A DNA stretch of 45,179 nt from positions 1 through 45,179 of the forward strand of contig JANYGI010000172.1 in the NCBI GenBank assembly GCA_025362495.1, given 5' to 3'. The notes under the pieces are model-generated. The model saw nothing but the letters and a program-made list of their open reading frames with translations. It searched no databases and was not told where the DNA came from. Position 1 is the first letter of the stretch, and each line of letters starts with the position of its first letter. This DNA is from Byssovorax sp. Lineage in GTDB: Bacteria; Myxococcota_A; Polyangia; Polyangiales; Polyangiaceae. Below, piece after piece: positions 1-45,179 of this stretch. Both the position numbers and the translations under genes were made by a program.

Positions 1-364
1 CGGCGCCGGCGGTGATCGCCGTTGCGTCGTTGAGGATCGCCACCGCTGCCGCCGACGGAGCGTTGCGATCAGTCGTCGTGTTGTCGCCCAGCTGATATTG
101 GTCGTTGTCACCCCAGCACTTCACTGTACCGTTCGCGAGGACCTGGGTCCCTGCACATGCCGACTCGGGCACGACCACGGCTGCCAAAGCGGCACGCTCG
201 TCCGCGAGCATGTTTGTCACGAACAGCTTGACGCCGCTGTCGGTCGCGTTCCCCACATTCGCGAAGCAGTACGTCAGATTCTGATTTCCCGGGCAGCGGG
301 ACATGTCCTGGAGCGCTATCTGGGTGATATCGATCGGGAGCGAGGTAGGAGGCGGGCGGAGCAT
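1..364 (-). CDS. RCC1-repeat protein, partial (runs off left edge)
   Basis: This frame is open on the minus strand from the window edge back to a stop at 440-442, and the first ATG is at 362-364. About residues 69-121 read as an RCC1 (regulator of chromosome condensation) blade, with GTVKCWGDNDQYQLGD followed by TTTDR and an AxAITAG ending. Myxobacterial secreted and surface proteins often carry strings of such repeats as beta-propellers. The first 65 residues contain two cysteines (SRCPG, TYCF) and were not recognised. There is no convincing ribosome binding site or signal peptide before the ATG, so this may be the internal part of a gene whose 5' end was lost or frameshifted. The neighbouring frame upstream carries a Pro-rich stretch (CPPPPSTAPPPPPA at about 390-440). 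Being a real protein-coding remnant is fairly sure; an intact gene is not. Confidence 0.55.
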   Translation of the reverse strand, partial: MLRPPPTSLPIDITQIALQDMSRCPGNQNLTYCFANVGNATDSGVKLFVTNMLADERAALAAVVVPESACAGTQVLANGTVKCWGDNDQYQLGDNTTTDRNAPSAAAVAILNDATAITAGA

Positions 365-431
365 CTCGGCGTAAGAGCAATCGAGCAAATTGCGGGCGGC
401 GGGGGGGCAGTGCTGGGAGGCGGCGGGCAGC

Positions 432-1268
432 TCACCGTTTCAACCGGGTGTGCTCACCAGTAACAACCCCGTAGCTCATGTTCATGAACACGTTGTCGTT
501 GAATTCGATGCCCGTCATGGCCGTGGCACTGGCGAGCGGTTCTTGAATGGGGTCACTGGGGTCGGTAGGTAGAACCCACAGGTTGGGGCAATACGCCTTA
601 CCCGCGGGCGTATCATCGGGATAACAGTAAGATTGAATCAGCTGCACACCAATCCGCGCGGTATTGTTGCCATCGAGCTTCAACCGGCTGAATTTCATCT
701 GTGCCACGTCGATGACGCGGAACATGTCTGCATTCGAGCTCTGGTCGATGAGATACGGCTTGCTAGAGTGAGTCTTAGTAGCCAATGTAAACGTTGTTAC
801 CGCCGCACTCTGGGCAGCCGGCCCCATCCATTTGATCTTGGTCGTCGCCGGATCCTCTCCGACGATGGCGATACCCGATCCGTACTCCAGCTTTACAGTG
901 CTAGTGAGCACGTAGTTCCCAGCGGGAATGTAGATGGTAGGGCGAAAGGTTTGCTACGTCAGGGAAGGAGGAACCGCGACCGCGATGTCCTTGACCGCCT
1001 GCTGCAGCGCAGCGGTGATGTCCGTGCTCCCCGGCGGCATAATGAGCGACCCATACTCCGTGATCAGGTTCCGCCAGCCGCCCGGAACCAGCAGCGGCGT
1101 GAACTCGTCCAAGGCCTGGCACGAGCTACTCGGCGCGGCAGGGCAGACGGCCTGCTGCGTTTCTGCGACGCGCTCGTCCGGTGTGCGCTCGTCCTGCCCG
1201 CAGGCCGCCAGAACCATGAGCACGAGCAGAAACGGAATCGTCGCGCTCAGTCGCGTCTTCTTTTGCAT
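432..1268 (-). pseudogene. Beta-helix (pectate-lyase-like) lipoprotein gene interrupted by an in-frame TAG
   Basis: The ATG at 1266-1268 follows an AAGGAAGG ribosome binding site. The product begins with a lipoprotein signal (lipobox VLAAC, Cys23) and continues to a TAG at 954-956 after 104 residues. The same frame then continues unbroken for another 173 codons to a TGA at 432-434. The part after the TAG (PTIYIPAGNYVLTSTV, then GIAIVGEDPATTKIKW) is the usual start of a right-handed beta-helix of the pectate_lyase_3 type. The part before it (DITAALQQAV) is the helix that normally precedes that strand, so both halves belong to one gene. The total of about 278 codons is short for a beta-helix enzyme, so the 3' end is probably also lost. 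Substrate unknown. TAG read-through or a sequencing error are the alternatives to a true nonsense mutation. Confidence 0.7.
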
Positions 1269-1582
1269 GAAGCCTTCCTTGTTCGAACGTCGAAGCTGCT
1301 CGAGGCGCAGCTCGGCTCTGCCCCGTGCGCAGAGGCTTGCCGCGCGATTCGTCGGCAGAACATGCCATTGAATCGATCGACTTGCGCGCTTCGCAGGACC
1401 GTGAGCGAGGGCACGCGCCGTGTTGGACGTTGTCACCGAGAAACGTTCGCCGTCAGACAGCAAATGTCCGATTGCACCCCGCAGGTGGCGAAGGAGAGTA
1501 CCCCTCGTGAACTACGTCCGGCTCTCCCACGCTCCCACACGATACTCGGACTGATACTCGCCGCGGCGTCCGCTCGATCAGC
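1269..1582. other. Non-coding gap, 314 bp
   Basis: This lies between the end of the acyltransferase gene and the start of the broken lipoprotein gene, both on the minus strand. Apart from the ribosome binding site next to 1268, no convincing -35/-10 pair, -24/-12 element, hairpin or small gene was seen on either strand. It probably contains the promoter of the lipoprotein gene, but none could be pinned down. Confidence 0.4.
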
Positions 1583-2755
1583 TCACCCGCCCGGCCGTGA
1601 AGCAACATGGGAGAACCGCTCCTTGAGCCGCAGAAACGGTCTCTCCAGCCACTGATACGACGCGGCGGCGAGGAGCAGAGTCAGCGCGAGCGCGACGCCA
1701 GACCGCCCGCCGAGCTCGACGATCGGAGATGAAGAGTTGATCCACGAGGCGGCCAGGGCGAGGCCGAAGGCGTGGAAGACATAGAGTCCGTACGAGATGC
1801 GGCCGAGGTAAACGACAGGCGCCTTGGCGAGCAGGCGCTTCCGCGGATCGATCGCCAGAGTGGCGAGCAGGATACCCACGCTCGCCGCGGCGACCGCCGG
1901 GCAGATCACCATCGGATCCCAGCGCGAACCCTCGAAGTCGAAGTAGCGGGCGACGACGACGACGGTGGCGACGCCGGCGCCGCCGAGGAGCGCGCGGCGC
2001 GCCGGCGAGAGCTCGAAGCGGCGCTGGTGCAGCGCGAGCGCGGTGAGCGTGCCACACGCGATCGGGTCGAGCCGAGCGAAGGTGTTGCACCAGACGCCGG
2101 GGTGGCGAGTGTCGCCGAGCGCGAGCACGACGCGAGCGGCGTTGGCGATCACGATCATCGCGACGGCGACCCACTTGAGCCTGGCGCGTGGCACGAGCCA
2201 GAGGACGAGCGGCCACACGAGATAGAACTGCTCCTCGATTGACACGCTCCAGAGCGGCGCGGCGACCGACTGCGGATAGCCCCGGAGCGCGCAGGCCCAG
2301 TTGGCGCCGAAGAAGGTGAAGGCCGCGAGGTCGCGGCCGCCGAGCTGCTGGCGTGGCAGGAGCAGAGGAGCCACTACCACCGCGAAGGCGAGGAAGGCGT
2401 AGTAGAGCGGCCAGATCCGCAGCGCGCGACGGATGTAGAACGAGCGGACGTCGATCGTCCCGCGTGCGGTCTGCTCGTAGAGCAAGAGCTCCGAGATCAG
2501 GTAGGCGCTGAGGACGAAGAAGAGATCGACGCCAAAGCCCCCCGCGCGCGCCCCTGCGGCGATCCAGGCCGCGAGCCCGGGCGAGATGCGCGCGACGGCG
2601 TTGAGCGGCGCGTGCGGGAGCGCGTGATGCGCGAACACCGCCGCGAAGGCGACGAAGCGCAGCCCGTCAATCTCGGGGTGGTAAAACTTCGGGAGCGGCT
2701 TCGGTGCCGCGGCGGTCGGGCCCGGCGCGAGCGGTGCGGAGCGGCCAGTCGCCAT
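1583..2755 (-). CDS. Acyltransferase family 3 (OafA/YrhL-like) membrane O-acyltransferase
   Basis: 390 residues with about ten hydrophobic segments. The family signature is at the N-terminus (PEIDGLRFVAFAAVFAHH, residues 27-44, with the conserved catalytic-type histidine), followed by VDLFFVLSAYLISE (about 76-89) and SIEEQFYLVWP (172-182). Members move an acyl group, usually acetyl, across the inner membrane onto surface polysaccharides. The gene is the last of the polysaccharide operon and starts three bases after the stop of the glycosyltransferase gene, so it probably O-acetylates the repeat unit or the finished polymer. The sugar position cannot be told from sequence. There is no C-terminal SGNH domain, so any transfer step after membrane passage would need another protein or occur within the membrane domain. 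Confidence 0.9.
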   Translation of the reverse strand: MATGRSAPLAPGPTAAAPKPLPKFYHPEIDGLRFVAFAAVFAHHALPHAPLNAVARISPGLAAWIAAGARAGGFGVDLFFVLSAYLISELLLYEQTARGTIDVRSFYIRRALRIWPLYYAFLAFAVVVAPLLLPRQQLGGRDLAAFTFFGANWACALRGYPQSVAAPLWSVSIEEQFYLVWPLVLWLVPRARLKWVAVAMIVIANAARVVLALGDTRHPGVWCNTFARLDPIACGTLTALALHQRRFELSPARRALLGGAGVATVVVVARYFDFEGSRWDPMVICPAVAAASVGILLATLAIDPRKRLLAKAPVVYLGRISYGLYVFHAFGLALAASWINSSSPIVELGGRSGVALALTLLLAAASYQWLERPFLRLKERFSHVASRPGG

Positions 2756-2758
2756 CGC

Positions 2759-3943
2759 TCACGTGCCCCGCGCGGGGCCGATACGCTCGTACTGCGCGGC
2801 GAGGATCGGGGCGCTCTTCTCGATGTCGTAGGTGGCGCGCACGTACTCGCGGATGCGCTGGCCGAGGGCGGTGAGCGCCGGCTGATCCGCGAGCATGCGC
2901 GCGCTCCAGTCGACGAGCTCGGGAACCGAGGCGAAGGTGTTGATCGCGCCGTTCGTACGAGCTCGAACGACCTCCTCGGGCTCGCCGCCGAAGTTGAAGA
3001 AGGCCATCGGGACGCCGAAGGTGCCGACCTCGACGGTGCCGTAGCCGACCGCGCCGTCGATGGAGATCATCCACACGAGGTGCGGCTGATCGCGGCGGAG
3101 CGAGGCCTCGAGATCCTCTTGATGGCCCGGCAAGATCACACGATCGCGGATGCGGAGCACGTCGAGGAGGTTGCCGAGCGCGGTCGCGTCGCCGCGGCCG
3201 TAGAGCCAGAGCTCGGCGTCGGTGCGGCGGGCGAGGCCCTGGAACGCGTACATCATCGGCTCGAGGCGGCGCGAGGGATCGATGCGACTGTAGATGGCAA
3301 TGCGCTTCTTGCCGCTGCCAGGAGGATCGTAGAGCGACTCGCGCCCGGTGAGGTCGAGCGCGAGCGGGACGATCGTCGTCTCGCCGTGCTCGCCGGCGCT
3401 GCCGCGGAGCTCCTGGATCTGGTTCTCGTCGAAGACGAGGAAGCGGTACTTACGGCCTGAAACGAGGCGATCGTAGATCGGCGCGTCGTACTGAAAGCGG
3501 TGGCTCATCAGGTGGATGAGCACCCGCTCGTTGTCGGGGAGGACCGACTGGAGCGCGTAGTACGCCTCGATCTGGAGGAAGCTGATGATGTCGAACCGCT
3601 CGAGGAGGCCGCGCAGACGCAGCGAGCGCTCGAGCTCACCGAGCGCGGCGCCCGCGCGGCCGATGGTGCGCTTGACCTCTCGGAGGCGGCGCCGATCGGG
3701 GAGCATGGCCTGGAGGATCGCGAGGCGTGCGCCGCTGAGGCGCGTGTGGATCGGAACGCCGAGAGCGCGAAGCTTCCGGTAATAAAAGTCGGCCTCGCCG
3801 GTGCCCTCCGAGGTGAGTACCTCGATCTCGAAACGCGCAGGATCAAGGGCGCGCGTGTACTCGTAGAGGTAGCGCTCGGCGCCGGCCTGCGCGAGCGAGG
3901 GGATGACGAAGAGGACGCGGAGGCGTCGGGGGGCGTCGCTCAT
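2759..3943 (-). CDS. GT4-family glycosyltransferase
   Basis: 394 residues. The chosen start (ATG at 3941-3943) is five bases past the stop of the aminotransferase gene. The N-terminus has the GT-B pattern LRVLFVIPSLAQAGAERYL, where the AGAER stretch is typical of GT4 enzymes such as PimA and WaaG relatives. The second half shows IAIYSRIDPSRRLEPMM (donor-domain start) and VGYGTVEVGTFGVPMAF, the position of the usual EX7E motif, which is altered here. It would transfer a sugar from a nucleotide donor to the lipid-linked repeat unit at the cytoplasmic face. It is the only glycosyltransferase in the operon, so the remaining transferases, the priming transferase and the polymerase must lie elsewhere. 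Donor and acceptor unknown. Confidence 0.8.
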   Translation of the reverse strand: MSDAPRRLRVLFVIPSLAQAGAERYLYEYTRALDPARFEIEVLTSEGTGEADFYYRKLRALGVPIHTRLSGARLAILQAMLPDRRRLREVKRTIGRAGAALGELERSLRLRGLLERFDIISFLQIEAYYALQSVLPDNERVLIHLMSHRFQYDAPIYDRLVSGRKYRFLVFDENQIQELRGSAGEHGETTIVPLALDLTGRESLYDPPGSGKKRIAIYSRIDPSRRLEPMMYAFQGLARRTDAELWLYGRGDATALGNLLDVLRIRDRVILPGHQEDLEASLRRDQPHLVWMISIDGAVGYGTVEVGTFGVPMAFFNFGGEPEEVVRARTNGAINTFASVPELVDWSARMLADQPALTALGQRIREYVRATYDIEKSAPILAAQYERIGPARGT

Positions 3944-3948
3944 GAGGC

Positions 3949-5061
3949 TCAGCGATCTCGCTTGCTGGAGAAAGATCGGACAGCGCGGATCACCTCGCGC
4001 GCGGCGTCCTCGCCGAGGTGCGGGCCCATCGGCAAGCTCAGCACCTCGGCGCCGAGGCGCGCGGCGATGGGCAGCGCAGCGGGATCGGGGAAGCTCGCGC
4101 GGTACGCTCCGGAGAGATGCGGCGGCGTCGGGTAGTGGATCAGCGTGCCCACGCCACAGGCGGTGAGGTGCGTCTGGAGCGCGTCGCGGTCGGCGTGGCG
4201 CACGACGTAGAGGTGGAACACCGGTGAGGCCCACTCCGGAACATGCGGCAAAACAAGGCCTGGAACGCCGACGAGGCCCTCGTCGTAGAGGCGCGCGATC
4301 CGGAGGCGGCGCGCGTTCCAGGCGTCGAGGTGGATGAGCTTGACGCGGAGGAACGCGCTCTGCAGCTCGTCGAGGCGCGAGTTGCCGCCGATCACCTCGT
4401 GATCGTATTTCACGCGCGAGCCGTAGTTGCGGAGGAGGCGGATCCGTTCGGCGAGCGCGGCGTCGCTGGTGGTGATCGCGCCGGCGTCGCCGAAGGCGCC
4501 GAGGTTCTTGCCGGGGTAGAGGCTGAAGCCGGCCGCTCCGCCGAGCCCGCCGACGGCGCGGCCCTGGTAACGCGCGCCGTGCGCCTGCGCGGCGTCCTCG
4601 ATCACGTGGAGATCGTGGCGACGCGCGACATCCATGATCGGGTCCATGTCGGCGGGCTGGCCGTAGAGATGGACCGGCAAGATCGCCTTCGTTCGTGCGG
4701 TGATCGCGGCCTCGATGCGCGCGGGATCGAGGTTGTGCGTGCGCTCGTCGGGCTCGACCGGGATCGGCGTGGCGCCCGCCTCGGTGACGGCGAGCCACGT
4801 CGCGATGTACGTGTTCGAGGGGACGATGACCTCGTCGCCGGCGCCGATGCCGTAGCCGCGGAGGATCAGCACCAGGGCGTCGAGGCCGTTGGCGACGCCG
4901 ATGCAATGCTCGACGCCGCACGACGCCGCCAGCTCGGATTCGAAGCGCTTCACCTCGTCGCCGAGGATGAACCAGCCCGAGTCCATCACGCGGTGGTAGG
5001 CCTGATCGAGCTCTTCGCGGAGCTCCGCGTAAGTGGCCTTGACGTCGAGGAACGGGATCAT
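3949..5061 (-). CDS. fdtB: dTDP-3-oxo-6-deoxyhexose aminotransferase (FdtB/QdtB type, DegT/DnrJ/EryC1 family)
   Basis: 370 residues. PLP-dependent sugar aminotransferase: it converts the 3-keto group made by the oxoisomerase encoded just upstream into a 3-amino group using an amino acid donor, probably glutamate. The fold type I signature is clear: EDAAQAHG with Asp156 for the pyridine nitrogen, and [13 protein letters not shown] with Lys185 as the Schiff-base lysine. The first residues [18 protein letters not shown] are typical of this family. The start is set by an ATGA overlap with the stop of the oxoisomerase gene. Together with the neighbouring genes it makes dTDP-Fuc3N or dTDP-Qui3N; sequence alone cannot separate the two, so the symbol is given for the pathway type. 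Confidence 0.85.
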
Positions 5062-5474
5062 CGGGGAGCCACCTTCACCGCGGCGAGGAACTCGGCGTGG
5101 TCGCGGAAGTAATCGCTCTCGTCGAAGCGCGCCGAGGCGAGGGAGAGGCACACGGCGCCGGGCGAGAAGTCGCGGAGCTCATGCCAGACGAAGGGCGGGA
5201 GATAGAGCGCGCGCGACGGGCTCGACAGCTCGACGTCGCGCGACGTAGTCCCGTCGTCGAGCGAGATCGTGAACGAGCCCGCGACCGCGATGAGGAGCTG
5301 CTCGAGCGCGCGGTGCGCGTGGGCCCCGCGGCGCTGCCCCGGCGCGACGTCGTAGAGGTAATAGACGCGCTCGATCGCGAACGGGACGTGCCGATCGCCC
5401 TCGATGAACGAGACCGCGCCCCGGGCGTCGGCGACGCGCGGTAGATCGAGGAAAGCTGCGGGACGGGTGCTCAC
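5058..5474 (-). CDS. fdtA: dTDP-4-oxo-6-deoxyglucose 3,4-oxoisomerase (FdtA/QdtA type, WxcM-like cupin)
   Basis: 138 residues, the usual size of the family. The GTG start overlaps the stop of the acetyltransferase gene and has AGGAGG seven bases upstream. Hallmarks are [21 protein letters not shown] near the start (trimmed here to the family core), RGAHAHR with the two catalytic histidines (His52, His54), and [13 protein letters not shown] at the C-terminus. The enzyme is a small cupin that moves the keto group of dTDP-4-keto-6-deoxyglucose from C4 to C3. FdtA gives the galacto and QdtA the gluco configuration at C4, and the sequence does not decide between them. It commits RmlA/RmlB product to an amino sugar instead of rhamnose, which agrees with the lack of rmlC and rmlD here. 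Confidence 0.85.
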
Positions 5475-6055
5475 GTGCCTACCTCCTGTAGCGACTCGCC
5501 GTCGGGCGCGAGCCGGAACGATGCGCCGCACGCGCAGGTGATTGCGCCGCCCGCGCCCGGCGCGAGGCGCTCGCTGCAGCGACAGACCCAGCCGACGCGG
5601 CGCGCGGGGTTGCCGACGACGAGGGCGTGATCGGCGACGTCGCGCGTGACGACCGCGCCCGCTCCGATCATCGACCAAGCGCCGATGCGGAGGCCGGGGA
5701 GGACCACCGCGGCTGCTCCGACGCTCGCGCCGCGGCAGAGCTGCGTCCTGGCGAACGAGTCGGGGTAGCGCTTGCTGCGGGGGCGGCGATCGTTGGTGAA
5801 GACCGCGGAGGGCCCGATGAACACGTCGTCCTCGGCCGTCACGCCATCCCACAGGTAGACTCCGCACTTGAGCGTGACGCGATCGCCGACCCGCACCCCG
5901 CCCTCGATGAAGGTGTGATCGCAGATGTTGCAGTCGGCGCCGACGACCGCCGCGGGGAGGACGTGGGCGAACGCCCAGACGCGGGTGCGCGCGCCGATCT
6001 CGGCGCCTTCGTCCACGAGGGCGTGCGCGTGGAGCTGGGCTGTCGGATCAATCAT
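5471..6055 (-). CDS. fdtC: Sugar N-acetyltransferase, left-handed beta-helix (FdtC/WbpD-like)
   Basis: 194 residues with the repeated hexapeptide pattern of left-handed beta-helix acyltransferases, for example VGADCNICDHTFIEGGV and VGAAAVVLPGLRIG, and the late stretch GAGAVVTRDV. The C-terminus carries paired CxC motifs (VCRCSE, TCACG), a zinc-ribbon-like tail common in this subfamily. It should acetylate the 3-amino group of the dTDP-amino sugar with acetyl-CoA, giving Fuc3NAc or Qui3NAc. It overlaps the rmlB stop by eight bases and the oxoisomerase start by four. A WbpD-type activity on a UDP-linked diaminouronate is the alternative, but no other gene of that pathway is present, so the dTDP route fits better. 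Confidence 0.8.
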   Translation of the reverse strand: MIDPTAQLHAHALVDEGAEIGARTRVWAFAHVLPAAVVGADCNICDHTFIEGGVRVGDRVTLKCGVYLWDGVTAEDDVFIGPSAVFTNDRRPRSKRYPDSFARTQLCRGASVGAAAVVLPGLRIGAWSMIGAGAVVTRDVADHALVVGNPARRVGWVCRCSERLAPGAGGAITCACGASFRLAPDGESLQEVGT

Positions 6056-7058
6056 GGAGATACCAGGTGATGGTCTTGCGAATACCCGTTTCGAAGGTCT
6101 CGATCGGCGCCCAGCCCAGCTCGCGCTTGATCTTGGCGGCGTCGATGGCGTAGCGAAAGTCGTGGCCGGCGCGGTCTTTCACGAAGGTGATCAAGCGCGC
6201 GTGCGGCGCGCCCTCGGGCCGCAGCTCGTCGAAGATGCCGCAGATGAGCCGGGCGATGTCGAGGTTCACCCACTCGTTGTCGCCGCCGATGTTGTAGACA
6301 CACCCGGGCTCGCCGCGCCGCAGCACGGCGTCGAGCCCGCGGCAGTGGTCCTCGACATAGAGCCAGTCGCGGATGTTCGATCCGGTGCCATATACCGGGA
6401 TCGGGAGGCCCTTTTGACAGGCTCGAATCACCGTGGGAATGAACTTCTCGGGGTGCTGGAGAGGGCCGTAGTTGTTGGAGCAGTTGGTCGTCGTCACCGG
6501 AAGACCATAGGTGTGGTGATAGGCCCTCACGAAGTGGTCGGAGGCGGCCTTGGACGCCGAGTACGGCGAGTTCGGCGAGTACGACGTGGCCTCGTTGAAC
6601 TGGGGATCTGCCGGCCCGAGCGAGCCATATACCTCGTCGGTCGAGATGTGGTGGAAGCGGCACGATGCGGCGTCGCGGCGCTCTTCGTCGAGCCAGAGCC
6701 GGCGCGCGGCGTCGAGCAGCGTGAAGGTGCCAACGACGTTGGTGTGGACGAACGCGGCGGGCCCGGTGATCGATCGGTCGACGTGGCTCTCGGCCGCGAA
6801 GTGGACGATGGTGTCGATGCGATGCTCGCGGAGGAGGGCGTCGACGAGGGCGCGATCAGTGATGTCGCCCTTCACGAAGCGGTAGCGATCGTTGCCCGCG
6901 ACGCCGGCGAGGTTCGCGAGCGATCCGGCGTAGGTGAGCGCGTCGAGGTTGACGACACGCGCCGAGGGATCCGAGCCGATCAGGTGATGCACGAAGCTCG
7001 CGCCGATGAACCCGGCGCCGCCGGTGACGAGGACCTGCGAGGGGGTGAACTCAGCCAT
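6048..7058 (-). CDS. rmlB: dTDP-glucose 4,6-dehydratase
   Basis: 336 residues, normal length for the family. NAD-dependent short-chain dehydrogenase of the extended type that makes dTDP-4-keto-6-deoxyglucose. The Rossmann motif TGGAGFIG is at 12-19. The catalytic STDEVYG is at 139-145 (Thr140, Asp141, Glu142), and YSASK at 166-170 supplies Tyr166 and Lys170. SPNSPYSASKAASDH and TNCSNNYGP are diagnostic for RmlB rather than other epimerase-like enzymes. The gene overlaps the end of rmlA by eight bases, which suggests translational coupling. Its product feeds the oxoisomerase, aminotransferase and acetyltransferase encoded next in the operon. Confidence 0.95.
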   Translation of the reverse strand: MAEFTPSQVLVTGGAGFIGASFVHHLIGSDPSARVVNLDALTYAGSLANLAGVAGNDRYRFVKGDITDRALVDALLREHRIDTIVHFAAESHVDRSITGPAAFVHTNVVGTFTLLDAARRLWLDEERRDAASCRFHHISTDEVYGSLGPADPQFNEATSYSPNSPYSASKAASDHFVRAYHHTYGLPVTTTNCSNNYGPLQHPEKFIPTVIRACQKGLPIPVYGTGSNIRDWLYVEDHCRGLDAVLRRGEPGCVYNIGGDNEWVNLDIARLICGIFDELRPEGAPHARLITFVKDRAGHDFRYAIDAAKIKRELGWAPIETFETGIRKTITWYLHD

Positions 7059-7785
7059 GGGGGAGGATGCGGTTCTCGCTCTCCGTGAGGATGCTGTTGG
7101 CCTCGAGCAGCGAGTCGAACGTGCCAGCGTCGGTCCAGCGGCCGACGCAGATATCGTACTGGAGCTCCGCGCGCTCGATGTACGCGTTGTTGACGCTGGT
7201 GATCTCGAGCTCGCCGCGCGGCGAGGGCTTGATGCCGCGGATGATGTCGAAGACCTGCCCGTCGTAGAAGTACAGGCCGACGACGGCGAAGCTCGACCGG
7301 GGGCTCGCGGGCTTCTCCTCGATGTCGATCACGTGCTTCTCGTCGAGCGCGGCGACGCCGTAGCGCTCGGGATCACCGACCTCTTTGAGCAGCACGCGCG
7401 CGCCCTTCGCCTGGCGCACGAAGGCCTGTGCATAGGGCGTGATCGCGTACTCGAAGACGTTGTCGCCGAGAATGACGCAGATGGGCTCGCCGCGCGCGAA
7501 GCCCTCGCCGAGCGCGAGCGCGTGGGCGATGCCGCCCGCTTCTTCCTGCACCTTGTAGGTGAACGAGCAGGCGAGCTCCTTGCCGCTGCCGAGGCAGTTG
7601 ACGACGTCGCCCATGTGCTCGGTGCTGGTGATCACGAGGATGTCGGTGATGTCGGCCCCGACCATCTGGCGGATGGGGTGATAGAGCATCGGCTCGCGCC
7701 CGACGGGGAGCAGGTGCTTGTTGGTGGCCTTGGTCAGCGGGTGGAGGCGCGTGCCGCGCCCGCCGGCGAGAATGATGCCCTTCAT
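7051..7785 (-). CDS. rmlA: Glucose-1-phosphate thymidylyltransferase (short RmlA type)
   Basis: 244 residues. Makes dTDP-glucose from dTTP and glucose-1-phosphate. The nucleotide-binding signature is GGRGTRLHPLT (residues 8-18) with Lys23 in TNKHLLPVG; metal-binding Asp108 sits in VILGDNV; EEKP with Lys158 and WTDAGTF with Asp219 are also present. It is about 45 residues shorter than the enterobacterial enzyme because it lacks the C-terminal allosteric extension, as in short RmlA/StrD forms, so feedback inhibition by the end product may be weak or different (inference). It follows the flippase gene by 13 bases and overlaps rmlB. Confidence 0.93.
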   Translation of the reverse strand: MKGIILAGGRGTRLHPLTKATNKHLLPVGREPMLYHPIRQMVGADITDILVITSTEHMGDVVNCLGSGKELACSFTYKVQEEAGGIAHALALGEGFARGEPICVILGDNVFEYAITPYAQAFVRQAKGARVLLKEVGDPERYGVAALDEKHVIDIEEKPASPRSSFAVVGLYFYDGQVFDIIRGIKPSPRGELEITSVNNAYIERAELQYDICVGRWTDAGTFDSLLEANSILTESENRILPHG

Positions 7786-7798
7786 CGATGGAGACCTT

Positions 7799-9421
7799 TC
7801 ATTGCGGGGACGAGGCGGGAGGCTTGCGGCGGAGCGCGCGGAGCGTGGTGAGCTTGCTGCTGATCTTCGACCAGACGGAGCCGAGGACGCCGTTGCGGTA
7901 CCAGACGACGAGGACGCCCGCGAGGACGACCCAGCGCACCGCTTCGTGCAGCGCGGTGAGGCGGAGGACGACGTACGCGGAGGCGGTGAGCGCGAGCGTG
8001 GCCGCGAGGCGGCGCGCCGAGAAGGGCACGTCGCAGCTCTTCGCGACGACGATGGCGGTGAGGATCGCGTAGCTCGTGTACATCGCGACGTAGGCGTAGC
8101 CGACGCCGTCGAGGCCGTAGATCGGGACGAGGATCACCGTGCCTCCCGCGACGATGACGGCGGCGAAGGCCTCGGTGATCAGGAAGGCGCGGATGCGGTT
8201 GCGGTAGAGCAGCGGGCTCGCCTGAACCCAGGCGATCGAGCGAGCCATGTCGGCGACCATCGTGAGGCCGACGAGATCGTTGGCCGCGTCGAAGCGGTGG
8301 CTGTAGAGCGCGCGCACGAGCAGCGCGCGCATGGCGATGGCGGCGAAGATGGCGGGGGGCGCCATGCGAAAGACGAAGCGCGCCGCGGCGTCCATCTCGC
8401 GGGCGAGCTCGGCCGGCGTCTGCGCGGCGGCGTACCGCGGGAGGACATAGGTGCCGATGCCGTCGAGCACGATGCCGAAGTACGTCGCGCCGATGGCGAA
8501 CGCAGCTTGAAACTGCCCGTTGGCCTGCGGGCCGCCGTGCGCTTCGAGCGTCCACCGGATCGTGAAGAGCATGCCTTGCTGCGCGCCGCCGGCGACGAAC
8601 CCGGTGGCCCCGATCGCCAGCGCGCGACGGATGAACGGGGCATGCACCGCGCGCGTGGGCCACGCGACGAAGCCGAGCTCGCGACGGAGCGCGACCGCCG
8701 CGATCGGGACGGCGATCGCCGCAGCGAGCGCGAGCGCGATGAACTGGCCGGTGACGCCGAGGAGCACCGTGCCCGCGCAGAGCAGCGCGACGGCGCTGGT
8801 GGTGATGAGAAGCCGCAAGATCGTGAGCCGCGTGAGCCGCGCATGGGCGGTGAGGATCTGCTGCGAGATGGCGGCGCACGCGGTGAACATCGCGGCCGCC
8901 GCAGCGAGGATCGTGAAGGGCCACGCGCTGCGCCCCCACGGCGCGGGGAGGAGCCAGTAGCCCGCGATGACCGCGATGACGCCGCCGAGCAGCGACGCTC
9001 CAACAGCCACCGTCGTCGCGGTGCGCGCGATGCGCTCGACCTCGACGTGATCGCCGCGGCGCGCAGCCTCGGCGACGCCGCTGACGAGGGCGGGTCCCGT
9101 CATCATCGTCGACGGAAGGTTGGCCATGCTGACAATCTGCAAGACCTCGGCGACCTTGCCGATCCCCGCGGGGCCAAGGACGAGCGCGGTGACCTTCGAG
9201 CGGATGATCGAGAACACGAGCGACGCCCCCGAGCTGAGGACGCCGAGCGCCGCCGCGGTGCCCATGCCGACGTCGGCGGGAGCGTCGGGCAAGGGCTCTG
9301 CTGCGCGAGCTTCGGTGGTGTCGATGGCGAGATCCATCCTCGAGCTGCTGTCGGGGCTCGCGTCATCCGACGTAGCCACAGGGGTTTCGTCGAACTTGGA
9401 TGAGGGAGACGTCGGAGTCAT
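7799..9421 (-). CDS. wzx: Polysaccharide flippase, Wzx-type (MOP superfamily)
   Basis: 540 residues with about twelve to fourteen hydrophobic helices from residue 50 on, and a hydrophilic, Asp/Ser-rich N-terminal tail of about 50 residues. The arrangement, together with ALGVLSSGASLVFSIIRSK at the first helix and GPAGIGKVAEVLQ after it, fits O-antigen/exopolysaccharide flippases of the multidrug/oligosaccharidyl-lipid/polysaccharide exporter superfamily. It would flip the undecaprenyl-linked repeat unit to the periplasm. It sits between the export genes (OPX, barrel) and the nucleotide-sugar genes, which is classic for a Wzx/Wzy locus, although no Wzy polymerase is seen in the window. Family assignment is firm; the substrate is inferred from the neighbours. 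Confidence 0.85.
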   Translation of the reverse strand: MTPTSPSSKFDETPVATSDDASPDSSSRMDLAIDTTEARAAEPLPDAPADVGMGTAAALGVLSSGASLVFSIIRSKVTALVLGPAGIGKVAEVLQIVSMANLPSTMMTGPALVSGVAEAARRGDHVEVERIARTATTVAVGASLLGGVIAVIAGYWLLPAPWGRSAWPFTILAAAAAMFTACAAISQQILTAHARLTRLTILRLLITTSAVALLCAGTVLLGVTGQFIALALAAAIAVPIAAVALRRELGFVAWPTRAVHAPFIRRALAIGATGFVAGGAQQGMLFTIRWTLEAHGGPQANGQFQAAFAIGATYFGIVLDGIGTYVLPRYAAAQTPAELAREMDAAARFVFRMAPPAIFAAIAMRALLVRALYSHRFDAANDLVGLTMVADMARSIAWVQASPLLYRNRIRAFLITEAFAAVIVAGGTVILVPIYGLDGVGYAYVAMYTSYAILTAIVVAKSCDVPFSARRLAATLALTASAYVVLRLTALHEAVRWVVLAGVLVVWYRNGVLGSVWSKISSKLTTLRALRRKPPASSPQ

Positions 9422-9458
9422 TCAGCCGTACCGAAGGCGGCTCACGCGCACCGGATCT

Positions 9459-10076
9459 TCAGAAGACCCGCTGCGCGACGTCGATCGAGTCACCCGCCTG
9501 GAGCTGCGGATCGGGGATGCGGTTTTCCATGATGTCGTCCACGGATACCGTCGCGGCCTTCGTACCGGTCCTGGTGTGCCGCCGGATCATGACCTTGCCG
9601 TGGTTCGCCATCGCGCTGAAGCCGCCCGCGAGCGAGATCGCGCGCAGCAGCGTCATGCCCGAGCCCATAGGCAGCGAGCCGGGCTTCTGCACCTCGCCGA
9701 GGATCTCGATGCGCTTCGAGTTGAGATCCTTGAGGCTCACCGAAACGCTTGGATCAACGAGGATCTGCATCGCGACGAGCTTGGAGCGCACCTCCTCGGA
9801 GAGCTGCTGCGGCTCGAGCCCGGCGACCTGGACGCGCTTCACGTACGGCAGATCGGCGGTGCCGTCGGGCGACACCGTGAACGCCGTCGGGAGCTTATCC
9901 TCGCCGACGATGTGCAGCTCGAACACGTCACCGGGCCCGAGCGTCGTCACCTCTTGCGGAGGCGGAAGGTCGATGGCGTGCGGAACCCGGCCGACGCATC
10001 CCGCGACGGCCACGAGGAGCAGCGTCGCGGCGGCGCGCCGAGCGCGCGCTGCCAGCGTCGTCCGGAGCGGCTTCAC
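9459..10076 (-). CDS. Short OPX polysaccharide export lipoprotein (Wza-like, EpsY type)
   Basis: 205 residues from a GTG that overlaps the TGA of the barrel gene (GTGA). A lipoprotein signal ends at VAVAGC (Cys27). Residues about 45-125 form the poly_export domain (LGPGDVFELHIVGEDKLP, VSPDGTADLPYV), and about 130-200 one SLBB domain (KRIEILGEVQKPGSLP). Wza of E. coli is near 380 residues and ends with an amphipathic helix that forms the outer-membrane pore. This protein stops after the SLBB domain, so it cannot form that pore by itself. Short OPX proteins in Myxococcus work with a separate beta-barrel, and a barrel gene overlaps this one here. Role: periplasmic part of the exporter for the operon's polysaccharide. 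Confidence 0.88.
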   Translation of the reverse strand: MKPLRTTLAARARRAAATLLLVAVAGCVGRVPHAIDLPPPQEVTTLGPGDVFELHIVGEDKLPTAFTVSPDGTADLPYVKRVQVAGLEPQQLSEEVRSKLVAMQILVDPSVSVSLKDLNSKRIEILGEVQKPGSLPMGSGMTLLRAISLAGGFSAMANHGKVMIRRHTRTGTKAATVSVDDIMENRIPDPQLQAGDSIDVAQRVF

Positions 10077-11434
10077 ATGAACCAGCGGAAACCGAGATAG
10101 GCCTCGACCTCGGACCACGCCAGCTGGTCGTTGATACCCGCCGTCTGGATGGTGATCTTACTTGCATTTTGGCCGTAGCGAACAGTCGCGTTGAGGCCGA
10201 ACGAGTCCTTGAAACGATACTCGCCGAACAGCGAGCCATCGATACGGATATCGGTCCCGCCCGCCTCCAGCCCCTTGGTCACGGCGACGGGAGGATAGAT
10301 GATCGGCCCGACGCCGGCGTCGACCACGACGAGGAAACGGCCACCGAAGAAGTACGAGAGGTTCGCGTAGCCGCGGTCACGCTCGAAATACGTGCCAATG
10401 TAGCTGTCGAAGAAGTCGCGCGTGAAGCCGACGGACAGGGTCGACAGCGAGAGAGTGGCCGCCCCCGGATCCGTCGACGGGTTGGGCGTGATAAACCACT
10501 TGAGCTCGAGCTGCCCGATGACGCTGTTGAAGTTCTGGTCGCCACCCACCGTAGGGGTGCTGTAGAAGCTCGAGCCCCAGCCGACCGACGCCAGCGCGCT
10601 GAACGACGAGGTGATGAGCCCGTTGACGCCGACCGTCGTGCGCAGCGGGTGCGACGCCGTCTTCCCGTCGATAGCGGGTGACGTGTACGAGATGAACCCG
10701 AGGCGAGCATCGTAGAAGAGCGCCGTGCGCGGCAGGAATCGCCAGCGGCCGCGCGTCTCGATCTGATTCTGAACGTTCGAGAGCTGCCCGAACGAGCCAG
10801 ACTCGAAGAACGTGCCCGAGAAGCTATATCCAAGGCGCCAGTCGAGTAGACCGCGGCCCGGCGTCCAGATGAGCTCGGCGGCGCCGTGCGGCAACAGGCG
10901 GTTGAAGCTCTCGCTGGCGAGGCCTTCATTTGAAGGGGTTAGCGAGCGCGCCACACCGGCAGAGATCATGCCGGACCACACGTGACCGGGCAGGATCGAC
11001 AGCTGCAAGTCGAGGTTACCGCTGACGTTACGGTTCTTCGAAATCGCGTCCTGGCCGGCTTGCGGGCCAGAGACGGGGAAAAACTCGTTGTACGTGGCGG
11101 CGACCGAGGCCTTGAACTCGAAGTCCGGTTGCGTCCCGTTCCCGGTGGCGTCCGTCCGCTGCTTGCTCAGCGTCGACAGCGAGAACGACGGCGTGATCCG
11201 GAGTCGCAGCGCGCCGACAGGCCCGCCGTCGTCCGTCGAGCTGCGGTGAAAGTAGTTCGAGTCGTAGCCGAACTCGGCTGCTGCTCCCGGGTGAAGCTCG
11301 AAGTCACCGACACGATACCCGATGCCCTCGGTGTACCGCCGATCCTTCAACCACGCCTGGTCTTGCGCTGCCGCGACGGCCGGAACAGCCATCGAAGCGC
11401 ACACCATCAGAAAGACGCCAGCTCTACGTTTCAT
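10073..11434 (-). CDS. Outer-membrane beta-barrel, probable partner porin of the short OPX (EpsX-like)
   Basis: 453 residues with a Sec signal (hydrophobic stretch, then VAAAQ near residue 23). The rest shows alternating hydrophobic/aromatic strands with Gly/Asn/Asp turns: FELHPGAAAEFGYDSNYF at the start and AYLGFRWFM at the end, an aromatic C-terminal strand of the kind recognised by the BAM machinery. It is homologous in type to the large family of polysaccharide-locus barrels that includes Myxococcus EpsX (about 18 strands). The coupling with the OPX gene (GTGA overlap) supports a joint export channel. Ribosome binding site weak (GAGCAG). No enzymatic motif was seen. Barrel nature is confident; the partner role is inferred from gene order and the missing pore helix of the OPX. 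Confidence 0.75.
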   Translation of the reverse strand: MKRRAGVFLMVCASMAVPAVAAAQDQAWLKDRRYTEGIGYRVGDFELHPGAAAEFGYDSNYFHRSSTDDGGPVGALRLRITPSFSLSTLSKQRTDATGNGTQPDFEFKASVAATYNEFFPVSGPQAGQDAISKNRNVSGNLDLQLSILPGHVWSGMISAGVARSLTPSNEGLASESFNRLLPHGAAELIWTPGRGLLDWRLGYSFSGTFFESGSFGQLSNVQNQIETRGRWRFLPRTALFYDARLGFISYTSPAIDGKTASHPLRTTVGVNGLITSSFSALASVGWGSSFYSTPTVGGDQNFNSVIGQLELKWFITPNPSTDPGAATLSLSTLSVGFTRDFFDSYIGTYFERDRGYANLSYFFGGRFLVVVDAGVGPIIYPPVAVTKGLEAGGTDIRIDGSLFGEYRFKDSFGLNATVRYGQNASKITIQTAGINDQLAWSEVEAYLGFRWFM

Positions 11435-11497
11435 GCCTGCTGCTCAAGGGTCGGCCAGACCTCGCCAAAGCGAAGCCACCGCGTCCGGACCATCCAA

Positions 11498-11515
11498 GAA
11501 AGGCTGTTGCCTTTC
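11498..11515 (-). terminator. Hairpin in the gap between two operon genes; possible attenuator
   Basis: Just after the TAG of the periplasmic-protein gene the minus strand reads GAAAGGC, loop AACA, GCCTTTC: a perfect 7-bp stem at 11509-11515 and 11498-11504. A short T-rich stretch is only partly present, so it may terminate a fraction of transcripts, or stabilise a 3' end, before the barrel gene. It is the only hairpin of this kind seen inside the locus. Confidence 0.45.
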
Positions 11516-11517
11516 GC

Positions 11518-12096
11518 CTATTTGATACAGCTACTGCAGGCGGGCGGTTCGACGATGACGTTGGTCGTGGGGGATTGCCAGGGATCTTCCTGGGGGAGGT
11601 TGGGATCGACGGTGCTGGTCACCGCGTTGTCGGACTGGAACGCGGCCTCTTGACCGATGCACTGGTTGGCCTCGGCGGTAAGCTGATCCGTCCGCTGGCG
11701 CAAGACCGTCAGGATGGTGAACTCGTGGTTGGCGAGATCCGCGTCGTTCCGCGCGACCGCCGCCTCGAGCGCTTGACGGCGTTCGCGGGCGGAGCGTACC
11801 GCAACGTCGACCTGGTTGAGCTTGTCGTTGAGACAGAGCACTTTCACCACGTCGCGCTGCACGCGCGAGGTCTCGAGCATGCGCTGCACGCCGGTGCGCG
11901 ACGCGTCCATCCGCGCGAGGGAACCCTCGCTCTGCGCGAGCTCTTCCGCGGGGGTGAGGTTCACCTGTCGGGTGAGACCGGTGTTCGCATCAGGAACCGG
12001 CGTACCGGTCTGAGCTTGAGCTGCCGCGATTCCATGCCCGAGCAGGAGTGCGACCGCGGTAACTGCCACGAAGCCGAAGACATTTTGTCGCCGCAT
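11518..12096 (-). CDS. Periplasmic coiled-coil protein of the polysaccharide locus, function unknown
   Basis: 192 residues. The start (ATG at 12094-12096) has AGGGAGGG seven bases upstream; longer frames lack this. The signal peptide ends near AAAQAQT (about residue 28). The middle (about 45-150) is charged and helical with heptad-like spacing, for example SARERRQALEAAVARNDADL, and the C-terminus ends in ACSSCIK, with two further cysteines at VLCLN and NQCIG, so disulfides are likely. It is the first gene after the promoter pair at 12.12-12.17 kb and precedes the barrel and OPX genes. A structural or scaffolding role in export is possible; no known family was recognised. Confidence 0.75.
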   Translation of the reverse strand: MRRQNVFGFVAVTAVALLLGHGIAAAQAQTGTPVPDANTGLTRQVNLTPAEELAQSEGSLARMDASRTGVQRMLETSRVQRDVVKVLCLNDKLNQVDVAVRSARERRQALEAAVARNDADLANHEFTILTVLRQRTDQLTAEANQCIGQEAAFQSDNAVTSTVDPNLPQEDPWQSPTTNVIVEPPACSSCIK

Positions 12097-12121
12097 TAAA
12101 CCCTCCCTAGGGGCGGCGCCC

Positions 12122-12150
12122 ACTATAAAAGGCGACGCACAGGGTGTCAA
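12122..12150 (-). promoter_or_regulatory. Near-consensus sigma-70 promoter of the polysaccharide locus
   Basis: On the minus strand TTGACA (12150-12145), a 17-base spacer and TATAGT (12127-12122). This matches the housekeeping consensus at eleven of twelve bases with ideal spacing, which is striking in such GC-rich DNA. The expected transcript start is near 12115, about 20 bases before the ATG at 12096. Confidence 0.8.
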
Positions 12151-12166
12151 CGCAACCATCGTGCCC
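12151..12166 (-). promoter_or_regulatory. Sigma-54 (-24/-12) element adjacent to the sigma-70 promoter
   Basis: The minus strand reads GGGCACGATGGTTGCG, against the consensus TGGCACGN4TTGCW. The GG and GC dinucleotides are separated by exactly ten bases. A start near 12140 would give a leader of about 44 bases. It touches the -35 box of the sigma-70 promoter, so the two polymerases could not bind together. Confidence 0.55.
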
Positions 12167-12342
12167 GGTTCCGAAGAAAACCGAGCCGAGCACGTGGTCT
12201 CGATGCTGGTCGGTTCGTTGTGGGAACCGACGGAACCATTCAGGGAAAAGGTCGGTTAGCTCGGGCCCCGTTGTAGTCGAAGGCGCAAATGCGCCACAAA
12301 TATTGTGTAACTGGGGCAGAACGCGACCATGTCGACCAGCCG

Positions 12343-13764
12343 CTACTGGCTGACGAACGTGACGGGGATCACGACCGTGGCCCCGCCCCCCTCGGGCGGC
12401 GAGAACTGCGCGCTGGAAACGCGGGCGGCGACGCAGCCGACCACCGTGCCCGAGAGGCCGCTGCCAGACGGGACGGCCGAGAGAACCTCACCGTTGGGGC
12501 CGATCTTCGCGGTGATGCGAACCGACCCCTTCATGTTCGGGTCTTCCTGGAGGCCTTTGTTGTAACAACGGCGGAAGCCGGCAGCCATGCCGGCCACGAC
12601 GGACTGCGCGTTGGATACGGAGCCGCCGGCGACCGAGGCGCCGCCGATGTTGGCGTTGCCGACCGGGCCCTTGACCTTCGCCGCGGAGCCGGCTGCAGCC
12701 GGGCCGCCGCCTTGCGTGTTGCCGATCGTGGCGAGGCCGCCGCCGCCCGCCGTGCCCGGACGAAGGACGCCGCCGCCGCTGCCGCCCATGTTCAGGCCTG
12801 CGACGCCGCCCGAGCCGATGCCCGCGCCGTTGGCCGCGGCGCCGTCGAGGAGGCCCGTCGGCGTGTCGCCCTTGTCGAGGACGCTGTTGGTGGCCGAGCC
12901 GTTGGAGTTGAGGGCGCCGATCATCGCGACGTCGAGCTGCGCGAGCTCGTTCGAGATCGCGGTCGCGCGCGAGTCGCTGATGTTGCCCTTGCCGCCGCTG
13001 CCTTTGCCGGCTCCGGCGCCGGCTGCCGCTGCGGCCTTCGGCGCGTCGGCCGCTGCGGCCGCGGTGGTGACGGGGACCTCGACCTCGGTCTTTTGCTCGA
13101 CGGGCGGCGGCGGCGGGAGCTGCTTCACCGACTCGAGGAGCTGCGCGACGTCGACCTCGTCGTCGACGATCGGGTCCATCCAGTCCGAGTAAATGGAGCC
13201 GACGGCGCCGAAGTGAAACAGGAACGAGAAGGCCGCGATGATCGTCGTGCCCCAGTCGATGTCGTTCGCGAGGCCCGCCTTGACGGAGACCGGGAGCTGC
13301 GGCTTGGGCTGCACCGGCGGGGGCGCCACGAACTGGAAGAGGAACGTCGTCTCGCCGACGACGACCTTGCCGCGCGCCTCGTCGCTGAGGGGAATCTGGT
13401 ACATTTGCCCGTTGCCGAGCGGGATGCGCTTGGCCTGAGCGCGGAGGGCGGCGAGGTCGGAGATGCCCGTTTTCAGGGCGATGCGACCCGTCATGCCGTC
13501 GAGGAAGTTGAGCACGTATTCGTTGCCGGCGAGCTCGAACACCCGGAACTGCGCCGGGAGGTTCTTGCTCGGGATGACGAACATGCTCTTTTCGCTGGGA
13601 CCGATCGTGACGTGCGATCGCTGCTTGATGACGCGCTCTTCGATCACCTTGCCGCCCTGGACGAGGCCGATGCGGAGCACCTTCGGGCCGGTCGCCTGAG
13701 GCATCGCGCGCATCACCGCGGTCATCTGGCCGGGTCGATTCGAGGGGACCATTTGCTGCGACAT
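12343..13764 (-). CDS. gltG: Gliding-type inner-membrane protein with AgmX/PglI C-terminal domain (GltG-like)
   Basis: 473 residues; the start has GGAGG about ten bases upstream. Layout: a cytoplasmic N-terminal domain (about 28-148) that resembles a degenerate FHA fold (HVTIGPSEKSMFVIP), one membrane helix at about 172-192, a Pro/Ala/Gly-rich periplasmic linker (about 215-384) and a TonB-like AgmX/PglI C-terminal domain (385-473) with the two conserved cysteines (FRRCYNKG, VVGCVAAR). In Myxococcus xanthus the proteins GltG (PglI) and GltJ (AgmX) share this domain; they link the inner-membrane motor to outer-membrane parts of the Agl-Glt gliding and sporulation machines. The place downstream of a TPR lipoprotein and a giant TPR protein matches the gltD-gltE-gltF-gltG order. 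GltG versus another AgmX-domain paralogue is uncertain. Confidence 0.7.
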   Translation of the reverse strand: MSQQMVPSNRPGQMTAVMRAMPQATGPKVLRIGLVQGGKVIEERVIKQRSHVTIGPSEKSMFVIPSKNLPAQFRVFELAGNEYVLNFLDGMTGRIALKTGISDLAALRAQAKRIPLGNGQMYQIPLSDEARGKVVVGETTFLFQFVAPPPVQPKPQLPVSVKAGLANDIDWGTTIIAAFSFLFHFGAVGSIYSDWMDPIVDDEVDVAQLLESVKQLPPPPPVEQKTEVEVPVTTAAAAADAPKAAAAAGAGAGKGSGGKGNISDSRATAISNELAQLDVAMIGALNSNGSATNSVLDKGDTPTGLLDGAAANGAGIGSGGVAGLNMGGSGGGVLRPGTAGGGGLATIGNTQGGGPAAAGSAAKVKGPVGNANIGGASVAGGSVSNAQSVVAGMAAGFRRCYNKGLQEDPNMKGSVRITAKIGPNGEVLSAVPSGSGLSGTVVGCVAARVSSAQFSPPEGGGATVVIPVTFVSQ

Positions 13765-13983
13765 TCGGAGGGCCTCCAGGCGAGCACGCGCAAACGAGAA
13801 AAACGCCAGCGGCCGAGGGACAGGCCGGGGGCAAGGACGGGGTCGAGACGCTTCGTGTCGAGCGTTTCGAGGAAGTTCCCCGGTAACGTACACGGACGGG
13901 AGGAACAGGTCCACCCTTGCTCCAACGGCGGGGTGGGCCCGCGCGTCGCGGCCTCGGTCGGGCAGCGCGGCCCGACGCGGGAG

Positions 13984-14583
13984 TCAGGACGAGCGACGGC
14001 GCCGGCTCGGGCGGCTCCTCCAGGCGTTGCGTCGTTCGCCTTGCGGCGGGGCCTGATCGACGAGGGCGCCGAGGACGACGGTGATCAGCGCGTCGATGTC
14101 GGCGCGCTGAGCGGCGATGTGGCGCGTGGCGCTGCGGCGGGCCTCGACGCAGAGGAGCGCCGCGGCGCCCCCGGAGGCGGCGAGGATCAGCGCGGCGCGG
14201 ACGTTCTCGGTGGCGAGCCAGGCGGAGAGACCAAGCACAAAGTCGCCCGCGAGGACGATGCGGATCCCGGCGCGCGGCCAGGTCTCGCTCCTGCGGAAGG
14301 TGTGCTCGACGTCGAGCAGCGCGTCGTTCACGGCGGTGATCCTCGCGGCGTCGTCGGGGGCTTGACGCAACTCGGTTGCAATCAATCGCTCGAAGCTGCC
14401 GGGCGCAGCGCGGCCCTCCAGCTCGCCGACGCGCTCTGCATCGGGCACTCGCTTCAGCGCCGTGGCCAGGGCGCGCGCGTCGCCCGAGGTCACCCGTGCT
14501 ACGCGGCGCGCGTGCGTCCACGCGAGCCCCACAGCGAAGACGTCGAGCAGCGCCGCGAGGATCGAGAGGACGACGATCGTCAC
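13984..14583 (-). CDS. Small inner-membrane protein of the gliding-type cluster, unknown function
   Basis: 199 residues from GTG at 14581-14583, 22 bases after the stop of the preceding gene; a longer frame would run back through that gene. One membrane helix at the N-terminus (TIVVLSILAALLDVFAVGLAW), a soluble helical region of about 90 residues, then two close hydrophobic segments (IRIVLAGDFVLGLSAWLA and AALILAASGGAAALLCVEA) and a basic tail (RSRPSRRRRSS). Three helices with the last two paired recall TolQ/ExbB/MotA layout, but the family signature was not found, so a motor role is only a guess. Ribosome binding site weak; translation is probably coupled to the upstream gene. Confidence 0.65.
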   Translation of the reverse strand: MTIVVLSILAALLDVFAVGLAWTHARRVARVTSGDARALATALKRVPDAERVGELEGRAAPGSFERLIATELRQAPDDAARITAVNDALLDVEHTFRRSETWPRAGIRIVLAGDFVLGLSAWLATENVRAALILAASGGAAALLCVEARRSATRHIAAQRADIDALITVVLGALVDQAPPQGERRNAWRSRPSRRRRSS

Positions 14584-14605
14584 GTCAGCGCGGCGCGCCC
14601 GGCGA

Positions 14606-14860
14606 TCAGAACGGGTCCGAGTAGATGGCCTGCTCGATGCGATCGAGGAAGGGCTGGCGCAGCTCGGCGAGCGTGAGCTTCGGGGCGATGCGGCTGACGT
14701 CAACCGCGGCGATCGGCTTCTGGATGCGGCCGGTGATCGTCACCTCGGCGAGCGTGATGACGCCGCGGCCCCCGCCGCCTTTTTTGTCCTGCGCCGCGGC
14801 GCTCGACGCGATCGTCAGCAGGGCCAGGAGCCCGAGCGCTGCGGTCATTCTCTTCGTCAT
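14606..14860 (-). CDS. Small secreted protein of the gliding-type cluster
   Basis: 84 residues. Start chosen at ATG 14858-14860 because GAGGAGGA lies just upstream. A signal peptide ends at ASSAAAQ (about residue 23), followed by a Lys/Gly stretch and a compact 50-residue domain with the conserved-looking segment VITLAEVTITGRIQKP and ending LDRIEQAIYSDPF. It sits between the TPR lipoprotein gene and a membrane-protein gene. By position it could correspond to GltF of Myxococcus, but sequence similarity to GltF could not be judged here. A periplasmic location is well supported; function unknown. Confidence 0.7.
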   Translation of the reverse strand: MTKRMTAALGLLALLTIASSAAAQDKKGGGGRGVITLAEVTITGRIQKPIAAVDVSRIAPKLTLAELRQPFLDRIEQAIYSDPF

Positions 14861-14889
14861 CGCCGTTCCTCCTCGTCGTCTCGTCGCGA

Positions 14890-16284
14890 TCACTTCGCAC
14901 CGCCGTCGGCAGCCGGGGCGCCCGCGTCGCCGGCCGCAGGGGGAGGCGCAGCGCCCGCGTCACCGCCGGCCGCAGGGGGCGTCGGCGGGGGCGCCGCCGC
15001 GGCAGCAGCCGCCGCCGTGAACTCGCCCTCTTTCAGCTTCGCCTGGTTGAGCAGCTCGTCCGAGTCGTCGGCCTCGGACTTCGAGCGCACCTCCTGGAAC
15101 TTCTTCAGCTCCTGGATCGCCGCGCCCACTTGAGACTTCGGCGTCATCCCCGGGAGGTTGGGCGCATACAGGTAGAGCAGCGCGAGATCGTAGTGGACCT
15201 GCGGGAGGCTCGCGTCGTGCGCGACGACCCAGTCGAACTGGGTCTTGGCGTCGGCGTAGCGCTGCATGAGGCGGTACGCGTCGCCGAGGTTGAGGTGCGC
15301 CGGGATGCTCTCGGCGTCGAACTTCACGGCGCCCTCGAGCAGGGGCGTCGCCTCTTCGGCGCTGCCCGCTTCGAGGAGGTACGTCGAGAGCTGCACGCGC
15401 GCCTCGACGAGATCGGGGCGGCGCTCGACGGCCATGCGAAACTGCTCGATCGCGCCGGCGCGGTTGCCCTGCTCGCGCCAGATCAGGCCGCGGAGGAGCA
15501 GCGCCTCGGCGTTGTCCTTGTCGCGCGGCGGGTTCTCGGCGACGGGCTCGAAGCCGTCGAGCACGGCCTTGAGCGCGTAGAGCGCGAGATCGAGCCGGCG
15601 GTTCCGGTAGTGATCGCGCGCGATGATCACCATCGCGGGGCGGTAATCCGGGTTGAGCTTCAGCGCCTCCTGGGCGATGCGCTGCGCCGATCCGGTGTCC
15701 TTCTGGAGCGATTTGATCTCGGCGAGCGTGGCCGCGACGGCCGCGGATTTCGGCATCTGCCCGCGCTTCTCGGTGAGCGTGCGCTCGGCCTCCGAGAGCT
15801 GGTTCTTCTTCGCGAGCGCCATGGCGTAGGCGATGATCGCGGGCTCGTAGTCGGGCACGATCGTGAAGGCCTGGCGGTAGCTCGCCGTCGCGCCGGGATC
15901 GCGCAGGCGCTCTTGCACGACGCCGAGCGAATAGAACGCCTGGTGCGACTGCGGCTCGGCCTGCGTGGTCTGCGTGAAGAGCGTGCGCGCGTTGATCAGA
16001 TCGCCCGCCGCGAAGGCCGCGAGCGCTTGCTGGTACAGGGCCGAGGCCTGGCCCGTGAGCGCCGCGCGCGGAGCCGGCGCTTGATCGGGCGCGTCGCCGG
16101 GCCGGAACGAGCTCGGCTGATCGCTGATGCCGATCTGCTGTTGCCCCGGCGTCGGGTTCGCGCCCGCCGGCGCGGGCTGCGTCGGCAGCTTCGCGACCGG
16201 CGGCGCGTCGCCGCAGGCCGCGGCCGCGAAGGGGAGAACCAGCGCGAGAGCGCGCGCGTACAAGGTCGGATTTCGCAATCTCAT
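14890..16284 (-). CDS. TPR lipoprotein (GltE/AglT-like)
   Basis: 464 residues, starting inside the stop of the giant TPR gene (ATGA overlap). A lipoprotein signal ends at FAAAAC (Cys24). Tetratricopeptide repeats fill about 95-400: ALAAFAAGDLINARTLF, QAFYSLGVVQERLRDPGA, AEALLLRGLIWREQGNRA, IPAHLNLGDAYRLMQRYA. A Pro/Ala-rich tail ends the protein. In Myxococcus AglT (GltE) is a TPR protein of the Glt envelope complex, encoded directly after gltD. Order and domain content agree here. The lipoprotein anchor would place it at the inner face of the outer membrane, unless inner-membrane retained. TPR nature is sure; one-to-one equivalence to GltE is likely but not proven. Confidence 0.75.
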   Translation of the reverse strand: MRLRNPTLYARALALVLPFAAAACGDAPPVAKLPTQPAPAGANPTPGQQQIGISDQPSSFRPGDAPDQAPAPRAALTGQASALYQQALAAFAAGDLINARTLFTQTTQAEPQSHQAFYSLGVVQERLRDPGATASYRQAFTIVPDYEPAIIAYAMALAKKNQLSEAERTLTEKRGQMPKSAAVAATLAEIKSLQKDTGSAQRIAQEALKLNPDYRPAMVIIARDHYRNRRLDLALYALKAVLDGFEPVAENPPRDKDNAEALLLRGLIWREQGNRAGAIEQFRMAVERRPDLVEARVQLSTYLLEAGSAEEATPLLEGAVKFDAESIPAHLNLGDAYRLMQRYADAKTQFDWVVAHDASLPQVHYDLALLYLYAPNLPGMTPKSQVGAAIQELKKFQEVRSKSEADDSDELLNQAKLKEGEFTAAAAAAAAPPPTPPAAGGDAGAAPPPAAGDAGAPAADGGAK

Positions 16285-19200
16285 GGAGCCACCGGGACCA
16301 CCGGGAGGGGCGCGGGCATGCCGTCGGGCGTGAGCGGCGGCGTCATGCCGGGGCGCGTACGGAGGAAGAGACCATCGCGGTACTCGAAGGGCTTCTTCGT
16401 CTCGGGATCGAGGATCCCCTGGCTGAACTCTCGGATCTTCGCGTCACCGAGGATGTCCGTGTAGAACGCGAGCTTGTGGATCGCGTAGTCGACGGCGGGG
16501 TTCCGCACCTTCCAGGCGCGCGCCCAGACGACGGCCTCGGAGTAGAACTTCACCATGGCCTTGTCGGCGTCGTTGAGCGAGCGCTCGCGGGCTGATCGCC
16601 AGTCCTCGCGGCGCTTCTGGCGGATGGCGTCGGCCTGCTCTTGCAGGTCTTCGCGATCGCTCGTCTCGGCCAGCTTGAGCAGCTTCTCTTCCTTCTCGGT
16701 GTAGAGCTTGAGGCCCGGCGGGCGCGCGTTGTAGAGGCCCTGACGGCACGAGTCGTAGAGCGATCCTTGACGCGCGCGCGAGGCCACCGACCAGGGGCGT
16801 GACTCGAACTTGTTGATCACGTCCTGGAGCTGATTGAAGTAGCCCTCGGCCTTCTTGATGTCGTCGTCGAAGGCCTTCTTGACCTTGTCGATGACGCCCG
16901 CGTAGCGGTGGTGGCCGGTCTCGTAGTCGAACTCGGTCTTGATCTTCTGATCGAGCGCGTCGTACGCGCACTCGGCCGCCATGTCGGCCTGCGCCGAGCC
17001 GAGCGCGCGGTTCTTGCCGTCGACGATCGGCGCGGTTCCGCGGAACTTCTCGAACGCGGCGATCGTGTTCTTGCACGACTCGTCGGCCTTGGGATCCTTG
17101 CCGGCCTTGCGGGCCTTGGCGCCGTGGTACGCCGCCTCGACCACGAAGGCCGCGGCCGCCGTGTTGCCCTTGTTGGCCGCGTAGTACGCGTCCATCGCGG
17201 CCACGGCCTTGAGGCGCGCGGTGTGGTTCGCGCCCTCGTCGGGGCCGTTCTCGTCCCACGTCTTCAGGTCGGCCGTGGCGACGAGGTAGTCGATCTCGGC
17301 CTTCTTTTCGGCCGGCGGATCCAGCGCGAGGAACGTCGATCGCGACGACGTCATCTTGTCGCGGTCGCCGATGTTGGCGTAGAGCACGACGGCGTTGCGG
17401 GCCGCCTCGCGCCGCTCGTCTTTTTTGAAGCGCGTGTTGCGCGAGATGGTGTCGTACGACTCGGCGGCGCTGCGGTAGTTGAAGAAGAGTACGTACGCCG
17501 ACGAGAGCGCGTCGTAGGCCTGCTTCAGGAACTGCACGCGCTCGGCGTACTTCTTCGGGTCGGCCGGCGCGGGCGGCTTCGCGGCGAGGTTGCCCTTCTC
17601 GAGGCGCGTGAGGTTGGCCTCGGCGCCGTACTCCTTGATGAACAAGTTGTACATCTCGATGGCCTGATCGTACTCGCCGACCTGCTTGTAGCAGTAGGCG
17701 CCGTTCATCGCGGCCTCGGGCGCTTCGTCGCGATCGGGCGCCTTTTCCAGGGCGATCCTGTAGAGCGCCGCGGCCTTGCGCCACTGCTTGTTGCGCTCGG
17801 GGCCGTCCTTCATCGCGGCGGCCTCCTTGTAAGCCGCGAACGCGTCGATGTAGTAGCCGCCCGACACCGTCTTCTTCGCGATGTCGGTGCCCTTCGCGAT
17901 GTCGGTGTCGGTCTTCGCGCAGCTCTTCGTGGGATCGAGCAGCGCCTCGGCGAGCGCGCGGCTCGTCGGGATATCGTGCTCGAGGTTGGCCATCGTGGTG
18001 AGGCGCTCCCAGGCGCGATAGCCGAAGTCCGTCTCCTTGCAGCGCTTGTAGATCGGCTCGAAGCGCTTCTTCGCCTCGGCGAACTGGCCGTAGAGGAAGA
18101 AGAAGTCGGCGGAGTCGAAGGCGTAGAGATCGGCGTTCTTCGCCGGATCCGAGGCCGGCGGGACGCGCTGCAAATACTCGTCGCGCGCGGCCACGGCCGC
18201 CATCACGGCGGGCGGCACGACGTCGGTGACGGCCTTGGTGTCCTCGCCCTCGCCGCTGGTCTTGACGGCCTTGCGGAGCTCGATCCCCTGCGCGCCGCTG
18301 GTGCGATCGAAGGTCTTGTACTGATCGTTCAGCACCTGCGACGCGATGTCGACGACCATCACGGCGGCGGGCTGGAGGTACTTGTCGTCCTCGTTCGAGT
18401 CGCGGACGACGACGGCCGCTTTGCGCGCGGTCTCGACCTCGAGCGGCGTCGGCGTCTGGTCCATCGCCACGACGATCGAGACGATGTTGTGGTACGCGTC
18501 GGCGAGCCAGTAGCGGCTCTCGTAGGCGTCGGACGAGTTCTCGTCCTGCGAGAGGTAGCCGGACCAGCCCTGCGCCGCGAGCTTGTACTCGGTGTTGGCG
18601 CGCTCGAAGATCGGATCGCGCGACTCCTTGTCGCCCATGCCGATCGCCTGCTGCACGAGGGCGCTGCCAGCGTTGGTGTGATCGGCCGCGGCGCGACGGA
18701 GGCCGCCGCGGACGAGCCGCTCCGCAGCTTGAATCGCCTCGGGATCGTTCTTGTTGGCCTCGACCCAGGGCGTGGTGCCGACGTACGCGGCGAGCTTGGT
18801 GCGGGCCTCGAGGGCCTTGGCCGAGTTCTGCGTGCGCTCGGCCGTGCCCTCGCGCGACTGCGACGTGAGCAGATCGTAGATGTCGGCGATCCGGTTCTGG
18901 ATCACCGGCGCGTCGCGGTACATCGGCCACTTCTTGAGGATGAGCTCGCTCACCTCGATCTCGTTCCGGAGCTGGTTGAGCTCGCGGTACTCCTGCGCGA
19001 GCGCCTTGTAGACGTCGACCGTCCACTTCTCGTTCTGCGGGATGAGCTTGTTGTCCTGCACGCGGTCGATGGCGATCCGCATCTTCTGCTCGGCGACGTG
19101 CGGGTCCGTCTCGGTGTCGAGCACGTCGTTGCGAGGGATGTACGGATCCTCGGCGGCGGGGCCGGTGAAGTCGAGGTACGTCAGCGACCCGGCGATGTAC

Positions 19201-20681
19201 GTGTAGGCCTCGGCGCGGAAGTCGGTGCCGGGATCGCCCGTCAGCTTCTCCTGCTCGTCGGTGTAACGGAGCAGGTTGATGAACTGGTGGACCGACGTCT
19301 CGTACCGCTGCTGCTTGAAGTAAGTCCAGGCGAGCTTGTACATGGCGACGCCGTGCACGGGCGGCTTCTTGAACTTGGTCGCCTGCGAGTACCCGGCCTC
19401 GGCGCGGTTGTAGTTGAACGGCCCGCCGTTCTGATCGCTCTCGTTGAAGTAGTAGTCGCCGATCTGCCACCAGATCTCGGCGATGTAGCGGGGCTCCGCG
19501 CCCTGCGCCGTCTTCTGCGGGATGGGGTTGCAGTCGTCGTTGAACGGGTTGCGGAAGGCCGTCTCCTCGTCGAGCGACGTCGACGTGGGCTCGGCGGCCT
19601 TGGCGTCTTTGCCCTTCTTCACGGGCGCGCTCGTCTTGGCCTTGGCCTTGGCGCCGCTCTGCCCGATCGGCGTCTGGTGGCGGTTCTCCCAGCCGGTCCA
19701 GTAGTCGCGATCGTGATCCTGGGGGATGCGACCGACGAGATCGCGCTCGGGATCACGAGGATCGGTGGGCGCGGGGTAGCCGTACTTGTTGTGGCAAACG
19801 AGCGAGCGCCACACCTGCTGCGCCTCGGGCAAGCGGCTCGAGTCGTTGAGCGCGTGGCCGAGGTAGTAGTAGATGCCCGCGAGCTCGCGGTACTGCGGAA
19901 ACTCCTTGATTACCCGCTTGTAGAGCGAGATCGCGGGCTTCAGGCCGGCGGAGAGATCCTCGCTGGTTTCGGTGTCGGTCCGGGCGCGCTCTTCGTAGAG
20001 CGCGGCGAGGCGGAACATCGCGTCGGGCGTGTTCTCGGGGTGCGAGTTCGGGCCGGTGTAGCGGGCGACGAAGACCTCGAGGCGACGGATGGCCTCTTCG
20101 CGCGCGTCGCGCAGGCCCTTGCGCTCGGTGTTGATCTCGACGTCGAGGCTGCTGAGCACGCGGCGACGTCGGTCTTCGTAGTGGTGCTGGACGATGCGCG
20201 TGATCGCGCCGCGGTAGTCGCGCGCGGCCTTCTCGTAGGCGTCGGCCTCTTGCTCGAGCTCGCCGAGCGCGGCGAGCTGCTGCGGCGACGGCGGAGGCGG
20301 CGGAGGCGCCGACTTCTTCACGACGAGCGGCGGCGGGATCGGCATCTCCACCGAGGCCGGCGCGGACGACGACGCCGACGGCGCGGGCGGCGGAGCCGGA
20401 GGCGCGGCGGCCGAAGCCGAGGGCGCGGTGGAGGCCGCGGGCTTCGCGCCCTTGTCCCCCTTTTTCTTCACGGGAGCCTTGCCCGCGGCGGCTTTCGCCG
20501 AGGTCGCGGGCTTGGCCGTGGTGGTCTTCGCGCCGCCGGTCTTGGGCTGCGAGAGCGCGCCGGGCGCGATCGCCAGCACGAGCGAGAGGCTCGCGATGGC
20601 GAACGCCGCGCGCCCCAGGCGACCGCGGGTCACGGCGGGAAGCTTCTCCTCGGCCGGGCCGGAATGCTGGCGTTCGCTCAC
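16281..20681 (-). CDS. Giant periplasmic TPR protein (GltD/AgmU-like)
   Basis: 1466 residues. Start set at GTG 20679-20681, which overlaps the TGA of the upstream gene (GTGA) and is followed by a signal/anchor helix (about 22-40). The in-frame extension to 21452 only crosses the upstream gene and is not used. Residues about 45-145 are Lys/Ala/Pro-rich, including a PPPPPP run that could span peptidoglycan. A coiled helix (about 155-200) follows, then many degenerate TPRs through most of the rest (AMFRLAALYEERAR, LAGIYYYLGHALNDSSRL, AMYKLAWTYFKQQRYETS). Length, TPR content and position before a TPR lipoprotein gene match AgmU (GltD, about 1200 residues) of the gliding machinery, which forms helical periplasmic tracks in Myxococcus. 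It probably acts as a scaffold in the periplasm. Confidence 0.75.
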   Translation of the reverse strand: MSERQHSGPAEEKLPAVTRGRLGRAAFAIASLSLVLAIAPGALSQPKTGGAKTTTAKPATSAKAAAGKAPVKKKGDKGAKPAASTAPSASAAAPPAPPPAPSASSSAPASVEMPIPPPLVVKKSAPPPPPPSPQQLAALGELEQEADAYEKAARDYRGAITRIVQHHYEDRRRRVLSSLDVEINTERKGLRDAREEAIRRLEVFVARYTGPNSHPENTPDAMFRLAALYEERARTDTETSEDLSAGLKPAISLYKRVIKEFPQYRELAGIYYYLGHALNDSSRLPEAQQVWRSLVCHNKYGYPAPTDPRDPERDLVGRIPQDHDRDYWTGWENRHQTPIGQSGAKAKAKTSAPVKKGKDAKAAEPTSTSLDEETAFRNPFNDDCNPIPQKTAQGAEPRYIAEIWWQIGDYYFNESDQNGGPFNYNRAEAGYSQATKFKKPPVHGVAMYKLAWTYFKQQRYETSVHQFINLLRYTDEQEKLTGDPGTDFRAEAYTYIAGSLTYLDFTGPAAEDPYIPRNDVLDTETDPHVAEQKMRIAIDRVQDNKLIPQNEKWTVDVYKALAQEYRELNQLRNEIEVSELILKKWPMYRDAPVIQNRIADIYDLLTSQSREGTAERTQNSAKALEARTKLAAYVGTTPWVEANKNDPEAIQAAERLVRGGLRRAAADHTNAGSALVQQAIGMGDKESRDPIFERANTEYKLAAQGWSGYLSQDENSSDAYESRYWLADAYHNIVSIVVAMDQTPTPLEVETARKAAVVVRDSNEDDKYLQPAAVMVVDIASQVLNDQYKTFDRTSGAQGIELRKAVKTSGEGEDTKAVTDVVPPAVMAAVAARDEYLQRVPPASDPAKNADLYAFDSADFFFLYGQFAEAKKRFEPIYKRCKETDFGYRAWERLTTMANLEHDIPTSRALAEALLDPTKSCAKTDTDIAKGTDIAKKTVSGGYYIDAFAAYKEAAAMKDGPERNKQWRKAAALYRIALEKAPDRDEAPEAAMNGAYCYKQVGEYDQAIEMYNLFIKEYGAEANLTRLEKGNLAAKPPAPADPKKYAERVQFLKQAYDALSSAYVLFFNYRSAAESYDTISRNTRFKKDERREAARNAVVLYANIGDRDKMTSSRSTFLALDPPAEKKAEIDYLVATADLKTWDENGPDEGANHTARLKAVAAMDAYYAANKGNTAAAAFVVEAAYHGAKARKAGKDPKADESCKNTIAAFEKFRGTAPIVDGKNRALGSAQADMAAECAYDALDQKIKTEFDYETGHHRYAGVIDKVKKAFDDDIKKAEGYFNQLQDVINKFESRPWSVASRARQGSLYDSCRQGLYNARPPGLKLYTEKEEKLLKLAETSDREDLQEQADAIRQKRREDWRSARERSLNDADKAMVKFYSEAVVWARAWKVRNPAVDYAIHKLAFYTDILGDAKIREFSQGILDPETKKPFEYRDGLFLRTRPGMTPPLTPDGMPAPLPVVPVAP

Positions 20682-23137
20682 TTCTCTTCCTCCGTGTCGC
20701 CGCTGTCGTCGAGGACCTCGTTGAGCTCCTCTTTCAGCACTCGATCTGCTCGCGCCCGCTCGACTTGCAGGTTGCGCACGCGCGTCATCTGCTCCTCGCG
20801 GACCTCCCACGCCTCTTCGGTGATGCCGACGTCGGCCCGGAGCACGATGCTCTTGAGCCGGTCGCGCACGAGGCCGAAGTTGCGCATCGCGACCTCGCCG
20901 ACGACGGTGCGCGCCTGGCTGTCCAGCTCGTCGAGGCGCACCTGATAGCCGACCATGTTGGTCGTCTCGCGGTTGACGGTCTCGCGGAACTCGCCCGTCT
21001 TCTTCGAGATTTGCCGCTCGAGATCGGCCATCGCCGCCTCGACTTTGGCGTCGGTGTCGGCCGCGGTGGCGAGCAGCGGCATCACCCGCTGCGCGTAGCC
21101 CTGGAGCTTCGCGCCGCCCGCGCCTTGCGCCGCGAGCTGCGCCTCGCGCGTCAGCGCCTCGGTGTAGGCCTTGCGAACCTGATCGTCCTCCACGAAGCGC
21201 TGATCGCCGAAGCCGACCTGCACGCGGCCCGCCGACACCATCTTGCGCAGCGCATCCATCTGCGCGCGGTAGAGCGCGATGTCGTGCTCGTTCTGCTTCA
21301 GCTCTTCCTCGAAGCGCGCCACGCTCGAGGGATCGCGCACCACGCCCGACTGCGGCCCCTCGCGCAGCACGCGGCGCAGGCCGTTGATCGTCGCCTGGAG
21401 CGTGTCGACCTGGAGCGTGAGCCGCTGCAGGCCCTGCGACACCGTGTTCCACTGTTTCAGGGCCTGCGACTCGCGATCCTGGAAGTCAGCGTCGGTCACG
21501 GGGATCACGCCGAGCCGCTTTTCGAGGGAGCGGCGCTTGGCCCGCCAGGTCCCGATCTCGCCCGAGAGGGCGCCGTCGTTCGCGTCGTCCATGCCCTGTC
21601 CGAGCGTGAGCCGCGCGAGGCCGAGGTGGTTGAGCAGCGACAGCGCCTTCTCTTCGCCGGCCTTGAGCTCGGGGAACGCCCGCACCCGGTTGGGCGACGT
21701 GAGCACCGCGTTGAGCTTCTCGATGATTTCGTTGGACTGCTTGATCAGCTCGCGGCACTGGGTGATGTCGTCGATCACCGCGAAGGCCGCGGGCCCGTCC
21801 TCGGCCTCGCGCGCCCACTGCACGGCGAGCGGCGGCAGCATCGAGTTGTTGTCGAGCGCCTCGAGCTGCTCCTGGCTGAGCTTGTCGTAGTAGACGGCGG
21901 GATCGCTGGTCGATCCGAGGAACGCGTCGACCTTCTCGCGCATCGGATCGTAGGTGGTGCGGACGCCCTCGTAGACCTTGAGCGACTTGTCGAACTGGCC
22001 GGCGCGGAGCATCAGATCGGCTCGCAAAAGCGACCCATCGGCGATGTTCTGGCTGTTCGGGTCGGTGATCGCGAGGATCTCCAGCGCGCGCTGGGCGCGC
22101 TCGACGTCGCCGAGTCGGACGTAGACCCACGCGAGCTCGTAGAGCATCGTCCCGGACTCGGGCGAGGTGCGATCGATGTGGTTGTAGGCGATGACGGCCT
22201 GGCTCCACTGATCGGCCTCGTAGAGCAGGCGGCCGATGGCCAGCCACGAGAGATCGATCACCCGCTTGTGCTCGGGCGTGTCGGCCGCGAGCGACGTGGC
22301 CTTCTGAAAGAGGGCGATGGCGCCGACGTAGCGCGACGCGGGCACCTGCGGCGGGAGATCGCCGTCCTTGAGCTTCACCGCGGGCGGCGTCGACTCCTTC
22401 ACGGCGATGAGGCCGAGGATGTACTGCGACTGATGGTAGTACTCGCTCTTCGCGTCGACGCCGCCGAGCGCGGCCTTCGCGCCCGCGAGGTCTTTCCTGG
22501 CGAAGAGGCCCTTGCCCTTGGCGTACGCCAGCCCGCTCCCGACGGCCGACGGCGGCACCTTGTTCATCGACGCGAAGATCTCGTCGAGCGACGAAAAGTC
22601 CTTGATCCGAAGGGCAACGTCGACGAGCCGACCGAGCGCCGCCGCCTGGTACGAGGCGAAGCGCGGCTCGCCGCCGCGGCGCACGATCTCGTTGAAGACG
22701 CGGCGTGACGAGAGGTACTGGTTCGCGCGGAAGTACGTCTCCCCGAGCATGGCCATCGCGTCGGGGTAAGCCGTCGGGTGGGTGGGGTACTTCTCGACGA
22801 TCTCGTTGAGCACGCCGGCCGCGCGGTTGTAGTCCTTGGCTCCCATGAGCAGCGTCGCGTCGGTGATCCGCTGCTCTGCGGTGCGCTCCGCGCTCTTCGA
22901 CTTCTGGATCGCGGCCTGGATGGCCGCGACGCCCTGCGGCCCCGAGACGAGCGAGATCTGCTGCGACGCCGAGGTGTACGCCTGCTCCGAGTCGAGCGCC
23001 CACGCGTCGCCTCCGAGGAACGCTCCACCGAGACCGACGAGGACGCCGAGCAGCGGCGCCCACCGCCGACGTGTCCCGGACGGGGACGCGCGATCGGCGG
23101 ATTTCACAGCACTTGCGAAGGAAAGGGCACGCGTCAT
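20678..23137 (-). CDS. Large periplasmic TPR plus coiled-coil protein of the gliding-type cluster
   Basis: 819 residues. A signal peptide of Sec type ends near GGDAWALDS (residue 47). The first half (about 60-400) is TPR-like (AMLGETYFRANQYLSSRRVF, LYELAWVYVRLGDVERAQ). The second half (about 470-819) is long helical coiled coil rich in Glu/Arg/Gln (VARFEEELKQNEHDIALYR, MVGYQVRLDELDSQARTV) with an acidic C-terminus. It is encoded immediately before the giant TPR gene with a GTGA overlap, so the two are translated together and probably assemble. No catalytic motif. It is not clearly one of the named Glt proteins; possibly a lineage-specific or renamed periplasmic scaffold. Confidence 0.75.
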   Translation of the reverse strand: MTRALSFASAVKSADRASPSGTRRRWAPLLGVLVGLGGAFLGGDAWALDSEQAYTSASQQISLVSGPQGVAAIQAAIQKSKSAERTAEQRITDATLLMGAKDYNRAAGVLNEIVEKYPTHPTAYPDAMAMLGETYFRANQYLSSRRVFNEIVRRGGEPRFASYQAAALGRLVDVALRIKDFSSLDEIFASMNKVPPSAVGSGLAYAKGKGLFARKDLAGAKAALGGVDAKSEYYHQSQYILGLIAVKESTPPAVKLKDGDLPPQVPASRYVGAIALFQKATSLAADTPEHKRVIDLSWLAIGRLLYEADQWSQAVIAYNHIDRTSPESGTMLYELAWVYVRLGDVERAQRALEILAITDPNSQNIADGSLLRADLMLRAGQFDKSLKVYEGVRTTYDPMREKVDAFLGSTSDPAVYYDKLSQEQLEALDNNSMLPPLAVQWAREAEDGPAAFAVIDDITQCRELIKQSNEIIEKLNAVLTSPNRVRAFPELKAGEEKALSLLNHLGLARLTLGQGMDDANDGALSGEIGTWRAKRRSLEKRLGVIPVTDADFQDRESQALKQWNTVSQGLQRLTLQVDTLQATINGLRRVLREGPQSGVVRDPSSVARFEEELKQNEHDIALYRAQMDALRKMVSAGRVQVGFGDQRFVEDDQVRKAYTEALTREAQLAAQGAGGAKLQGYAQRVMPLLATAADTDAKVEAAMADLERQISKKTGEFRETVNRETTNMVGYQVRLDELDSQARTVVGEVAMRNFGLVRDRLKSIVLRADVGITEEAWEVREEQMTRVRNLQVERARADRVLKEELNEVLDDSGDTEEEK

Positions 23138-23251
23138 AGCGATGTCGCCTCGAAGAAAATCTGCTCACTCGGGCCCCGCTCTCGAGCGGGACGGGGACTC
23201 TCGACGATCCCCTCGGTCACCGGGTCGCGATCGACCCCACCGCAGCGTCGC

Positions 23252-24226
23252 TCACGGCGGAGGCGCGGCCGGAGCGACAGCGCCGCCCGGCGCAGCCACC
23301 GCGGGAGCGGGCGCGCCCGAGGCGTCGGCGATGCCACTCGAGACCTTCTCGACGTAACGGATCGCGGGGCGCTGGTCGAGCGGCGTCGTCACGCCACCCT
23401 TCTCGAAAACGATGCCATCGAGGTTGATCGTCTTGCCCTCGACGGCGGTGAACGAGTGGCTCGACCGCAGCTCGAAGTGATAGCCCCGGAGGTACGAGAA
23501 CACGCCGTACCCGTTGCCCTGCAGGTTCACCAGCACCTGCACGGTGTGGTCGCCCGGCGGCACCGAGCCGTTGATGATCGGGATCTCGGCCTGCTCGGCG
23601 AGCGTGCCCGATTGATCGGTCTTGTTGTACTGAACGGCACCGTCGAGGACGACGAGCACGCGCGTCACGCGGAAGGCGCTGGAGAGCTCGTTCTTGAACT
23701 TGATGTTGGCGTGCGAGCCCGCGCCGCCGCCCGAAAGGATCGTGTCGCTGAGGAGCGAGAGGCGCGTGTGGCTGCGCCGGATCTGCTCTTTCAGCTCGTC
23801 GATGCGTTGCTCGAGATCGCGGAGGCGCACCGCGTACGTCGGCCCGTCCATCGCGGGGGGCGTGGTGGGCGCAGCGGCGACCGCGCTTGGACCGGCAGGA
23901 GCCACGGGCTTGCCGGCACCGGCGACCGCAGCGCCAGGAGCAGCAGCCGCGCCAGGAGCACCAGCCCCGGGAGCACCGGCCGGAGCAGGCGTGTTCGCCG
24001 CGGGGGACGCCGGAGCGCCGGCCGCAGGAGCAGGCGCCGCAGCGGGCGCGCCGGCCGCAGGAGCCGCGCTCGATCCAGGCGCCGCAGCAGCACCCTTCTT
24101 CACCACGGTGCCCGCCTTGGGCGCCGCCGCCGGAGCCGCAGCGCCGCCCGCCCCCTGTGCCATCGCCGGCATCGCGAAAAGCAGGGAGGCAGCTACCCCG
24201 GCCGCCAGCGTCTTGATAAGTCGCAT
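23252..24226 (-). CDS. Secreted Ala/Pro-rich protein with coiled coil and C-terminal beta domain
   Basis: 324 residues with AAAGGGGAT ribosome binding site before the ATG. The signal peptide ends at AMPAMA (residue 23). Residues about 25-125 are a low-complexity Ala/Pro/Gly linker of the sort mis-annotated as dihydrolipoamide acetyltransferase; there is no lipoyl or catalytic domain. A short coiled coil follows (YAVRLRDLEQRIDELKEQI, about 128-150), then a beta-rich domain (about 170-290: AFRVTRVLVVLDGAVQY, PPGDHTVQVLVNLQGNG) similar in feel to periplasmic carbohydrate- or peptidoglycan-associated folds. It is the first gene of the cluster, 114 bases before the TPR/coiled-coil gene. Function unknown; the neighbours suggest the same envelope complex. 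Confidence 0.7.
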   Translation of the reverse strand: MRLIKTLAAGVAASLLFAMPAMAQGAGGAAAPAAAPKAGTVVKKGAAAAPGSSAAPAAGAPAAAPAPAAGAPASPAANTPAPAGAPGAGAPGAAAAPGAAVAGAGKPVAPAGPSAVAAAPTTPPAMDGPTYAVRLRDLEQRIDELKEQIRRSHTRLSLLSDTILSGGGAGSHANIKFKNELSSAFRVTRVLVVLDGAVQYNKTDQSGTLAEQAEIPIINGSVPPGDHTVQVLVNLQGNGYGVFSYLRGYHFELRSSHSFTAVEGKTINLDGIVFEKGGVTTPLDQRPAIRYVEKVSSGIADASGAPAPAVAAPGGAVAPAAPPP

Positions 24227-24689
24227 GAAAGATCCCCTTTAATACCTTCTCGCCCGTACCGCCGACGGCGGGCACCCGACCAACACGGCGCGTAGTCTAG
24301 TTGCCACAGGCTTCCCGGCGCAACGACCGAGCGTCTCATCGACGGCCAGATGTATCGGCCCGGAGCCACCGGGAACTTCATGGGAAGTTTGTTGAATTCG
24401 TGCTTCAGCGGCGTGCGGAGTCAATCCGGCGTGGGATGCCGGCACACGATGAACCTCCGGATGCGCTCTTCCGCGGCCCGCGACGCGCTCCGTTCGAAAC
24501 TGCCTCGCGCGCGCCGCCGAGACTCCGGTAAGGTGTGCGCCGGTGTTCGGAAGACCTCGTAGATCCTTGCGCCTTGCCGCGCGTCGGATGCCGTGTCCCG
24601 AAGGCCACGGACGCGACCAGGCGCGACCGCGACGAGCCATGCACGGGACCGCCCCGCTCGCGGGGGCGCGCCAGGCCCGGGGCTGATCG
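24227..24689. other. Divergent intergenic region, 463 bp, with a small inverted repeat
   Basis: This separates the gliding-type cluster (leftward) from the ECF sigma gene (rightward). No convincing sigma-70 or sigma-54 promoter was found on either strand. At 24374-24389 AACTTC-ATGG-GAAGTT forms a perfect 6-bp inverted repeat that overlaps a GGAACTTC (24372-24379); GGAAC is the typical -35 core of ECF promoters, but no matching -10 at normal spacing was seen. The rest holds only short out-of-frame shadows. Confidence 0.4.
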
Positions 24690-25310
24690 ATGGCCCCCAT
24701 CGCCCGTGAAGAGGTGACCGACGAGGTCCTCATGCTGCGCTTCCAGTCCGGCGATCGCACCGCGTTCGCCGCGCTGGTCCGCAAGCACAAGACGCCCATT
24801 TACAACTTCGTCCTGCGGCTCGTCCGCGCGCCCTCGGTCGCCGAGGATCTGGTGCAAGACGTGTTCGTGAAGATCGTGCAGAGCGCGATCGATTTCAAAC
24901 ACGAGTCGAAGTTTTCCACGTGGGCGTACGCCATCGCCCGGAACATTTGCATCGATCATCTCCGCAAGATGACGTTCCGCAATCATGCGTCGCTCGACCA
25001 GGCCGTCGGCAACGAGCCCGACGGACCTACGTTGCTCGATCGCACACCCGACGTTCATCCGAGCGCCACCGTCGACCGCAATGTCATCGGACAGGAGGTC
25101 GGGCGGCGCATCACGCTCCTGGTCGAGAGCCTGCCGATCGATCAACGGGAGGTGTTCCTCCTGCGTGAGGTCGGCAACCTGCCGTTCAAGGAGATCGCCA
25201 CGATCACCGGCGTCCCCGAGAACACCGTGAAGAGCCGGATGCGCTACGCCCTGGAGCGCCTCCAGGAGTCCCTCGCCGAGTACGAAGATTATGCGCGGGC
25301 GCTGCGCTGA
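24690..25310 (+). CDS. ECF-family RNA polymerase sigma factor
   Basis: 206 residues with the two ECF regions only. Sigma-2 spans about 20-95 (AEDLVQDVFVKIVQSA, then FSTWAYAIARNICIDHLRK, where the -10 strand is opened). A linker of about 40 residues follows, then sigma-4 at about 140-192 (LPIDQREVFLLREVGNLP, EIATITGVPENTVKSRMRYA helix-turn-helix for the -35). It resembles RpoE-like/SigW-type ECF factors. The next gene encodes a zinc-binding membrane protein that looks like its anti-sigma factor, a standard pair for sensing envelope state. Divergent placement next to an envelope machine suggests the target, which is inference. The 40-residue linker is somewhat long for an ECF factor. Confidence 0.93.
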   Translation: MAPIAREEVTDEVLMLRFQSGDRTAFAALVRKHKTPIYNFVLRLVRAPSVAEDLVQDVFVKIVQSAIDFKHESKFSTWAYAIARNICIDHLRKMTFRNHASLDQAVGNEPDGPTLLDRTPDVHPSATVDRNVIGQEVGRRITLLVESLPIDQREVFLLREVGNLPFKEIATITGVPENTVKSRMRYALERLQESLAEYEDYARALR

Positions 25311-25380
25311 ACCGGACACATTGAGGTAGGACGCGCGCCCCACGGGCGCCTTTGGTTGAAGAAGTGAGCCGCTGAAACCC

Positions 25381-26427
25381 ATGGACTGCGAGAAGTTCGA
25401 CCAGCACGTGATCGACGAGCTCTACGATGAGCTCGACGAGCTCACGCACGCGGCGCTCAAGCGTCACGTGGAAGGTTGCTCCCGCTGCGCCCCGATCCTC
25501 GCCGGGCTGCGCGCCACGCGCGACGTGGGCATCCTGCCGCTCGAAGAGCCGAGCGACGATCTCGAAGCGCGCATCCTCGACGCGGTGGCCATCGCGCAGA
25601 AGAAGGCGCCATGGCCGCGCAAGGTGCTCCGCGGCCTCGCGTGGGCGGGCAGCCACGCGATGCGGCCGCAGCTGGCGATGGCGGCGCTGTTCTTCCTCGT
25701 CATCGGATCGAGCCTGCTGCTCCTGCGCGCCAAGCCCGGCACGAATGGCTTCGCTCCGGTGCGGGTCACCGAGCGCGGCGCTCCGGCGATCGAATCCGAA
25801 TCGCCCGCTGCCACTGCAGCGGCCGCAGCGCCGCCAGCCGCGTTCGCCGCGGCCCCCGCGCCCTCGATCAACGACGCGCCGCAGGCGGTCGCCGAAGGCG
25901 CGACCCTCGCCAAGGAGAAGGCCGCCGACACCGCCAAGCCCGCCGATCGAGAGGCCGCCAGGCTCGCTCTCACCGACGCGCGCACGGTGCGCGACAGCGC
26001 GGGGTGCGCCGCCGCGGTGAGCAAATACGACGAAATCGGAGCGCGTTTCCCGGGCAGCGGCGCGGCCGCCGATGCCATGTGGGACGCCGCGAGCTGCTAC
26101 CGATCGATGGGCGACGCGGGCAAGGCGCGCGAGCTGTACCTCGCGCTCGAGTCGGTCGGCAGCTACCACGATCGCGCCGCGCAACAGCTCGCGGCCGACG
26201 GCGATAGCAGCGGCCTCAACAACGCGCAGAACCAAGTGGCCGCGCGATCCGCCGCCGGTGCGGCCGGCGGAAAGATGCCCGCTGCGGCGCCCGCGCCGGC
26301 GGCCCCGCCTCCGGTCGACGCCGCGGCGAAGGCCGCCACGAAGGCCGGCAACGCGACGGGCGGCTCGGGCCGCAACGCGGTCGCGGCGCCGCGGAAGGCC
26401 GCAGCCGATACCGCCGCCGGCTTCTGA
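25381..26427 (+). CDS. Membrane anti-sigma factor candidate with zinc-finger and TPR-like C-terminus
   Basis: 348 residues, 70 bases after the sigma gene. The N-terminal 45 residues carry HVEGCSRC, the HX3CX2C core of the ZAS (zinc anti-sigma) domain with His29, Cys33 and Cys36, plus Cys3. One membrane helix lies at about 97-116 (PQLAMAALFFLVIGSSLLLL). Outside the cytoplasm there is an Ala/Pro linker, then about 190-275 a TPR/YbgF-like helical repeat (AADAMWDAASCYRSMGDAGKARELYLAL) and a low-complexity tail. It should bind and hold the upstream sigma factor until an envelope signal arrives. The TPR part outside is unusual for such a protein and could be the sensor contact. Pairing is inferred from adjacency. 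Confidence 0.8.
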   Translation: MDCEKFDQHVIDELYDELDELTHAALKRHVEGCSRCAPILAGLRATRDVGILPLEEPSDDLEARILDAVAIAQKKAPWPRKVLRGLAWAGSHAMRPQLAMAALFFLVIGSSLLLLRAKPGTNGFAPVRVTERGAPAIESESPAATAAAAAPPAAFAAAPAPSINDAPQAVAEGATLAKEKAADTAKPADREAARLALTDARTVRDSAGCAAAVSKYDEIGARFPGSGAAADAMWDAASCYRSMGDAGKARELYLALESVGSYHDRAAQQLAADGDSSGLNNAQNQVAARSAAGAAGGKMPAAAPAPAAPPPVDAAAKAATKAGNATGGSGRNAVAAPRKAAADTAAGF

Positions 26428-26438
26428 TTGATCGTCGC

Positions 26439-26459
26439 CTTCGCCGGATTGAGGCGAAG
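26439..26459 (+). terminator. Weak hairpin after the anti-sigma gene
   Basis: CTTCGCC (26439-26445), loop of seven, GGCGAAG (26453-26459), twelve bases after the stop codon. No T-run follows. It could end the sigma/anti-sigma transcript or be a REP-like remnant. Confidence 0.3.
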
Positions 26460-26488
26460 CGCCGGCGAGACTCCGATAGACTCCGCGC

Positions 26489-28279
26489 ATGCGTCGGCGC
26501 CTGCTCCTTGCCCTTTTCCCTGCGGCCCCGCTCGGCCTCCTCCTGTCGGGCGGGTGCTCGGTCGAGCCCGTGAACATCGGCCTCGTGATGCTCGCGCCGC
26601 AGGGGCTACTCGATCGCGCCAGCGGCCTCGATCTCGCGGTGTTCGATGCGTCGAAGAGCAAATGCCTCGACACCGGACACGCCGACATTCCCGCCGACGA
26701 GGCCACGCAGCGCTTCACGCTCGACAAGGTCGGCTGCGCCGACGGCGCCGCGTGGTGCAAGACGATCACCCTCGACAAAGACGGCAGCACGAAGATGTTC
26801 GTCGTCACCGCGAAGAACGCGGCCGGCGTGCTCGCCGAGGGCTGCGCGACGGCGGCGATCAACCAGGATCCGATCGACGTCCCGATCCGGGTCAAGCGCT
26901 TCAACCCGCCCGCGTGCTGCGGCGACGGGACGCTGCAGACCGGCGAGCAATGCGAGGTCGCCACGGTCCAGCCGAGCGGGAAATGCCCCGGCCTCACCGC
27001 GGACACCGTCTGCGCCGCCGACTGCACCGCGAACGAGATCTTGCTGTCGACGGACAACCCCGGGCAGCCCGTCTTCAACAACGGCGCGAAGGGCACGAAG
27101 CACGATCTCGCGCTCTCGTTCGGGCCGGGCGCCGCCGGGTATCCCAACCCGCTGCGGGCGCTCTTCGTCGACGACGATCCCACGACGGTGAAGGGGAAAT
27201 CCGACATCCACGAGCGCTTCCTCGCCCGTGATCTCTCGCCGATCACCGAGCCCAAGGTGCTCGGGTTGCAGCTCAGCTTGCCGCTCCGCTGCGACAAGAC
27301 GACGGGCTTCGGGATCCTCCAGGAGCAGCGCGCGCCGGACCTCGCGCCGGTGGGCGACGAGATGGCCATCGTCTACGCGAGCGACGAGGCCGTCGGCGGC
27401 ATCTTCGACATCTTCCTCAGCCCGCAGACGGCCGACGGCTGCGCCGACACCCCGCCGTGCGTCGACGGCACCGAGTGCGTGACGGGTACGTGCAAGCAAG
27501 GGTTCTGCGCGACGTCGGTGCGGCTCAACGTGACGGGCGGCGCTCCCGGCGCGAGCGATCCCCACATCGCCACGGGCCCCGGCGGCCACGCGCTCGTGAC
27601 GTGGACGCGCGCCAACGACATCTACGGTCGCATCTGGAAGACCGACGGGACGCTCTCCGACACCGAGATCCTCGTCGCCAGCAACGCCGCCGGCGCGCGC
27701 ATCGCGGGCTTCTCCGGCGGCTGGAAGGTCGCCTACTCCAGCGGCCCTTCGATCTTCCTCGGCAAGGTCGGCCTCGACGGCGGCGTCACCTCGCCCGTCG
27801 TCGTCAACATCGTCAACAACGGAAGCCAGGACCAGCCCGACATCGCCACGCTCGACGATGGGCGCGCGGCCGTCGTCTGGCATGGCGGCGGGGACATCTA
27901 CTTCCAGCGCTACGACGCGGCCGGCGTGCGGATCGAGAACGATCAGGCCGCGCCGCTCAACACGGTCGCGACCGGCGATCAGCAGCACCCCGTGATCGCG
28001 GCCGGCGCCAGCGCCGGGAATTTCTTCGCCGTCGCCTGGGAGACGATCGACACCGGCACGATCTCCGCGCGCTACATCGGCGGCGACGCCGGCTTCGGTT
28101 ACAACAGCGTCACCGGCCAGAACGACGAGTTCGCCGCGGCGTCCCCGATGTTCGCGACCGAGCTCCACCGCCCCGCGATCGCCGTCGGGGGCGACGGCTA
28201 CGTCGTCATCGGCTGGCAAGACGAGAGCGACGCGCACCACGGCGTCTATGTACGTCGCTTCCCCAAGCCCGCCGAGTAG
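26489..28279 (+). CDS. Large Cys-rich surface lipoprotein, unknown function
   Basis: 596 residues. The signal sequence ends LLLSGGC (Cys23), close to a lipobox but with Ser at -3. Cysteines are frequent in the first 350 residues (PACCGDGTLQTGEQCE, CADTPPCVDGTECVTGTCK). GDGTxxxGExC-type motifs are common in myxobacterial secreted proteins. The C-terminal half (about 345-590) consists of repeating beta segments with the pattern DPHIATGPGGHALVTW, QPDIATLDDGRAAVVWHG, HPVIAAGASAGNFFAVAWE and RPAIAVGGDGYVVIGWQD. These are four to five blades of a propeller-like repeat, spaced about 60 residues apart. Transcribed alone, convergent with the L,D-transpeptidase gene. No enzyme family recognised; a surface-binding role is plausible. 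Confidence 0.75.
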   Translation: MRRRLLLALFPAAPLGLLLSGGCSVEPVNIGLVMLAPQGLLDRASGLDLAVFDASKSKCLDTGHADIPADEATQRFTLDKVGCADGAAWCKTITLDKDGSTKMFVVTAKNAAGVLAEGCATAAINQDPIDVPIRVKRFNPPACCGDGTLQTGEQCEVATVQPSGKCPGLTADTVCAADCTANEILLSTDNPGQPVFNNGAKGTKHDLALSFGPGAAGYPNPLRALFVDDDPTTVKGKSDIHERFLARDLSPITEPKVLGLQLSLPLRCDKTTGFGILQEQRAPDLAPVGDEMAIVYASDEAVGGIFDIFLSPQTADGCADTPPCVDGTECVTGTCKQGFCATSVRLNVTGGAPGASDPHIATGPGGHALVTWTRANDIYGRIWKTDGTLSDTEILVASNAAGARIAGFSGGWKVAYSSGPSIFLGKVGLDGGVTSPVVVNIVNNGSQDQPDIATLDDGRAAVVWHGGGDIYFQRYDAAGVRIENDQAAPLNTVATGDQQHPVIAAGASAGNFFAVAWETIDTGTISARYIGGDAGFGYNSVTGQNDEFAAASPMFATELHRPAIAVGGDGYVVIGWQDESDAHHGVYVRRFPKPAE

Positions 28280-28302
28280 AAGCGGCGCTCTTCGTCAACG
28301 AT

Positions 28303-28330
28303 CGTCAACGATGGCTGACCATCGTTGACG
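28303..28330. terminator. Bidirectional hairpin terminator between convergent genes
   Basis: CGTCAACGATGG (28303-28314), loop CTGA, CCATCGTTGACG (28319-28330): a perfect 12-bp stem, exactly between the stop of the lipoprotein gene (28279) and the stop of the transpeptidase gene (28338). The left arm is preceded by a second copy of CGTCAACGAT at 28293-28302. T-runs are weak on both sides. Confidence 0.75.
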
Positions 28331-28337
28331 GTCGGGA

Positions 28338-30194
28338 TCACTCGTGGACGACGACGATCGTGCCGCGGTTTTCCGGGGTCGACCAGACGGCGTGCCAGCC
28401 GCGCGGGAGGTGCGGCTCGCTCCAGAAGAACACGCGCTTGGCGTCGAGCGGCGAGAGGTTCACGCAGCCGTGGCTCATCTCGTGGCCGAAGTTGTTGTGC
28501 CAGAAGGCCGCGTGGAGCGCGTACGAGCCCTCGAAATACTGCACGTAGGGCACGTCCTCGATGCTGTACGGGAGGTCGCTCGCGGCGCGGCCGTCGCCGT
28601 CCATCGTCACGGCGATGTGCTTCTCGCGGATGCGGAACGTCCCCTGGATCGTCGAGTGATCCTTCTCCTTGATCGACGACTTTTTCCCGGGGGAAATCAG
28701 CGTCGCGAAGATCGGCTTGTCGCCCTCGAGCGCGACCATCGTCTTCCGCGTGAGGTTGACGTCGATCCATTTTTCGCCGGGCGCGAGGTCGGCGGGGCGC
28801 GGGCCCTGCTCGGTGATCGTGCCGTCGATGGCCTTCATCCACCAGCCCTCGGTGGTCTGCCTGTAGACGATGGTCTTGTTGGTCGTCGTCGCGCCGGTGA
28901 GGCCGACGGCGGTGAAGCGAGGCGCCGCGCCGTTGACGGAGATCTTCTTCTGATCGGCGTCGAAGTCGTACTTCGAGGCCTTGGTCGCGGTGATGAAGCC
29001 GATCTGCTTCACGCCCTCGGGGAAATCGATTCCCTGCGTCGTCGGCGGCTTGATGATCACCATCCGATCGCTCGGAGCGACGAGACCGCCGGTGGTCTTG
29101 TACCAGCTGCGCCCGTTCCACCCGAAGGGCTTGTCCACCGCGACGAAGAAGCCCTTCACCATGCGCTTGGCGATGGTCGAGTCGGAGTCTTCTTCGAGAT
29201 CGCTGAGCTTGATCTTGAGCGGTTTGCTCTTGTCGCTCGCCTGCTGCCACCAGGGCTTTTCTTCGGGCGGCGGGGCGCCCGCGTCTTCCAGGATGCCGAC
29301 GGCCTCGGCCTTGGCGATCGCGCCGGCCTTGTCGCCGGTGCCGTCGTCGGCGCCGGGCTCGGCCTGCTTCGCGTCCTCCGAAGGAGCGTTGCCGCTGCCG
29401 CCGCCGCTGGCCTCGGCGTCTTCCTTTTCCCTGGCGCGATCGGCCTTCTTCTTCGCGCGCTTCGCGGCCTCGAGGTAGGGCTCGTACTTGAGCATCTCCT
29501 CTTTCGAGGGGACGGAGCGGTAGAGCGGTGTGCCGTGCGCGGTGTTGAACGCGTACTTGTACGGGAGCACGTCCTCCAGCGCGGGGGGCGTGATCCCGAG
29601 CTTGACCTGCGGGTTGTTGAGATCGAGCGTGCCCCACTTCGCGCAGATGTAGCCGCCGTCGACGAGGTGGTACCAGCCCGAGCTGCACTTGGTCCCCGCG
29701 TCCTTGATCAGCGCCGGCTCGACCGGGACCTTGCCGCCGAGGCGCACGTAGCCGAGGATTTTCTTGCCGCCTTCGGGCTTCGCGTACACCGCCGTTTGCA
29801 GGCCCAGCGCGCCGAGGAGCGGGCCGTTGTAGGGCTTCTCGATCGGGATGCCGCTCGGGCTCGTGGCGGGCGTCGACGCGCTCGCGGGAGGCGCGGCGCT
29901 GGCGACGGCGGTGGGCTTCGCCGTCGCGCTCGGAGGCGTCGGCAGCGAGTTGCCACGCGACGAGAGCTCGGTCGACGGGCCGGGAGGCGCCTCGTTGTGG
30001 CAGCCGCTGCCCCAGGCCACCGCGCCGCCGACGACGGCCGCGACGATGAATCCCGCGACGACCGCGCCGCCGCCGCCGCCCAACGAAGCCGGAGGCGGAG
30101 CGTGCTTGCCCGATCCCGCGCGCTGATTCGCGGCCGATTTCGATCGGCTGGAGCCCTTCTCGGGAGGCGTGCGGTGGGCGTTCTGGCTGCTCAT
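28338..30194 (-). CDS. Membrane-anchored L,D-transpeptidase (YkuD domain)
   Basis: 618 residues from ATG 30192-30194; a TTG further upstream is less likely. A basic cytoplasmic tail, then one helix (about 44-62, VVAGFIVAAVVGGAVAW) ending in GSGC, which could also be lipidated. Then a 450-residue extracytoplasmic region with an Ala/Pro linker, a likely SH3-like part (about 130-210) and a Lys/Glu/Ala-rich insert (about 250-330), and finally the YkuD catalytic domain (about 470-618). The active site is complete: His561 in ALHAAFWHNNFGHEM and SHGCVN at 574-579 with nucleophile Cys577. Such enzymes form 3-3 peptidoglycan crosslinks or attach proteins to peptidoglycan. It is about twice the length of typical bacterial Ldt proteins. 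Single gene, divergent from the next one. Confidence 0.9.
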   Translation of the reverse strand: MSSQNAHRTPPEKGSSRSKSAANQRAGSGKHAPPPASLGGGGGAVVAGFIVAAVVGGAVAWGSGCHNEAPPGPSTELSSRGNSLPTPPSATAKPTAVASAAPPASASTPATSPSGIPIEKPYNGPLLGALGLQTAVYAKPEGGKKILGYVRLGGKVPVEPALIKDAGTKCSSGWYHLVDGGYICAKWGTLDLNNPQVKLGITPPALEDVLPYKYAFNTAHGTPLYRSVPSKEEMLKYEPYLEAAKRAKKKADRAREKEDAEASGGGSGNAPSEDAKQAEPGADDGTGDKAGAIAKAEAVGILEDAGAPPPEEKPWWQQASDKSKPLKIKLSDLEEDSDSTIAKRMVKGFFVAVDKPFGWNGRSWYKTTGGLVAPSDRMVIIKPPTTQGIDFPEGVKQIGFITATKASKYDFDADQKKISVNGAAPRFTAVGLTGATTTNKTIVYRQTTEGWWMKAIDGTITEQGPRPADLAPGEKWIDVNLTRKTMVALEGDKPIFATLISPGKKSSIKEKDHSTIQGTFRIREKHIAVTMDGDGRAASDLPYSIEDVPYVQYFEGSYALHAAFWHNNFGHEMSHGCVNLSPLDAKRVFFWSEPHLPRGWHAVWSTPENRGTIVVVHE

Positions 30195-30207
30195 CCCGGC
30201 GAAGTCT

Positions 30208-30231
30208 GGACCCTCTGTTCCCTGAGGGTCC
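30208..30231. promoter_or_regulatory. Perfect inverted repeat just upstream of the transpeptidase gene
   Basis: GGACCCTC (30208-30215), eight-base centre, GAGGGTCC (30224-30231), ending 14 bases before the ATG of the minus-strand gene. It may be an operator or a leader hairpin that limits ribosome access. No promoter was recognised next to it. Confidence 0.45.
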
Positions 30232-30368
30232 GCGGGTCTTAGTACCTGGTCACTCAACTGTCGATCCAGTTCTTGGCGGTAGTTTCGCCGGGGACCCGCT
30301 CAGCGAAGCTCGTGCCACCAAGGTGCTGCGATGGATGACGTGGCGCGCGCGGCTGCTACCGTAGGCGC

Positions 30369-31817
30369 GTGGCCGACGGGACCCGAGCGCGTGGGCGCAG
30401 CGACACGACGGCGTCGCGCGCTGCTGCAAAGCGATCGCGACGCCCCTTTCCGCGCCGCGCGTTCGCGATCGCCGTGACCATCGCGTTCGTCCTGCATCTC
30501 CCGTTCTTGCCGTCGAACCTCGGCGCGTGGATGGAGCGCATGCTCCACGGCAACGCCGCCGACTACGACGATCGCGACGCCTCGGCGATCATCCCGATCG
30601 ATCTCGATCTGATGAACGAAGAGCCGAGCCCCACCGCCGCGGGGACTGCGCCGCCGCCCGCGCCAGAAGCGCCGAAGCCACCGTCCACGCCCGTCGCCGA
30701 TGGCACGACGATCGTCGACGCCGGCGCGCCGCACGTCGATCCGCTCGACGCGGGAGCCGACGCCGAAGCGCCGCGCAACAAGAAGCCGACGAGCGACGCG
30801 GGCACCGCGGACGACGCCGCCCCGATCGAGGACGCGGGCCCCGTCGACGCGGGCCCGCCGGCGGTGCGCGATCCGATCGGCGCGGCCGGTGGCGCGGGGA
30901 AAATCTCGTCGAAGGATCCCAACGTCCAGGTGCTCATCGCGGGCAACGTGATCCGCAAGCACCCGCTCGGCGCGGCGTTCGGGCGGATCCTGGTGCTCAT
31001 CCCCGAGTGGCATCAGTTCTTCGCCGACAGCCCCATCGAGCCGATCCGCGATCTCAATCACCTGCTGATCACGGCGCCGCGCTTCCGCGGCGACACGAGC
31101 AAGGTGGTCGCCGTGATGGACTTCAACGTCCCCGAAGCCAAGGTCAAGAGCGCGGTGGATCTCATCGTCAACAGCGTCAACGGGACCTGGCTCGACGACA
31201 CGCCGGTGCCGACGGCGCGCGCCACGATCGGCGGCGGCGATCGCCTCTTCGCGCTGGTGCCGGGCAAGCGGCTCCTCGTCGTGCTCCCGTTCGAGGCCAA
31301 GGATCAGCTCGAGGGCCTCAAGAAATCGAAGGGGTTCCCCAGCTCGAAGGTGGGTATCGCGCTCTCGATGGTCACGCCCGCGCGACCGTTCAAGGGCTTC
31401 TTCCCGCTACCGGACACGCTGAAATGGCTCCGCGTCGCGGTGACGCCGACGGCCGACGGCGGCGCCGACGTCGCCCTCGAAGCCGGCGACGCCTCGGAGA
31501 AAGACGCGCAGAAGCACGCGCCCGAGATCACCAGGGCCATCGACGAGGCCCGCATCGTCAACCTGATCATCTCGATCGAGATCTTCGATCACATCGAGCT
31601 CGTCGCCGACGGCGCGTCGATCAAAGGCCAGGTCCACGTGAGCGACACCCAGCTCCGTCGCGTCGTGGGCATGGCCGAGATGCAGCTCGCGGGGCAGGCC
31701 CGTGATCGCGCGGCTGCTGCGGCAGCGAAGCCCGGCCCCCCGACGTCCACGCCCCGGCCCGGCCTCACCGTGACGCCGCCGCCGGTCGCGACCGACTCGA
31801 TCGTCCCGCCCCGCTGA
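30369..31817 (+). CDS. Membrane-anchored protein with acidic linker, unknown function
   Basis: 482 residues from GTG. A basic N-terminal tail, one helix at about 31-48 (AFAIAVTIAFVLHLPFLP), then an Ala/Pro/Asp-rich linker of about 110 residues rich in DAG steps, and a folded domain of about 240 residues (about 190-430) starting VQVLIAGNVIRKHPLGAAFG and containing PEWHQFFADSPIEPIRDL. The C-terminal tail is Pro/Thr-rich. The helix-linker-domain layout is like TonB- or AgmX-type inner-membrane proteins, but the C-terminal domain does not show their signature. It stands between the divergent transpeptidase gene and a convergent methyltransferase gene 12 bases away. No known family recognised. Confidence 0.7.
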   Translation: MADGTRARGRSDTTASRAAAKRSRRPFPRRAFAIAVTIAFVLHLPFLPSNLGAWMERMLHGNAADYDDRDASAIIPIDLDLMNEEPSPTAAGTAPPPAPEAPKPPSTPVADGTTIVDAGAPHVDPLDAGADAEAPRNKKPTSDAGTADDAAPIEDAGPVDAGPPAVRDPIGAAGGAGKISSKDPNVQVLIAGNVIRKHPLGAAFGRILVLIPEWHQFFADSPIEPIRDLNHLLITAPRFRGDTSKVVAVMDFNVPEAKVKSAVDLIVNSVNGTWLDDTPVPTARATIGGGDRLFALVPGKRLLVVLPFEAKDQLEGLKKSKGFPSSKVGIALSMVTPARPFKGFFPLPDTLKWLRVAVTPTADGGADVALEAGDASEKDAQKHAPEITRAIDEARIVNLIISIEIFDHIELVADGASIKGQVHVSDTQLRRVVGMAEMQLAGQARDRAAAAAAKPGPPTSTPRPGLTVTPPPVATDSIVPPR

Positions 31818-31829
31818 GAGCGTCGCTAT

Positions 31830-32708
31830 TCAGGGCTTCACGAAGCGCAGGGTCATCCGATCGCTCTCGCCGATCGCCTGGTATTTGGCGTGATCCACGT
31901 CGCCGAGCTCGTAGCTCGGGGGCAGCGTCCAGACGCCCTTCGCGTAGTCCTTCGTGTCCTTCGGGTTGGCGTTGATCTCGCTCTTGCCGGCGAGCTTGAA
32001 TCCCGCGGCCTCGATCACCTTGATGGCGTACGCCTCGGGGACGTAGCCCGTGTCGCCGATCGTCTTCGCGTCGGTGCCGGCGTCGGCCTTGGCGCGGTGA
32101 TCGGTGACACCGAGGACGCCGCCGTGCTTCAGCACCTTGAACATCGACGCCAGCATCGGCTCGATGTTGCCGTTGCCGAGCCAGTTGTGGAGGTTGCGAA
32201 ACGTCACGACCATGTCGGCCGACTCGGGCGCGCCGAGGACGACCTCTTCCTTCGCGCGTGTCACGATCGCGGTGACCTTGTCGAACGCCGCGGGGAACGC
32301 CGTGAAGCGCGCGAGCAGCGCCTTCGCGTTCTGGGTCCGCTCCGACCTGGGATCGCCGTCCGGATCGCCGTTGGTGACGAAGAGCTTGCCGTGCTCGTGC
32401 AGCGTCGGCGCGAGGACCGCCGTGTACCAGCCCTCGCCGGGGTTGAGCTCGACGACGGTCATGTCGTCGCGAAGGCCGAAGAACGTCAGCGTCTCGAGCG
32501 GGTGGCGGAACGCGTCGCGCGCCGTCTCTTTCGGCGTGCGCTGCGGGCCGACCAGGGCCGTCTTGATCTTGGCCTCGGTCTCCGCAGGCGACGACGCGTG
32601 CGCGCTGCCCTCGGGCGAGGCCGGGACGGCGGAGCCGCCGCAGGCGCTGAAGAGTGGCAGTGAGAGGCAGAGCGAGAGGGCCAGTGTCCGGGGTCGCATG
32701 GAGATCAT
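31830..32708 (-). CDS. Exported methyltransferase-like lipoprotein (COG4798 type)
   Basis: 292 residues; a second ATG three codons in is equally possible. The N-terminus is a signal peptide ending LPLFSAC, giving a lipidated Cys23. The rest is a class I SAM-dependent methyltransferase fold: TVVELNPGEGWYTAVLAP corresponds to motif I (ExxPGxG variant), followed by HGKLFVTNGD, VVTFRNLHNWLG (motif IV position) and FKVLKHGGVLGVTDHRA (motif V/VI). The COG4798 family is known to combine an export signal with this domain. SAM is not normally available outside the cytoplasm, so the true substrate or activity is unclear. Divergent from the kinase gene. Confidence 0.8.
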   Translation of the reverse strand: MISMRPRTLALSLCLSLPLFSACGGSAVPASPEGSAHASSPAETEAKIKTALVGPQRTPKETARDAFRHPLETLTFFGLRDDMTVVELNPGEGWYTAVLAPTLHEHGKLFVTNGDPDGDPRSERTQNAKALLARFTAFPAAFDKVTAIVTRAKEEVVLGAPESADMVVTFRNLHNWLGNGNIEPMLASMFKVLKHGGVLGVTDHRAKADAGTDAKTIGDTGYVPEAYAIKVIEAAGFKLAGKSEINANPKDTKDYAKGVWTLPPSYELGDVDHAKYQAIGESDRMTLRFVKP

Positions 32709-32954
32709 GCGCGCTCGTATACCCCATCGAGGGCCATTCGCCCGTGGCGGCTTGGCGCGCGCCCGTGAGGCGCGGCGGCGCGCGTGAGGCGTTCGTGCTC
32801 ACGCGCCGCCGCGGTGACCGTGCTCGCCGCCCCGGAGTCACCTCGCCGCATGATCGCGTCGATCGCCGATTTTTCCAGGCCCGCCATTCGAAATCATGCG
32901 CGTTCACGCCGCCGTACGCCGCCAGGATCGCAAGGGGCATCACCGCCCAGGGTT

Positions 32955-32970
32955 CGGCACACGCCGTGCT
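32955..32970 (+). promoter_or_regulatory. Sigma-54-like element before the kinase gene
   Basis: CGGCACACGCCGTGCT keeps GG and GC ten bases apart and the CAC core, but departs from TGGCACGN4TTGCW at three positions. The predicted +1 near 32981 is four bases before the ATG. It is the weakest of the four such elements in this region. Confidence 0.4.
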
Positions 32971-32984
32971 CGAGGCGAAGCACC

Positions 32985-34571
32985 ATGGCGAGCATCAAAG
33001 AGAGCACGACGGCGCACACCGGGGCCGACCACTACCACGAGGGCCAGCTCCTCGGTGGCAAGTACGAGCTGCTCAGCAAGGCCGGCGAGGGCGCGACGGG
33101 CGCCGTGTGGATCGCGCAGAACACGGCTCTCCAGTCGAAGGTGGCAATCAAGCTCGTCCACCCCGAGATGCGTTTGCCGGTGATCGTCGAGCGGGTGATG
33201 CGCGAGGCGCGGGCCGCGGCGCGGCTCAACCACTCTGCCATCGTGCGCGTCTTCGATCTCGGCGAGACGCCGAGCGGCGATCCCTACATCGTGATGGAGC
33301 TGCTCGAGGGCGAGTCGCTGCGGACGATGCTCGATCGCAAGGTCCGCCTCACGCCGGAGGAGGCGCTCTCCGTGCTGCTGCCGCTCGCGAGCGCGATGCA
33401 CCTCGCGCACGAAGAGGGCATCATCCACCGCGATATCAAGCCTGACAACATCATGCTCGCGCGCATCGACGGCGGCCGGATCCAGCCCAAGCTCGTCGAC
33501 TTCGGGATCGCCAAGCTGAGCTTCGGTGATCCGGGCGGCGTCAACACCGGAGCGCTGGTGATTGGCACTCCCGGGTACATGTCGCCCGAGCAGGCCGGCG
33601 GGGGCGAGCTCGTCGATCAGCGCACCGACATCTGGTCGTTCTGCGCGCTGTTCTACGAGATGGTCTCCGGTGATACGCCGTTTCCCTCGGTCAATACCCT
33701 CGAGGCGCTGGTCGCGGTCATCCGTGATCCGGTGCCCTCGCTGCTGGGGGAGCGCGTCAAGGACGCGGCGCTATGGACCATCCTCGAGCGTGGTTTGCGG
33801 AAGGATCCCCGCGAGCGCTGGAGCAACATGCGTGATCTAGGCGAGGCGCTCACCGCGTGGCTCGCCGCGCGCGGCGTGGCCGAGGATGTCTCCGGTGTTC
33901 CGCTGCGCGCTCTCTGGCTCGGGGCGCCCCCGTCGCGGCGGATGATCGACGTTCCCAGGCCGCTCGCCGGCGCCGGCTCAGGTCGCATCGACTCTCCCTT
34001 TCGCGCTCGCTCGGAGGAGCCCGTCGTGGCCAGCTCCGCGCTGTTCTCGGAGGTCACTGGCAGGCAAGGCGCCGCGGCGCCGCGCTCGCGTTACGCCGTG
34101 ATGGCCGGCCTCGCGCTGCTCACCGCAGCGCTGGCGTGGAAGATCGCGTTCTCGCCCGGCGCGCACGCGGCGGCGGCTTCAAGCATCAACGCAGCTCCCG
34201 CCGCAGCGATGGTGACCGCGGCGCCTGCGCCGGCGCCTTCTGCTGCTCCGTCGTCGATCGCGCCGGTCGCCTCGGCAAGCGCCGTCGCGGTCGCTCCCGA
34301 GCCGATGGTCGCTGCTCCGATCGTCGCTCACCCGGCGCCGAAGACGGTCGCGGTGAAGTGGGGCAAAGTGCCCACCAGCGCGCCCTCGCCTCACGCCAGC
34401 GCGGCGCCCATTGCGCCCGTTGCGCCTGCTGCTCCCGCGACGAGCGCGGATCCGACGAAGTCGACCTGGGTCGTTCCCGGCGGCGCCTCGTCGGCCACCG
34501 CTCCTTCCACCCCGGTCCCCCCGCCTGCCGCGCTACCGACTCCGATCCGCGAGCCTGTCGACGGGATCTAG
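32985..34571 (+). CDS. Membrane-anchored eukaryotic-type Ser/Thr protein kinase
   Basis: 528 residues from ATG 32985; an in-frame extension back to 32784 has no kinase homology. Kinase domain at about 27-295: glycine loop GEGATGAVW (34-42), Lys56 in VAIKLV, Glu74, catalytic HRDIKPDN (148-155, Asp150), DFG at 172-174 and activation segment GTPGYMSPEQ (194-203). All catalytic residues are present, so it should be active. A juxtamembrane stretch follows, then one helix (about 370-388) and a long Ala/Pro/Ser-rich extracytoplasmic tail of about 140 residues without PASTA or other sensor domains. This PknB-like architecture is abundant in Myxococcota. Substrate unknown. Confidence 0.95.
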   Translation: MASIKESTTAHTGADHYHEGQLLGGKYELLSKAGEGATGAVWIAQNTALQSKVAIKLVHPEMRLPVIVERVMREARAAARLNHSAIVRVFDLGETPSGDPYIVMELLEGESLRTMLDRKVRLTPEEALSVLLPLASAMHLAHEEGIIHRDIKPDNIMLARIDGGRIQPKLVDFGIAKLSFGDPGGVNTGALVIGTPGYMSPEQAGGGELVDQRTDIWSFCALFYEMVSGDTPFPSVNTLEALVAVIRDPVPSLLGERVKDAALWTILERGLRKDPRERWSNMRDLGEALTAWLAARGVAEDVSGVPLRALWLGAPPSRRMIDVPRPLAGAGSGRIDSPFRARSEEPVVASSALFSEVTGRQGAAAPRSRYAVMAGLALLTAALAWKIAFSPGAHAAAASSINAAPAAAMVTAAPAPAPSAAPSSIAPVASASAVAVAPEPMVAAPIVAHPAPKTVAVKWGKVPTSAPSPHASAAPIAPVAPAAPATSADPTKSTWVVPGGASSATAPSTPVPPPAALPTPIREPVDGI

Positions 34572-34718
34572 TGCCGCCCGCCGGCTCGCGCCGCGCAAGA
34601 ATATCTCGCCCGGCGCAGCCCCTGCGCCAGATGCGGAGCAGCGCACTCGAAGCGCTCGCTCCGCCTCGTGCGTTGGGCTCAGCGCATCTCCAGCGTCGGG
34701 CCTTTCTGCCGGGCACCA

Positions 34719-34734
34719 CGGCACGGTCGTTGCG
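34719..34734 (+). promoter_or_regulatory. Sigma-54 (-24/-12) promoter before the eRF1-like gene
   Basis: CGGCACGGTCGTTGCG matches GGCACGN4TTGC completely in its core, with GG at 34720-34721 and GC at 34732-34733, ten bases apart. The predicted +1 is near 34745, two bases before the ATG at 34747. Confidence 0.65.
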
Positions 34735-34746
34735 AGCATGGCGGAC

Positions 34747-35136
34747 ATGTCGACCTATCATGCTGCCGTCTGGCTCGATCACAACGAAGCTCGCATCTTT
34801 CACGTCACCCCGACCACCTTCGACGAGAAGACCATCCACTCCGACAAGGGGCATACGCAGCTCCATCGCAAAGGGGGCTCGGACGACGGGCACCGCGCCA
34901 AGGAGAGCCAGGCTTATTATCACGACGTCGTGACGGCCCTGTCCGACGCCGAAGAGGTCCTCGTCCTCGGGCCCGCGACGGCCAAGCTCGAGCTGATCAA
35001 GCACGCGCATCGCCACGATCCCAAGCTCGAAGCGAAGATCATCGGCGTCGAGACCGTCGATCATCCCACCGACGGACAGCTCATCGCCTACATGCGCAAG
35101 TACTTCAAGGAAGCGGATCTCAAGCATCCCTCCTGA
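34747..35136 (+). CDS. eRF1-like 'translational machinery' protein (baeRF-type)
   Basis: 129 residues. Start taken at ATG 34747 (MSTYHAAVWLDHNEAR), which fits the family N-terminus; an ATG nine bases earlier lies almost inside the promoter. Motifs: VWLDHNEARIFHV at the start, EEVLVLGPATAKLELIKH in the middle and GVETVDHPTDGQLIAYMRKYF at the end. Short proteins of this type are annotated as translational machinery proteins and are related to the third domain of eRF1/Pelota (L7Ae/L30-like fold). They lack the peptide-release GGQ domain, so they may sense stalled or hibernating ribosomes (inference from the family, not shown). The stretch KGHTQLHRKGGSDDGHR is His/Lys-rich. It is one of four neighbouring genes with sigma-54-like promoters. 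Confidence 0.75.
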   Translation: MSTYHAAVWLDHNEARIFHVTPTTFDEKTIHSDKGHTQLHRKGGSDDGHRAKESQAYYHDVVTALSDAEEVLVLGPATAKLELIKHAHRHDPKLEAKIIGVETVDHPTDGQLIAYMRKYFKEADLKHPS

Positions 35137-35266
35137 GCGCTCGCGAGCGGTCGACGGCGACCTCGCGACTCTGCGCGGCTCGGCTCGCGGACAGATCCAG
35201 TATCGGACGTCCGCGGCCGGGACAACTCCCCTCCACCACCGGTTTGCTTTTCGTGGCTTTGCCTGC

Positions 35267-35282
35267 CGGCACGCCCGTTGCT
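35267..35282 (+). promoter_or_regulatory. Sigma-54 (-24/-12) promoter before the glycine-zipper gene
   Basis: CGGCACGCCCGTTGCT agrees with TGGCACGN4TTGCW at every defined base but the first. GG (35268-35269) and GC (35280-35281) are ten bases apart. The predicted +1 is near 35293, three bases before the ATG at 35296. Confidence 0.7.
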
Positions 35283-35295
35283 CGTGTTTTCGAGC

Positions 35296-35730
35296 ATGAA
35301 CGACCACAGCAACCTGGACAAGACCGGCCAAACCACCAATGCGACTGCGGCCGAGACGTCGGCAGATGAGTTCGAGCATTCGCTCCGCCACCGTTCGATG
35401 GCGGCTCCCGTCGCGCTCGATGCGGCAGCCGGCGCCGCTGCGGGCGCCCTCGCGGGCACGCTCGCAGGCCCCGTGGGAATGGCCATCGGCGCCGTGATCG
35501 GCGGCTTCGTCGGCGGCGCCGCCGGCGCGGCTGTCGAGACGGGGGATCGCGAGAACAGCGCGCACGAAGCGGAGCTCGATCGCGCTATCGGCGTCAGCGG
35601 CGGCGACATCGGCGAGGCCAAACCCGGCCAGCCGGCGAGCCACGGGCGCTTCCAAGCCGCGGCGCTGGGCGCCACCGACAGCGAGCCCGAGTCGAGCGAC
35701 GGGCCGATCCAGAACGTCGATGGCGGCTGA
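35296..35730 (+). CDS. Glycine-zipper domain protein
   Basis: 144 residues. A polar N-terminus rich in Thr/Asn/His, then a Gly/Ala-rich double membrane-like hairpin at about 40-80 (AAAGALAGTLAGPVGMAIG, GGFVGGAAGAA) with GxxxG spacing typical of glycine zippers, then an acidic, disordered C-terminus. No signal peptide, so it may insert into the inner membrane from the cytoplasm or associate peripherally. Proteins of this type are often induced by stress or in stationary phase. The ATG has no Shine-Dalgarno sequence and lies about three bases from the predicted sigma-54 transcript start. Codon use is a little less G/C-biased than in neighbours. Function unknown. Confidence 0.7.
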   Translation: MNDHSNLDKTGQTTNATAAETSADEFEHSLRHRSMAAPVALDAAAGAAAGALAGTLAGPVGMAIGAVIGGFVGGAAGAAVETGDRENSAHEAELDRAIGVSGGDIGEAKPGQPASHGRFQAAALGATDSEPESSDGPIQNVDGG

Positions 35731-35928
35731 GCCGGCGCCCTCACGGCCGCGCGACGCGACGCTGGATGAACCCGAGAGACCCGAAGAGGTCCCCGATGCC
35801 TGCCGCAAACTCACCTCGATCACACTTCATGTCGAATCGTGTGGTGACACGTTTGCGGGGTGTGGCGTTCCTGCGATGAGCTCCGTGCTTCAGGGAGCAA
35901 ATAGCGGCAATTTCGCGTGATCCAGCGA

Positions 35929-35944
35929 TGGCACACCGGCTGCT
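35929..35944 (+). promoter_or_regulatory. Sigma-54 (-24/-12) promoter before the Lmo0937-type gene
   Basis: TGGCACACCGGCTGCT: GG (35930-35931) and GC (35942-35943) ten bases apart, only two consensus mismatches. The predicted +1 near 35955 gives a leader of about 32 bases with an ACAGGAG ribosome binding site, a conventional layout unlike the two neighbouring genes. Confidence 0.7.
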
Positions 35945-35986
35945 AAGAGGGATTGCACAACGCTCATCTGACAACAGGAGATCATC

Positions 35987-36136
35987 ATGCTCTGGACTGC
36001 CGCCGTCGTTCTTTTGGTTCTGTGGGTTCTCGGCCTCGCGACCTCGTACACCGTCGGAGGGTTGATTCACATTCTCCTGGTGCTCGCCGTCATCTCCATC
36101 GCGTTCCAGCTGATCTCCGGTCGTCGCACTGCATGA
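35987..36136 (+). CDS. Lmo0937-family small membrane protein
   Basis: 49 residues: MLWTAAVVLLVLWVLGLATS begins it, and a second helix ends before SGRRTA. The ribosome binding site ACAGGAG is six bases from the ATG. Sequence and size match the Lmo0937/DUF5670 family of two-helix membrane proteins (typical form MLWTI...LLVLWLLGL...GGxIHILLVIA), widely spread in stress-exposed bacteria. Role unknown, thought to be a general stress or membrane-integrity protein. It is the third small gene in a row with its own sigma-54 promoter. Confidence 0.85.
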   Translation: MLWTAAVVLLVLWVLGLATSYTVGGLIHILLVLAVISIAFQLISGRRTA

Positions 36137-36369
36137 GAGGAGTCGTGGGCTCCGGGGCTGCGCGCGACGATCCCGACGCGGCGGCCTCTTCCGACGAACC
36201 CCTCTCGATGCCACGGGCGTCAGGGCCGCCGGGTTGACTCGGTCCTCCGATTCACCTGGCGTCCCTGGCGCCCGTCGCGTTTTTTGTCGTGATCGCCGCG
36301 GTGTCGAGGCGCCTCGGGATCCTGCTCGACGCGAAGCCGGCGTTCCACTAAGCCCCCGTCCAGCCGCGC

Positions 36370-37572
36370 ATGCCCGCCGATCGCTCTCCCCACGCCGTCC
36401 TCGAAGAGATTGCCGCTCGCCCCCGCGGCGACGATCTCGCGCGCCTCGTCCACACGGTCGCCTTCGCGGCGGCCGACGAGAAGCGGGCGCGGATCGAGGA
36501 CGGCCTCGCCGAGCTGGTCGAGCGCGCGCGCCTGAAGACGGAGGACGCCGAGACGAGCTACGGCAACGTGCTCCGCGCCCTCGAGCGCGGTGGCGCAGAG
36601 GCCGCGGGCTCCGCGACGCGCGCCCTGCTGGCAGGCTTGCTCGCACGCGGCGTGGCCCTCTCGCCGCCGTCGGGGACCGAGGCCGAGGCCCGCGTGGCCG
36701 AGTCCCTCGTCTGGCTCGCGACCCACACCTCGATCGACGCGCTCACCTCGCTCGACGCTGCGCTCCGCGAGAAGGCCGACGGCCTGTGGATCGCCGTCGC
36801 GACGTTGATCCGCCGTGTGGACTCGGGCACCGCGCCGCTCGTCGGCCGCGCCGGTGCGATCATCGCGGCGTCGGCGCTGCACGAGAGCGACTCGGCCGTG
36901 GCTCGCTCCGAAGAGCGGGCGCTCGCCGACGACGCGCGTGATCCGATCGTCCGCGCGCTGCTCACGCAGGGGACCACCGTCGTCACCGCGGCCGTGCCTG
37001 CTGGAACGGAGGGCCCCGCGACGCTCGTCATCGGCGAGATCGTCCCCGCGCCCCGCGGCCCGGTCGCGCTCATCGTCCTTGGATTCACGGGGATCCTGGC
37101 GATCATGCACCTCGGTCGGCTCCTCGCTCAGGTCGCGCTCCGCTACCGTCGCCCCGCCGAGCTCCGCGTCACGCCGAAGGGGCTCGTCATCCACACGACG
37201 ACGGAGCTCCTCGGCCGCACGCTGAAGGAGCGCGACATTCACATCCCGATCGAGGCCTTGCTCCGGGCCACGCGCGAGATCCGCTACCCGCGCCTCGCGC
37301 TCTACGTGGGCCTCGGCGCCCTCGCCCTCGGCAGCTACCTCGGCATTTCCATCTTCGTCGACGGCGCCCGCGCCGGATCGCCCGAGCTGCTCGGCATCGG
37401 CCTGCTGCTCGTCGTCGTCGGCGTCGGCCTCGATTACGTCCTGTCGAACATCGTCCCGAGCACCAGGCGCACCTGCCGCATCGTGTTCGAGCCGCGCAGG
37501 GGCGCTTCCGTCGCCCTCGGTCGCATCGATCCGGTGCGCGCCGACGAAGCGCTGAATCGCCTCAAGCGCTAG
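36370..37572 (+). CDS. Three-helix membrane protein with HEAT-like N-terminus, unknown function
   Basis: 400 residues. The first 220 residues are Ala/Glu/Arg-rich helices without a signal peptide, probably a cytoplasmic helical-repeat domain (AARPRGDDLARLVHTVAF, ARVAESLVWLATHTSIDALT). A hydrophobic helix follows at about 235-258 (VALIVLGFTGILAIMHLG), then a soluble segment with YRRPAELRVTPKGLVIHTTT that looks like a short PH-like/bPH strand set, then two more helices (LALYVGLGALALGSYLG and LGIGLLLVVVGVGLDYVL). The C-terminus returns to the cytoplasm (FEPRRGASVALGRIDP). No catalytic motif. The region before it (36137-36369) holds no recognised gene or promoter. Myxobacterial-type protein of unknown role. 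Confidence 0.7.
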   Translation: MPADRSPHAVLEEIAARPRGDDLARLVHTVAFAAADEKRARIEDGLAELVERARLKTEDAETSYGNVLRALERGGAEAAGSATRALLAGLLARGVALSPPSGTEAEARVAESLVWLATHTSIDALTSLDAALREKADGLWIAVATLIRRVDSGTAPLVGRAGAIIAASALHESDSAVARSEERALADDARDPIVRALLTQGTTVVTAAVPAGTEGPATLVIGEIVPAPRGPVALIVLGFTGILAIMHLGRLLAQVALRYRRPAELRVTPKGLVIHTTTELLGRTLKERDIHIPIEALLRATREIRYPRLALYVGLGALALGSYLGISIFVDGARAGSPELLGIGLLLVVVGVGLDYVLSNIVPSTRRTCRIVFEPRRGASVALGRIDPVRADEALNRLKR

Positions 37573-37590
37573 GCGATCGAGGCCGCGGCC

Positions 37591-38013
37591 TCAGTTGGTC
37601 GGGATCTCGCGCACGTAGGCGATGGTGTGGATCACGTCGACGATGCGCTCACGATCCTCGGCCGACAGATCCGAGAACGCCACGCCCATGCCCGGGTTCG
37701 GGTTGTCCGCGAGCGGGCGCACCACGTTCACCCACTGCACGATCCCTCTTAAAATGAAGGCTTCGGGGGCGCGCGGCGGCGCGAAGCGGAGGGTGAGGTG
37801 CGTGCCGACCGCGAGCGGATAGATGGTGCGAACGAAGATCCCCATCTCGGAGATGTTGGCGATCGAGGCGTACAGAAACGTGGCGTCCGTCTCGCAGTCG
37901 ACGGACCAGGTGACCTCGATCCGCTCGGAGGATCGGCGCTCGCGGCCGTCGCTCGAAGGCGCGTGGAGTGACGCCGGAAGGTCTTCCGAGCTGTCCCAGT
38001 GGCTATCGCCCAT
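37591..38013 (-). CDS. PilZ-domain protein, likely c-di-GMP receptor
   Basis: 140 residues from ATG 38011-38013, with AAAGGGG about thirteen bases upstream; the longer frame has no homology. One PilZ domain makes up the protein: RRSSERIEVTWSV supplies the RxxxR part and IANISEMGIFVRT the N/DxSxxG part of the c-di-GMP site, followed by PRAPEAFILRGIVQWVN and PGMGVAFSDLS. Both binding motifs are intact, so cyclic di-GMP binding is expected. The PGMGVAF stretch and length resemble the myxobacterial TIGR02266 group. It follows, in the same direction, a glycosyltransferase gene 97 bases upstream. PilZ proteins in this phylum regulate motility and polysaccharide output. Confidence 0.88.
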   Translation of the reverse strand: MGDSHWDSSEDLPASLHAPSSDGRERRSSERIEVTWSVDCETDATFLYASIANISEMGIFVRTIYPLAVGTHLTLRFAPPRAPEAFILRGIVQWVNVVRPLADNPNPGMGVAFSDLSAEDRERIVDVIHTIAYVREIPTN

Positions 38014-38109
38014 GCGGTGCGAGTAGCCCCTTTCCGCGTCCGCGTCGAGCCGACACAACGTCGATCCCGATCGCGGAAAATCGCCCACGCGTCCCGGTCA
38101 CGGCGACAC

Positions 38110-40740
38110 TCAGCGCACGTGGATCGCCCCGGCCACCACGCGGTTGTCCTGCTGCGGACCACGCAGGACGTGGAAGCGCGTCTCGCCCGAGAAGAAGCCG
38201 AAGAACACCGTGTAGTCGCCCGGCGTGAAGTTGGGCTCGAGCTGGAAATCGAGATCGTCGACGACCACGTCGCCGGGCAGCCAGAGGTTCATCGGGTACT
38301 TGCCGTCGACGACGGTGTGGTCGCCGTTGAAGCGCCGCTGGAAGCCGTCGATGTGCAGGAAAGCCTTCCAGTTGCCCGGGATCGGGTGCTGCACGCGGTA
38401 GTAGATGCGCAGGTGATAGCCGGTCGCGGGGACGACCGAGTCGACGATCGCGCCCGTCTTGTCGACGACCTCCCAGCCGATCACGTCGAGCTGATCCTCG
38501 AACGCGGCGTCGATGGGGTTGCGCGGCTGGGGCGGCGTATCGAGCACGATCGACGCGAGCGGGCTCTCGTTGACGTGGCCGCCGAGCTGGTTCGAGACGA
38601 GGAGGATCTGGCTCGATCGGCCGTCGAGCACGGGGAGGTTCTTCTCGAACTGCAGGCGGTAGAGGGAGTTGAGCTTGGGGAGATCGTCGGACTTCACGAC
38701 CATCCAGCGGCGCTCGTTCGGGGCCTCGGTTAGCCAGGTGTAGCCGCGGCTGACCTCGGTGAACGAGGGCGGTTCGCCGCCGCCGTAGTAGGCCGCCGCG
38801 CGGCCGCGCACGCCGAGGAGCGCCAGCGGCTCGCTGCCCGCGTGGAGCCTGGCGTAGGCGTCGAAGACCTCTTTCGGCGATAGCTGCGCGGCGAGCGACG
38901 GGTAGTACCAGAAGCCTTGCACGCCGCCCGCGAGCAGCGCCGCGACGAGGGTGAAGCTCGCGCGCGACATGCGGCGCTCGTCGACGACGAGGCGGAACGC
39001 GTCGCGCGCCGCGAGGAGCACGAACGGGATCAGCGCGGCGAGGATGGGGACGATCCACCAGAGGTTGAGGCCGAAATCGGCGCCCAGCTTCGGGATCACG
39101 GAGACGGCGGCCCACCCCGCGCGCTTGCCGATGAAGATCATCGCGCCGAGGCCGACGAGCGCCGCCTCGACGACGACGAGGCCGAAGAGCAGGTTGCCGT
39201 TCCAGATCGAGGTGAGCTCGCCGAGGGCAGCGCGGTACTGCTCGAAGCGGCTCGTGGCCCACGCGCGCGGGTTGCGCTCCGGCGCGCGCGGCTGCGCCTC
39301 GAACCACGTCAGCGCCACGAGGCCGGCGAAGATCGCGAAGACGAGCTCGAGCCGGTGGGTGCTCTCGACCTCGAAGCTCTTCGGGAACTGGGCGCGATCG
39401 ATGACGAAGGGAGCGAGCGCGATCGACGGCTCGTGGATCATGTCGGCGAGCATCACCAGGCCGAGGACGATCGTGCCGAGGGCGAGGGCGCGCGAGGGCG
39501 GCGCGCCGCGCTCGAAATCGAAGATGGCGATCGCCGCGGCGCCCGCGAGGAACGCCGGGCCCGCGAAGGGCAGAGCGCCCGAGTACGGGGCGAGCAGCGC
39601 GAAGGCGCCGTAGGCCACCGCGCCGCCGATCAGGAGCGCGGCGCGGACGCCGATCTCGCGCGACACGGCGCGGGGCTCGGCCTCGACGGGCGCGCGCAGG
39701 AGACGGCCGATCGCGAAGGGCAGGAAGGCGCTCCACGGGAAGAGCGCGTGGCCGAGCTGGCGGACGACGATGTCGAACGTGGCGTCCGTCGGCGGCTTGC
39801 GCAGCAGCGCGAAGCCGAGCGCGCGCGAGAGCGGCGCCTCGGGGCGAGCCTTGGCGAGGGCCACGATCCCGAGGCCGAGCGCCAGCAGGCCGAGGCCGAG
39901 CGCGATGACGCCGAAGCCGTCGCGGAGCGAGAAGCCGCGGGCCTCGCCGCCGCCGCGGAGCGCGAGCCAGGTGAGCCCGACCGTGAGCGTGGGGATGGCG
40001 ACGCCGATGAGGAAACCCCGCGACATGAAGCCCGCGGCGATCCCCACGAGGCCGAGCGCGAACCAGGCGAGGCGCGCCAGGCCGAGCGAGCTCGTCTCGT
40101 CTTCACCGACGTCGTCGAGCAGCGCGCCGGCGAACCCGACGAAGCCGATCGTCACCGAGGCCATGGTGACGATGTCGCCGAGCATCGTCCGCGCCTGCAT
40201 GAAGTAGAGCGGCATCGTCACGAGGGCGATCGCCGCGTAGAGGCCGGCGCGCCTGTGGATGAGGCGCGCGAGCAGCTCGTGGAGCGCGACGACGCCGAGG
40301 AACCCCCAGATCGCGAGGGGTAAGCGCCCCGTCCAGTCGTGGAGGCCGAAGGCGCGGAAGCCGAGCGCCATCGACGTGAAGGGCAGCTCGCCCATCTTGA
40401 GATCGCTGAGCGTGGGCAGCACGCTGACGGTCCCCGGGATCTCGAGCGACGCGCCGTGGAACACGCGCACGGCGATGCGCCGAGCGAGGTCGGCCGTGTC
40501 GAGCTCGTACGGGTCCCAGATCCCGCTCTTGGCGAGGAACGGGAAGAGCATGATCGCCGCGATCGCGTAGGCGAGGACGCGCGAGGCGACGCCGCTCGAA
40601 GGCCGCTCGGGCGAGCGCGCGCGGGCCGGATCTCGGTCGCCGGGCACCTCCGCGTCAGGCACGGAGCCGCGCTCCTCTGCGCTCGCGAGCGCGCCATCCG
40701 AATCGTGTTCGCGCGGTTCTGCCGGGGTTTCGCGTGCCAT
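38110..40740 (-). CDS. GT39/ArnT-like integral membrane glycosyltransferase
   Basis: 876 residues from ATG 40738-40740 (ATGGGGAG upstream). A disordered acidic N-terminus of about 50 residues is followed by about 12 hydrophobic helices to residue 590. The first periplasmic loop has WDPYELDTAD, the place of the catalytic acidic motif of GT-C enzymes such as ArnT, PMT and PglB-like transferases. Next come FRAFGLHDWTGRLPLAIWG and MSRGFLIGVAIP, typical of GT39. A soluble C-terminal part of about 280 residues (IDAAFEDQLDVIGWEVVD, PNFTPGDYTVFFGFFSG) forms a beta-rich domain not found in ArnT. It should use a lipid-linked sugar and act on lipid A or protein acceptors in the periplasm; substrate unknown. 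Confidence 0.85.
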   Translation of the reverse strand: MARETPAEPREHDSDGALASAEERGSVPDAEVPGDRDPARARSPERPSSGVASRVLAYAIAAIMLFPFLAKSGIWDPYELDTADLARRIAVRVFHGASLEIPGTVSVLPTLSDLKMGELPFTSMALGFRAFGLHDWTGRLPLAIWGFLGVVALHELLARLIHRRAGLYAAIALVTMPLYFMQARTMLGDIVTMASVTIGFVGFAGALLDDVGEDETSSLGLARLAWFALGLVGIAAGFMSRGFLIGVAIPTLTVGLTWLALRGGGEARGFSLRDGFGVIALGLGLLALGLGIVALAKARPEAPLSRALGFALLRKPPTDATFDIVVRQLGHALFPWSAFLPFAIGRLLRAPVEAEPRAVSREIGVRAALLIGGAVAYGAFALLAPYSGALPFAGPAFLAGAAAIAIFDFERGAPPSRALALGTIVLGLVMLADMIHEPSIALAPFVIDRAQFPKSFEVESTHRLELVFAIFAGLVALTWFEAQPRAPERNPRAWATSRFEQYRAALGELTSIWNGNLLFGLVVVEAALVGLGAMIFIGKRAGWAAVSVIPKLGADFGLNLWWIVPILAALIPFVLLAARDAFRLVVDERRMSRASFTLVAALLAGGVQGFWYYPSLAAQLSPKEVFDAYARLHAGSEPLALLGVRGRAAAYYGGGEPPSFTEVSRGYTWLTEAPNERRWMVVKSDDLPKLNSLYRLQFEKNLPVLDGRSSQILLVSNQLGGHVNESPLASIVLDTPPQPRNPIDAAFEDQLDVIGWEVVDKTGAIVDSVVPATGYHLRIYYRVQHPIPGNWKAFLHIDGFQRRFNGDHTVVDGKYPMNLWLPGDVVVDDLDFQLEPNFTPGDYTVFFGFFSGETRFHVLRGPQQDNRVVAGAIHVR

Positions 40741-40882
40741 GAGGAGGCTCCCCATTACCTCGCTCGCGGGCGCGTGGCCACGGATCCGATGGCGAGGCTC
40801 CGACGCGCGGCGTGAGCGGGCGGTCCGTCGATGCCGAGGACGCCGATGCCCGCGGTGCCGTTCGAGCGGTATGCTCCGCGTC

Positions 40883-41482
40883 ATGAGCGTCGGCGCAAGA
40901 AAACTCGCTCGGGCCGTCGAAGCCACCGTGAAGGATTTGCTGGCCCTGCCCGACCAGGGACACGGCCACGAAATCATCGACGGAGACCTCGTCGAAAAAG
41001 AGACCTCGGCGGAGCACGGGGTGGCGCAGACCAGGGTCGGCCGCTCGCTCGGGCCGTTCGATCGCCGCCCCGGCGGTAGGTCTCCCGGCGGCTGGTGGTT
41101 CGCGACAGAGGTCTTGGTCGACTTCGGCCCCAGGCAGCAATTGCGTCCCGACCTCGTCGGGTGGCGCCGCGCGCGCATGCCCGAGCGGCCCACGGGCACC
41201 GTCGTGTCGGTCGCTCCGGACTGGATCTGCGAGATCATCTCGCCGTCGAACGCGAGCAACGACACCGTCAAGAAGAAGCGCGTTTACCACCAGCACCAGG
41301 TGCCGCACTACTGGCTGCTCGATCCCGTGCAGGAGACGCTGAGCGTGCTGCGCTGGAGCGCCGATGGATACGTCGAGGTGCTCAACGCCATGCGCGGAGA
41401 GCGGGTGAGGGCAGAGCCGTTCGACGCGATCGAGCTCTCGCTGGCGGTGTTCTTCGGCGACGACGAGGACGAGCCGGCGTAG
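40883..41482 (+). CDS. Uma2-family protein (DUF820, PD-(D/E)XK nuclease fold)
   Basis: 199 residues; ATG 40871 is an alternative start. Motifs of the Uma2 family are complete: GHGHEIIDGDLVEKE at the start, LRPDLVGWRR (the PD motif), WICEIISPSNASND (the E-x-x-S-P pattern) and VKKKRVYHQHQVPHYWLLDP with the lysine and the final D. This is a restriction-endonuclease-like fold; family members occur in many copies in Myxococcota and cyanobacteria, often near transposons, and their function is not settled. It is a single gene, divergent from the GT39 gene and upstream of era. Confidence 0.85.
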   Translation: MSVGARKLARAVEATVKDLLALPDQGHGHEIIDGDLVEKETSAEHGVAQTRVGRSLGPFDRRPGGRSPGGWWFATEVLVDFGPRQQLRPDLVGWRRARMPERPTGTVVSVAPDWICEIISPSNASNDTVKKKRVYHQHQVPHYWLLDPVQETLSVLRWSADGYVEVLNAMRGERVRAEPFDAIELSLAVFFGDDEDEPA

Positions 41483-41685
41483 CGCGGCGGCGGCGGGCGA
41501 CTCGCGCGATCGACCAGGTCCGGCGCGCCTCGCGATGGCCTGCTCGCATCATCTTGCAGCGAGCGCCCGCGCGAACCCGCTCGCGGGACGGCCGTGACGA
41601 TTGACGAAGCCAGATCGTCCGTGTTTACCTCGTCCGCCGCGGTGCGGCCTCGGATCCCGTTTGTAGAAAACCCAGTCTTCTGCTA

Positions 41686-43194
41686 GTGCGCCCCGCCGTG
41701 GAGGCGAAACGATCCGATCCGAGCCGGCGACGCAAGCGACCTGCCCCTTCAGGGGCCGGGGGGCCCGGGCACACCGTCGCGTCGCCAAAACCCCGACCTA
41801 AACCGGCCGATCGCGGCCGCCCGGAAGCGGATCGATCGGGCCCACGCGCGGATCGATCGAGCCCGAGGCCGGATCGATCGGGCCCGAGGCCGGATCGATC
41901 GGGCCCGCGCGCTGATCGATCGGCCCCGCGCGCCGATCGCGCCAGCGCCGCCCCCGAGGTGCTCCACGGCCAGGCCAAGCGCGCGCTCAGCCTGCAAGAG
42001 CGGCTCGCGCTCAAGGCCAGGGCCGCAGAGCCGCAGAAGCCCGCCCTACCGCCGCCGCCCGAGCACCGCACCGGCGTCGCGCCGCCGCCCGCGCCGCGCA
42101 AGCCGATGCGGCCCGCCTCGATGGAAGGCCCGTCGCGATCGGGTCGCGTCGCGCTGATCGGCCGCCCCAACGTCGGCAAGAGCACGCTGCTCAACGCCGC
42201 GCTCGAGCAGCAGCTCACCATCGTCTCGCCCACGCCGCAGACCACGCGCGACTCGATCCTGGGCGTCGTCCGCCGCGGCCGCGCCGAGATCGCGCTCCTC
42301 GACACGCCGGGGCTGCACCGCGCGCGCACCGAGCTCGGCCGGGTGATGAACGCCACGGCCCGTGAAGCCGCGCGCAACGCCGACGTCGTGGTCTTCGTGA
42401 TCGACGTCCCCAAGCTCGTGAAGGTTCGCGCCGGCGCGGCGGACGAAGAGGGCGCCAAGGCCCCGCGCGCCGAGCGACCGCTCGCGCCGCACCCGGGCGA
42501 TCTCACCCTGCTCGCCGACATCGGCGAGGGCATCCCCACGATCCTCGTCGTCAACAAGATCGATCGCATCCGCGACAAGACCAAGCTGCTCCCGCTGCTC
42601 GAGGCGCTCGGCAAGGTGCGCGAGTTCGTCGCCGTGGTCCCGATCTCGGCCATTCGCTCGGCCGGGATCGATCGCCTGCTCGACGAGGTCGCGGCCGTCT
42701 GCCCCGAAGGCGAGCACCAGTACGACGCCGACGACATCACCGATCGGCCGACGCGCTTCTTCGCGGCCGAGTACGTGCGCGAGCAGATCCTCCACGCCAC
42801 CCAGGCCGAGGTGCCGCACTCGGTCGCCGTGTCGATCGAGAATTTCCACGAGCCGCCGGGCGCGGGCACGCTCCACATCGACGCGACGATCGCCGTCGAT
42901 CGCGACGGGCAGAAGCGGATCCTGATCGGCACGGGCGGCGAGATGTTGAAGCGCATCGGCACGCAGGCCCGCCTGCGCATCGAGGAGCTGACGGGCCGCA
43001 AGGTCAACCTCAAGCTCTGGGTGAAGATCACGCCGGCCTGGCGCGAGTCGCGCGAGATGCTGGGCGAGCTCGGGTACAAGCGCGGGGGCGGCAGCACAGA
43101 GACCGAGACCGTGATCGAGGCGGAGCTTCCTGGAGAAGCCGAGCTCGAAGACGGCGACGACGACGAAGAAGAGAACGAGGAGAATTCGCAATGA
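41686..43194 (+). CDS. era: GTPase Era with long N-terminal extension
   Basis: 502 residues if started at GTG 41686; ATG 42121 (MEGPSRSG) would give 357, close to the usual 300. The G domain starts at GRPNVGKST (159-167), with SPTPQTTRD, LLDTPGLH (G3) and VVNKIDRI (G4), and ends with a KH RNA-binding domain (about 370-460: GGEMLKRIGTQARLRIEELTGRK split over two parts) and an acidic tail. Era binds the 3' end of 16S rRNA and helps 30S assembly. The stop overlaps the der start (ATGA). The extension is Arg/Pro/Ala-rich and carries five copies of a 7-residue repeat. Its codon use and intact frame suggest it is translated, but this is not proven. Confidence 0.9.
   Translation: MRPAVEAKRSDPSRRRKRPAPSGAGGPGHTVASPKPRPKPADRGRPEADRSGPRADRSSPRPDRSGPRPDRSGPRADRSAPRADRASAAPEVLHGQAKRALSLQERLALKARAAEPQKPALPPPPEHRTGVAPPPAPRKPMRPASMEGPSRSGRVALIGRPNVGKSTLLNAALEQQLTIVSPTPQTTRDSILGVVRRGRAEIALLDTPGLHRARTELGRVMNATAREAARNADVVVFVIDVPKLVKVRAGAADEEGAKAPRAERPLAPHPGDLTLLADIGEGIPTILVVNKIDRIRDKTKLLPLLEALGKVREFVAVVPISAIRSAGIDRLLDEVAAVCPEGEHQYDADDITDRPTRFFAAEYVREQILHATQAEVPHSVAVSIENFHEPPGAGTLHIDATIAVDRDGQKRILIGTGGEMLKRIGTQARLRIEELTGRKVNLKLWVKITPAWRESREMLGELGYKRGGGSTETETVIEAELPGEAELEDGDDDEEENEENSQ
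41828..41932 (+). repeat. Five 21-bp tandem repeats inside era
   Basis: Units start at 41828, 41849, 41870, 41891 and 41912, each close to CGGATCGATCGGGCCCACGC plus one base. The period is a multiple of three, so each unit adds seven residues of the type ADRSGPR (residues 48-82 of the long Era form). Each unit contains the palindrome GATCGATC. Copy number may vary between strains. Confidence 0.9.
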
Positions 43195-44636
43195 CCGACG
43201 CATCCCACCGCCATGGCGCGATCGTGGCGCTCGTGGGCCGGCCGAACGTCGGCAAGAGCACGATCTTCAACCGCCTTGTTGGGCGGAAGACTGCCATCGT
43301 GCACGACGAGCCCGGCGTGACCCGCGACCGCCACTACGGCGACGTGGTCTCGCGCGACCGGCGCTACACGCTCATCGACACCGGCGGCTTCGATCCCGAG
43401 AGCGCCGATCCGATGAAGCAGGGGATCAAGCGGCAGATCGATCTCGCGATCAGCGAGGCCGACGTCGTCATCTGCGTGCTCGAAGCGGCCTCGACCGCGG
43501 TGCCCGCCGATCACGCCGAGATCGCGCTGCTCCGCCGCGCCGACAAACCCGTGATCTTCATCGCCAACAAGGCCGACTCGCTCCGCCTCGAGAACGAGGC
43601 GACGGATCTCTATCGCCTCGGGATCGATCACCTGATCGCCGTCAGCGCGCTCCACGGCCACGGCTTCAACGAGCTCACGGCGGCGATCCACAAGGCGCTG
43701 CCGCCGAAGCCCGCGGTCGTCGAGGCCAAGCCCGACGACGCGATCCGCATCGCCGTGATCGGCAAGCCCAACGCCGGGAAATCCTCGCTCATCAACCGCC
43801 TCGTCGGCGAAGAGCGCGTGCTGGTCGACTCGCGCCCGGGCACGACGCGCGATCCGATCGACACCGAGCTCGAGCGCGACGGTCGCCGCTACGTGCTCGT
43901 CGACACCGCCGGGATCCGCCGCAAGGCCAAGGTCACGAAGGAAGACGACGTCGTCGAGGCGGTGAGCGTGATCCACGCCATCCGCGCGATGGAGCACTGC
44001 GACGTGGTGCTGCTGATGTGCGACGCCGCCGAGGGTGTGGCCGAGCAGGACGCGAAGATCCTCGGCCTCGCGGTCGATCGCGGCCGCGCCGTCGTCATCG
44101 CGCTGAACAAGACGGACTTGCTCGACAAGAACCAGCTCAAGAAGGCCGAGGTCGACGCCCGCGACAAGCTCGCGTTCGCGCCCTGGGCCCCGCTCGTCCA
44201 CGTCAGCGCGACGACCGGCCGCGGCATGGACACGCTCTTCAAGACGGTCTCCAAGGTCGCGGATTCGTTCCGTGGTCGCGTCGGCACGGGCGAGCTCAAC
44301 CGCTTCTTCGAAGCCGTGCTGGCGACGCACCCGCCGCCGACCATGGGTGGCCGCGCGCCGCGGCTCTACTTCATCACCCAGGCCGAGACGGCTCCTCCGC
44401 TCTTCGTCGTCATCGCCAGCGCCCCCGAGAAGCTCCACTTCAGCTACCGGCGCTACGTGGCCAATCAGCTGCGAGATACCTTTGGATTCGAGGGTGTCCC
44501 GGTGCGCGTGAAGTACAAGGAGCGCCGCCGTCGCGAGCTGGAGAACGCCCCGGCCCGCGTGAGCACGAAGGAGCGCGCCCGGAAGCCGCACCATTCGCCG
44601 ACGAAGTACGCGGCGCGCCCCGAGTCCAAGGAGTAA
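43191..44636 (+). CDS. der: Double-domain ribosome-assembly GTPase Der (EngA)
   Basis: 481 residues, normal for Der. Two G domains: the first has GRPNVGKST (16-24), DTGGF (63-67) and NKAD (126-129); the second has GKPNAGKSS (191-199), DTAGI (238-242) and NKTD (306-309). A C-terminal KH-like domain follows (about 370-460) with the family segment PPPTMGGRAPRLYFITQAE, and a basic tail. Essential for 50S subunit maturation. The ATG overlaps the era stop, so the two GTPases are co-translated, which puts small- and large-subunit assembly factors under one signal. Confidence 0.97.
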   Translation: MTDASHRHGAIVALVGRPNVGKSTIFNRLVGRKTAIVHDEPGVTRDRHYGDVVSRDRRYTLIDTGGFDPESADPMKQGIKRQIDLAISEADVVICVLEAASTAVPADHAEIALLRRADKPVIFIANKADSLRLENEATDLYRLGIDHLIAVSALHGHGFNELTAAIHKALPPKPAVVEAKPDDAIRIAVIGKPNAGKSSLINRLVGEERVLVDSRPGTTRDPIDTELERDGRRYVLVDTAGIRRKAKVTKEDDVVEAVSVIHAIRAMEHCDVVLLMCDAAEGVAEQDAKILGLAVDRGRAVVIALNKTDLLDKNQLKKAEVDARDKLAFAPWAPLVHVSATTGRGMDTLFKTVSKVADSFRGRVGTGELNRFFEAVLATHPPPTMGGRAPRLYFITQAETAPPLFVVIASAPEKLHFSYRRYVANQLRDTFGFEGVPVRVKYKERRRRELENAPARVSTKERARKPHHSPTKYAARPESKE

Positions 44637-44654
44637 GCCGAGACGGAGACACGG

Positions 44655-44680
44655 CCAGCGCCCTCCCTTCAGGGTGCTGG
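44655..44680. terminator. Hairpin terminator after der
   Basis: CCAGCGCCCT (44655-44664), loop CCCTTC, AGGGTGCTGG (44671-44680): a ten-pair stem with one G-T pair, between the der stop (44636) and the convergent Rpn-like gene (stop at 44700). The T-run is absent, as is common in GC-rich genomes. Confidence 0.6.
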
Positions 44681-44699
44681 TCGCGTGTCGCTGTGGCGG

Positions 44700-45179
44700 T
44701 CAGTCCGCGGCGAGCACGTCGTCGAGCGTCGCGGCCGTGAGCACACGGTCGGCCCAGACGTCGAGCTGTGCGGCGTCGCCCGCCTGGATGCGCGCCTCGG
44801 CGGCCTCGGGCAGCGATTCGAAGCGCGATCGGAGTTGCCGCAGTAGCACGTTGCGGGCGCCTGTCGTCAGGCCAGCCTGCCGTCCTCGGTCCTCGTACCA
44901 GTCGGCGATGGACATGATCTCGCGCTCCTCTTGCTTGCCTACCACCGCCAGGAGCTGCTTGACCAGCTCCTGCGGATCCGCCGGGTTATTCGCGGTCACA
45001 ATGTAGCGCCAGATCAGCAGCAGCGCCTCGGCGCCGCCCGGAGCGTCGCGCGCCTCGGCGATCAAGCCGAGCCAGCGGGCGATCTCGTGACCGAAGCGAC
45101 CGGGCTCGCGCGCGTGGCGAAGGCAGAACAGGACGAGCCGACCGAGCGCCGTCATCGCGCGGGCGCGGAGGGCATCGTC
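44700..45179 (-). CDS. Rpn/YhgA-like nuclease family protein, C-terminal part (cut by right edge)
   Basis: The frame is open to the window edge, giving at least 159 residues; the ATG at 45155 is internal. The visible part, VLFCLRHAREPGRFGHEIARW at its start (positions near the edge), MSIADWYEDRGRQAGLTTGARN in the middle and FESLPEAAEARIQAGD near the end, resembles the C-terminal helical region of Rpn-type (recombination-promoting nuclease, DUF4351-related) proteins. The nuclease core with PD-(D/E)XK residues would lie beyond the edge. These proteins are numerous and mobile in Myxococcota. Assignment rests on the C-terminal region only, hence moderate confidence. Confidence 0.6.
   Translation of the reverse strand, partial: DDALRARAMTALGRLVLFCLRHAREPGRFGHEIARWLGLIAEARDAPGGAEALLLIWRYIVTANNPADPQELVKQLLAVVGKQEEREIMSIADWYEDRGRQAGLTTGARNVLLRQLRSRFESLPEAAEARIQAGDAAQLDVWADRVLTAATLDDVLAAD

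Follow-up and report, generated by a model that had tools for sequence, protein, structure and literature searches.

Introduction

In Myxococcus xanthus, the Nmp system controls a regulon for oxygen utilization that includes USP, CBS, cbb3, and HemN/hemerythrin genes. According to the main text of PMC11841059, the system includes a protoglobin, NmpU, and a regulator, NmpR, whose published site is GCGCA-N5-TGCGC. Pairs of these sites are preferentially spaced by 14-15 nt, and bound sites are also found 5 and 24 nt apart (PMC11841059). Another relevant system is the hibernation factor Balon: as summarized in PMC10901736, stress-response operons are the typical location of Balon genes, and hypoxia activates the homologs from mycobacteria.

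We analyzed a 45,179-nt stretch of DNA from Byssovorax sp. (contig JANYGI010000172.1; "the window"). The original prediction was that four neighboring genes in this window form a sigma-54-driven stress module. We think it reasonably probable that three of the genes, and possibly the fourth, have their own sigma-54 promoters and that one of them, which encodes an eRF1-like protein, is under low-oxygen control of the Nmp type. This reading turns a string of motifs into a testable circuit, with a sensor, a regulator, sites, and a gene.

Four genes and their candidate promoters

All four genes are on the forward strand, and their predicted identities were confirmed, with one marginal case. The first gene (32985..34571) encodes a Ser/Thr protein kinase (Pkinase, E = 7.7e-42); as judged by eye from the translation, its C-terminal part has a hydrophobic stretch and a Pro/Ala-rich tail. 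The second (34747..35136) encodes a 129 aa protein that is a lone eRF1/Pelota/Balon middle domain without GGQ. The third (35296..35730) encodes a 144 aa glycine-zipper protein; this is the marginal case, as the match to Pfam's Gly-zipper_Omp (E = 2.2e-5) scores 24.7 bits, just below the cut-off of 25. The fourth (35987..36136) encodes a small membrane protein of 49 aa (DUF5670, E = 1.1e-15; lmo0937, E = 5.9e-16).

Candidate sigma-54 (-24/-12) elements precede these genes at the predicted places on the + strand, and each reads GG-N10-GC. We report the distance from the element's first base to the start codon. The element for the kinase, which is uncertain, is CGGCACACGCCGTGCT (32955..32970; score 9/12; 30 nt to the ATG at 32985). 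For the eRF1-like gene, it is CGGCACGGTCGTTGCG (34719..34734, +; 10/12; 28 nt to the ATG at 34747, or 19 nt to an alternative upstream ATG at 34738). For the glycine-zipper gene, it is CGGCACGCCCGTTGCT (35267..35282, +; 11/12; 29 nt to the ATG at 35296), and for the DUF5670 gene, TGGCACACCGGCTGCT (35929..35944, +; 10/12; 58 nt to the ATG at 35987). The last three had been described as matching GGCACGN4TTGC or nearly so; the matches at 34719 and 35267 are exact, but the one at 35929 has two mismatches. Similar elements are found upstream of orthologs of the eRF1-like gene, as well as upstream of the glycine-zipper gene in several relatives and of the DUF5670 gene in some.

Sigma-54 elements compared to chance

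The elements might be chance matches or another protein's sites instead of promoters. Across the window, there is no excess of the consensus (41 places at up to 3 mismatches, where 58 would be expected), nor is there one in the genome (773 places at up to 2 mismatches; the reversed pattern gives 1780), and the kinase's score of 9/12 shows no excess over the control: at scores of 9 or above, we found 29 hits vs. 28 for the reversed motif in 280 upstream regions, and 14 vs. 13 among 457 sampled genes. But scores of at least 10 were found in 15 of these 280 regions, compared to 2 with the reversed motif, and in 8 of the 457 sampled genes vs. 2 of 457 if GG and GC were required within 75 nt. A genome-wide search for TGGCACGN4TTGCW had been suggested as a check. 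There are 74 places in the genome with at most one mismatch, and we examined the 72 that are outside of the window: 68 were intergenic (vs. 927 of 9000 random places) and 57 were at most 220 nt upstream of a correctly oriented gene (vs. 760 of 9000). In other words, the sigma-54 signal is positional (before genes) and emerges only at scores of 10 or above. Given this placement, and given that the elements also precede orthologs, we consider it very unlikely that they are something other than promoters. The genome encodes one rpoN and has 68 hits to PF00158, the activator domain.

The lack of an excess at a score of 9 weakens the case for the kinase's element, as well as for the promoter of a sensor kinase on contig 65 (discussed below) and for the element of the ortholog in the relative G031, which also score 9. 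It leaves position (the 30-nt spacing) as the sole argument for the kinase's element. When we shuffled the letters of the 75-nt upstream regions, the observed score was reached in 1.4% of shuffles for the kinase, 0.37% for the eRF1-like gene, 0.04% for the glycine-zipper gene, and 0.15% for the DUF5670 gene. Three consecutive genes with scores of at least 10 would be seen somewhere in such a genome with a probability of around 0.05, as estimated from about 300 simulations that treated genes as independent. The prediction of a dense set of elements beyond chance is partly confirmed, for the three elements with scores of at least 10 but not for the kinase's, and the consensus as such is not enriched in the window. 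Overall, the elements of the eRF1-like, glycine-zipper, and DUF5670 genes make convincing sigma-54 promoters, and the kinase's element is possibly a promoter as well.

The eRF1-like protein and its relatives

The fold of the eRF1-like protein matches Msmeg1130 (Z = 12.4 over 125 residues). Like the hibernation factors Balon and Rv2629, as described in PMC10901736, it has the fold of eRF1's middle domain without GGQ, which by reading was absent from all nine aligned eRF1-like sequences (the one in the window and eight relatives from seven genomes). Unlike Balon, which has three domains, it lacks the decoding-center and EF-Tu domains (PMC10901736). As a lone release-factor domain with an RNase H fold and without the catalytic Gln, it resembles the standalone baeRF-1 families (PMC6514570), but Pfam's baeRF_family10 is matched only weakly (by 2 of the 9 members, best E = 0.0084).

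We prefer the start codon at 34747, which aligns with a Met that precedes a conserved block in the eight relatives (whose sequences were trimmed by hand at that Met before alignment); 34738 is possible. For the eRF1-like gene of G031, the gene finder's start was 24 nt further upstream. A sigma-54 element with a score of at least 9 lies upstream of six of the nine genes, and in five of those six, it is 27-28 nt from the Met. The other three lack a good site (6/12 in G024, 8/12 in G007 and G001). At two or more of the places that we read, relatives of the eRF1-like gene have universal stress, CBS, or OsmC genes as neighbors.

These features do not extend to the family as a whole. Among 80 homologs that we found by name, just one has a sigma-54 score of 10/12, and just one is near a universal stress gene (by tblastn), so we rejected both sigma-54 control and the universal stress neighborhood as general properties of the family. 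Three of the named homologs have titles that mention Myxococcales, and their sigma-54 scores are 7, 9, and 7. An FNR-type box (at least 9/10) is present upstream of 12 of the 80 named homologs, vs. 14 of 1641 control stretches. This suggests that a protein of the ribosome-dormancy type has been linked with oxygen by two unrelated routes, by FNR-type boxes in Proteobacteria and by sigma-54 with an Nmp-like enhancer here.

NmpR-type sites and low-oxygen genes

Upstream of the eRF1-like gene, the + strand has a perfect match (10/10) to the NmpR-type palindrome GCGCA-N5-TGCGC at 34613..34627 (S1), a 9/10 match at 34641..34655 (S2), whose first base is 78 nt upstream of the sigma-54 element, and a third palindrome (8/10) at 34682..34696. 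S1 and S2 are separated by 13 nt, which is outside of the preferred spacing. We found no such pair upstream of the kinase, glycine-zipper, or DUF5670 genes, where the best single scores are 8, 7, and 7 of 10. Judging from the motifs, the palindromes are a candidate enhancer for the eRF1-like gene only, among the four genes.

A potential sensor and regulator are encoded elsewhere in the genome. Contig 65 has adjacent NmpU/NmpR-like genes whose ends overlap: a kinase with protoglobin (E = 2.7e-34), HisKA, and HATPase domains, and an NtrC-type regulator with Response_reg, Sigma54_activat, and HTH_8 domains, whose kinship to NmpR we judged from its architecture. The palindrome is also present at this pair's own promoter and at the promoter of a stress protein; gaps between the paired sites on contig 65 are 4 and 6 nt. 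More broadly, among the upstream regions of 19 protoglobin kinases (including this genome's own), 6 have a palindrome scoring at least 9 that is clear of the best sigma-54-like place, and 2 of these are perfect, so only a minority of the orthologs are preceded by palindromes.

We also considered a set of 24 stress or low-oxygen genes, which included all nine eRF1-like genes along with USP, CBS, OsmC, hemerythrin, and protoglobin kinase genes. The palindrome (at least 9/10) is upstream of 10 of these 24, vs. 8 of 275 background upstream regions, all from genome G000 (P = 4e-8, Fisher exact test); the set was picked by function after we had seen the islands, and it uses 6 of the 10 USP places in G000 and excludes DUF2383 and OmpA genes. 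Of the eRF1-like genes, just 3 of 9 have the palindrome, and one of the 10 palindrome-bearing regions (USP, contig 17) lacks a sigma-54 site. In G024, an island includes the end of a cbb3 oxidase operon and CBS, USP, and hemerythrin genes; a perfect palindrome is common to divergent USP and OmpA promoters, at -78/-79, and another palindrome is at the hemerythrin gene (-74). S2's position (-78) matches these stress promoters.

Alternatively, the four genes might have separate sigma-54 circuits and be neighbors by chance, with the eRF1-like gene's NmpR-type match also being due to chance. The genome has many sigma-54 promoters, few named homologs have sigma-54 sites, and the pattern of paired palindromes is not enriched genome-wide (4 places, and 3 in the control with the pattern reversed). 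Of the three other places with a pair, one is within a gene; the remaining two lie between genes, and the gene that follows does not reach a sigma-54 score of 9. But a pair of even 8+8 or better is present in just 1 of 276 sampled upstream regions, while the pair in the window is 10+9 and is accompanied by a third palindrome, with S2 placed as in G024; and the same site is found at the contig-65 pair. We consider this alternative unlikely. Because of the palindromes and the NmpU/NmpR-like pair in the genome, the eRF1-like gene is probably a low-oxygen gene.

In its components, the proposed circuit is like the NmpRSTU system, as far as that is described in PMC11841059: both have a protoglobin kinase, an NtrC-like regulator, sigma-54 promoters, and pairs of GCGCA-N5-TGCGC sites, and USP, CBS, hemerythrin, and cbb3 genes are in related islands here. 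Unlike in M. xanthus, where there is a four-component relay, the kinase and regulator genes here are adjacent and overlapping; the paired sites have gaps of 13 nt in the window and 4 and 6 nt on contig 65; and the predicted targets include an eRF1-domain gene, while the main text of PMC11841059 mentions neither eRF1 nor host attachment.

One module or separate circuits

The original prediction joined all four genes in one sigma-54 stress module, which would imply a single activator. Three consecutive scores of at least 10 would fit this, as would similar islands in G038 and G024, where stress genes have separate promoters. But the NmpR-type pair is upstream of the eRF1-like gene only, the kinase's element is at chance level, and a search for repeats within each upstream region showed nothing visibly in common, by inspection. 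Also, across 38 relatives, many with fragmented assemblies, matches to the eRF1-like, glycine-zipper, and DUF5670 families were never found two to a contig. A single four-gene module is quite unlikely. An enhancer common to all four genes was rejected, as neither the palindrome scan nor the repeat search found one. The proposed link to stress has support for the eRF1-like gene (from its candidate enhancer and from the stress genes beside its relatives), and we observed nothing that supports a role in envelope stress or membrane integrity.

In the account that we prefer, each element would be the sigma-54 (RpoN) promoter for the adjoining gene (possibly including the kinase), within a large sigma-54 regulon, and the eRF1-like gene would belong to an Nmp-type low-oxygen regulon. 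The protoglobin histidine kinase and NtrC-like response regulator from contig 65 would act via the paired GCGCA-N5-TGCGC sites, which begin roughly 80-105 bp before the sigma-54 element, and the promoter would open as oxygen falls. The other promoters would respond to other activators. The eRF1-like protein is predicted to associate with the large ribosomal subunit, close to the peptidyl-transferase center, and to act as a dormancy or protection factor.

Predicted near-leaderless geometry

Both in this genome and in its relatives, start codons cluster 28-30 nt past the first base of the promoter. (The original prediction included neither this spacing nor the enhancer palindromes.) Excluding the four of the 72 close matches that are inside genes, 12 of 68 sigma-54 sites have an ATG, in any frame, at 27-30 nt, and 10 of these lead into a coding frame. 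Among low-oxygen genes, the proportion is 12 of 18; these are the 24 genes minus six with sigma-54 scores below 9, with two at a score of 9 retained, and a USP from contig 81 is in both the 18 and the 68. The histogram of ATG distances is based on the 150 places listed, from 10 of 39 genomes, two of which are of one genus, and a place could contribute more than one ATG; the whole counts were 741 for the pattern and 327 for its reverse. Because our gene finder was a custom codon-usage script, the start codons, and hence the spacings, carry some error.

We predict that these sigma-54 mRNAs are near-leaderless, with leaders of 0-4 nt. For the eRF1-like and glycine-zipper genes (and for the kinase, provided that its element is genuine), the transcript would begin within about 0-4 nt of the start codon, which implies translation without a leader or a Shine-Dalgarno sequence. 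Leaderless mRNAs in Deinococcus-Thermus (PMC12340547) and Bradyrhizobium (PMC4842269) likewise have a promoter against the start codon, but there it is a -10 or extended -10 (RpoD-like) element, instead of a sigma-54 element at -24/-12. We found no description of near-leaderless sigma-54 geometry in the literature that we searched (titles and the starts of abstracts, with partial coverage). A broader idea, which is possible but rather unlikely, is that sigma-54 promoters in this order have a second fixed geometry, with the start at 27-30 nt and (near-)leaderless messages, and that the low-oxygen regulon is enriched in it. Undissociated 70S ribosomes could then continue to make the proteins of this regulon during dormancy, among them a mini-Balon that might itself idle ribosomes. 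If true, this would be an activator-gated class of leaderless messages; if transcripts confirm the geometry, it would link stringent promoter control with a distinct way of initiating translation.

The distribution of Shine-Dalgarno sequences fits this prediction: they were found for 0 of 11 near-spaced genes and for 24 of 44 others (P = 0.0012, Fisher exact test). By eye, the starts of the kinase, eRF1-like, and glycine-zipper genes have none, and AGGAG precedes the start of the DUF5670 gene.

Sigma-54-like elements

We scored each element by its matches to the 12 specified positions of TGGCACGN4TTGCW. In a scan of the window, all four predicted elements were present, on the + strand at 32955, 34719, 35267, and 35929, upstream of genes for a Ser/Thr kinase (score 9), an eRF1-like protein (10), a glycine-zipper protein (11), and a DUF5670 protein (10). 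The original prediction viewed this density as unexpected by chance in intergenic DNA of this composition. The window shows no excess of the consensus: allowing as many as 3 mismatches, we counted 41 places, vs. 58 expected. The 10.8-Mb genome shows none either, with 773 places at 2 mismatches or fewer, vs. 1780 for the reversed motif, which was our control. What is unusual is the location of the good matches, not their number. Across the genome, 74 places match with one mismatch or none, and two of these are within the window. According to our own gene finder, 68 of the other 72 are intergenic, as compared to 927 of 9000 random places drawn from sampled stretches of the genome, and 57 of the 72 (vs. 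760 of 9000) lie at most 220 nt upstream of a correctly oriented gene. In 30 other 20-kb stretches with 280 upstream regions, the motif scored at least 10 in 15 regions and its reversed form in 2; at a threshold of 9, these counts were 29 and 28. If GG and GC are required within 75 nt, then 8 of 457 genes reached a threshold of 10 (vs. 2 for the reversed motif) and 14 reached a threshold of 9 (vs. 13).

Because of this positional excess, close matches in this genome are, judging from their placement, mostly promoters, presumably including the eRF1-like, glycine-zipper, and DUF5670 elements. There is no excess at a score of 9, so the kinase element is indistinguishable from chance by score. Of the four sigma-54 promoters that were proposed, we consider the eRF1-like and glycine-zipper elements very likely to be genuine and the DUF5670 element likely; for the kinase element, the chances are about even. 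The genome encodes one copy of rpoN and, at 68 places, the sigma-54 activator domain (the last few are weak).

A fifth strong element, TGGCACGAGCTTCGCT (30302-30317, - strand, 11/12), precedes a gene for a YkuD L,D-transpeptidase (28338-30194, - strand). Also, at 32759-32813, in the intergenic DNA between the kinase gene and its divergent neighbor, there are two copies of a 14-nt direct repeat, whose starts are separated by 19 nt, together with a perfect inverted repeat of 12 nt; these are a possible site for another activator.

Conservation and grouping of the genes

Among the upstream regions of the eRF1-like gene and 8 relatives from 7 genomes, 6 of 9 have an element scoring at least 9, and in 5 of those 6, the distance from its first base to the Met ahead of the conserved block is 27-28 nt. 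Glycine-zipper relatives scored 11 (L018), 10 (L017 and L019), or 9 (L015 and L020); in L013 and L014, GA replaces GG, and no element was found upstream of L016. For DUF5670, one relative has a clear element (L021, 11) and two have weaker ones (L023 and L025, 9); none was seen upstream of L024, L026, or L027. In L024's genome, the DUF5670 gene comes after a CBS gene whose element scores 11/12.

The original prediction placed all four genes in one module. In the sampled stretches, the longest run of genes scoring at least 9 was two, and across 38 relatives, no two of the eRF1-like, glycine-zipper, and DUF5670 matches share a contig. A single module is improbable. The closest match that we saw to the kinase/glycine-zipper neighborhood is L139 (G009:C117:150000-169000), where Ser/Thr kinase, PP2C phosphatase, CsbD, and glycine-zipper genes occur together, some with sigma-54-like elements.

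Start codons close to the element

Across the 68 intergenic sites, 12 ATGs lie at offsets 28-30, vs. about 1.06 per offset further downstream, and 10 of these 12 lead into a coding frame. Among the 150 matches listed from relatives, there were 38 such ATGs vs. 12 expected from other offsets. None of 11 genes with 27-31 nt spacing has a Shine-Dalgarno-like sequence, vs. 24 of 44 others (P = 0.0012, Fisher exact test). Sigma-54 transcription usually starts about 12 nt after the GC, so the leader of these genes would be just 2-4 nt. In the printed sites from this genome, the base before the ATG is often C, so transcription might even begin at the A of the ATG. The kinase, eRF1-like, and glycine-zipper genes have this near spacing; the DUF5670 gene has an ordinary leader with AGGAG. 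Spacing of 27-30 nt is found for 12 of 18 low-oxygen genes with scores of at least 9, which we picked by function after seeing the islands, vs. 12 of 68 sigma-54 sites generally (P = 1.2e-4, Fisher exact test).

The eRF1-like protein and its homologs

A profile built from nine eRF1-like proteins detects similarity to archaeal Pelota (E = 1.7e-6). In structure, the AlphaFold model (mean pLDDT 82.4) is similar to the middle domains of eRF1, Pelota, and Balon, with Foldseek E values of 1e-6 to 1e-4 and Z scores that reach 12.4 over 125 residues. The protein is the middle domain alone, without GGQ. Standalone baeRF-1 domains are described in PMC6514570, and PMC10901736 describes mycobacterial Balon homologs as hypoxia-activated.

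Sigma-54 scores were low among 80 titled homologs, which are mostly proteobacterial (10 in 1 of 80), and the three titled as Myxococcales scored 7, 9, and 7. An FNR-type box (at least 9/10) lies within 300 nt upstream of 12 of the 80 homologs, vs. 14 of 1641 other stretches from the same loci; many loci are related, hence not independent. These boxes point to oxygen limitation via an unrelated regulator. They are often upstream of proteobacterial homologs (L200-L279; by title, many are from Thiobacillus, Rhodoferax, or Comamonadaceae).

A probable low-oxygen regulon

According to PMC11841059, the Myxococcus xanthus regulator NmpR has a paired site, GCGCA-N5-TGCGC, and binds seven promoters, including those of CBS, USP, cbb3-linked, and HemN/hemerythrin genes; the tested reporters were NmpR-dependent. 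Upstream of the eRF1-like gene are a perfect palindrome of this type (at 34613), a 9/10 copy 13 nt on (34641), and an 8/10 copy (34682). Even at the 8+8 level, a pair occurs in just 1 of 276 sampled upstream regions, and a search upstream of the kinase, glycine-zipper, and DUF5670 genes found none. Genome-wide, the pair is not commoner than its reversed control (4 vs. 3 places), which counts against these sites being enhancers.

The copy at 34641 begins at -78; in G024, a relative, divergent USP and OmpA promoters share a perfect palindrome at -78/-79, and another lies at -74 before a hemerythrin gene. This locus (L142, G024:C70:1-17000) opens with the last part of a cbb3 oxidase operon, and CBS, USP, OmpA, M50-CBS, glycine-zipper, DUF2383, and hemerythrin genes come next; sigma-54 elements and NmpR-type palindromes accompany several of them. 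At L135 (G038:C30:12000-31000), DUF2383, eRF1-like, OsmC, USP, and CBS genes each have their own 10-11/12 sigma-54-like element, and adjoining divergent pairs share 8/10 palindromes. Overall, the eRF1-like gene probably belongs to an Nmp-type low-oxygen regulon, with considerable room for doubt.

The genome's best activator-domain match is found on contig 65, where it overlaps the final part of a gene for a kinase (Protoglobin, PAS, HisKA, and HATPase domains). This kinase resembles NmpU of M. xanthus, which is also a protoglobin kinase (PMC11841059), and the adjacent regulator is predicted to drive the eRF1-like gene. The kinase's promoter has a sigma-54-like element scoring 9 and palindromes scoring 9 and 8; for the adjoining USP gene, these are 10, 9, and 9. 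Among 19 upstream regions of protoglobin kinases, including this one, palindromes that score at least 9 and stand apart from the best sigma-54-like place occur in 6 (2 are perfect), and the remainder have no such palindrome. On contig 65 (L163, 10081-10743 and 6907-8508), the distance between the starts of paired palindromes is 19 nt in one pair and 21 nt in the other, vs. 28 nt in the window; these pairs possibly represent a second enhancer geometry.
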